Origin: Gammaproteobacteria bacterium
Lineage (GTDB): Bacteria; Pseudomonadota; Gammaproteobacteria; Burkholderiales; Gallionellaceae
DNA: 64,000 nt
Direction of reading: 5' to 3'
NCBI GenBank assembly: GCA_018820925.1
Contig: JAHJNJ010000026.1
Span: forward strand, 1-64,000
Part shown: positions 1 through 64,000 of the stretch, in pieces
Layout: each line of letters begins with the position of its first letter
Numbering within the stretch: position 1 is the stretch's first letter
Position numbers and translations under genes: made by a program
The notes under the pieces: model-generated
Seen by the model: only the letters and a program-made list of their open reading frames with translations
Databases searched by the model: none
Told to the model about the DNA's origin: nothing

Positions 1-83
1 GCCCACGCTGTCGGTTGAGATTGGTTCCGCGTGGGCACACAAGACGTGCCCACCCTACGCAAACCACTCAAGGTTTCAAAAAA

Positions 84-1331
84 TCACTCCGCATCCGGTA
101 ACGCTGCCGGATGTTCCAGTTCCACCTGCTCGATACTGATAAAGCGTTTCGAAATCTTCTGGCTGGTGGTGCGCACGTCCTGCGCGTCTTCATGCGCCTG
201 GCGGATGTGATCCGCCAGCTTCTTCATGCGCTCGTCGAAACGGCCGAATTCCTTGCCCAGCTTGCCCAGTTCATCCTTGATGATGTGCACCTGCTTGCGC
301 GTCTCCACATCTTTCATCACCGCGCGTGCCGTATTCAGCACCGCCATCAGCGTGGTCGGCGACACGATCCACACGCGGCGCTGCATGGCGTAGTCCACCA
401 CGTCGGAATGATGCGCATGGATTTCGGCAAACACCGCCTCGGCGGGGATGAACATCACCGCGCCGTCCGAGGTGACCTCCGGGATAATGTATTTGCTGGA
501 GATATCTTCCACATGCTTTTTGACATCGGCCTTGAATTGTCGTTCAGCGACCAGTCTCTCGGCAGGGCTGGCCGCATCGAACATGCGGTGATAGTTTTCC
601 AGCGGAAACTTGGAATCCACCGCCACCATGCCGGTCGGCTCGGGCAACTTCAGCACGCAGTCGGCGCGGCTGCCGTTGGGCAGGGTGTATTGCATTTCGT
701 AGGCTTGCGGTGACAGGATGTTGCGTACCAGCCCTTCCAGTTGCACTTCGCCGAACGCCCCGCGCGAGCGCTTGTCACCCAGCAGTTCCTGCAAGCTCAC
801 CACATTCGTGGTCAAGCCGTCGATCTTCTTCTGCGCCTCGTCGATGGTCGCCAGCCGCGCCATCACGCTGATAAAGGTGTCATTGGTCTTCTTGAAGCCC
901 TCGTCCAGGCGCTCGTTCACCTTGCCGCCGATCTGCTCCAGGCGGCCATCCACTGTCTTGCTCAGCATTTCGATGCTGTTGCGCAGATGCTGCGAGGCGT
1001 TGTTGAACGATTCCTGGATGAGTTTCTGATCGGCACGGCCCTGCTCGGCCAGTTTCTCCAGCATCTGCGCCAGCATTTCGGTGCGCAAGGCAGCGATGGC
1101 CTCGCGCGTTGCGCGCAGTTCCTCGCCCACGGCGGAACGCAGCCGTTCCGACTCCGCCGCCTGCGCCGCGATCAGGCGGTCGCCCTGCTTGTTCAGGCCG
1201 TCGTTGAGGTCGGTAAGCATGGCGCGATGCTGCTGCTCCAGCACTTGAGCGGCGCGCGCAGGCTGGCGCCACTGCAGCGCCAACAGCACGATGAGCAGCA
1301 CAACGGCAACAACGGACAGGATTTCCAGCAT
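84..1331 (-). CDS. rmuC: DNA recombination protein RmuC family
   Basis: ORF read from internal ATG (MLEILSVVAVVLLIVLLALQW); N-terminal TM, coiled coil, and RmuC core (GAFGEVQLEGLVRNIL, VDSKFPLENYHRM, VWIVSPTTLMAVLNT). Confidence 0.9.
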   Translation of the reverse strand: MLEILSVVAVVLLIVLLALQWRQPARAAQVLEQQHRAMLTDLNDGLNKQGDRLIAAQAAESERLRSAVGEELRATREAIAALRTEMLAQMLEKLAEQGRADQKLIQESFNNASQHLRNSIEMLSKTVDGRLEQIGGKVNERLDEGFKKTNDTFISVMARLATIDEAQKKIDGLTTNVVSLQELLGDKRSRGAFGEVQLEGLVRNILSPQAYEMQYTLPNGSRADCVLKLPEPTGMVAVDSKFPLENYHRMFDAASPAERLVAERQFKADVKKHVEDISSKYIIPEVTSDGAVMFIPAEAVFAEIHAHHSDVVDYAMQRRVWIVSPTTLMAVLNTARAVMKDVETRKQVHIIKDELGKLGKEFGRFDERMKKLADHIRQAHEDAQDVRTTSQKISKRFISIEQVELEHPAALPDAE

Positions 1332-1389
1332 GGTTGTTTGGGGAAATTGGATCAGGGCGCAGTATAAACCATCGCCAGTCGGGTGAAAC

Positions 1390-1416
1390 GACAAGGGATG
1401 CCGAGCGTCCCTTGTC
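1390..1416. terminator. Hairpin gacaaggga...tcccttgtc, possible terminator
   Basis: 9-bp inverted repeat in the gap between two minus-strand genes. Confidence 0.4.
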
Positions 1417-1459
1417 ACTCCATCCTTGCGCAAGCCACTCCGCTGCTTCGGCTGTACGC

Positions 1460-2251
1460 CTATTTGACTTTCAACGCACCCTTCAAGAACGCCAGACCTT
1501 CATCCCACGACGCCTTGTCGGCAGCGGCATCATAGGCCAGAGGCAGTTTGAACTCCTGCCCGAACTTGTCCGCTTCCGGATTGGTGAATGCGTGTTTGGC
1601 GCCCGGATAGGTCACGGCCTTGTAGCTCACGCCGGCCTTGTCCATCTCCTGGCGGAAGGCAGCGACCTGCTCCGCCGGGATCATCGGATCGGCTTCGCCG
1701 GTGAAGCTGGCCACGCGCGCCTGGACTTTGCCGGCTTCGGCCGGTGTCGCGGTCTTCAGGCTGCCGTGAAAACTCACCACTGCCTTGAGCGGCTCGCCGA
1801 TGCGCGCCATGTTGAGCACTACCGAACCGCCGAAGCAGTAGCCGATGGCGGCGATGTTGCCCGCATCCACCGTGGCTTCCTTGCTGATCAGCGTGTATGC
1901 GGCATCGAATCTGGATTTGGCCAGCGCTGCGTTCTTCGACACTTCACTGGCGAATTTGCCCGCATCGTCCGGGTGGTGCGCCTGTTTGCCGTCGCCGTAC
2001 ATATCCACTGCCAGCGCCGTATAGCCCTGCTCCGCCAGCATGCGGGCGCGCTTGCGCGCGTATTCGTTGTGCCCCCACCATTCGTGTACCACGAGGATGC
2101 CGGGACGTTTGCCTTTCACGGCATCGTCGTAAGCGATGTAGCCTTTGAGTGTGGTGCCGTTGGCGTTATAGCTGACTTCTTTTCCCTGCACGGCGGCCTG
2201 GGCTGCCACGGCAGCAAACATGAGTCCGATGAAAAATATCAAGGATTTCAT
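1460..2251 (-). CDS. Dienelactone hydrolase family protein (secreted)
   Basis: Signal peptide; GILVVHEWWGHNEYARKRARMLAEQGY and GYCFGGSVVLNMA motifs. Confidence 0.9.
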   Translation of the reverse strand: MKSLIFFIGLMFAAVAAQAAVQGKEVSYNANGTTLKGYIAYDDAVKGKRPGILVVHEWWGHNEYARKRARMLAEQGYTALAVDMYGDGKQAHHPDDAGKFASEVSKNAALAKSRFDAAYTLISKEATVDAGNIAAIGYCFGGSVVLNMARIGEPLKAVVSFHGSLKTATPAEAGKVQARVASFTGEADPMIPAEQVAAFRQEMDKAGVSYKAVTYPGAKHAFTNPEADKFGQEFKLPLAYDAAADKASWDEGLAFLKGALKVK

Positions 2252-2304
2252 GGTTATTCTCCTGCTGTGAATGGAGAATCAGTATAGATATATAGGTTGA
2301 AATG

Positions 2305-2330
2305 ACAAGGGACGCCGAGGCGTCCCTTGT
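2305..2330. terminator. Hairpin terminator downstream of typA
   Basis: acaagggacgcc / ggcgtcccttgt inverted repeat just after the typA stop on the minus strand. Confidence 0.55.
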
Positions 2331-2349
2331 TGTTGCGTTCATTTGAAGA

Positions 2350-4182
2350 TCACTCCGCCGCGCGCATCGCCTTTTTGCGGTCGAATTCTTTCAGGAAACG
2401 TTTGCGGATACGGATGGACTTCGGCGTCAGTTCCACCAGTTCGTCGTCGTCGATGAACTCGACAGCCGATTCCAGCGTCAGCTTGATCGCGGTCGTCAAA
2501 CGCACCGCTTCGTCCGTGCCGGAAGCGCGCACGTTGGTGAGTTTCTTGCCCTTGATCGGGTTGACGTTCAAATCGTTATCGCGCGTATGGATGCCAATGA
2601 TCATGCCTTCGTACAGCTTGTCGCCCGGCACCACGAACATGCGGCCGCGATCTTCCAGGTTCCACAGGGCATAAGCCACGGCTTCGCCGTCTTCCGCCGA
2701 AATGAGCACGCCGTTGTGGCGTCCAGGCAAATCAGCCTTGACCGGACCGTAGTCGTCGAACACGTGGCTGATCAGCCCGGTGCCGCGCGTCATGGTCATG
2801 AAGTCGGACTGGAAGCCGATCAGGCCACGCGCCGGGATGTGGTATTCCAGACGGGTGCGGCCCTGGCCGTCGGATTCCATGTTGGTCAATTCGCCGCGAC
2901 GGCGACCGATCTCTTCCATCACCGCACCCTGATGTCCGTCTTCCAGGTCGATGCTCAGGTTCTCATACGGTTCGCATTTCTCGCCGTTGATCTCCTTGTA
3001 AACCACGCGCGGCTTGCCCACGGCCAGCTCGAAGCCCTCGCGGCGCATGGTTTCCAGCAAAATGGTCAGGTGCAATTCGCCACGACCGGAAACGCGGAAT
3101 ACGTCGGCATCGGCCGTGTCTTCGACCTTCAGCGCAACGTTGGTCAGCAATTCCTTGGTCAGGCGATCGCGGATCTGGCGGCTGGAAACAAACTTGCCTT
3201 CGGTACCCGCCAGCGGCGAGCTGTTCACCATGAAGTCCATGGTCAGCGTCGGCTCGTCCACCAGCAGCATGGGCAGGCCGACTGGATTGTCCTTGTCGCA
3301 AATGGTGACGCCGATGCCGATCTCGTCCAGGCCGGAAATGATGATGATGTCGCCCGCTTCGGCGCTCTCCACCGCCACGCGCTCCAGCCCCTGGAAACCC
3401 AGTACCTGGTTGATACGGCCGGAGCTGACCTGCTTCTCATGGTTCATCACCACCACGTTCTGGCCGGGCTTGATTCGCCCGTTCAACACACGGCCAATGC
3501 CCAGACGTCCGGTGAAAGTAGAGTAGTCGAGTGCGGCCAGTTGCAGTTGCAGCGGCGCTTCGGGATCGCCGGGCGGCGTCGGCACATGCGTCAATACGGT
3601 CTCGAACAACGGCTTCATGTCCGCAGCCGATCCGCCGCTGGACGGGGCATCCTTCAAATCCATGCAGGCCCAGCCATTCAGGCCGGAAGCATAAATGACC
3701 GGAAAGTCGAGTTGCTCGTCGGTTGCGCCAAGTTTGTCGAACAGATCGAAAGTCTGGTTCAGCACCCAGTCCGGGCGCGAGCCGGGACGGTCGATCTTGT
3801 TGATCACGACGATGGGCTTCAAACCCAGCGCCAGCGCTTTCTTGGTCACGAAACGGGTTTGCGGCATCGGGCCTTCCACCGCATCCACCAGCAGCAGCAC
3901 GCCGTTCACCATACCCAGCACGCGCTCCACCTCGCCACCGAAATCGGCGTGTCCCGGTGTGTCCACGATATTGATGTGGGTGCCTTCGTATTCGATGGCG
4001 GTGTTCTTGGCCAGAATGGTGATGCCGCGCTCTTTTTCCAGATCGTTGTTGTCCATCACGCGGATTTCCAGTTTCTGGTTGGCGCGGAAGGTGCCGGACT
4101 GGCGCAGCAACTGGTCAACCAGTGTGGTTTTGCCGTGGTCAACGTGGGCAATGATGGCGATGTTACGGAGGGCGCGGGACAT
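2350..4182 (-). CDS. typA: Ribosome-associated GTPase TypA/BipA
   Basis: [31 protein letters not shown]-domain motifs, BipA C-terminus. Confidence 0.96.
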
Positions 4183-4324
4183 GTCTGTACTACCTGTGCA
4201 GGATTCAAAGGGCGCGCATTCTAGCACAGAGGACGAAAGCAAATATGACAACTGTAAGCAGGCTAAATGCACCCGGTTGCGGCACGCAGATTTGGTCTGC
4301 TACAGCGGCTTCGCCGTACAGGTT

Positions 4325-4470
4325 ATTGATCCGGCACGGTGAAGTCTTGACTCAATCGGTCTAAACGGATGTCGCAAGTTTCAAGCAGGGTGCGCTTGCG
4401 CACCATTTTGCTCTGGTGCGCAAGCGCACCCTACAACTGCCGAATTCAAACTTCACCTGGCCGGATCAAT
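4325..4470. repeat. Nested imperfect inverted repeat (outer arms 4326-4345/4450-4469; inner perfect arms 4387-4405/4414-4432)
   Basis: attgatccggcacggtgaagt vs acttcacctggccggatcaat; agggtgcgcttgcgcacca vs tggtgcgcaagcgcaccct. Confidence 0.8.
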
Positions 4471-5137
4471 AGTATCCGGTCAATCCCTGCCCGTAGAACG
4501 GTGGTCTGCGCCGGTTCAGCCACTCCAGCATGATGAGCTCGTCATCTGTGTGGTTGATGACCTTGGCGTTCGCCATGGACGGCATGCCCTTGTCGCGATG
4601 GATATTGACAGGGTGATCGTGGTGCCGGGTTTCGATACGCACAACCCGTCCGGGTTCCGCGTTCGGCTCGATCTCGGCAGTGCCGTAGCAGAGACAGAAA
4701 TACACATTTTCCGGCTCCGCCTCAATGTAGCACGCGGTGCCGCGAATACCGATGACGGCGGTGGGAACCACCAATCGTTTCTTGCCTGGTCCAAACACCG
4801 ACAGTATCCTGCCGCTAACGACACGGAAGAACTCTTTCGTCGCCTCCTTGCCAAACTGCACCACGCTGTCGCTGCGTTGCAGGAAAGCATTCCTGTCCAT
4901 GACATAAATGGCCTCGCCATCCGCACCGGTCGTAACCTTGTCGCCCGGTAGCACGGGCTGTCCCTTCCGCGCCAGTATGCCGTTGATGCGGACTTCGCCC
5001 TTTATCTTGTGCATGCCCTGCACGCCGGCGTAGTTTCCGGCGGCAAGCGCAGAACGGATCAGGCCGGGAATCCCCATGCCCGACAGCAGTCCCAGTGTCG
5101 ATAATTGCTGTAACAAACGGCGGCGTGATCTATTCAT
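4466..5137 (-). CDS. FecR-domain protein with Tat-like signal
   Basis: MNRSRRRLLQQLSTLGLLSG leader; FecR core (GEVRINGILARKGQPVLPGDKVTTGADGEAIYVM, VVSGRILSVFGPGKK, GIRGTACYIE). Confidence 0.75.
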   Translation of the reverse strand: MNRSRRRLLQQLSTLGLLSGMGIPGLIRSALAAGNYAGVQGMHKIKGEVRINGILARKGQPVLPGDKVTTGADGEAIYVMDRNAFLQRSDSVVQFGKEATKEFFRVVSGRILSVFGPGKKRLVVPTAVIGIRGTACYIEAEPENVYFCLCYGTAEIEPNAEPGRVVRIETRHHDHPVNIHRDKGMPSMANAKVINHTDDELIMLEWLNRRRPPFYGQGLTGYY

Positions 5138-5343
5138 GGTGGATCTCTCGCTGGTTATCCGGAACAGGGAGCCTCCTGTTTCTCTTGCCGGATATTATCA
5201 GACTGGCCGGACTGCAGGCAGTTCGCCCCGCAGTCCGCCAAATCCGGAAAACCTGCATCTGGCGCTGGCTTGTTGCGTTCTCGGCCACGCTCACTCCATT
5301 GAAATACGGGGGCCTGCGCCGCGCCGGGGCAGCGGAAAAAATT

Positions 5344-7059
5344 TCAAGGGGGCTGGAAGCCCACTTCGGCGAAATGCACCCGGTTACGCCCTGCAGACTT
5401 GGCCTGGTACATGGCACTATCGGCCAGTCTGATCAGGTTTTCCTGGGAAGCGCCGTGATTATTGAACAACACCACGCCGATACAGGCAGTGCAGCGATGT
5501 TCGACGATGCGCGTCTCCCGCCCGCCCTCTTTCAGCACCGGCAAGCGGTAAATCTCGCCCACCGTCTGGCGTATCTTTTCGGCAACCATGCCTGCCTGTT
5601 TGATCGATGCTGTTTTATCGGCGTCCAATTCGCTCAGCATCACCACAAACTCGTCGCCGCCAAAGCGCGCGACGGTATCGACTTCACGCACGCAACTGTT
5701 GATGCGGCGCGCCACTTCCACCAGCAGGATATCGCCCACATCGTGACCATGCTCGTCGTTGAGCGGTTTGAAATTGTCCAGATCGATGAACATCAACGCT
5801 GCATAACGGTTGTTGCGCCTGCAGGCGGAGAGCACCTGGGCAAAGCGATCCTGCAGCAGGCGCCGGTTGGGCAATTTCGTCAGTGCGTCGTAAAAAGCCA
5901 GATTGCGGATCTGCTCTTCGGCCAGCTTGCGCTCGGTGATATTGCGCGTCACACCCAACATGATCAATTCGCCGGAATCGTTCTGGGTGTAACGGGTCGT
6001 TACTTCCGTCCACACTTTTTCGCCGTTACGGCAGTACTGCTCCACCTCGTCGGTATAGGTATGTTCTCCCTCCGCACCGCTCAAAAACAATTTTTTTCGC
6101 TCTGCTGTCCAGCCCCGAACATCGGCTTGCGATTTGGGTGTCAGCAATTGTTCGACCGGTTGCTCCATCACCTCCTCGGCGGTATAGCCGAGCAGTTTCA
6201 CCACCGACGGGCTCATATACACCCACTTGTTCGTTTCCAGATTCACGATCCAGATCACGTCGGAAATGTTATCGGCCAGGAAACGGTATCTGGCCTCACT
6301 TTCATTAACCATGATTTTTTGCTGATCGAGCACATCCAGCATGCGATCCAGGTGGCGCGCCAGCACGCCGATTTCGTCTGCGCGCCCGGTATCCGAGCGC
6401 CGCCTGCCCCAGCCGTGTTCGACTGCCGCCGCAACATGCATGAGGTGATTCAGGCCACTTGTCAATCGCCGCGCCAAAAACAACGCGATGAGCGACACCG
6501 TAAATACCGCAACCAGCATGAACTCGATCCACATCCGGGTAAGCGCGGCCAGGTTCGCATTGACTGTATCCCGCGTCATCTCGACCCGCACCCAGCCCAG
6601 CAGGTGGCCTTCGGCCATCACCGGATGAGCGATAACGATCAGACCCGCCTGATTCACCAGCACGACCTGTTCCCTGTTGGCGGAAGCCAGCATGTCGCGG
6701 CTCACCTTGTCGGTCACAAAAAATCCAACCTCATCCGGATTGGTTGAAGCCAGCACTTCGCCGTGCGTATTCAGGAAGTAGGCGCGCTGCAAATCCCGCG
6801 TCCTGGCGAAGCCCTGCACCACCTCCTGCAGACCCACCAGGTCGTTTGCCAATGCCCATGAAGTTCCGCTGATGGCAAGCGCATGCGCCAGCGAGGACGC
6901 GCGCTCTTCAGAAGATTGATAGAGATCCTGCCGTTGTTGTTCCAGTATCAGGTAGCCGAAACCCAGCATAAGCGCGAGCGATGCCAGCGCGAAGCCCAGA
7001 ATCAGCTGTCTTCGAATGGAGCCCCGCCACAGCCTGTTGATGTATTTTCCGGTATTCAT
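5344..7059 (-). CDS. Membrane diguanylate cyclase with periplasmic sensor, PAS and GGDEF domains
   Basis: TM helices, HAMP-like segment, PAS (YRFLADNISDVIWIVN), GGDEF motif (RFGGDEFVVMLSEL); no EAL domain. Confidence 0.9.
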   Translation of the reverse strand: MNTGKYINRLWRGSIRRQLILGFALASLALMLGFGYLILEQQRQDLYQSSEERASSLAHALAISGTSWALANDLVGLQEVVQGFARTRDLQRAYFLNTHGEVLASTNPDEVGFFVTDKVSRDMLASANREQVVLVNQAGLIVIAHPVMAEGHLLGWVRVEMTRDTVNANLAALTRMWIEFMLVAVFTVSLIALFLARRLTSGLNHLMHVAAAVEHGWGRRRSDTGRADEIGVLARHLDRMLDVLDQQKIMVNESEARYRFLADNISDVIWIVNLETNKWVYMSPSVVKLLGYTAEEVMEQPVEQLLTPKSQADVRGWTAERKKLFLSGAEGEHTYTDEVEQYCRNGEKVWTEVTTRYTQNDSGELIMLGVTRNITERKLAEEQIRNLAFYDALTKLPNRRLLQDRFAQVLSACRRNNRYAALMFIDLDNFKPLNDEHGHDVGDILLVEVARRINSCVREVDTVARFGGDEFVVMLSELDADKTASIKQAGMVAEKIRQTVGEIYRLPVLKEGGRETRIVEHRCTACIGVVLFNNHGASQENLIRLADSAMYQAKSAGRNRVHFAEVGFQPP

Positions 7060-7955
7060 CAGTATTCGATTTGCCGCACAGTTTCGGAAAACGTCTTCAA
7101 ATATTGCTGAACCGGTTTGTATGTATTATCGGTCGCATACTCGAAGCGGGTGATTCCCATTCTTTCCAGCATGGCCCGGCCTTCTTCAGTCCGGCCCAGT
7201 TCGACCAATGCCCGGCCCACTTTCACGACCAACGTGGGCGGGACATCATCCCGCACCACCCAGCCGTTGTTGGGCAGCGTCCCGGTCTGCCACTTCACCT
7301 CAAGCTGCGCCGCCATCTCCGGATTTTCCTGCTGAAAGGTCTTCCACGGCACGGGCCAGGTCGCCCCCGCCGCCACATGGCCGCGCAGCACATTCATGAT
7401 GGACGATTCCTGCGAGCCGACATAAAGATTCTCTATGTCGCGATTCACGTCAATGCCGTGCGTTTGCAAATAGTATTGGGGCATCATGGTCGCGGCGAGT
7501 GCCGTCAACGCAGGATAGGAAACCTTCTTGCCTTTCAGGTCGCTCACCTGGCGGATTCCGCTGTCCTTGCGCACCAGGATAATGCCGCGAAACATCTCGT
7601 CATTTCCCATTTTGCCGAACACGCGGTAACCGTATTTGAGCGAACGCACGGTCTGGTAAGGATTGGGCATGGCAAAATCGAAGTGTCCGCCGTACAGCTT
7701 CTTGTCGAATTCTTCATAATTGCGCGATGCTTCCAGCCGGAAGTGCGCTTGGGGAATGCGGGCATTGAGGTAGTCGATGACGGGGCCGTAGACCTCCAGC
7801 AGACGCTTGGGGTTATGCAGCGGATGGATACCCACGATGTATTCTTTGGGCGCATCCGCACCCCGTGGTGAGAACGTGGGGTGGTAGGTTTCTTCCTGTT
7901 GTTTGCCGCAGCCGACAATGAACAATGCAGCAAGTACCGCCATGATCCATTTCAT
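7059..7955 (-). CDS. PhnD-like phosphate/phosphonate-type periplasmic binding protein
   Basis: Lipoprotein signal (LFIVGCGKQ), PhnD-like fold signature (VGIHPLHNPKRLLEVYGPVIDYLNARI; LKGKKVSYPALTALAA). Confidence 0.85.
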   Translation of the reverse strand: MKWIMAVLAALFIVGCGKQQEETYHPTFSPRGADAPKEYIVGIHPLHNPKRLLEVYGPVIDYLNARIPQAHFRLEASRNYEEFDKKLYGGHFDFAMPNPYQTVRSLKYGYRVFGKMGNDEMFRGIILVRKDSGIRQVSDLKGKKVSYPALTALAATMMPQYYLQTHGIDVNRDIENLYVGSQESSIMNVLRGHVAAGATWPVPWKTFQQENPEMAAQLEVKWQTGTLPNNGWVVRDDVPPTLVVKVGRALVELGRTEEGRAMLERMGITRFEYATDNTYKPVQQYLKTFSETVRQIEY

Positions 7956-8314
7956 CTGAAGTTCTCCCCGAACGCGGATCAGCTGTATAACTCATTAACC
8001 TGTAAGCGAAATATACTCGCATTACTTTTGGCGGCAAAATTCATCACTTAACCTGTGCCCCGCATAACATAATGCTGGCTTTTATTTTCTTGCTGAGTAT
8101 AATGCGCGCCTTGTCGCCCCAAGGGCGGCATTGAGTTCATCGTTTTCTGACCCTCTGGCATCTCTGTTTTATTCTGGATGCGCCAAGCTTCACCGGTTAG
8201 CGACGATGTTTTGTTTGCGCCGGTAGAGGTATTTAGTATTTCCCCCTACTGAATTTCATTGTGTGGCCCCAAGGCCGCGCATGCGCTGTATCTTAAAAAA
8301 ATTAAGGAACAACT

Positions 8315-9931
8315 GTGTCTGATAAAACCATAACGACTGCTGTACCCGCGATTGACGAAAACGCGATCACTTTTGCCTCTCTGGGCCTGGCCCCGGCCAT
8401 TCTGAAAGCCGTGGAAGATGCGGGCTACACCGTGCCTTCTCCCATTCAAGCCGAAGCGATTCCCCAGGCAATGGCCGGGCATGACCTGATGGCCTCCGCC
8501 CAGACCGGCACCGGCAAGACCGCCGCTTTCATCCTGCCCGCTCTGCAAAAACTGTCCGTCGAATCCGCCGTGCGAGGCAAAGGCCCGCGCGTTCTGGTGT
8601 TGACTCCGACCCGCGAACTGGCACAACAAGTGTCCGACGCCGCCAACAAGTACGGCAAGAACATGCGCGTCAAGGTGGTGAGCATCCTCGGCGGCATGCC
8701 CTACCCGCTGCAAAACAAACTGCTGTCCGGTTTCGTGGACATCCTGGTGGCGACACCGGGCCGTCTGATCGACCACATCGAACGCGGCCGCATCGACTTC
8801 TCGCGCCTCGAGATGCTGGTGCTGGACGAAGCAGACCGCATGCTGGATATGGGCTTCATCGACGACGTGGAACGTATCGCCGCTGCCACACCGGCCACGC
8901 GCCAAACCCTGCTGTTCTCGGCCACACTGGAAGGCGCGATCGGCAACCTGGCAATGCGCCTGCTGAAGAGCCCGAAACGCATCAGCGTTGCTGCCGCGCA
9001 AGCGCGTCACGAAAATATCGAACAACGCTTGATGTACGTGGACGACATGGCGCACAAGAATCGCCTGCTCGACCACCTACTGCGCGATGTTGACCTGAAC
9101 CAGGCACTGGTATTCACCGCCACCAAGCGCGATGCCGACTCGCTGGCGGATGAACTTTCCGCCGCCGGTCACGCTGCCGCTGCCCTGCACGGCGACATGA
9201 ACCAGCGCGAACGCAACCGCACCCTGCTCAACCTGCGTCGCGGCAATGTGCGCGTACTGGTCGCTACCGACGTTGCCGCGCGCGGCATCGACGTGGCCGG
9301 CATCACGCACGTCATCAACTTCGACCTGCCAAAGTTTGCCGAAGACTACGTGCACCGCATCGGCCGTACCGGCCGTGCCGGCGCATCCGGAATCGCTGTT
9401 TCCTTCGCTTCCAACCGTGATGCGATGCACCTGAAAAAGATTGAGCGCTTCACCGGCCAGCCCATCAAGGCGCATACGGTTGAAGGCATGGAGCCGAAGT
9501 TCAAGCCGCGTCCCGCATCGAACGCACCTCGCGGCGGCGCCCCTCGCGGCAACGGTGGCGGCTTCAGCAACCGCAACAACAATGGTGGCGGTTATGCCGG
9601 TCGCAGCAATCCTTCGACAGGCTCAGGACAGGCTCGTAGTGGATTCAACCGACATGCAGCACCGGACAGCCGTCATGAGCATTCGCAAGACCAGCGCCGC
9701 GAAGGCCACAAGCACAGCCGCTTCAGCAACGATGCGCAACCGCGCAGCGGCTATACGAACGGCAACGTGAATGGCAATGTAAGCGGCAATCGCGCCCCTG
9801 CCCATCACGCGCCTTCGCATCATGCGCCTGCGCATCGCACGACAGCCCCCGCCGGTGCCCCGCGCCGTCCGCAAGGCACCAGTTTCTCCCTGGGACGCGG
9901 GCATAACAGCACCAACGGCAATAAACGCTAA
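8315..9931 (+). CDS. rhlE: DEAD-box ATP-dependent RNA helicase, RhlE-like
   Basis: AQTGTGKTAAF, VLDEADRMLDMGF, SATLEGAI, HRIGRTGRAG; low-complexity basic C-tail. Confidence 0.92.
   Translation: MSDKTITTAVPAIDENAITFASLGLAPAILKAVEDAGYTVPSPIQAEAIPQAMAGHDLMASAQTGTGKTAAFILPALQKLSVESAVRGKGPRVLVLTPTRELAQQVSDAANKYGKNMRVKVVSILGGMPYPLQNKLLSGFVDILVATPGRLIDHIERGRIDFSRLEMLVLDEADRMLDMGFIDDVERIAAATPATRQTLLFSATLEGAIGNLAMRLLKSPKRISVAAAQARHENIEQRLMYVDDMAHKNRLLDHLLRDVDLNQALVFTATKRDADSLADELSAAGHAAAALHGDMNQRERNRTLLNLRRGNVRVLVATDVAARGIDVAGITHVINFDLPKFAEDYVHRIGRTGRAGASGIAVSFASNRDAMHLKKIERFTGQPIKAHTVEGMEPKFKPRPASNAPRGGAPRGNGGGFSNRNNNGGGYAGRSNPSTGSGQARSGFNRHAAPDSRHEHSQDQRREGHKHSRFSNDAQPRSGYTNGNVNGNVSGNRAPAHHAPSHHAPAHRTTAPAGAPRRPQGTSFSLGRGHNSTNGNKR
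9611..9640 (+). repeat. Dispersed ttcgacaggctcagg-type repeat inside helicase CDS
   Basis: ccttcgacaggctcaggacaggctcgtagtgg; related copies at 43190-43222 and (degenerate) 38368-38403. Confidence 0.7.
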
Positions 9932-9954
9932 GCCTGACGGCAAGGCGCAACGAG

Positions 9955-9982
9955 AAAGGCACGCTCGACGCGTGCCTTTTTT
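9955..9982 (+). terminator. Rho-independent terminator of the helicase gene
   Basis: aaaggcacgc-tcgac-gcgtgccttt followed by T run. Confidence 0.85.
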
Positions 9983-10063
9983 ATTGACGGGCCATGCGCT
10001 TGATGTTGTGCTCGTGCGTTGTATCCTCTATCCTCACATCCGTACGCTATTCCATTACAAATC

Positions 10064-10855
10064 ATGTCCATCAGTATCAAGACCCCGCAGGAAATCGAAA
10101 AAATGCGCATCGCCGGGCGTTTGGCCGGAGAGGTGCTGGATTACATCACCCCTTTTGTACAAGCGGGTATCACCACCGAAGAGCTGGACAAACTGTGCCA
10201 TGACTACATGGTGAAAGAACAAGGCTGCATTCCCGCGCCGCTCAACTACGCGCCGGGCGGACATATGCCCTATCCGAAGTCCATCTGCACTTCGATCAAC
10301 CATCAGGTCTGTCACGGCATCCCCAGTGACAAGAAACTGAAAAACGGCGATATCGTGAACCTGGATGTCACGCCGATCAAGGATGGCTGGCACGGCGATA
10401 CCAGCCGCATGTATTACGTCGGCGAACCGTCCATTCAGGCCAAACGTTTGTGCGAGGTCACCTACGAGGCGATGTGGCGCGGCATCCGTGTGGTCAAAGC
10501 GGGCGCCTATCTGGGTGATATCGGCCAGGCCATCCAGACCTTTGTCGAAGGCAAGGGCTACAGCGTGGTCCGTGAATTCTGCGGGCACGGCATCGGCAGC
10601 AAGTTTCACGAAGAACCGCAAGTCCTGCATTACGGCAAAGCCGGCACAGGCGTGAAACTGGAAGCGGGCATGATCTTCACCATCGAACCGATGGTCAATG
10701 CCGGCAAAGCCGGCATCAAGCAACTGGGCGACGGCTGGACCGTGGTCACCAAAGACCACAGCCTGTCCGCGCAATGGGAACACACCATCCTGGTCGCCCC
10801 GACCGGCTTTGAAGTGCTGACCCTGTCCGCCGGTTCCCCGCCTGTACCCGCGTGA
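10064..10855 (+). CDS. map: Type I methionine aminopeptidase
   Basis: MSISIKTPQEIEKMRIAGRLAGEVLDYI; metal ligands in NLDVTPIKDGWHGDTSRMY and CGHGIGSKFHEEPQV. Confidence 0.95.
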   Translation: MSISIKTPQEIEKMRIAGRLAGEVLDYITPFVQAGITTEELDKLCHDYMVKEQGCIPAPLNYAPGGHMPYPKSICTSINHQVCHGIPSDKKLKNGDIVNLDVTPIKDGWHGDTSRMYYVGEPSIQAKRLCEVTYEAMWRGIRVVKAGAYLGDIGQAIQTFVEGKGYSVVREFCGHGIGSKFHEEPQVLHYGKAGTGVKLEAGMIFTIEPMVNAGKAGIKQLGDGWTVVTKDHSLSAQWEHTILVAPTGFEVLTLSAGSPPVPA

Positions 10856-13404
10856 CCTCGAATACAATGAAGACCATCTCTGAAATCAGGGACAGTCTGC
10901 GCCTTGCGCGCCGCAAGCTGCAGGAAAGCTATACAACCCGTCACCAACCTGCGCGTCACCTGCATGCCCACACCAGGATAGTCGACGAGCATCTGCGCAT
11001 GGTGTGGCAATTGCTGGCCATGCCGCCCGAGCTCGCTTTGGTTGCGGTGGGCGGTTATGGACGCACCGAGCTTTTTCCAAAATCCGACATCGACCTGCTC
11101 ATCCTGCTGCCGCAGCAACCCGATGAACAGTTGCAACAACGCCTGCAGGAACTGGTCGGCAATTTGTGGGATATCGGACTGGAAGTCGGCCATAGCGTAC
11201 GTACCATCGGCGACTGTATGGCCGAGTCTTCGGACGTGACCGTGCAGACCAACCTGCTGGAAGCCCGCCACATCACCGGCAGTTATCCCCTGTTTGCCGA
11301 AATGCGTGAAACGCTTTCCGAACACCTGAACCGGCGCGCCTTCTATCTGGCCAAGGTGAAAGAACAGGAACAGCGCCACACGCGTTTTCTCGACACCGAC
11401 TACAACCTGGAGCCGAACCTCAAGGAAAGTCCCGGCGGCTTGCGCGATCTGCAGACCGTATTGTGGATCGCCCGCGCCAGCGGATTCGGCGATACCTGGC
11501 GCAAGCTGGCCGAGGCAAAACTGATCACCGCGCAGGAAGCAACAGTCATCGCGCGCCACGAAAACCTGCTGCAAACCTTGCGCATCCGCCTGCACTACCT
11601 GGCCGGCCGGCGCGAAGACCGCATCCTGTTCGATTTCCAGACCGAACTGGCCGAGCAGATGCATATCGAAGCGACCGAAACGCGCCGCGCCAGCGAACAC
11701 CTGATGCAGCGCTACTACCGCACCAAGCGCGCAGTGCTGCAACTCAATGCCGTGCTGCTGGAGAATCTGCATACCCATCTGTTCCCGGAAGGCGCCACAA
11801 TTCGCCCGCTCAACGAACGCTTCCTGGCACGCGACAACCTGCTTGAGGTGCGCGACGACACGTTGTTCGAACACGACCCATCGGCCATTCTGGAAAGTTT
11901 CCTGCTGATGGAACAGCACCCGAGCCTGACCGGATTTTCCGTGCCGACCGCGCGTGCGCTGCTGCGCGCGCGCCCGAGAATCGACGCCGCATTCCGCCGC
12001 AACCCGCATAACCGCGAGCTGTTCATGAAGATACTGCGCCAGCCGCAGGGCATCACCCACGTGCTGCGGCGCATGAGCCGCAACGGCATCCTGGGACGAT
12101 ACCTGCCCGCCTTCGGCCGCATTGTGGGCCAGATGCAGCACGACTTGTTCCACGTCTATACCGTGGACGAACACATCCTGATGGTGGTGCACAACGTGCG
12201 CTGTTTCGCGCTGGAAAAACACGCGCATGAATTCCCGCTGTGCAACAAGCTGATGAAGGATTTTGCGCGGCCCGAAGTGCTGTATATCGCCGCGCTGTTC
12301 CACGACATCGCCAAAGGCCGCGGCGGCGACCATGCAACAAAGGGACGTGTCGACGCGGCGCGTTTTTGCAAACAACATGGCCTGACCAGGGAAGATAGCG
12401 AGTTGGTGGTGTGGCTGGTTCAACACCACCTGCTGCTTTCCTCCACCGCACAATCCAAGGATTTGTCGGACCAGGACATCATCGCAGCCTTCGCACAAAA
12501 CATTCCGAACGACCGCTATCTGGTCGCACTGTATCTGCTCACCGTGGCCGACATTCGCGGCACCAGCCCGAAAATCTGGAATGTGTGGAAAGGCAAATTG
12601 CTGGAAGACCTGTTCTGGTCAACCCGGCGTTTCATGGTGGGCGGCAAGGTCGCCAACCTGGTCGGCGAAGTGCGCCGTCTCGCCGCCGAAACGCTGAACC
12701 TCTACGCTGTCAATCCCGAAGCATACGAACTGCTGTGGGCACAACTGGATGCTGAATATTTCCTGCGCCACGAGCCGCATGAAATCGCCTGGCATACCCG
12801 GTTGTTGTCGCATCGCGTAAACAGCGCAACACCCGTCGTCAAGGCGCGCTTGAGCCGTATCGGCGAAGGCCTGCAAGTGCTCGTCTATACGCCGGACAAA
12901 CCCTACCTGTTCGCGCGCATTTGCAGCTTCTTCGCCCACATGAGCTACAACATCATGGAAGCCAAGGTGCACACCACCCATCACGGCTACGCGCTCGACA
13001 GCTTCCTGGTGATGGATGCGAACAATGAAAAGACCGTCTATCGCGACGTGATGAATTTCATCGAATACGAACTGGCCCAGCAACTGACCAGCGACGCACC
13101 GCTGGCGACACCAGGCGTCGGCAGGGTCAGCCGCCAGTTCAAACACTTCCCCATCGCCCCGCAAGTCATCATCGCCCGGGACGAAAAAGGCCGCCATACC
13201 CTGTCCATCGTGGCCGGCGACCGCACCGGCCTGCTGGCACGCATCGCCTACCTGCTGGCGCAGCATCACATCGAACTGCGCAGTGCCAAGATCAATACCC
13301 TGGGTTCCCGCGCCGAAGACACGTTCTGGATCAGCGGCGAAGCACTGGATAGACCGCAGGAAGTAGATGGACTGCGCAAGGCTTTGCAGATACAGCTCGC
13401 CTGA
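10852..13404 (+). CDS. glnD: [Protein-PII] uridylyltransferase / UTase-removing enzyme GlnD
   Basis: GGYGRTELFPKSDIDLLIL nucleotidyltransferase motif, HD domain (ALFHDIAKGRGGDH), two C-terminal ACT domains; start overlaps map stop (GTG 10852 or ATG 10867). Confidence 0.95.
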   Translation: MTSNTMKTISEIRDSLRLARRKLQESYTTRHQPARHLHAHTRIVDEHLRMVWQLLAMPPELALVAVGGYGRTELFPKSDIDLLILLPQQPDEQLQQRLQELVGNLWDIGLEVGHSVRTIGDCMAESSDVTVQTNLLEARHITGSYPLFAEMRETLSEHLNRRAFYLAKVKEQEQRHTRFLDTDYNLEPNLKESPGGLRDLQTVLWIARASGFGDTWRKLAEAKLITAQEATVIARHENLLQTLRIRLHYLAGRREDRILFDFQTELAEQMHIEATETRRASEHLMQRYYRTKRAVLQLNAVLLENLHTHLFPEGATIRPLNERFLARDNLLEVRDDTLFEHDPSAILESFLLMEQHPSLTGFSVPTARALLRARPRIDAAFRRNPHNRELFMKILRQPQGITHVLRRMSRNGILGRYLPAFGRIVGQMQHDLFHVYTVDEHILMVVHNVRCFALEKHAHEFPLCNKLMKDFARPEVLYIAALFHDIAKGRGGDHATKGRVDAARFCKQHGLTREDSELVVWLVQHHLLLSSTAQSKDLSDQDIIAAFAQNIPNDRYLVALYLLTVADIRGTSPKIWNVWKGKLLEDLFWSTRRFMVGGKVANLVGEVRRLAAETLNLYAVNPEAYELLWAQLDAEYFLRHEPHEIAWHTRLLSHRVNSATPVVKARLSRIGEGLQVLVYTPDKPYLFARICSFFAHMSYNIMEAKVHTTHHGYALDSFLVMDANNEKTVYRDVMNFIEYELAQQLTSDAPLATPGVGRVSRQFKHFPIAPQVIIARDEKGRHTLSIVAGDRTGLLARIAYLLAQHHIELRSAKINTLGSRAEDTFWISGEALDRPQEVDGLRKALQIQLA

Positions 13405-13650
13405 TGCGATCCTGAACTGGAAGTACCTGTCCGGAATCGCCAAAAGCTGTCGTTCGTCACACCGGCCTGATCAATACACATCATTATTTCCGGCTTATAC
13501 CCATAGCGGCCAAGGTGTGGTTCAATGTGCCCGGAATATTCAATATTGCGAGGTTGCTAATGAATCAACTGGTTATCGAGAATCTGCGCGCCTCACTATT
13601 TTTAATAATACTGACCGTTAAGTCCGTTTAATAACAGTAGGGCCAAGAAT

Positions 13651-14109
13651 ATGTACAAATTCATCGGTCGACATGCCCCGGTAGTCATTGCACTTGTTTT
13701 CTCTAGTTTCGTATTAATCGCAGGCGCATGGCTGGCATGGCAATGCAACCCAGCTTGGTTAAATAGAGCAGGTGCATTAATCATCATCGCTGGCGTGCTG
13801 CTTGGAGCATCTAGATTTTACGAATGGGTTCAGCAAAAAATAGCTGACTTCGTTCAAGCAAACTACGATTCCATCGCAAACGATGCGCTGACTGTCATAG
13901 AGGCGGAGAGAACTAAACCCTTTGATGAAGCCGATCACCTTCGTATTCGTACCAGCATCAAAGAGGAACTTCACAAGGATTTCGGAGAAATCTTCGCCGA
14001 AGACAAAACGCGCTTGAAGAAGTGGGAGATTTACCTCATCGTCATAGGAACGTTTCTTAACGGCTTTGGCGACTACCTAGTGTCCATCCTCAAGGCGCAT
14101 GGCACCTAA
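13651..14109 (+). CDS. Hypothetical small membrane protein, cassette-like gene 1
   Basis: 152 aa with two hydrophobic segments; stop TAA lies inside ACCTAAC. Confidence 0.65.
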   Translation: MYKFIGRHAPVVIALVFSSFVLIAGAWLAWQCNPAWLNRAGALIIIAGVLLGASRFYEWVQQKIADFVQANYDSIANDALTVIEAERTKPFDEADHLRIRTSIKEELHKDFGEIFAEDKTRLKKWEIYLIVIGTFLNGFGDYLVSILKAHGT

Positions 14110-14163
14110 CCCATCCATCAATCCTGCGCAAAAGCGCACAGCCCCTCACTTTTGCATTAGCCA
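14103..14163 (+). other. attC-like site 1
   Basis: CACCTAAC ... TGCGC-AAAA-GCGCA stem ... GCATTAGCC; overlaps the stop of the preceding ORF. Confidence 0.55.
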
Positions 14164-14175
14164 TCTCAAGTCACC

Positions 14176-14838
14176 ATGACCCTTTCCGACGTCGCTCAAA
14201 TCGCTCAAAGTGCCTCGATAATCCTTGCATCTCTCTTTGCCATCTATGGGTTCGACGCTTGGCGGCGTGAACACATCGGGAAACGGCGCATAGAGCTTGC
14301 GGAGGAAGTTCTTGCACTGTTCTACCAAGCTCGCGATGCCATCGCTGCAATACGCAGTCCATTGGGCTACGAGGGCGAGGGAAAGACGCGAAAGCCTGGC
14401 CCAAATGAGCGACCGGAAGATAAGGACGGTTTGGATCAGGCATACGTACTAATTGAGCGGTACAACAGCCACTCTGAGCTCTTCTCTCGCATCCACTCAT
14501 TGCGCTACCGCGTAATGGCGCAACTGGGGCTAGAGGCTGCCAAACCTTTCGACGCCCTGAACGAGATTATTCACGAACTCATAGTCTCCGCACATCGGAT
14601 GTCACGGCTCAATACTCGCCGTGAGTGGGCTTCGCATTCGCCGGAAGCAGAGGCGAAAAATCACCGTGAATTCCTTGAAATTCATAACATCTACTATGGC
14701 ACTGGAGGTGCCGATGACCCGATATCGCCTCGCATCAAGCAAGCTGTTTCAGATATCGAGCGTACATGCCGAAGCATCATCGAAAGCCAAGGGACACTTT
14801 TTGCCATCTTCAACGCAAGGTTGCGAAAAGATGGCTAA
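14176..14838 (+). CDS. Hypothetical protein, N-terminal TM plus helical domain, cassette-like gene 2
   Basis: 220 aa; starts just after attC-like site 1; stop TAA lies inside GGCTAAC. Confidence 0.65.
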   Translation: MTLSDVAQIAQSASIILASLFAIYGFDAWRREHIGKRRIELAEEVLALFYQARDAIAAIRSPLGYEGEGKTRKPGPNERPEDKDGLDQAYVLIERYNSHSELFSRIHSLRYRVMAQLGLEAAKPFDALNEIIHELIVSAHRMSRLNTRREWASHSPEAEAKNHREFLEIHNIYYGTGGADDPISPRIKQAVSDIERTCRSIIESQGTLFAIFNARLRKDG

Positions 14839-14905
14839 CCCGGCGGTGCAGGGGACGCTGCGCGATAAAGCGTCGCGCAGCGTCTCTGACCTTAAACGCT
14901 AAAGC
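14833..14905 (+). other. attC-like site 2 (strongest)
   Basis: GGCTAACCCGGCGGTGCAGGGGACGCTGCGCGATAAAGCGTCGCGCAGCGTCTCTGACCTTAAACGCTAAAGC; 12-bp perfect central stem GACGCTGCGCGA/TCGCGCAGCGTC extended by further pairing. Confidence 0.75.
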
Positions 14906-14907
14906 TT

Positions 14908-15228
14908 ATGGAATTGTGGCCAAATAACGTGTGGATAGCGCTGGTTGCTGTTATTACACTTATTATCGTAATGCAATTCGCCTTCGATGCTTTCATCTTG
15001 GCCATTGGCTCCCTCATCGTTTGGGTTCTTTCGGCTGGGCGCATCAAAACTGGAGAGCGGAGGGTTATTGGGAAATCACCGCCAAAACCAAATGGTGGGC
15101 AAATCTTTTATTATGAAAACTCGGCGACTTACATGTACCAAAACTTTGTTGCCTTGGTTGGTCTTGTCTTTGTATTGTCTGGCCTCACTGCAATATTTGG
15201 TTACGGCATGTGGACAACTGCGCTCTAA
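14908..15228 (+). CDS. Hypothetical membrane protein, cassette-like gene 3
   Basis: 106 aa, hydrophobic segments; starts 3 nt after attC-like site 2; stop TAA lies inside CTCTAAC. Confidence 0.6.
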   Translation: MELWPNNVWIALVAVITLIIVMQFAFDAFILAIGSLIVWVLSAGRIKTGERRVIGKSPPKPNGGQIFYYENSATYMYQNFVALVGLVFVLSGLTAIFGYGMWTTAL

Positions 15229-15301
15229 CTCTCCATTCGCGCGTAGTGATAAAACGACGTGTCGCAGCCCAACCCAGCGTTCCAGCGAACGCGCCTAAAG
15301 C
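15223..15301 (+). other. attC-like site 3 (degenerate)
   Basis: CTCTAAC at the ORF stop; ends GCGCCTAAAGC, matching the ...CTAAAGC end of site 2; directly abuts the glnD fragment. Confidence 0.45.
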
Positions 15302-15302
15302 G

Positions 15303-15472
15303 GCGCGCATCGCCTACCTGCTGGCGCAACACCACATCGAACTGCGCAGCGCCAAGATCAACACACTGGGCGCCCGCGCCGAAGACACGTTCTGGATCAG
15401 CGGAGAAGCACTGGATAGACCGCAGGAAGTAGACGAACTGCGCAAGGCTTTGCAAATACAGCTTGCATGATG
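15303..15472 (+). pseudogene. Duplicated 3' end of glnD (C-terminal ACT domain fragment)
   Basis: Gap-free alignment to 13237-13406; 14 differences by hand count, 12 synonymous; encodes ARIAYLLAQHHIELRSAKINTLGARAEDTFWISGEALDRPQEVDELRKALQIQLA. Confidence 0.92.
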
Positions 15473-15647
15473 AAAACAGATGATTGCGGTTTATTTTGCA
15501 TATACTGTAAAGTGATTTTGCTGATAGATTGCACGGAGTGGAAACGGTATGGGCAAACAATCCATGATGCTTACGTATGCACTCCGATAGCGCCCCTAAT
15601 AATTGGCAGTCACGTTAGCCATTTTAAGGCTACATCAAGGAGAAATT

Positions 15648-16157
15648 ATGGATGCAACTACATGGGGTTTTGTCGGAGCATTAGCTGGTACAGTCATTGG
15701 TGCTGCTGCCAGTATATTCACAACTCTCATTACAAACTGGAATGCATCCCGACTTCAACAAAATGCCGACTCCTTAGAACGTGCTGAACGAGCAAGATCA
15801 TTTCAGAGAGACAATCTTTTAGAGTTACAAGTTTCAATTCAAGATGCCATGCGTCTCGTCGGGCGAGCTCACCATGAGGACGTAGTAGCATCAAAAAAAA
15901 GCGGGGGTTGGGGCGAGTCGAAGCTTAGTGAAGAGGTAAACCAAAACATTCATTTAACTAATACGAAATTATCCGTTCTTAGTGTGCGTGTAGCGGATGA
16001 TGATTTACGATCTAAGCTAGAGCTACTCCGTAGAAAAATCACCAAATGTCTTTTCGCAAAATCGGAAATAGAAGGAGAAGCATTAATTTTGGATGCCCTC
16101 TCTGAATTCAATACATTTATGGAGCAACTTGGTAAGGTTCTTCGGAGTAATTATTAG
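15648..16157 (+). CDS. Hypothetical protein, N-terminal TM plus helical domain
   Basis: 169 aa ORF (MDATTWGFVGALAGTVIGAAASIFTTLI...) with RBS-like aaggagaaatt. Confidence 0.65.
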   Translation: MDATTWGFVGALAGTVIGAAASIFTTLITNWNASRLQQNADSLERAERARSFQRDNLLELQVSIQDAMRLVGRAHHEDVVASKKSGGWGESKLSEEVNQNIHLTNTKLSVLSVRVADDDLRSKLELLRRKITKCLFAKSEIEGEALILDALSEFNTFMEQLGKVLRSNY

Positions 16158-16251
16158 CCAAAACTAAACGGTGGCTGCATCACATTCCATTTCGCACCAC
16201 CATACGAAGCGTCCCTCGCACAAACAATGGCTGATTCTCCTCGGCCATTTC

Positions 16252-16920
16252 TCATTCCTGGATCTCCCACTCTTTCTGTACCACCCACGCAGTCCTGTCG
16301 GCCAACTCAGCCAGGCTGGCAGCTTGCAGCGCAGAAGCCGGTAACACCCATCCTTTACCGTCAGGCAGATCACGTGTGGCGGTGGCAGCCGCAACAATGA
16401 TCGGCACATAGCCCTGGTCGCGCGCAGCACGTGCTGTCGAGCTGACGCAGTTGTGCGTCATGAAGCCCACGATGATGAGGTTCTTTCGGCCCGTGCGCTG
16501 GATCGCTTCTTCCAGTTTGGTATCCGCAAAAGCACTCACCCGCATTTTTTCGATCACCGTCTCGCCGGTTAGCGGCTGAAGCGGCGCGACAATTTCAAAA
16601 TATGGTCCGTCCGGATTGAATAATCCACCTTTGCCTTTGTGCATGATGTGGATGACCGGCGTGCCGGACTTTCTGGCACGGGTCAGCAGTTGCGCGGTTT
16701 CGGCGATTGCAGCATCGACGCCGACCAGCGGCAACGCACCGTCGACATATTCGCGTTGTGCATCGATGATGATCAACACTGCATTTGAAAGTCTGGCGGG
16801 CTCGGGCTTTGCGCCTGCCATTTCGAACAGGGTTTTGGGTAATGCGGCGGCTTGAGCTGGGAAAGCGAAGCACAGAATGCTGATCAGGATAGTTCCGAAT
16901 AATTTCATTGTATTCTCCAT
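16252..16920 (-). CDS. Isochorismatase-family cysteine hydrolase (secreted)
   Basis: Signal peptide; VLIIIDAQREYVDGALPLVG; GFMTHNCVSSTARAARDQGY. Confidence 0.85.
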   Translation of the reverse strand: MENTMKLFGTILISILCFAFPAQAAALPKTLFEMAGAKPEPARLSNAVLIIIDAQREYVDGALPLVGVDAAIAETAQLLTRARKSGTPVIHIMHKGKGGLFNPDGPYFEIVAPLQPLTGETVIEKMRVSAFADTKLEEAIQRTGRKNLIIVGFMTHNCVSSTARAARDQGYVPIIVAAATATRDLPDGKGWVLPASALQAASLAELADRTAWVVQKEWEIQE

Positions 16921-16935
16921 TGAGTTAAGGGGGGT

Positions 16936-16993
16936 GTAGGTGCGAATTTATTCGCACGGTTTAAGTGTTTTGTGCGAATGAATTCGCACCTAC
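16936..16993. repeat. GTAG-headed inverted pair (REP/REPIN-like)
   Basis: gtaggtgcgaatttattcgcac and gtgcgaatgaattcgcacctac, 22-nt arms with 1 mismatch. Confidence 0.75.
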
Positions 16994-17025
16994 TGGATAC
17001 CGGCCTACGCCGGTATGACGCAGTG

Positions 17026-17418
17026 TTAATTCTTCAAATGCTGCGTAATCGACCAGTGCGTCTGGATGAGGCGCCAGCCTTGCTTGTCCAGGCGATATAC
17101 CTCGGTGCAATTCCAGCGCATCACGGTCGCACCGGTGTATGAATTCAGATTGAAGGTCAGCACCGCCGCTTCGCCGCAGACCTGGACTTTCGGTTCGATC
17201 AGGTCGTAACGGTCGATGCGGATAGTCCCGCGCAACGATTCGTATAAAGCGGTGAGCGCGTCCAGTCCGTCCAGTCGGCGTTCGAGGAACGGGTCGAAAT
17301 ACACCACGTCGGGGGCGGAGATTTCCAGGTAGCCGGAGGGATCGCCTGCGCCCCAGCGATCCAGTGCTGCACGTTCCATCGCGATAAGTGTTGCCGTGAT
17401 TTCCTCGGTTCGGGACAT
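17026..17418 (-). CDS. SnoaL/NTF2-like nuclear transport factor 2 family protein
   Basis: MSRTEEITATLIAMERAALDRWGAGDPSGYLEISAPDVVYFDPFLERRLDGLDAL...; internal start chosen within a longer ORF. Confidence 0.75.
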   Translation of the reverse strand: MSRTEEITATLIAMERAALDRWGAGDPSGYLEISAPDVVYFDPFLERRLDGLDALTALYESLRGTIRIDRYDLIEPKVQVCGEAAVLTFNLNSYTGATVMRWNCTEVYRLDKQGWRLIQTHWSITQHLKN

Positions 17419-17520
17419 GGCTTGTTTCCTCAGGGTGGTTTGGAATGGAACGCATGATGTCACTCGGCACATCGCCACAGCAGTGGCATAATTGCCCAAA
17501 TTGATGCGAAAAATGCCAAC

Positions 17521-18495
17521 ATGAAAATTGCAATGCTGCTTGAACAAGGTGCGACGGCTTCCAGCGTTACGACAACGCTGGACATGCTCCGCCTTGCCCA
17601 GCGTTACCAGCCTGAAGCGGGCTGGCAGCCGCAGTTGTATTCCACCGCAGGCGGTCTCTTGCGTCTGAACGATGCGGTCGCTGTAGAAACACAGCAGTTG
17701 CCTGCCGACCTCGGCGAATACGATGCGATCATCCTGCCGGGGTTCTTTGCAGAATCCATCGATCACATCGTCAGCCAGTTGCACACGACCTGGCAGACCG
17801 TTATCGCCAAGCTGCAACACCTGCCCGAAACCACGCTGGTCGCCGCCAGTTGCTATGGCACTTTTGTGCTGGCGGAGGCGGGATTGTTGAATGGCTTGCC
17901 TGCCACAACGACCTGGTGGCTCGCCCATGAGTTTCAGCAGCGCTATCCAAATATCCGGCTGGATGCCGACAAGACGCTTGTCGACAGCGGCCGCGCCATC
18001 ACTGCGGGGGCGATGACGGCGCATACCGATTTATCCCTGCATGTGCTGCGCCGTTTGGGTGGTGCGGCTCTGGCGCGCAGCGTGAGCGGCATCATGCTGG
18101 TGGACGGCGCACGCACGTCGCAGCGCCCGTTCATGTCGGTGCAGAAAAACTATTCCGAACCGATGATCCAGCGCGCCATCGAATGGATGACGGACAGGCT
18201 GATGCAGCCGGTTTCCATCGACGATCTCGCCATTGCCATGCACGTCAGCTATCGCACGCTCAACCGCCGCTTCATCGATATCACCGGATTGACACCCCTC
18301 GCCTACTTGCAGGCACTGAAGATCGAAAGGGCGAAGGAATTACTGGAGGGATCGCACAGCGATTTCGGGGAAATCACCGCAAGTGTGGGGTATGAGGATG
18401 TTTCTTCTTTCAGGAGATTGTTCAAGCGCTCTACCGGTCTTTCACCGGCGCAGTATCGGAGGCAGTTCAAAGGGGGAGCAACGACTGCTAGATAA
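17521..18495 (+). CDS. GlxA-like AraC family transcriptional regulator (DJ-1/PfpI + HTH)
   Basis: N-terminal amidase-like domain; C-terminal AraC HTH (IDDLAIAMHVSYRTLNRRF, ITASVGYEDVSSFRRLFKRSTGLSPAQYRRQF). Confidence 0.9.
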   Translation: MKIAMLLEQGATASSVTTTLDMLRLAQRYQPEAGWQPQLYSTAGGLLRLNDAVAVETQQLPADLGEYDAIILPGFFAESIDHIVSQLHTTWQTVIAKLQHLPETTLVAASCYGTFVLAEAGLLNGLPATTTWWLAHEFQQRYPNIRLDADKTLVDSGRAITAGAMTAHTDLSLHVLRRLGGAALARSVSGIMLVDGARTSQRPFMSVQKNYSEPMIQRAIEWMTDRLMQPVSIDDLAIAMHVSYRTLNRRFIDITGLTPLAYLQALKIERAKELLEGSHSDFGEITASVGYEDVSSFRRLFKRSTGLSPAQYRRQFKGGATTAR

Positions 18496-18786
18496 TTATT
18501 TCTTCTTGTATGTACGTTTACGCTCTTCGGTGAACGACCACCACGGCAATGCTTCGCCACCATCCATGAAGCGGACAATCGAGATGAACACATCAATCAC
18601 GCAGGGATCCTGGCGCACGCCAGTTCTATCGCATAGTGCTTCATACAATTTGTTTGGGTCCTTGCCGATAAGTTGCTGCGGTGTGCGCATTCCCAGGATG
18701 CGCAGATCGGTCGCCATTGCCTTGCCGATGTTGGGCAGGTCTTCCAGATTGTTGAGTCGGTCGCGCTGAACTTTTTGCGGGTTCAT
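18496..18786 (-). CDS. Helix-hairpin-helix protein (pathogenicity-locus/Cdd1-like)
   Basis: LNNLEDLPNIGKAMATDLRILGMRTPQQLIGKDPNKLYEALCDRTG. Confidence 0.75.
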   Translation of the reverse strand: MNPQKVQRDRLNNLEDLPNIGKAMATDLRILGMRTPQQLIGKDPNKLYEALCDRTGVRQDPCVIDVFISIVRFMDGGEALPWWSFTEERKRTYKKK

Positions 18787-18815
18787 GGATATCTCCTTGC
18801 GACAGTTACAGAAGC

Positions 18816-19250
18816 TTAACCGTGCCGTCCCTTGTAGCAGAGCGCTGCTGCATGCACGACTTCCGAATAGGGTATCGCGGCCAATTCGCCCCATTGTTGC
18901 AGGACGCTGTCCAGCAGCGCATCCACGTTAGCCACTTCGGCGCTTCCATCCAACACATTCTGCAATCCCAGCAGACCCCCGCATTGAACGCGCATTTCCT
19001 GAGCGTGCGATAACGCCGCATCTTCATGCACATTTTTCAGCGCAAAAGCAAAACTGTGACGCAGGTGAATATGCAATGAAGTACAACGGGAAAGGCTGGC
19101 CTGATTCAGGCAAGCTACCGACTCGCGTTCGGCGATTTGCACGCGTTCCGCGCGTTTGCATTCGACACAGCCGGCCAGTACTGCTTTTTCGAACGTGCAG
19201 GGACGTTCGACCATCTCGGATATTCTCTGCCGGAAGGCAGTTTCATCCAT
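18816..19250 (-). CDS. Conserved hypothetical cysteine-containing protein
   Basis: 144 aa, tightly linked to the following ORFs; LAGCVECKRAERVQIAERESVACLN. Confidence 0.65.
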   Translation of the reverse strand: MDETAFRQRISEMVERPCTFEKAVLAGCVECKRAERVQIAERESVACLNQASLSRCTSLHIHLRHSFAFALKNVHEDAALSHAQEMRVQCGGLLGLQNVLDGSAEVANVDALLDSVLQQWGELAAIPYSEVVHAAALCYKGRHG

Positions 19251-19255
19251 GGGGG

Positions 19256-19483
19256 TTAGTCATCCCCCAGTTCCGGAGCGGGTTCCCGCACCTGGTTGAG
19301 CAGATCCTCGGCATGCAATTCCGACTCGGCATGGATCATCTTGAGTAGCGCGGGCGAGCCTTCGGTCAGCTCTTTGCGCATTTGTTTGACTCGCGCCGAT
19401 GCCTCGCGGTAGACGTCGTACTGCTCCAGTTTTTCCAGTTTACGGATGGGAAATTCGGTCACGCGGTAGATAAAATAGGGCAT
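19256..19483 (-). CDS. Conserved hypothetical small protein
   Basis: 75 aa, MPYFIYRVTEFPIRKLEKLEQYDVYREASARVKQMRKEL; 5-nt gap to next gene. Confidence 0.65.
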   Translation of the reverse strand: MPYFIYRVTEFPIRKLEKLEQYDVYREASARVKQMRKELTEGSPALLKMIHAESELHAEDLLNQVREPAPELGDD

Positions 19484-19520
19484 GGTTACCTCGTTGTATT
19501 CCGCGCCGTTTGCGCGTTGA

Positions 19521-20093
19521 TCAAGTGCCGGGACGTTTCATGAAAGTGACGACGTTGGAGCCGGGCGCGTTCTTGCTGGCGCAACTGCCCTCCCCGATCC
19601 CGGCCAATTGTTCCGCTTCGTGCAACAGGTTGATGACATCAACATAATGTTTCTGTTTCACCATCATCAGTGCGGTAAACCCGCCTTCATTGCGCGCCAG
19701 CACGTCCGCACCCGCCTTCAGGAGCGCTTCGACCACATCCGTCTCGCCGTATCCCGCAGCCAGCATGAGCGGGCGGACGCCGTAACCGATGGCGGCCTCG
19801 AGATTCGCACCGGCTTCGACCAGCGTATTGACCACATCGACGAACCCGCACTTCATTTCCGGGTTGTACACCGCCTTGGCCAGCGCCGACCAGCCGCGTT
19901 CATCGCATGCATTGACGTCCGCACCGCTCTTGATCAGCGTCTTCACCATGGCCATGTCGCCTCCGTGCGCTGCCAGCATCAGCAGGGTAGCGCCTTCGGC
20001 GTCGCGGGAATTGACTTCCGCCCCGGCAGCCAACATCCGCTTTACTGCAGATATCTCTCCCGCATTTACCGCATTAATCAATTCCGTGGACAT
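19521..20093 (-). CDS. Ankyrin repeat protein
   Basis: Repeats such as NSRDAEGATLLMLAAHGGDMAMVKTLIKSGADVNACDERGWSALAKA. Confidence 0.9.
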   Translation of the reverse strand: MSTELINAVNAGEISAVKRMLAAGAEVNSRDAEGATLLMLAAHGGDMAMVKTLIKSGADVNACDERGWSALAKAVYNPEMKCGFVDVVNTLVEAGANLEAAIGYGVRPLMLAAGYGETDVVEALLKAGADVLARNEGGFTALMMVKQKHYVDVINLLHEAEQLAGIGEGSCASKNAPGSNVVTFMKRPGT

Positions 20094-20109
20094 GGGAACT
20101 CTCCTTCAA

Positions 20110-21018
20110 CTATTTTTGTACGGTCGTTTGCAACGTTTTGCGAATCGCTTCCGGTGCCTTCATGATATTCATGAAGCTATGCTTGCCCATCATGCTGAGA
20201 TCGGGGAAGTTGATGGCGATACGGAAACGCGCATACAGCGCGTACACCTTGTTGCCCGAAACCAGCACTTCGTAGGGCAGGTGTGCGGTGGATTTCAGGT
20301 CCTGGAAATCGATCTCGGACATGATGAACTGGTCATCCATGGCCTTGTTCTCTTCGCCGCCCTTCAACCCAACGCCGAACACGCTTTCCTGCTTGCCAGG
20401 AATATCGACGCGATAGACCTTGGACACGCCGTTCTTGTTATTCGCGAGCTTGGCATCGACCGCCTGCACGGCTTCTTCGTAGCTGTCGTATTCAGCCAGC
20501 ACGCTGGGATCGGTGAAATATTCCATGCCGATCATGTAGTGGTATTTGCGCGCCTTCTTTGCCGTCATACCCTTCTTGGCGCCGAATTCTTCCACCTTGC
20601 CCAAGGCAACTGTCAATGCGGTCGCCACGGCGCTCAGATCGTCCTGCATGCGATACACGTTTGCCATGTACACCGGGTTGGTATAACTCACCTGCACTTC
20701 TTTACCGGCCTCGGTGACCGCTACGCGCTGCACTGCACCGAAGCCGCCGAAGTCGGATGCGGCGGCATTCTTTTTCAACTCATCGTTGGTGACGATGATG
20801 ATGTCGGCACCGGCGTACGGCGCATATTCGCCAACCACGGTGAAACCGGCTGTCGTCAGTGCCGTTTTAACCTGTGCGGATTTCTCGGCCAGCGTCCCTT
20901 CACTCTTGGAAGCCAGGACGAAAGGTTTGAGCATTACGTCATCGGCAGCAATGGCATTGGCGCCACCGGCCAGAAGCAATACAAAAAGCAAAATACTTTT
21001 TAGTGTCAGTCGTACCAT
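20110..21018 (-). CDS. Secreted hypothetical protein, possibly DUF302-like
   Basis: Signal peptide (LFVLLLAGGANAIAA); 302 aa. Confidence 0.65.
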   Translation of the reverse strand: MVRLTLKSILLFVLLLAGGANAIAADDVMLKPFVLASKSEGTLAEKSAQVKTALTTAGFTVVGEYAPYAGADIIIVTNDELKKNAAASDFGGFGAVQRVAVTEAGKEVQVSYTNPVYMANVYRMQDDLSAVATALTVALGKVEEFGAKKGMTAKKARKYHYMIGMEYFTDPSVLAEYDSYEEAVQAVDAKLANNKNGVSKVYRVDIPGKQESVFGVGLKGGEENKAMDDQFIMSEIDFQDLKSTAHLPYEVLVSGNKVYALYARFRIAINFPDLSMMGKHSFMNIMKAPEAIRKTLQTTVQK

Positions 21019-21059
21019 TTTTTCTCTCCCTGATTATTATTAGACTACGGAACAACGCT

Positions 21060-22439
21060 TCAAGAGTTTTGCGGATGGAACCATGCCAGTTTTTCCCGTA
21101 ACGTAACCACGCCGCCGACGATGATGAGCGTGGGCGCCTGCGGCTTTTCACGTTCTGCAATAGCGGGCAACGTCGCCAGTGTGCCGGTGAAGACGCGCTG
21201 GTTTTGCGTGGTGCCCTGCTGCACGATGGCGATGGGGGTGGTGTCCGGCATGCCGTGCCTGACAAGTTCGGAACACAACGTATCCAGTCCGTGCAGCCCC
21301 ATGTACACCACCACGGTCTGTTTCGGCCGTGCGAGTGCAGCCCAGTCCAGGTTCATGGTGCCGTCCTTGAGATGGCCGGTGACGAACATGCAGGATTGCG
21401 CGTAATCGCGGTGTGTCAGCGGGATGCCCGCATAGGAAGCCACGCCGGAGGCAGCGGTGATGCCGGGCACCACCTGGAACGGGATGTTCTCCGCCGCCAG
21501 CGTTTCGATTTCCTCGCCGCCGCGCCCGAAGATGAACGGGTCGCCGCCCTTGAGGCGCAGCACGCGTTTGCCTTCCTTGGCCAGGCGCACCAGCAGGTCG
21601 TTGATCTCTTCCTGTTGCAGTGTATGGTCGTTGCGTTTCTTGCCGACATAGATGCGCTCGGCATCGCGGCGCGTCATCTCGACGATGGGTTTGGAAACGA
21701 GTGCGTCGTACACCACCACGTCCGCTTTCTGCATCAGGCGCAGGGCGCGGAAGGTGAGCAGATCGGGATCGCCGGGACCGGCGCCGACCAGATACACCTC
21801 GCCGCGCTGGATGTTGTCTTCGCTCTGCAACATCTGTTGCAGCATCGCCTCGGCACTGCCTTCGTCGCCGGTCAGCACCTTCTCGGCAACCACGCCTTCC
21901 AGCGCGTTCTCCCAGAAAATGCGGCGTTTGGCCGGATTGGTGACGCGTGTCTTGACCATTTCGCGGAAGCGTTCGGCAAACGCGGCTAGTCGGCTGTAAT
22001 TTTGCGGGATGAGCGTTTCCAGCTTGCCGCGCATCAGGCGCGTGAGCACCGGCGAAGCGCCGCCGCTGGAAAACGCGATCATCAGCGGCGAGCGGTCGAG
22101 GATGGCGGGCATGATGAAACTGCACAGTTCGGGATCGTCCACTACGTTCACCGGAATGTTGCGTGCCTGCGCCAGTTCTGAAACCTGCTTGTTGACGCTG
22201 CGGTCGTTGGTCGCTGCAATGATCAACGTCACACCTTCGAGATGCACTGCTTCAAATCGCGCAACAACAGGTTCAACACCTTTTTGCTTTACCAATTCAG
22301 GATCAATCTCGGGAGCGACCACGCGCACCTTCGCACCCGCGTCCAGCAACACACCCGCCTTGCGCGTGGCGACCTGGCCGCCGCCCACCACGAGGCACAG
22401 CTTGTTGCGGACATTGGCAAAGATCGGCAGATAATCCAT
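21060..22439 (-). CDS. cysG: Siroheme synthase CysG
   Basis: [40 protein letters not shown] domain [31 protein letters not shown]. Confidence 0.95.
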
Positions 22440-22440
22440 A

Positions 22441-23040
22441 TTATTTGACCGCTTTCAGAATCAACGGCACCAGCGCTTCCGGCAGCTTGATCTTGCCAGC
22501 CAGCGCAAAGTCGTGTGCACGGGAAGACATCTTTTGCCAGGTCTTCTTGATGATTTCGATCCACTTCGCTTCGTCGTATTCCGGATGGCTGGCGGCAAAA
22601 CCGATCATGTAATGCTCGATGAACACCAGATCCACCACGTCTTCCATCAACTGTGTCTCCGGATTGACCTTGAGGCCTTTCTTGCTGATGATGGTTCTGA
22701 CTTTTTCGATCATCCCGTCGTCATAACCCGCCTGCTGCATGAGTTTGCCTGCGGTCTCGGCGTGGAACTTGTACAGCCCGGTGCGCCATTGCAGGTAGCC
22801 CTGCCTGTCCATGGGGAAGCTGCTGCGCGGGCTTTTCCAGCGCTGGATGTGCTGGGCGCGGCAGGCCAGTTTCACCGCCTCGGAAGCTTCGGGCGCATAG
22901 CGTTCCTGCATGTCGGTCATGCGTTGCGCGTAGAGCAGTTCTTTCGGGTATTCCCTGCCGTCGGCCATTTCCTTGTTTGGATCCTCAGCGTTGGCCTGGT
23001 CGAAGGCGGCGATGGCGGCTTGATAGTGTTGCTGTGTCAT
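22441..23040 (-). CDS. DUF4202 family protein
   Basis: [24 protein letters not shown]...[28 protein letters not shown]; genomic context in dsr cluster. Confidence 0.8.
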
Positions 23041-24443
23041 TTCGATATCTCGTTTTTCAAGACTGATTTTGAACCTTGCTCCTTCATGCGGCGGATGAAG
23101 GCAACAAAGCGGGTAGCCCAGTAGCAACTGCCGATCGTACGCAAGTGGGTATAGGACGCCAGCAGGTTGTGCAGGATCAGTCCGTCGCGCTCGCCGTCGA
23201 TACCGAAACCGCGCTCGACGCGGTAAGCGTAACGGGCATCCGGCGGAAGATTTTCCAGACTGGAATAGTGGAACTCGTGCGCCTTGATCTGTTTGGCCGA
23301 AGCATCCGGACGCGGCCAGGGATGCGCGGCATCTTCCTTGAGATGCACATAGCCGCGACCGATGGGTTTGGCGTGCATCTTCACGTCGCCGGGAATGGCA
23401 CCGACCATCTGGTAGTTGCGCCCCTCAAACTCAATGCCGCGCGACAAATACATCAGGCCGCCGCACTCGGCATACGCGGGCATGCCGTTTTCGATGGCCT
23501 GTTTGATCTGTGTGCGTAGCGTGATATTCGCCTCCAATTCGGTGGCGCAAGTCTCGGGAAAACCGCCGCCGATGTATAGCGCATCCACTTCCGGCAAGTT
23601 CGCATCGCGCAACGTATCGAACGGCACCAACTCCGCTCCCGCCGCTTCCAGTGCTTCCAGATCATCGGCGTAATAGAAACCGAAGGAGCGGTCGCGTGCG
23701 ATGCCGATCTTCACTTTTTCGCCGCAAGGCAAAGGGCTCACTTCAGCTTTGTGCGGAATAGCCAGCGGCTCTTTTTGGGACAGCGCCAGCAGTTTGTCCA
23801 GGTCGACCTGTTCGGCGATGGCCTCGCCGATTTGTTTGATCTTCAAGTTGGCAACATGCGATTCGTTGCTGGGCATCAGACCCAGATGGCGCTCGACGAT
23901 GGAAAGGCGCTCGTCGTGCTGGATGGCGCCGATCACCGGCACGTCTGTGTAATGCTCGATGACTTGGCGCAGTTTGGATTCATGGCGGCGACCGCCGAGG
24001 TTGTTGAGGATGACACCGGCGATGTTGATGTCGCGGTCGAAGGCCTGGTAGCCCAGGATCAGCGGCGCGATGCCGCGCGTCATGCCGCGCGCGTCGATCA
24101 CCAGTATCACCGGCAGGTCGAGCAGCTTGGCCAGGGCGGCGTTGCTGTTGCTGCCGTCCAGCGCGAGTCCGTCGTACAGGCCCTTGTTGCCCTCGACCAG
24201 GTTCACTTCGGCACTGTGCTGCGCAAACGTGGCGACGATGTCATCGCGTTCCATCAGGTACAGATCAAGATTGAAGCAGGCATGTCCGGCAGCTTGCGAC
24301 AGCCACATCGGATCGATGTAATCCGGTCCTTTCTTGAACGGTTGCACGACATGGCCGCGCGCTGCCAGCGCAGCGCACAGGCCGATGCTGACCATGGTCT
24401 TGCCGGAGGATTTATGCGCTGCGGAGATTAAAAAACGGTTCAT
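23037..24443 (-). CDS. dsrN: Cobyrinate a,c-diamide synthase-like protein, DsrN
   Basis: MNRFLISAAHKSSGKTMVSIGLCAALAARG; GATase domain YIGGGFPETCATELEAN, YAECGGLMYLSRGI; position after dsrP. Confidence 0.9.
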   Translation of the reverse strand: MNRFLISAAHKSSGKTMVSIGLCAALAARGHVVQPFKKGPDYIDPMWLSQAAGHACFNLDLYLMERDDIVATFAQHSAEVNLVEGNKGLYDGLALDGSNSNAALAKLLDLPVILVIDARGMTRGIAPLILGYQAFDRDINIAGVILNNLGGRRHESKLRQVIEHYTDVPVIGAIQHDERLSIVERHLGLMPSNESHVANLKIKQIGEAIAEQVDLDKLLALSQKEPLAIPHKAEVSPLPCGEKVKIGIARDRSFGFYYADDLEALEAAGAELVPFDTLRDANLPEVDALYIGGGFPETCATELEANITLRTQIKQAIENGMPAYAECGGLMYLSRGIEFEGRNYQMVGAIPGDVKMHAKPIGRGYVHLKEDAAHPWPRPDASAKQIKAHEFHYSSLENLPPDARYAYRVERGFGIDGERDGLILHNLLASYTHLRTIGSCYWATRFVAFIRRMKEQGSKSVLKNEISK

Positions 24444-24453
24444 GCGGACCTTG

Positions 24454-24530
24454 GTAGGATGGGTGGAGCGCAGCGATACCCATCATCAATCGTAGTGGCG
24501 ATGGGTATCGCTGCGCTCCACCCATCCTAC
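24454..24530. repeat. GTAG-headed inverted pair (REP/REPIN-like), 31-nt perfect arms
   Basis: 24454-24484 gtaggatgggtggagcgcagcgatacccatc; 24500-24530 exact reverse complement; 15-nt loop. Confidence 0.9.
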
Positions 24531-24549
24531 GTCCGATAACTTTTCCCGG

Positions 24550-25731
24550 TCAATCCGAGATATACGGCTTGTCCTGCGGCATGAAGTTCAGTACACGCAC
24601 GCTGACGGTGGTGATGATGAAAGCAATCGCCAGACCGCCGAAACCCAGCAGGTATTCGTAGACCGAAGGATGATAGGAAGCAATCTGTCCGTCGGCGAAA
24701 CTGCTGCTGACTTCATAGCCGGGGAAAATGTTGAGCGGGAAAGCCTGTCCGCCGATGATGAATACGTACAGCAGTGCAAACGCACCCACCACCACGAGCA
24801 GGGATGCAGCCATGACGCACTTGGTCTTGCCCAAACCAGGCACATAAATCAATGCCAACGGCAACAGATTGCCGACCACGATATAGCCCCACCAGAACAG
24901 ACTCGGGAAGATGCCGCCATCAAGCAGGATGAAGGCCTCGAACGCGGACTTATGCGCAAAGTACAGGTTGGTCAGATGGTAAGCCGCGACCATGTACAAC
25001 GAACCGATGATGAACACACCGAGCAGGTTCTTTTTGCGGTGCAGAATGTCGGGATTGAGTGCCTTCTCGTTCCAGGCATAAATCACTGTCTGCACCACAT
25101 GGAATACCGCCAGTCCCCAGGCAAACGACAGGACAATGAACATCGGCGGCAGCAATGCCGAACCATAGGCCTGACGTGCAGTGAGGAAAGCGAAGATCAG
25201 GCCGGTACCGGTGGTGAGGATGAAGCGCCAGGCAAACACGGCCAGACCAGCCGTTTTGTTAAAAATATTCATGCGGCGTTCCATCATCGTCCACAGATAG
25301 ACGATGACGAGCGAGAACATGCCGGAATATAGCACCACGTTCCAGGCAAACACCGAAGTAAGGTTGTAGTTGGTGGCGGCGACGATGACGCGGTCGGGCC
25401 TGCCCAGGTCCAGCATCAGCACGGCAAGGCCGCCCGACAGCATGGCGATGGACAGTAGACTGGCCAGCGGCGCACGCGCCTTGTAGATGGCCTTGCCGAA
25501 CACCGAACCGATGGAAGCGACGTTCAGCACGCCGGAGGCGGCGACGATCAGGAAGATGGCGAACACATGCGGCAGTCCCCAAACGATCTGGTTGTTCATG
25601 CCGGTAATGATGTGGCCGTGCGACTCCATCATGTGCACGGCATACAGGCCGGCGAGCGTAACCAGGCCCGCGACACCGAGCAGCACATAGTACAAACGAT
25701 TCATGGAACGCAGTGCGGAAAGATCTGCCAT
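24550..25731 (-). CDS. dsrP: DsrP, NrfD-like membrane subunit
   Basis: Multi-TM NrfD-type protein in dsrMKJOP context. Confidence 0.92.
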   Translation of the reverse strand: MADLSALRSMNRLYYVLLGVAGLVTLAGLYAVHMMESHGHIITGMNNQIVWGLPHVFAIFLIVAASGVLNVASIGSVFGKAIYKARAPLASLLSIAMLSGGLAVLMLDLGRPDRVIVAATNYNLTSVFAWNVVLYSGMFSLVIVYLWTMMERRMNIFNKTAGLAVFAWRFILTTGTGLIFAFLTARQAYGSALLPPMFIVLSFAWGLAVFHVVQTVIYAWNEKALNPDILHRKKNLLGVFIIGSLYMVAAYHLTNLYFAHKSAFEAFILLDGGIFPSLFWWGYIVVGNLLPLALIYVPGLGKTKCVMAASLLVVVGAFALLYVFIIGGQAFPLNIFPGYEVSSSFADGQIASYHPSVYEYLLGFGGLAIAFIITTVSVRVLNFMPQDKPYISD

Positions 25732-25734
25732 GAT

Positions 25735-26451
25735 TTATAGCCCTTGGTAACGGATGCCGGTATTCAACTGCAGGTCGGCGCGTATTTGATCGGAAGCGAC
25801 TGTGCGCACCTTCTTGTAGATTTCACTGTTTGCGTCGTTCAGGTCGCCAAACAGGATCGCCTTGTTCTTGCACGCTTCCGCGCAGGCGGGAATCTGGCCT
25901 TTGTCGATGCGGTGCACGCACAGGGAACAAGCTTCAACCGTGCCCTTGCCGCGCGGCACGTCGGGATTCTGGTCTTCCAGCGTCTCATGCACGAAGGAAC
26001 GTGCCTTGTACGGGCAGGCCATCATGCAATAGCGGCAGCCGATGCACAGGTGGCGGTCCACCAGCACGATGCCGTCGGCGCGCTTGAACGAAGCCTGGGT
26101 CGGGCACACATCCACACAGGGAGGATGTTCGCAGTGCTGGCACATCATGGGCAGCGAGTGCGCGACTCCGGTACGGACATCCTTGATCTCGATCTTGCGT
26201 ATCCACTGCGAATCGGTTGCCTTGGTACCACCCGACAAACCGTTCTCTTTGTTGCATGCAGTCACGCAATCGTTGCAATCCGGCGTGCATTGCGTGGTGT
26301 CGACCAGCATGCCCCAGCGCACCTTGGAACTGGCGCCTTCGGATTTACCGTGCGCCGTTGCATACAGCATCATGCCCGGGGCGATGGCGATTGCCGCTGC
26401 ACCCACCGAGGTCTTAATGAACTGTCTGCGTTGTGTATTGATATCGCTCAT
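25735..26451 (-). CDS. dsrO: DsrO, Tat-exported 4Fe-4S ferredoxin-like subunit
   Basis: RRQFIKTSVGAAAIA Tat signal; repeated Cys clusters (CQHCEHPPCVDVCP, CIGCRYCMMACPYKA). Confidence 0.93.
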   Translation of the reverse strand: MSDINTQRRQFIKTSVGAAAIAIAPGMMLYATAHGKSEGASSKVRWGMLVDTTQCTPDCNDCVTACNKENGLSGGTKATDSQWIRKIEIKDVRTGVAHSLPMMCQHCEHPPCVDVCPTQASFKRADGIVLVDRHLCIGCRYCMMACPYKARSFVHETLEDQNPDVPRGKGTVEACSLCVHRIDKGQIPACAEACKNKAILFGDLNDANSEIYKKVRTVASDQIRADLQLNTGIRYQGL

Positions 26452-26819
26452 TGTTCATCCTTCTTGGCGAGCGCTGCCCTGCGTTTGCTGGCGTGGCATT
26501 CAAAGCAGTCGATCTTCACCGCTTCGTAACGGTGGCAACCGGCGCAAAAGCTGTCTTCGCGTGCGACCACGCTGTTGTCGCTCTTGCTGGCGTGGCATTC
26601 CACACAGTTCTTCAGGCTCACCTGTTCATCGCGCACGCCTTTGCGAACGGTCTCGTCACGCTGGTGCTTGAGCAAGTGCATGTGATTCTTGCGCATCCAT
26701 TGTGTATCGCGTACACACTCGCCGCCCTTGCCAATATCCAGCTTGGGCGTGTTCGCTTCGGTCGCCCAGGCCACCGAAAAGCTCATGCACAGCAACAGAG
26801 TAGCGAGCAGTCTCATCAC
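26448..26819 (-). CDS. dsrJ: DsrJ, triheme cytochrome c
   Basis: Three CxxCH motifs: CVECH, CAGCH, CFECH. Confidence 0.93.
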   Translation of the reverse strand: MMRLLATLLLCMSFSVAWATEANTPKLDIGKGGECVRDTQWMRKNHMHLLKHQRDETVRKGVRDEQVSLKNCVECHASKSDNSVVAREDSFCAGCHRYEAVKIDCFECHASKRRAALAKKDEQ

Positions 26820-28783
26820 TCACCCAGACCCATTTGAATGTAACCGGTCGGGCAGACATCCGCGCAGATGTGGCAGCCGATGCACTTGTCGTAGTTGGTG
26901 GCAACATAACGTCCGGTAGTCGCTTCGGTCTTCTTGACGCGATACACGGCGGTCTGCGGGCAATACACCACACAGTTGTCGCACTCGAAGCACATGCCGC
27001 AGCTCATGCAACGCTTGGCTTCGGCGACGGCTTCCTTCTCGTCCAGCACGCCCAGACGATCCTGGAAGTTGCCCAGCGCGCTGTCCTTGTCCAGCGTGGT
27101 CACGGCACGCATGTTGCGCGGCACATAGTTGAAGTGACCGAGGAACAGCTTGTCGTGCGGAATGATGTAGCGGTCGGAACGGTTGTCGAAGTTGTGTACC
27201 GCAGCCTTGGAATCGCAAGTGCCGCGCATCGGCTCTTCGGCCAGCGTCGGCTCCAGCCCTTTTTCAGCCAGTTTGCGCATCAGGTCGAACTGGTGCGCGT
27301 CGATCTTCGGACGTTTTTCCAGATCGCGACCCATCATGAAATTGTGGATGCCGTCTGCGGCAATGGAGCCGTGACCGATTGCAGTTGTCAGCAGGTGCGG
27401 ACGAATCACGTCGCCGCCCGCGAATACGCCGGGCTGTCCGCTGACCACGTAGTTCCGGTCGGTCGAAACTGCACCTTTGCCGTTGTTGAATGCTTCCAGA
27501 CCGGTGAAATCGACTGCCTGACCGATCGCGGAAACGATCAGGTCGGCTTCGATGTTGTACTCGCTGCCTTCGATGTTCTTGATCTCCAGTTTGCCGCCTA
27601 CAAATTTCGCCTCGCACTTGGCCACACGCAGCGCTGTGGCGCGACCGTTGGCGTCCTTGACGACAGCCACCGGGGCCATACCACCGAGGATGTAAATGCC
27701 TTCGGCTTGAGCCTGTTCGATCTCGTGCTTGTTGGCCTGCATCTGGTCGATGTCGAATACCGAGGTCAGTGCCACTTCCGCGCCCTGTTTGGCGGAAATA
27801 TCGGCGACATCGTGCGCCATGCGTCCGGCGATTGCCGCCTCGGCATCAGTCGGTTTGGCATGCGAGATATGGCCCAGACGGCGTGCGACTGTCGCCACGT
27901 CGATGGAGGTATCGCCGCCGCCGACCACAACCACGCGTTTGCCAACATGCTGCAAACGGCCGTCGTTAAATGCTTTAAGGAAAGCTGTTGCCGTAACCAC
28001 ATTGGGGGCTTCACTGTCCGGGATCGGCAATGCACGACCGGCTTGTGCGCCCATGCCAAGAAACACCGAGTCGAATTCCTTGCGGATCTGCTCCAGGGTG
28101 ATGTCTTTGCCCACGTGACACTTCATGCGAGTCTTCACGCCCAGATCGATGATGCGCTGGATTTCAGCATCCAGCACTTCGCGCGGTGTACGGAAACCGG
28201 GAATGCCGTAACGCATCATGCCGCCGAGATATTCATGCTCGTCGAATATGGTGACTTCGTGGCCCTTCTTCACCAGTTGATAGGCGCAGGACAGGCCGGC
28301 CGGACCGCCGCCGAGAATGGCGACCTTCTTGCCGGACGGTTTGACATCCGGTTTGTTGAATTTGAGCTTGTTGGCGATGGCGTATTCGCCGAGGAAGTGT
28401 TCCACCGAGTTGATGCCGACGTGGTCTTCCACTTCGTTGCGGTTGCAACCGCTTTCGCACGGCGCCGGGCACACGCGCCCCATCACGGACGGAAACGGAT
28501 TGGCTTCGGTCAGACGGCGCCACGCATACTCCTGCCACGGCATGACCGGCTTGCCATCGGCGCCGTTCGGCACTTTTTCGGTGCCACGCACGATACCCAG
28601 ATAGCCGCGGATATCCTCACCTGCCGGGCAGCTGCCTTGGCAGGGCGGCGTGGATTGGATATAGGTCGGGCACTTGTAGGAGTAGCCGGCCTGGAAAATC
28701 TTTTCGTTCAGACGGACTTTGGTATTGCCGTCCTTGTAGCGACGGAACGTGACCTTTTGCGGGGTTTCGGTAGTTACTGACAT
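26816..28783 (-). CDS. dsrL: DsrL, iron-sulfur flavoprotein (GltD-like)
   Basis: GGGPAGLSCAYQLVKKGHEVTIFDEHEYLGGMMRYGIP; C-terminal ferredoxin clusters. Confidence 0.95.
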   Translation of the reverse strand: MSVTTETPQKVTFRRYKDGNTKVRLNEKIFQAGYSYKCPTYIQSTPPCQGSCPAGEDIRGYLGIVRGTEKVPNGADGKPVMPWQEYAWRRLTEANPFPSVMGRVCPAPCESGCNRNEVEDHVGINSVEHFLGEYAIANKLKFNKPDVKPSGKKVAILGGGPAGLSCAYQLVKKGHEVTIFDEHEYLGGMMRYGIPGFRTPREVLDAEIQRIIDLGVKTRMKCHVGKDITLEQIRKEFDSVFLGMGAQAGRALPIPDSEAPNVVTATAFLKAFNDGRLQHVGKRVVVVGGGDTSIDVATVARRLGHISHAKPTDAEAAIAGRMAHDVADISAKQGAEVALTSVFDIDQMQANKHEIEQAQAEGIYILGGMAPVAVVKDANGRATALRVAKCEAKFVGGKLEIKNIEGSEYNIEADLIVSAIGQAVDFTGLEAFNNGKGAVSTDRNYVVSGQPGVFAGGDVIRPHLLTTAIGHGSIAADGIHNFMMGRDLEKRPKIDAHQFDLMRKLAEKGLEPTLAEEPMRGTCDSKAAVHNFDNRSDRYIIPHDKLFLGHFNYVPRNMRAVTTLDKDSALGNFQDRLGVLDEKEAVAEAKRCMSCGMCFECDNCVVYCPQTAVYRVKKTEATTGRYVATNYDKCIGCHICADVCPTGYIQMGLGE

Positions 28784-28798
28784 TTCGCCTTCTCCTCG

Positions 28799-37487: not shown

Positions 37488-38363
37488 ATGAACAATCCAT
37501 TCGACCTGAACGACGCGGCAAGCTATGCGCAATGGCGCGAACTCAAACTGACCAACGCGCCGAAATCGACCGCAGAACTGATCGTCGAAGTGCACGACCC
37601 GCGCGCCCTGACGCCAGACGAACACGCCGCACTGGCAGAACGCATCGGTCGTTGCAATATGGCGATCTACGCCAGCCCCATGCACGAAGCCGATACCGAC
37701 ATCCCGCGCTTGCTGGGCAAGCAGTTCGGACTCGAACGCCTCGATGCCAACTGGCTGGCTGGCGAAGACGGCATCTCGGAAATCCGCGTGTTCGACAACG
37801 GCACGCGCCAGCACTACATCCCCTACACCGACCGCCCCATCAAATGGCACACCGACGGCTACTACAACCCGCCGGAACGCGAAATTCTGGCCATGGTGCT
37901 GCATTGCGTGCGCAACGCCAGCCAGGGCGGCATGAATCAACTGATGGATCACGAGATGGCGTACCTGTTGTTGCGCGACGAAAATCCGCAGCACATCCGC
38001 GCCCTGATGCAGCCGGATGCGATGACCATCCCGGAACGCGTGGATGAAGCCGACGGTGTGCGCCCGGCGCAAAGCGGTCCGGTATTTTCGCTGGATGCCC
38101 AAGGCAACCTGCACATGCGCTACACCGCACGCACCCGCAGCATCGCATGGAAACAGGATGCAGCTACAAAAGCTGCGGTTGCTGCATTGGAGTTCCTGCT
38201 GGCATCCGATACACCGCATGTTTTCAAGGCGCAGCTCGAGCCCGGCATGGGCTTGCTGTGCAACAATGTACTGCATGACCGCACGGCTTTTACCGATGAC
38301 CCCATCCATCCACCGCGCCTGCTGTACCGCGCGCGTTATCTGGACCGGATTTCAAGGATTTAG
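37488..38363 (+). CDS. TauD/TfdA-family Fe(II)/2-oxoglutarate dioxygenase-like protein
   Basis: IKWHTDGYYNPPEREILAMVLHCV metal-binding motif, C-terminal HDRTAF...RLLYRARY. Confidence 0.8.
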   Translation: MNNPFDLNDAASYAQWRELKLTNAPKSTAELIVEVHDPRALTPDEHAALAERIGRCNMAIYASPMHEADTDIPRLLGKQFGLERLDANWLAGEDGISEIRVFDNGTRQHYIPYTDRPIKWHTDGYYNPPEREILAMVLHCVRNASQGGMNQLMDHEMAYLLLRDENPQHIRALMQPDAMTIPERVDEADGVRPAQSGPVFSLDAQGNLHMRYTARTRSIAWKQDAATKAAVAALEFLLASDTPHVFKAQLEPGMGLLCNNVLHDRTAFTDDPIHPPRLLYRARYLDRISRI

Positions 38364-38475
38364 GTAAGTCCGTTCGCCCTGAGCATTTCGAAGAGCTCGT
38401 GGGTGGCACGCTGAACACTGAATATTAAGTATCCCGCTTCCGGATCACGCAGCTCACATTTCTCATGGGGGAACC

Positions 38476-39393
38476 ATGCCATTTCCGAGTCCACTTATCC
38501 TGCTGCTCGCGCTCTTCCCCGCGTTGGCATTTGCATCGCCACTGCAAGTCGAAAACGTTGCCCCCGGCGTGTATGTCCATCACGGCGAGCACAAGGACAT
38601 CAACGTCGGCTACGGCGGCGATATATGCAACATCAGTTTCGTCGTCGGCACCAAGGTCGTAGCAGTGATCGACACCGGCGGCTCGCCCAAAATCGGCGCC
38701 CGCTTGCGCGAGGCAATACGCAGCATCACCCAACTCCCCATCCTTTACGTGATCAACACCCACGTCCATCCCGACCACAGCCTGGGCAATGCCGCTTTCA
38801 AGCAAGACAACCCGGTATTTGTTGGACACGACCGATTGGCAGAGGTGATGGCGCAGCGCAGAGAAGCCTATCTGCGCAATGAACCACAATGGGTAGGTAC
38901 GGACGATGCTGCGGGCACCGAACTGATTGCGCCCGCATTGACCATAGCGGGCACGCGCGCGATCGATCTTGGCGGACGCACCCTGCGCCTGACGGCCTAT
39001 CCGGTAGCGCATAGCCCGGCCGATGTAAGCGTGTTCGATACTGCCAGCAAAACCCTGTGGACCGGAGATTTGCTGTTCATCGAGCGCACCCCATCCATCG
39101 ACGGCGATCTGCCGGGCTGGCTCAACGTCATCGAACAACTGCGCAAGAATCCGGTATCGCACGTCGTTCCCGGCCACGGCCCGGCATCCGCAAACCTGGA
39201 CGCCGCCTTGAACGATGAAAAGCGCTATCTGACCACCCTGCTCTCCGATGTGCGCGCCGCCATCAAACGCGGCGACAGCATGGAACAAACGATTGCGACC
39301 GCGGCGAAATCTGAAGAAGGGAAATGGGTACTGTTTGACGTCGTCAACCGGCGCAACGTCGCGCTTGTATTTCCCGCATTGGAATGGGAATGA
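38476..39393 (+). CDS. Secreted MBL-fold hydrolase (SoxH / quinoprotein relay zinc metallohydrolase-like)
   Basis: Signal peptide; NTHVHPDHSLGNAAF; WTGDLLFIERTPSIDGDLPGW; VPGHGPAS. Confidence 0.8.
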   Translation: MPFPSPLILLLALFPALAFASPLQVENVAPGVYVHHGEHKDINVGYGGDICNISFVVGTKVVAVIDTGGSPKIGARLREAIRSITQLPILYVINTHVHPDHSLGNAAFKQDNPVFVGHDRLAEVMAQRREAYLRNEPQWVGTDDAAGTELIAPALTIAGTRAIDLGGRTLRLTAYPVAHSPADVSVFDTASKTLWTGDLLFIERTPSIDGDLPGWLNVIEQLRKNPVSHVVPGHGPASANLDAALNDEKRYLTTLLSDVRAAIKRGDSMEQTIATAAKSEEGKWVLFDVVNRRNVALVFPALEWE

Positions 39394-39778
39394 TTCGGAA
39401 CGACAGCGATAGCGCGCTGCCAACTACCGCTGTTCGGCCGTAGAGGCCATCAGAATCGTCTGGAGTTATGACCGGTTTGCAAGTGCAAATCTGCTATTTT
39501 CGACATCGAAGCGTCGTACGCAATATCTCGATTTAGGATTTGCGCCTCACTTTGCAGAACTGGGATTTCTGATTTCAGTTCGGTTTGGCATGAGCAGCAT
39601 TTGCTTTTTCCGACCCAAGGAGTAGAGTGCCGCCCCGTTCCTTCCCGCACTGGCCGGGAAAGGGGGGCTTAATGGTTCCAGACAAGTTTGATACTTTCCA
39701 ATCCCGCCGCTTTATAGCAGAAGCTGCCTGTCGCCATTCCTTTCATTGCCCCGGCACAGATATCAGCATTGTCCGTAA

Positions 39779-41239
39779 ATGAAACGCGTCTTTACTGTTT
39801 TGCATGTGCTTGCCTTGTTGCTGGTCGTGTTTAGCTTTGCTTTCCTCTTGCCCATCCTGGTGACCTTACTGGATGGCGACCGGCCGGAGATGCTCGATTT
39901 CATTCTGGCCATGGCGCTCACAGCCGGCCTAGGAGCACTGGTCGCACTATTGACCCGTGCCTACAAGAAAGAACTCTCGGTTCGCCACGGTTACCTGCTG
40001 GTGACTAGCGCTTGGTTGGCGATGCCCGCTTTTGCAGCAATTCCTTTGATGTTCATCATTCCCGGTCTCACGTTCACTGACGCGTATTTCGAGACTATGT
40101 CCGGTCTGACCACTACAGGCGCCACGGTGCTGGTCGGCCTCGACGGCCTGCCACCTGAAGTGAACGTCTGGCGCCATGAGCTGAACTGGTTAGGTGGACT
40201 GGGGGTCATCGTACTTGCCGTCGCCATCCTGCCCCTGCTGGGTATCGGCGGACGGCAACTATTCAAGGCCGAGACGCCTGGGCCGATGAAAGACTCCGCG
40301 CTCACTCCCCGCATTGCGGATACGGCGCGCAATCTGTGGGTCGCATATGTCGCAATCACGCTTATTTGCGTCGTCGTTCTGAAAGCGGCCGGCATGAATT
40401 GGCTGGATGCCGTCTGCCACGCTTTTTCCGCGATGGGACTGGGCGGTTTCTCCACCCACGATGCCAGTATCGGCTACTACAACTCGCCCCTGATCGAGTT
40501 CGTACTGATCGTGTTCATGCTGATCGCCGTGGTCAATTTCACCACCCACTTCATGGCCTATCGCGAGCATTCCTTGCGGGTCTATCGCAAGGACATGGAG
40601 GCATTCGCCACGCTGGGATTGATCCTGGGCAGCTGTATCGCCATTGCTTTCTACCTGTGGTGGAACGATATCTATGCCAGCTTCTGGATATCACTGCGCC
40701 ACGCCAGTTTCAATCTGGTCTCGATCGCCACCAGTTCAGGTTATGCCAGCGTCGATTATGCCCAGTGGCCCATCTTCGCTCCGCTGTGGATGATGCTGCT
40801 GACTGCGACGGTGGCCAGCGCGGGTTCGACCGGAGGCGGCATCAAGATGATCCGCACCATGATCCTGTTCAAGCAGGCCGGGCGAGAGTTCGGCAAGATG
40901 CTGCACCCTGCCGTCGTCAATCCGATGAAGATCAACGGACAGATCATAGAGAACCGCATCGTGTTCGCGGTGCTCGGATTCATCTTCCTGTATTTCATGA
41001 GCATCGCCATCCTGACCTTCGTGATGCTGATCAGCGGGCTGGATTTCATCACGGCCTTCTCCGCGATCCTGGCTTCGATCAACAATTGCGGCCCCGGATT
41101 GGGCTCCGTCGGTCCGGCCAGCAACTATCAGGGCCTGAACGACTTCCAGACCTGGGTCTGCACGGCCGCCATGCTCATCGGCCGGCTGGAAATATTCACT
41201 GTCCTGATCCTGTTCTCCCCTCACTTCTGGCGTAGATAA
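39779..41239 (+). CDS. TrkH-family potassium uptake protein
   Basis: Pore-loop segments (ETMSGLTTTGATVL, ATSSGYASVDY, NNCGPGLGSVGP). Confidence 0.93.
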   Translation: MKRVFTVLHVLALLLVVFSFAFLLPILVTLLDGDRPEMLDFILAMALTAGLGALVALLTRAYKKELSVRHGYLLVTSAWLAMPAFAAIPLMFIIPGLTFTDAYFETMSGLTTTGATVLVGLDGLPPEVNVWRHELNWLGGLGVIVLAVAILPLLGIGGRQLFKAETPGPMKDSALTPRIADTARNLWVAYVAITLICVVVLKAAGMNWLDAVCHAFSAMGLGGFSTHDASIGYYNSPLIEFVLIVFMLIAVVNFTTHFMAYREHSLRVYRKDMEAFATLGLILGSCIAIAFYLWWNDIYASFWISLRHASFNLVSIATSSGYASVDYAQWPIFAPLWMMLLTATVASAGSTGGGIKMIRTMILFKQAGREFGKMLHPAVVNPMKINGQIIENRIVFAVLGFIFLYFMSIAILTFVMLISGLDFITAFSAILASINNCGPGLGSVGPASNYQGLNDFQTWVCTAAMLIGRLEIFTVLILFSPHFWRR

Positions 41240-41250
41240 TTAACATAATC

Positions 41251-42456
41251 ATGCAAATCATCGGTATTCCGCTTGAATTCATCCTGTTCGCATTCACGCT
41301 GCTGGGCGTCGCGCTGTTCCATCACCATACATTCCGGGTCGCCCTCATCGGACTGCTTGTCCTCACCGGGTACAAACTGTTCTTTGCCGGATTCAAGACC
41401 GGAACTGGATTGGCCGGACTCGCCGCCCATCTTGGACATGAGTGGGTGACACTAGCTAACCTGTTCTGCCTGTTGCTGGGTTTCGCCATCCTGGCGCGGC
41501 ATTTCGAGAAGAGCCATGTCCCCGTACTGCTGCCGCGCTTCCTGCCTGCTGGCTGGCTGGGCGCTTTCGGGGTGCTGGTCATCGTCTGGTGCATCTCCGC
41601 TTTCCTCGACAACATCGCCGCCGCGCTCATTGGCGGCGCCATGGCACACCAGCTGTTCCGCGCAAAAGTTCATATCGGCTACCTGGCTGCGATTGTCGCA
41701 GCTTCCAACGCGGGCGGCGCCTTCTCGGTCGTCGGGGATACCACGACGACCATGATGTGGATTGCCGGCGTCAGCCCGGGCGAGGTGTTCCATGCCATCG
41801 TCGCATCTGCTGTCGCATTGCTGGTCTCCGGGCTGGTTGCCGCCCGGCAGCAGCATGCCTATTCCCCGATCCTGAGGCATGTGCACGCGCATACGTCAGT
41901 CGAATGGAAGCGCATCTTCATCGTGCTGATGATTCTGGTCTTCGCCATCTCCGCCAATGTCGTGGTCAATCAGTTCTTTGCCGAAGACAGCGCCCGCCTG
42001 CCTTTCGTGGGACTGGCGGTGTGGGCGGCCATCTTCATCACGGCACCGGTATACAGGCACGATTGGGAAGTTCTGAAGGCTTCGCTCAGCGGCACCGCAT
42101 TCCTGTTGTTTCTGGTGACGTCGGCGTCCATGATGCCGGTCGAAAGCCTGCCGGAGGCCTCATGGCGGACGGCCTTTGGTCTGGGGTTCATCTCGGCGGT
42201 GTTCGACAACATCCCGCTCACCGCGCTCGCCATACGGCAGGGAGGTTACGACTGGGGCGTGCTCGCGTTCGCCGTCGGTTATGGCGGATCGATGCTCTGG
42301 TTCGGCTCTTCAGCTGGCGTGGCTATTTCAAACATGTACCCGGAAGCCAAGTCCGCGGCGAACTGGCTGCGATACGGCTGGCATGTCGTGCTGGCTTATG
42401 TGGTTGGCTTTATGGTTATGATGACACTGATGGGTTGGCATCCGTCATCACTGTAA
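41251..42456 (+). CDS. ArsB/NhaD (citrate transporter-like) family permease
   Basis: Multi-TM; ISAFLDNIAAALIGGAMA and FISAVFDNIPLTALAI duplicated motifs. Confidence 0.8.
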   Translation: MQIIGIPLEFILFAFTLLGVALFHHHTFRVALIGLLVLTGYKLFFAGFKTGTGLAGLAAHLGHEWVTLANLFCLLLGFAILARHFEKSHVPVLLPRFLPAGWLGAFGVLVIVWCISAFLDNIAAALIGGAMAHQLFRAKVHIGYLAAIVAASNAGGAFSVVGDTTTTMMWIAGVSPGEVFHAIVASAVALLVSGLVAARQQHAYSPILRHVHAHTSVEWKRIFIVLMILVFAISANVVVNQFFAEDSARLPFVGLAVWAAIFITAPVYRHDWEVLKASLSGTAFLLFLVTSASMMPVESLPEASWRTAFGLGFISAVFDNIPLTALAIRQGGYDWGVLAFAVGYGGSMLWFGSSAGVAISNMYPEAKSAANWLRYGWHVVLAYVVGFMVMMTLMGWHPSSL

Positions 42457-42668
42457 AGGTGGTGGCGCTTCTGCCTGAGTTGTCACAATAGCGACGCCCC
42501 CCATCTTGAGTAGCAGCTGATTGAGTAGACACTGCTGTCGGTTAACCTAGACACAGCGGACATTGGCGATCAGGTCATCTAATTTCCGCTTTGGCCGACA
42601 GCGGAAGTCGTCTTTTATCGAATGCCGCATCCCTTAGAACCACGAGATACTGTTCTCCGCTTGTATTC

Positions 42669-43169
42669 TCAGAGATCACCCTGACTTGCCGCCACCATCA
42701 TGTCTTTCATCGCAGCCATGACGCGCTCGGCGCTTTTGCGGGTGTCTTCCGGCATGGCCTGGATCAATTTCAGGTCCATCATCATGGAGATGACCCAGCG
42801 TTTGCCGTCCTTGTCTTCAAGCACGGCGATGCGGCAAGGCATGAAGGCGATCATCAGGGGATCGGCGGCCAGCATTTTGTTGGCAGTCAGACCGTCGCAG
42901 AAGTTGAATATTTCGATGCGCTTCGACGGCTTGCCGGTCAGCGATTCGATTTCCTTGTAGAGTTTATTGACGCCGACGAACTTCAGGTTGTGCTGGTTGG
43001 CGCGCAGTTTGAGCGATTCGACTGCGTCGTCGAAACTCACGCTGTCCAGAACCTGGATGCGTGCGATCTGCAGTTGGACGTTGGTGTAGCCGATGCCTGC
43101 ATCTTCAGCCACGGCGGTTTGCATGATTGATGCGAACAACAAAGCGAAAAGGATACGGATTTTGTTCAT
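42669..43169 (-). CDS. DUF302 domain secreted protein
   Basis: Signal peptide; SFDDAVESLKLRANQHNLKFVGVNKLYKEIE; PLMIAFMPCRIAVLEDKDGKRWV. Confidence 0.85.
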   Translation of the reverse strand: MNKIRILFALLFASIMQTAVAEDAGIGYTNVQLQIARIQVLDSVSFDDAVESLKLRANQHNLKFVGVNKLYKEIESLTGKPSKRIEIFNFCDGLTANKMLAADPLMIAFMPCRIAVLEDKDGKRWVISMMMDLKLIQAMPEDTRKSAERVMAAMKDMMVAASQGDL

Positions 43170-43189
43170 GGCAATTCCTTTCTGGTGGT

Positions 43190-43222
43190 CCGTTCACCCT
43201 TCGACAGGTTCAGGGCGAACGG
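43190..43222. repeat. Dispersed palindromic repeat ccgttcacccttcgacaggttcagggcgaacgg
   Basis: Inverted arms ccgttcaccct/agggcgaacgg with 1 mismatch. Confidence 0.75.
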
Positions 43223-43274
43223 AATTTTGTATCGTTACGGACGAAGATTTCCGTTTGGCCGGATCGATGATATT

Positions 43275-44999
43275 TCAAACCATGCCCGGATTGCCGGCGA
43301 CGCCTTTGAGCTTGGGCACGTTGGGCGTGGTGACCTTGACGACTTTTTCGGCACGCAAATGGCGGGCGACCAGGTCCCAGATCGGCTCGCCGCCCTTGTC
43401 GCGCGCGGCTTCCGACACCGGTGCCCAGCCTGCGACTTTGTAGGTCTTGCCGGCATCCAGCAGTTTGCCGTCCAGGCGCATGTCCTGGATACGGCCGCCC
43501 ATCTTGGCGTTCGGTTCGCAGGTATATTCCAGTCCGCCCACGCGCACCATGTCACCGCCCTGCTGGTAATAAGGATCGGGGTTGAACAGGTTGTCGCACA
43601 CGTCTTCCAGGATGGTTTTGATCTGCGCACCGCTCATTTCAGTGAGCGTCGTGTATGGGTAGGTGATCGCCGTCTGGTTGAGCACGTCTTCCATGGTGAT
43701 GGCCGAACCGGGCAGCAAGGAGGTGCCCCAGCGGAAGCCGGGCGAGAATGCGATGGGCGCATCTTTCTCTTTCATCAGCGCGTCGAGGATGAGCTGGTCG
43801 AAGCTGCCGTTGAAATTGCCTCGGCGATACAGCAGGCCGTCGGTGGTGGCGAGTTTTTCCGAGAGCTTGCTCTCGTAGGGCGCGCGGTGTTTTTGCATGA
43901 GCGCGCTCATGCTCTTGTCGGCCGCGAGCAGATTGGAGAATACCGGCAGCAGCTTGTAGCGGAAGTCTGCCACCTTGCCAGCCTTGACCTCGAAATCCAG
44001 CACACCGAGAAATTTGCCGTTGGAGCCGGCATTGGTCACCAGCGTGGTGCCGCCGCTGTTCTTCACCGCGATGGGTGCCGGAATACCATCGTGCGTGTGG
44101 CCGCCGAGTATGGCATCCAGTCCGTTTACGCGTGATGCGACCTTGAGATCGACATCCATGCCGTTGTGCGACAGCAGCACCACGACTTGCGCGCCCTTCT
44201 TGCGCGCTTCGTCGATGACGAGTTGCAGGTTTTCTTCCTGAATGCCGTAGGACCATTCCGGCACGAAATAGCGCGGATTGGCGATGGTGCTGTAGGGGAA
44301 GGCCTGGCCGATGATCGCGACGAGCACGCCGTTCATTTCCTTGATGACATAAGGCTTGAACACCGGGTCGCCGAAATCGGTGGTCTTGACGTTCTGCGCC
44401 ACCACATCCATCTTGCCCTGCAGCGCGCCCTCTTCCGCCTGTTTGATGCGCTCGGCGCCGTAGGTGCATTCCCAGTGCATGGTCATTACGTCCACGCCCA
44501 ACTCCAGGCAGGCGTCGATCATGTCCTGACCGTTGGCCCACATTGCCTGACCCGTACCCTGCCAGGTGTCGCCGCCGTCCAGCAGCAACGCGCCGGGACG
44601 CGAGGCGCGGATCTGTTTGACCAATGTGGCGAGATGCGCGAAGCCGCCCACCTTGCCAAAGGTTTGTGCCGCTTCGACGTAGTTGAGGCTGCTATAGGCA
44701 TACGCTTCCGCCGTGCCCGGCTTGACGCCGAAATGCTTGAGCAGTGCGTTGCCCACCAGGTGCGGCGGCTTGCCGCTCATTGCGCCCACGCCCAGGTTGA
44801 TTTCCGGTTCGCGGAAAAATATCGGGTTCAGTTGCGCGTGGGTGTCGGTAATGTGCAGCAGACTGACGTTGCCGAACTTCGGCAAGTCATACAGATGTGT
44901 TGCGCCGCCGGCTGCGTAGCTTTCGCCATTCTTCAGCAGAAAACCGCCTGCCGACGCGATAGCCAGCAATTGCAGGAACTCGCGACGATTCATGTCCAT
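43275..44999 (-). CDS. soxB: SoxB, thiosulfohydrolase
   Basis: Tat-type leader NRREFLQLLAIA; 5'-nucleotidase-like fold (LHITDTHAQLNPIFFREPEINLG, LLLDGGDTWQGTG). Confidence 0.96.
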   Translation of the reverse strand: MDMNRREFLQLLAIASAGGFLLKNGESYAAGGATHLYDLPKFGNVSLLHITDTHAQLNPIFFREPEINLGVGAMSGKPPHLVGNALLKHFGVKPGTAEAYAYSSLNYVEAAQTFGKVGGFAHLATLVKQIRASRPGALLLDGGDTWQGTGQAMWANGQDMIDACLELGVDVMTMHWECTYGAERIKQAEEGALQGKMDVVAQNVKTTDFGDPVFKPYVIKEMNGVLVAIIGQAFPYSTIANPRYFVPEWSYGIQEENLQLVIDEARKKGAQVVVLLSHNGMDVDLKVASRVNGLDAILGGHTHDGIPAPIAVKNSGGTTLVTNAGSNGKFLGVLDFEVKAGKVADFRYKLLPVFSNLLAADKSMSALMQKHRAPYESKLSEKLATTDGLLYRRGNFNGSFDQLILDALMKEKDAPIAFSPGFRWGTSLLPGSAITMEDVLNQTAITYPYTTLTEMSGAQIKTILEDVCDNLFNPDPYYQQGGDMVRVGGLEYTCEPNAKMGGRIQDMRLDGKLLDAGKTYKVAGWAPVSEAARDKGGEPIWDLVARHLRAEKVVKVTTPNVPKLKGVAGNPGMV

Positions 45000-45098
45000 G
45001 GAATTTCCTTCTCTAATAACATGCCCCGGTGTTACCGAGCTTGGTATTGCACGATGCGCTGCCTCTCACCAGCCGGTGAGAGGCAATTCATTGCTTGG

Positions 45099-45722
45099 CT
45101 ATTTGTTGACGGGCGATTCCGGATCAACCAGCAGCGCGACCAGATCCTTGATCTGGGCTTCGGTCAAAATGCCGATATGTCCGAATCGCGGCATGTTGGC
45201 GCATGCGTTGTAGGCTTTCGCGTTGTAGATCCGGCCATAAGCGCGGCGCTGGGCTTTTTCCAGACCGCCTTTTTTCTTGGCGTAATGCAGCAAGCTTGGC
45301 CCGATGGTGCCGTAGGCAATTTCCGTCGACGACAATTGATGGCAGTTGTAGCAATTGCCACCCGCCGGGTCGCCTTCCTTGTCGCTCCAGGTCAACCCCT
45401 TCCCGCTCTGCGCCAGTTTTTCCCCGGCTTTCCAGTCGCCCACAAGAATTCCGTCAGCAGGCCATTTGATCTGCTTTAACTGTTCATCTTCCAGCTTGAC
45501 CTTCATATCGACCGGCACGTCGTCCTTGTACTTGCTGCAGGCCGCCTGCAACTCATCCTGATTCAAGCGTTCGACCTTGGCGATGCCTTTGTCGCGAAAA
45601 TCACGCTTGATGATTGCTGCTGTTTTGGCATCCAGATCCGTACCGGCCTGGACAGGCAATGCGGTTGTCAAAGACAGAGCCGCTGTTATTCCCAATATCA
45701 GTTTTGCGTTCATGTTCGTCAT
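45099..45722 (-). CDS. soxX: SoxX, cytochrome c subunit
   Basis: GGNCYNCHQLSSTEIAYGTIGPSL; in sox cluster. Confidence 0.93.
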   Translation of the reverse strand: MTNMNAKLILGITAALSLTTALPVQAGTDLDAKTAAIIKRDFRDKGIAKVERLNQDELQAACSKYKDDVPVDMKVKLEDEQLKQIKWPADGILVGDWKAGEKLAQSGKGLTWSDKEGDPAGGNCYNCHQLSSTEIAYGTIGPSLLHYAKKKGGLEKAQRRAYGRIYNAKAYNACANMPRFGHIGILTEAQIKDLVALLVDPESPVNK

Positions 45723-45725
45723 CTC

Positions 45726-46544
45726 CTAGCGTTTTAGACCCGGACCTGCATACTCGGCACCATTGGCATTGACCGCGAGAAACATGGTCAGGGCGATGGT
45801 CGCTTCGGATGCAAATTTGGGCTCGGGGAAACGTTGCTGGCGGAAGCAATCATTCAGTCGCCACTGGAAAGAACGTGTCAAACCCTGCGACACGCGATAG
45901 GCGGGCCAACTAGTGTAGGCTGCTTGTGCGTCTTTTTGAACGTTGAAGTTGGGCAGATCCTGCATGCGGATGCGCACGTCGCTGGTGGCATGACAGGTCG
46001 AGCAGGCAAAGTCATACGGACCGGCGCGATAGTAGAAAATGCGCTGGCCGATTTCATAGGCTTCTTTTTCTTTGGGGTGCTTGAGCGAGACCGCCATCTT
46101 GATGCCCTTGGATTGCCCCACCACATAAGTCGCCAGCGATGAAATATCCGACTTCTTCTGATCCGAGCTGAACGGTTTGGCGGTGATTTGCTCTTCCGGA
46201 ATTCCTTGCAGTGTGGTCATGCAAGTCAGCAAGCGCGATTCAAGATCCTGCACCTTCCTGGTGTCTTTGAAATAGCGCGGAAGCGCCGCATAAGCGCCCT
46301 TCACCACACCGGGACCTTTGCCCAAATTGCATTTTTCCAGCGTTGCCTTTTTCGGACCGGCTGGCGTTTTCCACAACTCTTCTCCCGCCATCTCGTCGAA
46401 TTCGGCCGGATTGCCATCGGCGATCATTTCACGATATTGCGCGATTCGGTCCGAATCACTAACGTCGCCTTCAGCCGCCATTGCCGCATAGCTTGTCGAC
46501 AATGACAGCACCAGAAATACCTTGCTTACGTTGCTGATGTTCAT
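45726..46544 (-). CDS. soxA: SoxA, cytochrome c subunit (one CxxCH)
   Basis: GPYDFACSTCHATSD; DCFRQQRFPEP. Confidence 0.94.
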   Translation of the reverse strand: MNISNVSKVFLVLSLSTSYAAMAAEGDVSDSDRIAQYREMIADGNPAEFDEMAGEELWKTPAGPKKATLEKCNLGKGPGVVKGAYAALPRYFKDTRKVQDLESRLLTCMTTLQGIPEEQITAKPFSSDQKKSDISSLATYVVGQSKGIKMAVSLKHPKEKEAYEIGQRIFYYRAGPYDFACSTCHATSDVRIRMQDLPNFNVQKDAQAAYTSWPAYRVSQGLTRSFQWRLNDCFRQQRFPEPKFASEATIALTMFLAVNANGAEYAGPGLKR

Positions 46545-46606
46545 CTAATCCCCCTGAGGAATGAATGGCCGCAAGAATTGCGCAGCCGGTTTAGATTGAC
46601 CCGGTG

Positions 46607-46921
46607 TCAGGCAGTAATCGCCACCTCGTCGGTGCGGCTGTCGCCTGTGTTATCCACCCAGCTGATTGAGACTTTTTCGCCCGCGGCACCGCCCTTGAAA
46701 CGGAATAGCAAGTAGGGATTTTTTGAAACGGATTGTCCGAACTGCGCTTCCAGTACCGTGCGACCCTGATACTGGGCCTTGACTTCAGTAATGAACCAGG
46801 CCGGTATCAGATTACCGTCGGCACCTTTACGCAGGCCCGTCTCCATGTTGTGCTGCATCAGAACTTTGACTTCGGTTACGCCCTCTTTGACAGCAGCGCG
46901 AATTTTCATTGGATTGCCCAT
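46607..46921 (-). CDS. soxZ: SoxZ
   Basis: MKIRAAVKEGVTEVKVLMQHNMETGLRKG...FGQSVSKNPYLLFRFKG. Confidence 0.95.
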   Translation of the reverse strand: MGNPMKIRAAVKEGVTEVKVLMQHNMETGLRKGADGNLIPAWFITEVKAQYQGRTVLEAQFGQSVSKNPYLLFRFKGGAAGEKVSISWVDNTGDSRTDEVAITA

Positions 46922-46962
46922 ATTTATTCACCTCTGATCGATTGAGTTGTATTCGCAGACCG

Positions 46963-47448
46963 TTAACCGCCGCAGCCGCCGGCAGTGACTTTGACTTCTT
47001 TCGCGGTGCGATAATACTTGCCGTCGGCTTTAACCACTGCAACGATGTTTGCCGTTTTTCCCATCTTGACGCGGGTCGTCACCATGCCTTCGGTTCCTGC
47101 CGGTAACACAAAATTAGCGGCCATCACGTTGGGGTTCTTGTCCACGAAGATGGATATTTGCTCGACGTTGGGGAGCGTGCTGGCTACGGTGACCGGAACC
47201 ACGGCGCCGTTCTCGGCGATTTCCGGCACGGTCAATTGAATGGATGCCGCGCCGTCCTCGGGACTCGACATTCCCATCGCGCTCAAGGCATCTTCCATCG
47301 TTTTGGAAGAGAAGGCTGCTTTATTCCATTCGGCCATCGCTGCGCCGGATTTCAACAGTCCAAATGCACCCAATACGGCCAGCAGCCCGAAGCTGGCTCC
47401 CGTCTTGAGTGCCTTGCGGCGTTCCAGATTAGTTTCCATATTCATCAA
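46963..47448 (-). CDS. soxY: SoxY, sulfur-carrying subunit
   Basis: Tat-like leader; C-terminal VTAGGCGG swinging-arm motif. Confidence 0.95.
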   Translation of the reverse strand: MMNMETNLERRKALKTGASFGLLAVLGAFGLLKSGAAMAEWNKAAFSSKTMEDALSAMGMSSPEDGAASIQLTVPEIAENGAVVPVTVASTLPNVEQISIFVDKNPNVMAANFVLPAGTEGMVTTRVKMGKTANIVAVVKADGKYYRTAKEVKVTAGGCGG

Positions 47449-47620
47449 TGGTTCTCCTTATTCAGATTGCACAGATTTCCCGCCAGAAGGTGGGATTAAT
47501 TTCCAGACACATCGACTAACCGCAAAAAATCATAAAGCTTGACCAGACTACTCGAGTTTTAGGAAAGACTCAACCCAAAAATGGCTGCTGAAATTTCAGC
47601 AATCGCCATTTGATCGGCCG

Positions 47621-47650
47621 ACACGGCAGCAATCAATATTGCTGCCGTGT
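47621..47650. terminator. Hairpin acacggcagcaat-caat-attgctgccgtgt
   Basis: 13-bp perfect inverted repeat just downstream of the FadL-like gene. Confidence 0.6.
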
Positions 47651-47669
47651 GGATCTTTCAAAACTAATC

Positions 47670-48929
47670 TTAGAACTTGTAACGCAAAGAAACTTCGTAG
47701 GCCTGCTGGGAGTGTGTAGTTGTGTTCGTTCCACCAAAGTTAGCGACATCAACCGTTTTCTTAACCTCTGGAGTAATCACGACTGCACCTTCAACAGCGA
47801 GGGCGTTGGAGATGTCATAGCCGCCGCCAAAGGTATAGGAATTCGTTACGATGGCCGGGAAGAACATATTGTTGAAAAAGTTAACAGCTGCATTTCTATA
47901 CACATCGGAACCAGGAGCGCCCGCAGGTGAGGCTGTTAGTGTGCCGATCGGATCATTGGCATGGTTGTAGCCCAAACCGAGCCAGTAACCATTAGCAGAA
48001 TACTTGGCACCGACAGCAATGATTGTCTGATCCTTCCAAGCGAAGTCCTTGTATCCGGCAGCACTACCCCATTGAATCAACTTGTAATCGGCGGTCAGGG
48101 TAAGGCTGTCCGCGACAGCGTAAGCAACACCCAATTTCATTTGCGCAGGTTGATCCAGATTGTCGCCAAAAGGAGCTGCTCCAGTGCAGCCACCACCGGC
48201 TGGTTGGCAAAGACCAAAGCCATTTCCCGCATCAGATATTTGCGTGCCATATTTAGCCGCGATTTTTGACTGATATACCGCTGCCACAGTTACCGCTGGT
48301 GCGGCGTTGAAATAACCACCCAGAGCAAAGCCAAAGCCCGTACTGGATTCTTTCTTCTTCGCAGCATTAACATTACCCATGCCCATGCCAGAAGCATCAT
48401 AAGAAAGCATCAAAGAACCGGACTGGAAAATGGGGGCGAAGCCTACGCCGAATTTATCCGTGTTATAGGCAATGTCCGCAACCACTCTCAAAATGCTAAG
48501 TTCAGATTTAGCGCTAATGTGTGTAGCTGGCGCGTCGGTATAATCAACACCCATGCCAGCAATTCCGGCCAATGCAACACCATAGGTCAGACTGTCATCG
48601 ATTCTGCTGGAGTAGGACAAGTCCGGAATATAGCTTGTATTCGCAGTGCTATCCGCAGATACCCCACTAAGCGCAGGAACGCCAGTATTTGTTACTTTCG
48701 GCTTAAACAGATTAACACCACCAGTCACTTCTGACCCCTTGGACTTGCCCAGCATCGCTGGGTTTGCCCACAGGCTCTCTGCCCCGATGAAATGGGCCAC
48801 GCCCGTACCACCCAGCGCTGTGCTTTGCGAACCCACCGCCATCATTTCATCACCGTTGGTTGCATACGCCAAAGGTGATACCAAACCGCCTACAACTAAC
48901 ATCGACGCAACTATCTTTTGCTTGTTCAT
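47670..48929 (-). CDS. Outer membrane protein transport protein, FadL/TodX/OmpP1 family
   Basis: TNGDEMMAVGSQSTALGGTGVA N-terminus; beta-barrel, terminal aromatic (LRYKF). Confidence 0.88.
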   Translation of the reverse strand: MNKQKIVASMLVVGGLVSPLAYATNGDEMMAVGSQSTALGGTGVAHFIGAESLWANPAMLGKSKGSEVTGGVNLFKPKVTNTGVPALSGVSADSTANTSYIPDLSYSSRIDDSLTYGVALAGIAGMGVDYTDAPATHISAKSELSILRVVADIAYNTDKFGVGFAPIFQSGSLMLSYDASGMGMGNVNAAKKKESSTGFGFALGGYFNAAPAVTVAAVYQSKIAAKYGTQISDAGNGFGLCQPAGGGCTGAAPFGDNLDQPAQMKLGVAYAVADSLTLTADYKLIQWGSAAGYKDFAWKDQTIIAVGAKYSANGYWLGLGYNHANDPIGTLTASPAGAPGSDVYRNAAVNFFNNMFFPAIVTNSYTFGGGYDISNALAVEGAVVITPEVKKTVDVANFGGTNTTTHSQQAYEVSLRYKF

Positions 48930-49016
48930 GTGTTCTCCCCGATTAATGGTCAGTTACAAATTAATGATACGGACTTCTATTAATTACAGTTTGCTGCGGT
49001 ATTACTTTTAAAACTT

Positions 49017-49487
49017 TTATACGAACAGACAGATGTCGGTATCTCCTGCAAACCCCATGAAGGTCGCGGCACCTCCGTATTCGACGTTGTCGATAAACTC
49101 GCTCTTGTCGAACTCGAACAGGTCGACGGTCATCTGGCAGGCGATGAATTTCACGTCCGCTTCCAGGCACAGGTCGCGCAACTCGGTCAGCGAGGCAACG
49201 CCGTGCTTCTTGAGTTTTTGCTTCATCATCATGGTTGCCATGGATTCCATACCGGGCAGCATCTGCACCATTACCGGCATCGGGATCGGCATCGGCATCG
49301 CCGGATTGGCCAGCGGGCTGATCATGACGTTGGACAGATCCTTGCGCAGCAGTTGCAGGCCGTAGAAGGTGAAGAACACTTGCACGTCGTAACCCAGTGC
49401 TGCGGCGGTCGACGCCAGGATGAACGGCGGATACGCCATATCCAGCGTACCTTTGGTGGCGATGATCGCCATTTTCTTGTTAGCCAT
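49017..49487 (-). CDS. DsrE2-like (DsrE/DsrF/DrsH family) protein
   Basis: MAIIATKGTLDMAYPPFILASTAAALGYDVQVFFTFYGLQLL; ADVKFIACQMTVDLF. Confidence 0.88.
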   Translation of the reverse strand: MANKKMAIIATKGTLDMAYPPFILASTAAALGYDVQVFFTFYGLQLLRKDLSNVMISPLANPAMPMPIPMPVMVQMLPGMESMATMMMKQKLKKHGVASLTELRDLCLEADVKFIACQMTVDLFEFDKSEFIDNVEYGGAATFMGFAGDTDICLFV

Positions 49488-49515
49488 ACTTGCTCCCTAA
49501 TTGTATTTGGTTGAA

Positions 49516-49743
49516 TTATTTTTTCTTCATGTAGAAGATGAATTCGCCGTTCTCTTCAACAGTGGACAGCAACGGATTGCCGGTCTGCTCGGCAAAAGCG
49601 GCCATATCCTTCACGGAACCGGTATCGGTCGAAATGACCTTCAGAACCTGGTTGGAAGTCATGTCGGCAAGCGCCTTCTTGGTTTTGACGATAGGCAAAG
49701 GACAGGACAAACCACGCGCGTTCAGCTCTTTATCGAAATTCAT
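49516..49743 (-). CDS. tusA: TusA-family sulfurtransferase
   Basis: NARGLSCPLPIVKTKKALADM. Confidence 0.93.
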   Translation of the reverse strand: MNFDKELNARGLSCPLPIVKTKKALADMTSNQVLKVISTDTGSVKDMAAFAEQTGNPLLSTVEENGEFIFYMKKK

Positions 49744-49842
49744 TGCTTCTTCTCCCATTAGTAATTTAGAAGTACTACAAAAAAATGCGTTGCCGCACAA
49801 AACTTGAGTCGCATTATAGGATTATTATCTCCATCAGAGTCC

Positions 49843-49881
49843 ATAGCCACTAAGGGCTATAGGATAGCCCGTTAGGGTTAT
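49843..49881. promoter_or_regulatory. Two tandem palindromic candidate operators: ATAGCCACTAAGGGCTAT and ATAGCCCGTTAGGGTTAT
   Basis: Centres 21 bp apart, ~100-140 bp upstream of tusA; same palindrome type as at dsrA and soeA/sat. Confidence 0.55.
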
Positions 49882-49917
49882 GCAAACACCATAATTTATA
49901 CAAATATCCGTCCAGAT

Positions 49918-52041
49918 TCAGACAGGTTTAGCAGCCGGATTGAACGGATCGTGTGTTCCGGCTTCGCCCAGCCACTCGCAAATGGCGGCTAGTGCCATGT
50001 CTTCGTTCGCAAAGATACGCTTATGGCCGATCTCGTCAAATAGCCCGGTATGGCGCATCACATCCAATACCTGTTTCTTCAGGCCCGAGAATACCAGGGT
50101 GACGCCGTTTGCATGCAAGCGCTCATACAGCGTCCTGATGACCTCTTCGCCGGAGGCATCGAGATTATTGATCCCGTTACCCACCACCAGCACATATTGG
50201 GCGTTCGGCTTCTCCGCCACTGCTTCCAGCAGGGCATCCTCAAAATAGGTTACGTTGGCAAAATAGAGCTGGCCGTCGAAGCGTACCGGCACCACCAGTT
50301 CGCTGGTAGGTATATCCGGATGCACTTTCACATCGCGTAGCGTCCCGTCGCTATAGCGGCCCAATCGTGCCACGCGCGGCTTCATGGTGCGGTACAGGTA
50401 GAGCATGATGGCGATCGCTGCACCGAGCAGGATGCCGCTATCCAGATGCGGGGCGAAGGCAAGCGTGGCGACGAATGTCACCCCGGCCGCGATGCCGTCG
50501 TGTTTATGCACCTGCCAGGCATGCTTGATGGCGGAGAAATTGATCAGCCCGGTCACCGCCATGATGATGACAGCGGCCAGCACCGCCTGCGGCAGGTGAT
50601 ACAGCAAGGGCGTCAGGAACAGCAGTGTCAACAGCACGATGAGGCTGGCAAAAACCGACGTCATACCGGTCCGCGCGCCCGCATTCAGGCTGACGGCAGA
50701 ACGCGAGAACGAGCCGCTGACCGGGAAAGCATGACTGAAACTACCCACGACGTTGGCCAGGCCCTGCCCGAGCAATTCCTGATTCGGGTTGATACGCTGT
50801 TTGGTCTTGGCTGCCATCGCCTTGGCAATGGAAATGGCTTCCATGAAACCGACCAGCGAGATGACCAGCGCACTGGAAAACAACATGCCGATATCCCCCA
50901 AACGCAGGATCGGCAGCGCCAAATCCGGCAAGCCGGAAGGAATGCTGCCGACCACTTCGCCGCCGCCGACCAGTTTCAATTCTCCCTTGTTCACTTTCTT
51001 GATGCGCCAGCGATAGCCGTCGGACTTTTCTCCCTGCGGCACCAGCCCGCTCAGGTAGAGTCGTGCAGGTTGGGTATCGGTTGCCGGAATCCGCTCGAAG
51101 ATGAATTTGCGCAGGGAACGGGCGGCTTTGCGGTTTTCGCCTTCCAGGTCCTTGAGTTCCAGCTTGATCAATTCGATTTCGTAGCTGAGCGCTGCCGAAT
51201 GCTGGCTGCCGCCTTCATGTTCTTTTTGCAGTTGCTTGAGCTCGGCCGATTTGCTGCTGACCTGCGCGTTCAGGTCGTCGATCTTGAGCTCTGCACGGGA
51301 GAAATCGATGGCCAGGCTTTTCACCGCCGCGTCCGCGATTTCGTCGACCTTGCCGTTGCTGTTGTGCTCGAAGCCGATCCACCAGCTCACCAGCGTGGTC
51401 AGCGTAACGGCAACCAATACATTGGGCAGTTTCGGCGTATGGCGCTTCATGAGGAACATGATGACGAAAGCAGCCACGCCCATCAGCAATGTCGGTATAT
51501 GCGTCTCGCCAAGCAACTGCAATGCACCCCACACATCCTGCAGAAAATGCTCGCTGCGTCCCATCGAAATGCCGAACAACTTATTCATTTGCGACAGGCC
51601 GATGATGATCGCGGCGGCATTGGTAAAACCGGCGATGACCGGATGCGACAGGAAACTGACGATTACGCCCAGCTTGAATGCGCCCAGTGTCATCTGGATC
51701 GCACCGACCAGCAGTGCCAGAAGTATGGCAAGCGCAATGAATTGGTCAGAACCGGTAGCCGCCAAGGGTGCCAGTGCGGATGCAGTCAACAGCGAAACCA
51801 CAGCGACCGGACCTGTCGCCAGTTGCGCTGAAGAACCCCATAGTGCCGCGATCATGCCCGGCAGGAATGCCGCATACAGGCCGTAATAAGCCGGCAACCC
51901 GGCCAGTTGCGCGTAGGCCATGGATTGCGGGATCAGCACCAGTGCGACGGTGACACCCGCGATCAGGTCGGTTCTGACGTTCGTGCCGTTAAGCGGCCAC
52001 CAGGACAGGAAAGGAAAGAAACGTGCGAGAAGGTTGTTCAT
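49918..52041 (-). CDS. SulP-family inorganic anion transporter with a soluble insertion
   Basis: SulP TM motifs (GLYAAFLPGMIAALWGSS), C-terminal STAS domain; start at MNNLLARFFPFLSWW. Confidence 0.92.
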   Translation of the reverse strand: MNNLLARFFPFLSWWPLNGTNVRTDLIAGVTVALVLIPQSMAYAQLAGLPAYYGLYAAFLPGMIAALWGSSAQLATGPVAVVSLLTASALAPLAATGSDQFIALAILLALLVGAIQMTLGAFKLGVIVSFLSHPVIAGFTNAAAIIIGLSQMNKLFGISMGRSEHFLQDVWGALQLLGETHIPTLLMGVAAFVIMFLMKRHTPKLPNVLVAVTLTTLVSWWIGFEHNSNGKVDEIADAAVKSLAIDFSRAELKIDDLNAQVSSKSAELKQLQKEHEGGSQHSAALSYEIELIKLELKDLEGENRKAARSLRKFIFERIPATDTQPARLYLSGLVPQGEKSDGYRWRIKKVNKGELKLVGGGEVVGSIPSGLPDLALPILRLGDIGMLFSSALVISLVGFMEAISIAKAMAAKTKQRINPNQELLGQGLANVVGSFSHAFPVSGSFSRSAVSLNAGARTGMTSVFASLIVLLTLLFLTPLLYHLPQAVLAAVIIMAVTGLINFSAIKHAWQVHKHDGIAAGVTFVATLAFAPHLDSGILLGAAIAIMLYLYRTMKPRVARLGRYSDGTLRDVKVHPDIPTSELVVPVRFDGQLYFANVTYFEDALLEAVAEKPNAQYVLVVGNGINNLDASGEEVIRTLYERLHANGVTLVFSGLKKQVLDVMRHTGLFDEIGHKRIFANEDMALAAICEWLGEAGTHDPFNPAAKPV

Positions 52042-52152
52042 GCAGTCCCCAAGTTCACAAAACTCCCGCAGATTACGCAGATTTACAGCGATCAACCACC
52101 TGTCCCGCCCACCCGCTTGATCGGACGGGCGATTTGCAGTTCACGCCCCCGC

Positions 52153-54096
52153 TCAGAATATCAGGTTCAGCATGATCATCAACACGGCGATGAACAGTAT
52201 CGTCATGACCCCGCCGGCGCGCATGTAGTCGGCCACGCGGTAACCGCCCGGCCCCATCAGCAGCGCATTGACCTGGTGGGTCGGCAGGAAGAAGGAATTC
52301 GAGGTCGCCAACGCCACGGTCAGTGCGAACACCGCCGGGTCGGCCCCCGCGCCGATGGCGATGTTCACCGCCAGCGGCACCAGCAGCACCGTCGCACCCA
52401 CATTCGACATCACCAGCGTGAAGAAGGTCGCCAGGATGGCGATGGCCAACTGGATCACCCAGATCGGCGTGCCGCCCAGCAACAGCAGCGTCTGTTCCGC
52501 AATCCATTTTGCCGTACCGCTGGTCTCGACCGCGAGGCCGAGCGGGATCAGGCTGGCCAGCAGGAACACCGACTTCCAGCTCACCGCGCGGTAGGCCTCC
52601 TCGATGCTGAGCACGCGCAACAGGATCATGCCGATGGCGCCAGCCATCAGCGAGATCGACAGCAGGGTGTCGGTGAACAGGATCAGCAGCAACGCGACGG
52701 CAAAGCAGGCGAGCGCGGCGTTCACCTTGTGCGGGCGCATCTCCTCGTGCGGGAACTCGGTGGTGACGACGACGAAATTCTTGTCCTTTTCCAGGCGCGC
52801 GAGCGCATCCCAGCCGGTATGCACCACCAGCGCATCGCCGGACTGCAGTGGCAGGTTGCGCACGCCGTCACCCTCACGCAAGGTCTTGCCGCCGCGATGC
52901 AGGGCCGTCAGCGAGATGCCGTAGGTCTTGCGCATCCAGACATCGCGCGCGCTCTTGCCGATCAGTTCGGAGCCTGGCGGGATGACGATCTCGGCGATAC
53001 CCGCCTTGGCCGGCGACAGTTGATCGGCAAATGTCTCCAGTTCGTCGCGCAGTTGCAGTCCCTTGGCCGCAACAAACTCGTTCAACCGTTCCGGCGCGCC
53101 GAGCAAACCCAGTACACTGCCAGCAGCGATCGCGACATCGCGCGAAGGACCCATGCGCAGATCGTCACTGCCGCGCATGATGGCGACTATGCGCAAGCGA
53201 TAGGGCTGCTCGATGTCTTCGAGTGTCTTGCCGACCAGCCGGCTCTCGGGCGGCACCACCACTTCGCGCACCGCATAATCGAGACCGTAGAGCTGCTGGA
53301 AATAATCCATCGCATCGGCGCCGCTGGTGACATCCTCGCTCGCCTTTCCGGGCAGCACAAAGCGCCCGGCGATGACGAAGTAGGCGATGCCGGAAGCCAG
53401 CAGTGCCAGACCGATCGGCGTGACGGAGAACAATGACCATGCCTCCATCTGCTGCTCCGGCGGCAACACCTTGTTCGATGCCAGCATCAGGTCGTTCAAC
53501 AGGATCAACGGACTGGAACCGACCATGGTCATGGTGCCGCCGAGAATCGCGCAGAAGCCCATCGGCATCAGCAAACGCGACATCGGCAGGCCGGTGCGTG
53601 CCGAGATGCGGCCGACCACCGGCAGGAACAGCGCAGCGGCGCCAACGTTCTGCATGAAGCTGGAAATGATGCCGACCGTGCTGGAGATCGCCGGAATGAT
53701 GCGGGCCTCGGTTTTCCCCGCCACTCTGATGATAAAGCTCGCCACCTTGCCCATCAGCCCGGTCTTGTCCAGACCGGCACCGACGATCATCACCGCGATG
53801 ATGGAGATCACGGCATTGCCGGAGAAGCCGCTGAAGAGCTCCCGTCCCTTCACCAGCGGCTTGGGCAGATCGATCAGGCCGCCGAAATGGCTGATCAGGC
53901 CCAGCAGCACCATGATGCTGACCGCCGCCACATCGACGCCGACCACCTCGAAGGCAAACAGATACACCGTGAGCAGCAACAGGTTGAGGACGACGGCGAT
54001 CTCGCGGCTGGGCGCGAACATGAATGCGGACACGCCGACCAGCGCGAAGATCACGGCGGCGACGATGGTTCTGGTCTGGATGGCTTTGCTGCTCAT
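52153..54096 (-). CDS. SLC13/DASS family permease with RCK/TrkA_C domains
   Basis: Multi-TM, two TrkA_C-like domains (VVPPESRLVGKTLEDIEQPYRLRIVAIMRG; VIPPGSELIGKSARDVWMRKTYGISLTAL). Confidence 0.9.
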   Translation of the reverse strand: MSSKAIQTRTIVAAVIFALVGVSAFMFAPSREIAVVLNLLLLTVYLFAFEVVGVDVAAVSIMVLLGLISHFGGLIDLPKPLVKGRELFSGFSGNAVISIIAVMIVGAGLDKTGLMGKVASFIIRVAGKTEARIIPAISSTVGIISSFMQNVGAAALFLPVVGRISARTGLPMSRLLMPMGFCAILGGTMTMVGSSPLILLNDLMLASNKVLPPEQQMEAWSLFSVTPIGLALLASGIAYFVIAGRFVLPGKASEDVTSGADAMDYFQQLYGLDYAVREVVVPPESRLVGKTLEDIEQPYRLRIVAIMRGSDDLRMGPSRDVAIAAGSVLGLLGAPERLNEFVAAKGLQLRDELETFADQLSPAKAGIAEIVIPPGSELIGKSARDVWMRKTYGISLTALHRGGKTLREGDGVRNLPLQSGDALVVHTGWDALARLEKDKNFVVVTTEFPHEEMRPHKVNAALACFAVALLLILFTDTLLSISLMAGAIGMILLRVLSIEEAYRAVSWKSVFLLASLIPLGLAVETSGTAKWIAEQTLLLLGGTPIWVIQLAIAILATFFTLVMSNVGATVLLVPLAVNIAIGAGADPAVFALTVALATSNSFFLPTHQVNALLMGPGGYRVADYMRAGGVMTILFIAVLMIMLNLIF

Positions 54097-54164
54097 TGCT
54101 TTAACCCTTTCGTTCAGTTCTGTCTGATGCCTGCAAATTCTGAGATTACCTCACCATGGCCGGA

Positions 54165-55952
54165 TCATGCAGTCCGCACTTCGCCGTCCGGCAGTCTCTC
54201 GTGACATTCCGAGAATATGCGCGCCGTGCAATTGCGGCATATCTCGGAGTCCAGCGTGGAATAGATCGGCTTGATCCAGTTCGACATGGTCGGGAAGAAA
54301 CCGCCCTCGCCGATATCGTCCAGCTTGTCCGATTTGCGCAGGAAGCTGTAGATTTCGTCCTTGCAGCGATAGAAATACAGTCCGCCGCCCATCTTGCGGC
54401 GGCGGCGCGCCTCCTGCGCCAGCATCTCGGCCCCCGCCACATCGACGAAACTGATTCCCCCTGCAACGATTAGTACGGATTTCTTCAGCAGCTCGATCTC
54501 GTCTATCTTCAGCAGGCTGCTCTGCACGTGATCGACCGCGCCGAAGAATATCGCCCCGTTCAAACGCACCATGGCCAGTTGCGGACATTGCGGATGATCT
54601 TCGGCGCCGACGAAGTGATAAGCGCCCTCTTCCTTCGCCGGCACCACCGGCACGATGCCGGGACGCGAGACGCGGAACAGGTAGATGGCGAGCGAGAGCA
54701 GGATGCCGAAGAAGATGCCCTTCTCCAGATCGACCAGCGTACCCAGCAAGGTCACCCACAACACCACCGTTTCGGAACGGCTGGTCTTGCCGATGCTGGC
54801 GATGTGGTGGAAATCGATCAGCCCCCAGGCCACCAGGAACAGGATGCCCGCCATCGCCGCCGTAGGCAGGTAGGACGCGAGCGGCGCGACCAGCAGCAAC
54901 ACCAGCACCAGGAAGAGCGAGGCATACACCGTCGCCATTGGCGTCCTGGCCCCCGCCGCATAGTTCACGCCGCTGCGGTTGAACGAGCCGCACGAGGCAT
55001 AACTGGAAAAGAAACTGCCGACCAGGTTGGACAGGCCCTGGCCGATGAACTCCTGGTTGCCGTCGATGCGCTGTTCCGACTTCACCGCGATGGAACGCGA
55101 GATGGAGACCGCTTCGGTCAGTGCCAACATGGTGACGACCAGTGCCGGGAACAGCACCTTGTGGATGGTCGCGTAGGAGAAGTCCGGCAGCGACAGCGGC
55201 GGCAGATGCGCGGGCAAGGCGCCCACGGTCGTGATCAGCGTGGTCTCCACGCCGACCTCCAGATTGATCAGGGCCGCGACCACGCTGCCGACCACCATGG
55301 CCACGATCATGTAGGGCACCTTCGGCCAGTAGCGTTTGGCCAGGATGCCCGATGCCAGCGTGACCGCACCGACCACGGTGACCCAGGGATTGATGCTGTC
55401 GATCTGCTCGATGAAGCGTTCGATCACCACATGGAAGTGCGCGCCGCGTTCGATGGCGATACCGAAGAAGCTCTTTACCTGGCTGGCCGCGATCAGCAGC
55501 GCCGCGCCCGCGGTGAAACCGATCACCACGGTGTGCGAGATGAAATTGACCAGCACCCCCATGCGCGCCAGCCCCAGGATCAACTGGAACAGGCCCACCA
55601 GAAAGGTCAGCGTGAGCACCATGCGAATGAACTCGGGCGAACCCGGATCGGCCAGCGGGCTCATGGCGGCGAACACAGCGATGGAGATGGCGGTGGTCGG
55701 CCCCGACACCAGGTGCCAGCTCGAACCGAACAGCGCGGCGATGATGGCCGGCACCATGGCCGCATACAGGCCGTATTCCGGCGGCATCCCGGCGATGGTG
55801 GCGAAAGCCACACCCTGCGGCAATACGATCAGCGCCCCGGTGATGCCCGCCACCAGGTCGGCGCGGGTGGAATCGCGATCCACCAGATGCTTCCACTGCA
55901 AGAATGGGAACAGGCGGTTCAGCCAGTAATTGCGCGTGTGTGTGCTTTTCAA
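54165..55952 (-). CDS. SulP-family inorganic anion transporter with STAS domain
   Basis: PQGVAFATIAGMPPEYGLYAAMVPAIIAALFGSSW; C-terminal STAS. Confidence 0.93.
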   Translation of the reverse strand: MKSTHTRNYWLNRLFPFLQWKHLVDRDSTRADLVAGITGALIVLPQGVAFATIAGMPPEYGLYAAMVPAIIAALFGSSWHLVSGPTTAISIAVFAAMSPLADPGSPEFIRMVLTLTFLVGLFQLILGLARMGVLVNFISHTVVIGFTAGAALLIAASQVKSFFGIAIERGAHFHVVIERFIEQIDSINPWVTVVGAVTLASGILAKRYWPKVPYMIVAMVVGSVVAALINLEVGVETTLITTVGALPAHLPPLSLPDFSYATIHKVLFPALVVTMLALTEAVSISRSIAVKSEQRIDGNQEFIGQGLSNLVGSFFSSYASCGSFNRSGVNYAAGARTPMATVYASLFLVLVLLLVAPLASYLPTAAMAGILFLVAWGLIDFHHIASIGKTSRSETVVLWVTLLGTLVDLEKGIFFGILLSLAIYLFRVSRPGIVPVVPAKEEGAYHFVGAEDHPQCPQLAMVRLNGAIFFGAVDHVQSSLLKIDEIELLKKSVLIVAGGISFVDVAGAEMLAQEARRRRKMGGGLYFYRCKDEIYSFLRKSDKLDDIGEGGFFPTMSNWIKPIYSTLDSEICRNCTARIFSECHERLPDGEVRTA

Positions 55953-55962
55953 GATGTCGTGA

Positions 55963-56934
55963 TCAACCTATGGTCTGGTAATAAAGATTCTGCGGATGGT
56001 TGGCCTGTGCGAAGAAGAACCAGCGCTCCGCCATCAAGCCGAGGTACTGGAGTATAAACGCCACGCCGAGCAGGGCGGGAGAAAACAATCCCAGCGCCAG
56101 CAACGCCAGCGGAACCACAAAGGCCAGGACCAGGAATGTGGGCTTGATCGCACGCAGGAACGCGGCGCTCTTGCCATGGAAAAACTCGCGCGTATTGAAA
56201 TTACCGCCCATGGATCCCATGGAGCGCTGCACGATGTAGGGGTGCTTCACGCCGATGGCGGTCTGCATCGTGGATTTCGGTTTCAGGCGCGCATTGCGCA
56301 GCAGCGAGGCGACGCGCCCGGCAAAAGCCAGCAGCGTGATGATGACGGCCCAGCCGACGAAGAAGTCCGTCTCGGTCGGCGCGTAAGTCGCGGAAAAGAA
56401 CGCCGCCAGGATGAAGCCGGAAGAGCCGCCCATCAGGATGTAGTTGATCACCGTCAGCGGCGAATGCCATTCGCGCAGGAAACGCAGGCAGGCGTAGATC
56501 ATGCCGGTGCAGATGAACAGCGCGAATGCCAACAGGGTGCCGACCGTACCGATCACGGCGGACAGGTCAATGAGCAATCCGCTGGGCAGTGTCACGATCT
56601 CGGGCCGGAAGCCGACCAGATGGGACACGCCATACAGGAACACCACCCCCATGAAGGCGGGCAACACAATCACTTCGCGCGACAGCCATGAAGTACGCCA
56701 TTGCGTCGCGGAGCGCCAGGCACGCTCCGGCCTGCCCAGGTGAAAGAACGATGCGATCAAACCGCCGCCCAGGAACAGCATTGCCAGCGCACTGCCATAA
56801 CCATAGAAGGCATCGGACTGCATCGGCAACAATCCGAACAGCGCATAGGATTGATGCGTAAACAACGCAAGGAACAGGCCCTGCCCGGCACCGAGCAGGG
56901 TTGTCAGGAAAATAACTGAAAAAGCAGGTTTCAT
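55963..56934 (-). CDS. soeC: SoeC, DmsC-like membrane anchor of sulfite-oxidising enzyme
   Basis: DmsC-like TM protein (LGRPERAWRSATQWRTSWLSREV) directly after soeB. Confidence 0.88.
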   Translation of the reverse strand: MKPAFSVIFLTTLLGAGQGLFLALFTHQSYALFGLLPMQSDAFYGYGSALAMLFLGGGLIASFFHLGRPERAWRSATQWRTSWLSREVIVLPAFMGVVFLYGVSHLVGFRPEIVTLPSGLLIDLSAVIGTVGTLLAFALFICTGMIYACLRFLREWHSPLTVINYILMGGSSGFILAAFFSATYAPTETDFFVGWAVIITLLAFAGRVASLLRNARLKPKSTMQTAIGVKHPYIVQRSMGSMGGNFNTREFFHGKSAAFLRAIKPTFLVLAFVVPLALLALGLFSPALLGVAFILQYLGLMAERWFFFAQANHPQNLYYQTIG

Positions 56935-56942
56935 AGTCGTCT

Positions 56943-57674
56943 TTACCAGGCAGAAACGTCTTCCATGGACGGCGCGCCCTTGGCAGGTTTGGGCAATTGA
57001 CCGTCCACTTTGAGCGGATTGTCCGCGCGCTCCAGCTCGTCCTTGTGGATCTTGAGTTTGATCTTGCGTCGCGGCAGATAATGATTGGCGGGATGCGTGC
57101 CCCACTCCGGCATCAGCGCATAGCCGCCGTCCTCGCGGATTGCCAGCGACACGGCCGATTCAGGATCGTGAATGTCGCCGAACAGACGCGCGCTGGTCGG
57201 ACAAGCTTTCACGCAGGAAGGCTTGCGATCCGCTTCCGGCATGGACATGTCGTAGATGCGGTCCACGCACAGGGTGCATTTCTTCATCACCTTCTGCTTC
57301 TCGTCGAATTCGCGCGCGCCGTACGGGCAGGCCCAGGTGCAATACTTGCAACCGATGCACTTGTCATAATCCACCAGCACGATACCGTCTTCCTTGCGCT
57401 TGTAGGAAGCGCCTGTCGGGCACACCGGCACGCAGGGTGGATCTTCGCAGTGCAAACAGGATTTGGGGAAATGCAGCGTCTCGCTGTTCGGATACTTGCC
57501 GATCTCGAAAGTCTGCACGCGGTTGAAGAAAGTTCCGGTCGGATTCAGACCGTAGGGATTTTCGTCGCACAGCGGCCCGGCGGAACCGGAGGTGTTCCAC
57601 TCCTTGCAACTGGTCACACAGGCGTGGCATCCGACGCAAACATTCAGGTCGATAACAAGCGCGAGTTGGGTCAT
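56943..57674 (-). CDS. soeB: SoeB, 4Fe-4S subunit
   Basis: MTQLALVIDLNVCVGCHACVTSCKEWNTSG; multiple Cys clusters. Confidence 0.92.
   Translation of the reverse strand: MTQLALVIDLNVCVGCHACVTSCKEWNTSGSAGPLCDENPYGLNPTGTFFNRVQTFEIGKYPNSETLHFPKSCLHCEDPPCVPVCPTGASYKRKEDGIVLVDYDKCIGCKYCTWACPYGAREFDEKQKVMKKCTLCVDRIYDMSMPEADRKPSCVKACPTSARLFGDIHDPESAVSLAIREDGGYALMPEWGTHPANHYLPRRKIKLKIHKDELERADNPLKVDGQLPKPAKGAPSMEDVSAW

Positions 57675-64000: not shown

Follow-up and report, generated by a model that had tools for sequence, protein, structure and literature searches.

A block of small open reading frames (ORFs) beside glnD is, in our reading, the remnant of an integron cassette array that is headed by an orphan attI and has no integrase of its own, and from sequence comparisons we put the probability of this at about 0.8. 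It lies in the window (the whole stretch of DNA analysed, 64,000 nt), which is contig C18 of a 3.44-Mb genome from an iron-oxidiser-like bacterium whose genus, going by its GlnD relatives, is close to Sideroxydans/Gallionellaceae. The head element, attI-B, is scattered through this genus, and the window array is a fossil of a dispersed, integrase-less, attI-headed kind. The original prediction had described a CALIN-type array of three cassettes directly downstream of glnD. A cassette array without an adjacent integrase is what we find as well; overlooked at the time were the attI head, the full integrase gene on contig C43 of the same genome, and the partial glnD duplication that breaks the block.

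The inserted block beside glnD

Two models are named below: R1, a home-made attC covariance model trained on 20 attC sites from related genomes with the source genome left out, and R2, a sequence-only model of attI-B. The block and its flanks contain the following features.

10852..13404, + strand: glnD, intact, the left flank (Pfam GlnD/HD/ACT)
13538..13641, + strand: attI-B, the putative array head, its 5' part lost or decayed (R2 68.2 bits, E 1.6e-19; nhmmer E 7e-28; alignment)
13651..14109, + strand: cassette 1 ORF (ORF1), 152 aa, membrane-protein-like, no family (ORF call, profile searches)
14104..14162, + strand: putative attC1, degenerate, with part of the L'' arm missing and ATTAGCC for GTTAGCC in the R' box (R1, 3.7 bits)
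14176..14838, + strand: cassette 2 ORF (ORF2), 220 aa, patchy distant homologues only
about 14834..14908, + strand: attC2, a clear attC with a 12-bp stem, R' box GCTAAAGC and not GTTAGGC
14908..15228, + strand: cassette 3 ORF (ORF3), 106 aa, resembling a membrane protein, without a homologue among 300 genomes of the order
15267..15307, + strand: putative left half of attC3 (R''-L''-central hairpin arm), truncated (R1, 11.5 bits; repeat edge)
15302..15472, + strand: glnD 3' fragment, 92% identical to 13236-13406 (171 nt)
15648..16157, + strand: ORF4, 169 aa, within the inserted region and missing at the locus in relatives
16252..16920, - strand: isochorismatase-like gene, the right flank, directly after glnD in the closest relative

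In that closest relative (G010), whose GlnD C-terminus is 93% identical to that of the source genome, glnD is followed after a gap of ~200 nt by the isochorismatase gene, and ORF1-4 are not there. A further relative (G003) has a different insert between the same two genes. On this comparison with relatives, 13405-16251 is an insertion. Its GC content is 0.48 as against 0.60 in glnD, with cassette-like values of 0.45-0.53 within it. The G003 insert (4.6 kb, L138:984-5530) includes, by inspection, an indolepyruvate oxidoreductase-like and a phenylacetate-CoA-ligase-like gene, and the interval between glnD and the isochorismatase gene seems to have taken up foreign DNA repeatedly. No tRNA that could serve as an island target was found at the locus, and an Rfam scan of the window returned no family. 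The ORFs are not fixed syntenic genes, given that they are missing at the glnD locus in relatives and that a search of 300 genomes of the order gave nothing close to ORF2 or ORF3.

The three small same-strand ORFs are as first described, each with a TAA stop that sits in an attC-like box (ACCTAAC, GGCTAAC and CTCTAAC). Searches of the ORFs against Pfam, NCBIfam, PADLOC and PHROGs gave nothing above cut-off; ORF4 has one weak PHROGs match, to a family without an assigned function. ORF2 has a few distant homologues (30-40%) in four plasmid records, and no homologue of ORF1 was found among plasmids. The ORF4 region (15603-16157) shows CACGTTAGCC and a good ribosome-binding site upstream. ORF4 may be a further cassette; no attC was found behind it.

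The claim that an attC follows each ORF stands best for site 2, where the 12-bp perfect stem reported after the second ORF is present (GACGCTGCGCGA/TCGCGCAGCGTC). Over 64 nt this site matches the first attC next to the integrase gene on C43 at 89% identity (E 3e-18), and R1 gives it 19.6 bits (E 0.047 in 79 kb; E 0.0019 in a 3.1-kb stretch with filters off). As a palindrome with core boxes that the model recognises, the R' box being altered, it is a genuine attC with a damaged R' box. Sites 1 and 3, at only 3.7 and 11.5 bits (R1, filters off), are not significant alone. Most of the former can be aligned with an attC of one relative, G006 (L181), and on that alignment it would be a degenerate attC. 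The latter had been misplaced: CTCTAAC (15225) was dropped as its start, as the attC-like sequence begins with GCCCAAC at 15267 and ends at 15301 where the glnD fragment starts, and it reads as the left half of an attC. R1 also finds both sites on C43 and further sites on C1, C8, C31, C40 and C50 of the same genome. A CALIN is a cluster of attC sites lacking an integron-integrase, which under the IntegronFinder 2 rule has at least two attC and no intI nearby (PMC9024848). The window array has one attC detectable by R1, the other two being degenerate or truncated, so that by the strict rule it is not clearly a CALIN. That the block is no integron at all and holds unrelated ORFans and chance inverted repeats would agree with the scores of sites 1 and 3, but this reading is refuted by the matches of attC2 (E 3e-18) and attI-B (E 1.6e-19) and can hardly be right.

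The glnD fragment noticed after the third ORF is a repeat of 13236-13406 at 15302-15472. The two tails differ at 14 of 171 sites, and as 12 of these 14 differences are synonymous, each tail must have evolved as part of an intact gene. A relative is the probable source of one of the two, and no donor or intermediate for the duplication was found. The right junction lies within attC3, at a GGCGCG that the attC hairpin and glnD have in common. Such a repeat could also be the mark of a site-specific integrative element that entered the glnD 3' end and brought a replacement tail with it. The geometry of intact glnD, cargo and displaced tail has this form, and at the 14 differing sites the downstream tail agrees with G010 at 8 and the upstream tail at 4. 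However, profile searches show a cargo without recombinase, the right junction is in an attC hairpin and shows no core repeat other than the glnD homology itself, and the arrangement is absent from relatives at the genus loci examined, all of which makes an integrative element improbable.

attI-B and its integrases

When the inserted DNA was compared with relatives, 13543-13643 turned up in many genomes of the genus and at two more places in the source genome, on C8 and C40, where the copies stand directly upstream of attC-bearing cassettes. R2 finds four copies in the source genome, those on C8, C27 and C40 and that in the window. attI-B is of constant length in the alignment (129-132 nt), and the similarity stops at ...CTAATAACTG^TTAGGC, after which each copy enters a different cassette. 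In the window the crossover region is AACAG^TAGGG (~13634-13640) and the core is AACAGTAGGG in place of AACTGTTAGG. The heptamer GTTAAGT (13618-13624), once considered the end of an upstream recombination site, sits inside attI-B and is therefore not a cassette boundary. Covariation was too weak to argue for selection on an attI-B hairpin, with two compensatory pairs and a score reached by 9 of 500 shuffles. No match to attI-B was found in plasmids, or in viral contigs when these were scanned with one exact pattern.

An integrase was said to be absent from the window and to be worth looking for elsewhere, and a TIGR02249 search of the whole source genome bears this out on both counts: there is none in the window, and a full-length gene is on C43 (482 bits, cut-off 265). 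Remnants lie on C11 and C14, and no intI adjoins the attI of the window array. The copies of attI-B and the integrase genes on other contigs of the source genome are as follows.

C8 (L213:5826-5955): attI-B copy, heading cassettes with canonical attC sites
C40 (L209:1421-1549): attI-B copy, heading cassettes with canonical attC sites
C27 (L292:82-207): further attI-B copy
C43 (L009:1182-2126): full-length integrase gene, IntI-A (TIGR02249), with an attI and two cassettes, the array being cut off where the contig ends
C11 (L010:14762-14974): broken IntI-A C-terminal tail, 96% to the intact gene
C14 (L011:6615-6755): broken IntI-A C-terminal tail, 87% to the intact gene

The contig ends of C1, C31, C40 and C50 also bear attC sites, and may be parts of the C43 array or of others. 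The attI of IntI-A was considered as the same element and set aside; the IntI-A types of the genus, that of the source genome included, have attI sequences unrelated to attI-B.

A different integrase goes with attI-B. In genome G017 the element lies between an integrase gene and the first cassette, which is where an attI belongs, and this position identifies it as an attI. The G017 integrase is 44-52% identical to the other integron integrases compared, and five closer relatives (61-81%) came out of a search of 400 genomes of the order. attI-B has the same position in four of them (G071, G381, G269 and G264; R2 E 2e-14 to 1e-3); in the fifth, R2 misses a sequence at that place that looks much like it. 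In a tree the six integrases, IntI-B, form one clade with 100/100 support and a long branch, and in the alignment the G017 protein retains the R, HxxR and H/Y catalytic motifs. The six loci are L172, L312, L313, L314, L315 and L316. IntI-B appears to be a deeply branching group of integron integrases that has a long attI of a separate kind, and attI-B, which by R2 and nhmmer is homologous to the sequence between IntI-B and the first cassette, would be the attI of this clade.

Orphan copies across the genus

R2 finds at least 51 copies of attI-B in at least 24 of 34 genomes of the genus, with 1-6 per genome; these counts are lower bounds, as only the best candidates per genome were scored. Of the attC sites within 2.5 kb of the 51 copies, 48 lie downstream and in the same orientation as the copy, 1 lies upstream and 3 are on the opposite strand, and 31 copies have at least one downstream attC. 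The loci mostly differ and the flanks are mostly unrelated, with a shared chromosomal locus for two pairs of copies (L237/L238 and L246/L311). Cassettes might also have been inserted at a non-conserved attG site downstream of glnD to give an ordinary CALIN, with no attI involved. IntI-mediated attG insertion is on record (Loot et al. 2024, cited in PMC11023631), and the source genome has an intact-looking IntI-A. The array head, however, is conserved over 130 nt and recurs in 50 further copies in the genus, which all have the same end joined to cassettes, and an attG origin is very improbable.

IntI-B adjoins one of the 51 copies, that of G017. Searches by tblastn with both integrase types gave no convincing IntI remnant in the fetched flanks of the 50 orphan copies, the only matches being two weak ones (E 7e-4 and 0.01). 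Thirteen of the 24 genomes with attI-B, the single-contig G004 and G023 among them, lack any integron integrase that reaches E 1e-60. Many orphans, at loci unrelated to one another, share an extra leader that is roughly 80-110 nt long and comes in two subtypes. This leader is unlike the intI-side flank of G017, which only one copy, in G006, has in common. Two species, G013 and G010, have in common a 1,775-bp unit (L304:2388-4162 and L306:817-2591) that comprises leader, attI-B, cassettes and attC; its two copies are 99.83% identical and have unrelated flanks on both sides. In G020 and G019 a shared stretch of about 700 nt (86%), located at different places, takes in the leader, attI-B and the first cassette. 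Both cases suggest that the attI-B head travels with cassettes and without an integrase. The ends of the 1,775-bp unit, TCGGCC...GGCCGA, have no inverted repeat beyond these six nucleotides and no target-site duplication in the one unit pair available, and are not those of a MITE or transposon; a common 3' tail was seen only in this one shared unit.

We tentatively propose, with slightly less than even confidence, that attI has become uncoupled from its integrase in this genus: a leader plus attI-B unit of ~220 nt would spread without intI to further places in the chromosome, dock cassettes in trans and seed small arrays, and units with cassettes would cross between species. The window array might instead have decayed in place, from a complete IntI-B integron beside glnD that lost its intI, with the other attI-B copies as remnants of separate complete integrons. 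attI-B does belong to a real IntI clade, the G006 orphan has the intI-side flank of G017, the source genome holds two broken IntI-A tails (C11 and C14), and repeated integrase inactivation is known in Xanthomonas (PMC12444791). Decay in place is nevertheless unlikely, as the 50 orphans show no IntI-B remnant beyond the two weak tblastn matches, many of them have the other leader in common at unrelated loci, and the 1,775-bp unit moved without an integrase. The simplest competing view is that of many independent integrase losses, which may have occurred; alone, they leave the shared leaders and the recently moved unit unexplained.

History of the array and related systems

In our reading of the block, cassettes 1-3 would have been inserted one after another at attI-B by IntI-B or another IntI acting in trans. 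The array would later have joined the glnD locus by homologous recombination in the glnD 3' end, and its other end may have been closed by an illegitimate microhomology join inside attC3, leaving the second glnD tail behind; the GGCGCG microhomology spans just 6 nt of GC-rich sequence, which counts against such a join. All recombination sites have subsequently decayed, namely the attI core, the R' boxes of attC1 and attC2, and half of attC3. Given the 5' loss and core change of attI-B, the altered R' boxes and the half attC3, the array is probably immobile now and its cassettes fixed passengers. The sequence comparisons themselves show the identity of attC2, the homology of attI-B, the insertion, the truncation of the attC3-like sequence and the duplicated glnD tail; the acting integrase, the order of events and the present immobility are what we infer.

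Integrase-less cassette clusters are usually explained by loss of the integrase, by translocation, or by insertion at sites that are poorly defined. Dispersal of attI-B, with cassettes nearly all downstream, gives a further and testable route, in-trans capture at dispersed landing sites, and a scattered integrase-less attI suggests how such arrays may arise and spread. The matter is of some generality, in that sequenced genomes contain clusters of this kind about as often as complete integrons (PMC9024848). The finding also points to a deep integron-integrase clade with a long attI of its own.

Like a CALIN, the window array has same-strand cassettes with attC, no adjoining integrase and an integrase elsewhere in the genome; unlike one, it has a conserved attI head, and its degenerate or truncated attC may fail the two-attC rule. 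With a sedentary chromosomal integron (intI-attI-cassettes) it shares an attI, that of IntI-B, followed by cassettes on one strand, but it lacks intI, and attI-B occurs at several loci per genome and dozens in the genus. Dispersed CALINs away from the integron are known in Xanthomonas with an inactivated integrase, and there, too, arrays persist and freeze once the integrase is lost; the platform stays at ilvD, whereas here attI itself is dispersed, and the available portion of that report mentions no conserved attI head for the dispersed CALINs (PMC12444791). Insertions at attG likewise place cassettes outside the main array, but attG sites are divergent genome sites, in contrast to the conserved 130-nt head of the window array (Loot et al. 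2024, cited in PMC11023631). The MITE-flanked mobile integrons of Acinetobacter resemble the attI-B units in that integron parts are moved by sequences without a transposase gene (PMC3934969); the attI-B units differ from these in having no inverted-repeat MITE or target-site duplication that we could find and in carrying no integrase. In a limited literature search we met no account of a conserved attI that is scattered while its integrase is missing, and we regard the novelty of such an element as provisional. Among the arrangements seen in the genus, G014 has two attI-B copies back to back (L296:2376-2505 on the - strand and 3445-3570 on the + strand), each at the head of its own array, and these arrays run in opposite directions.
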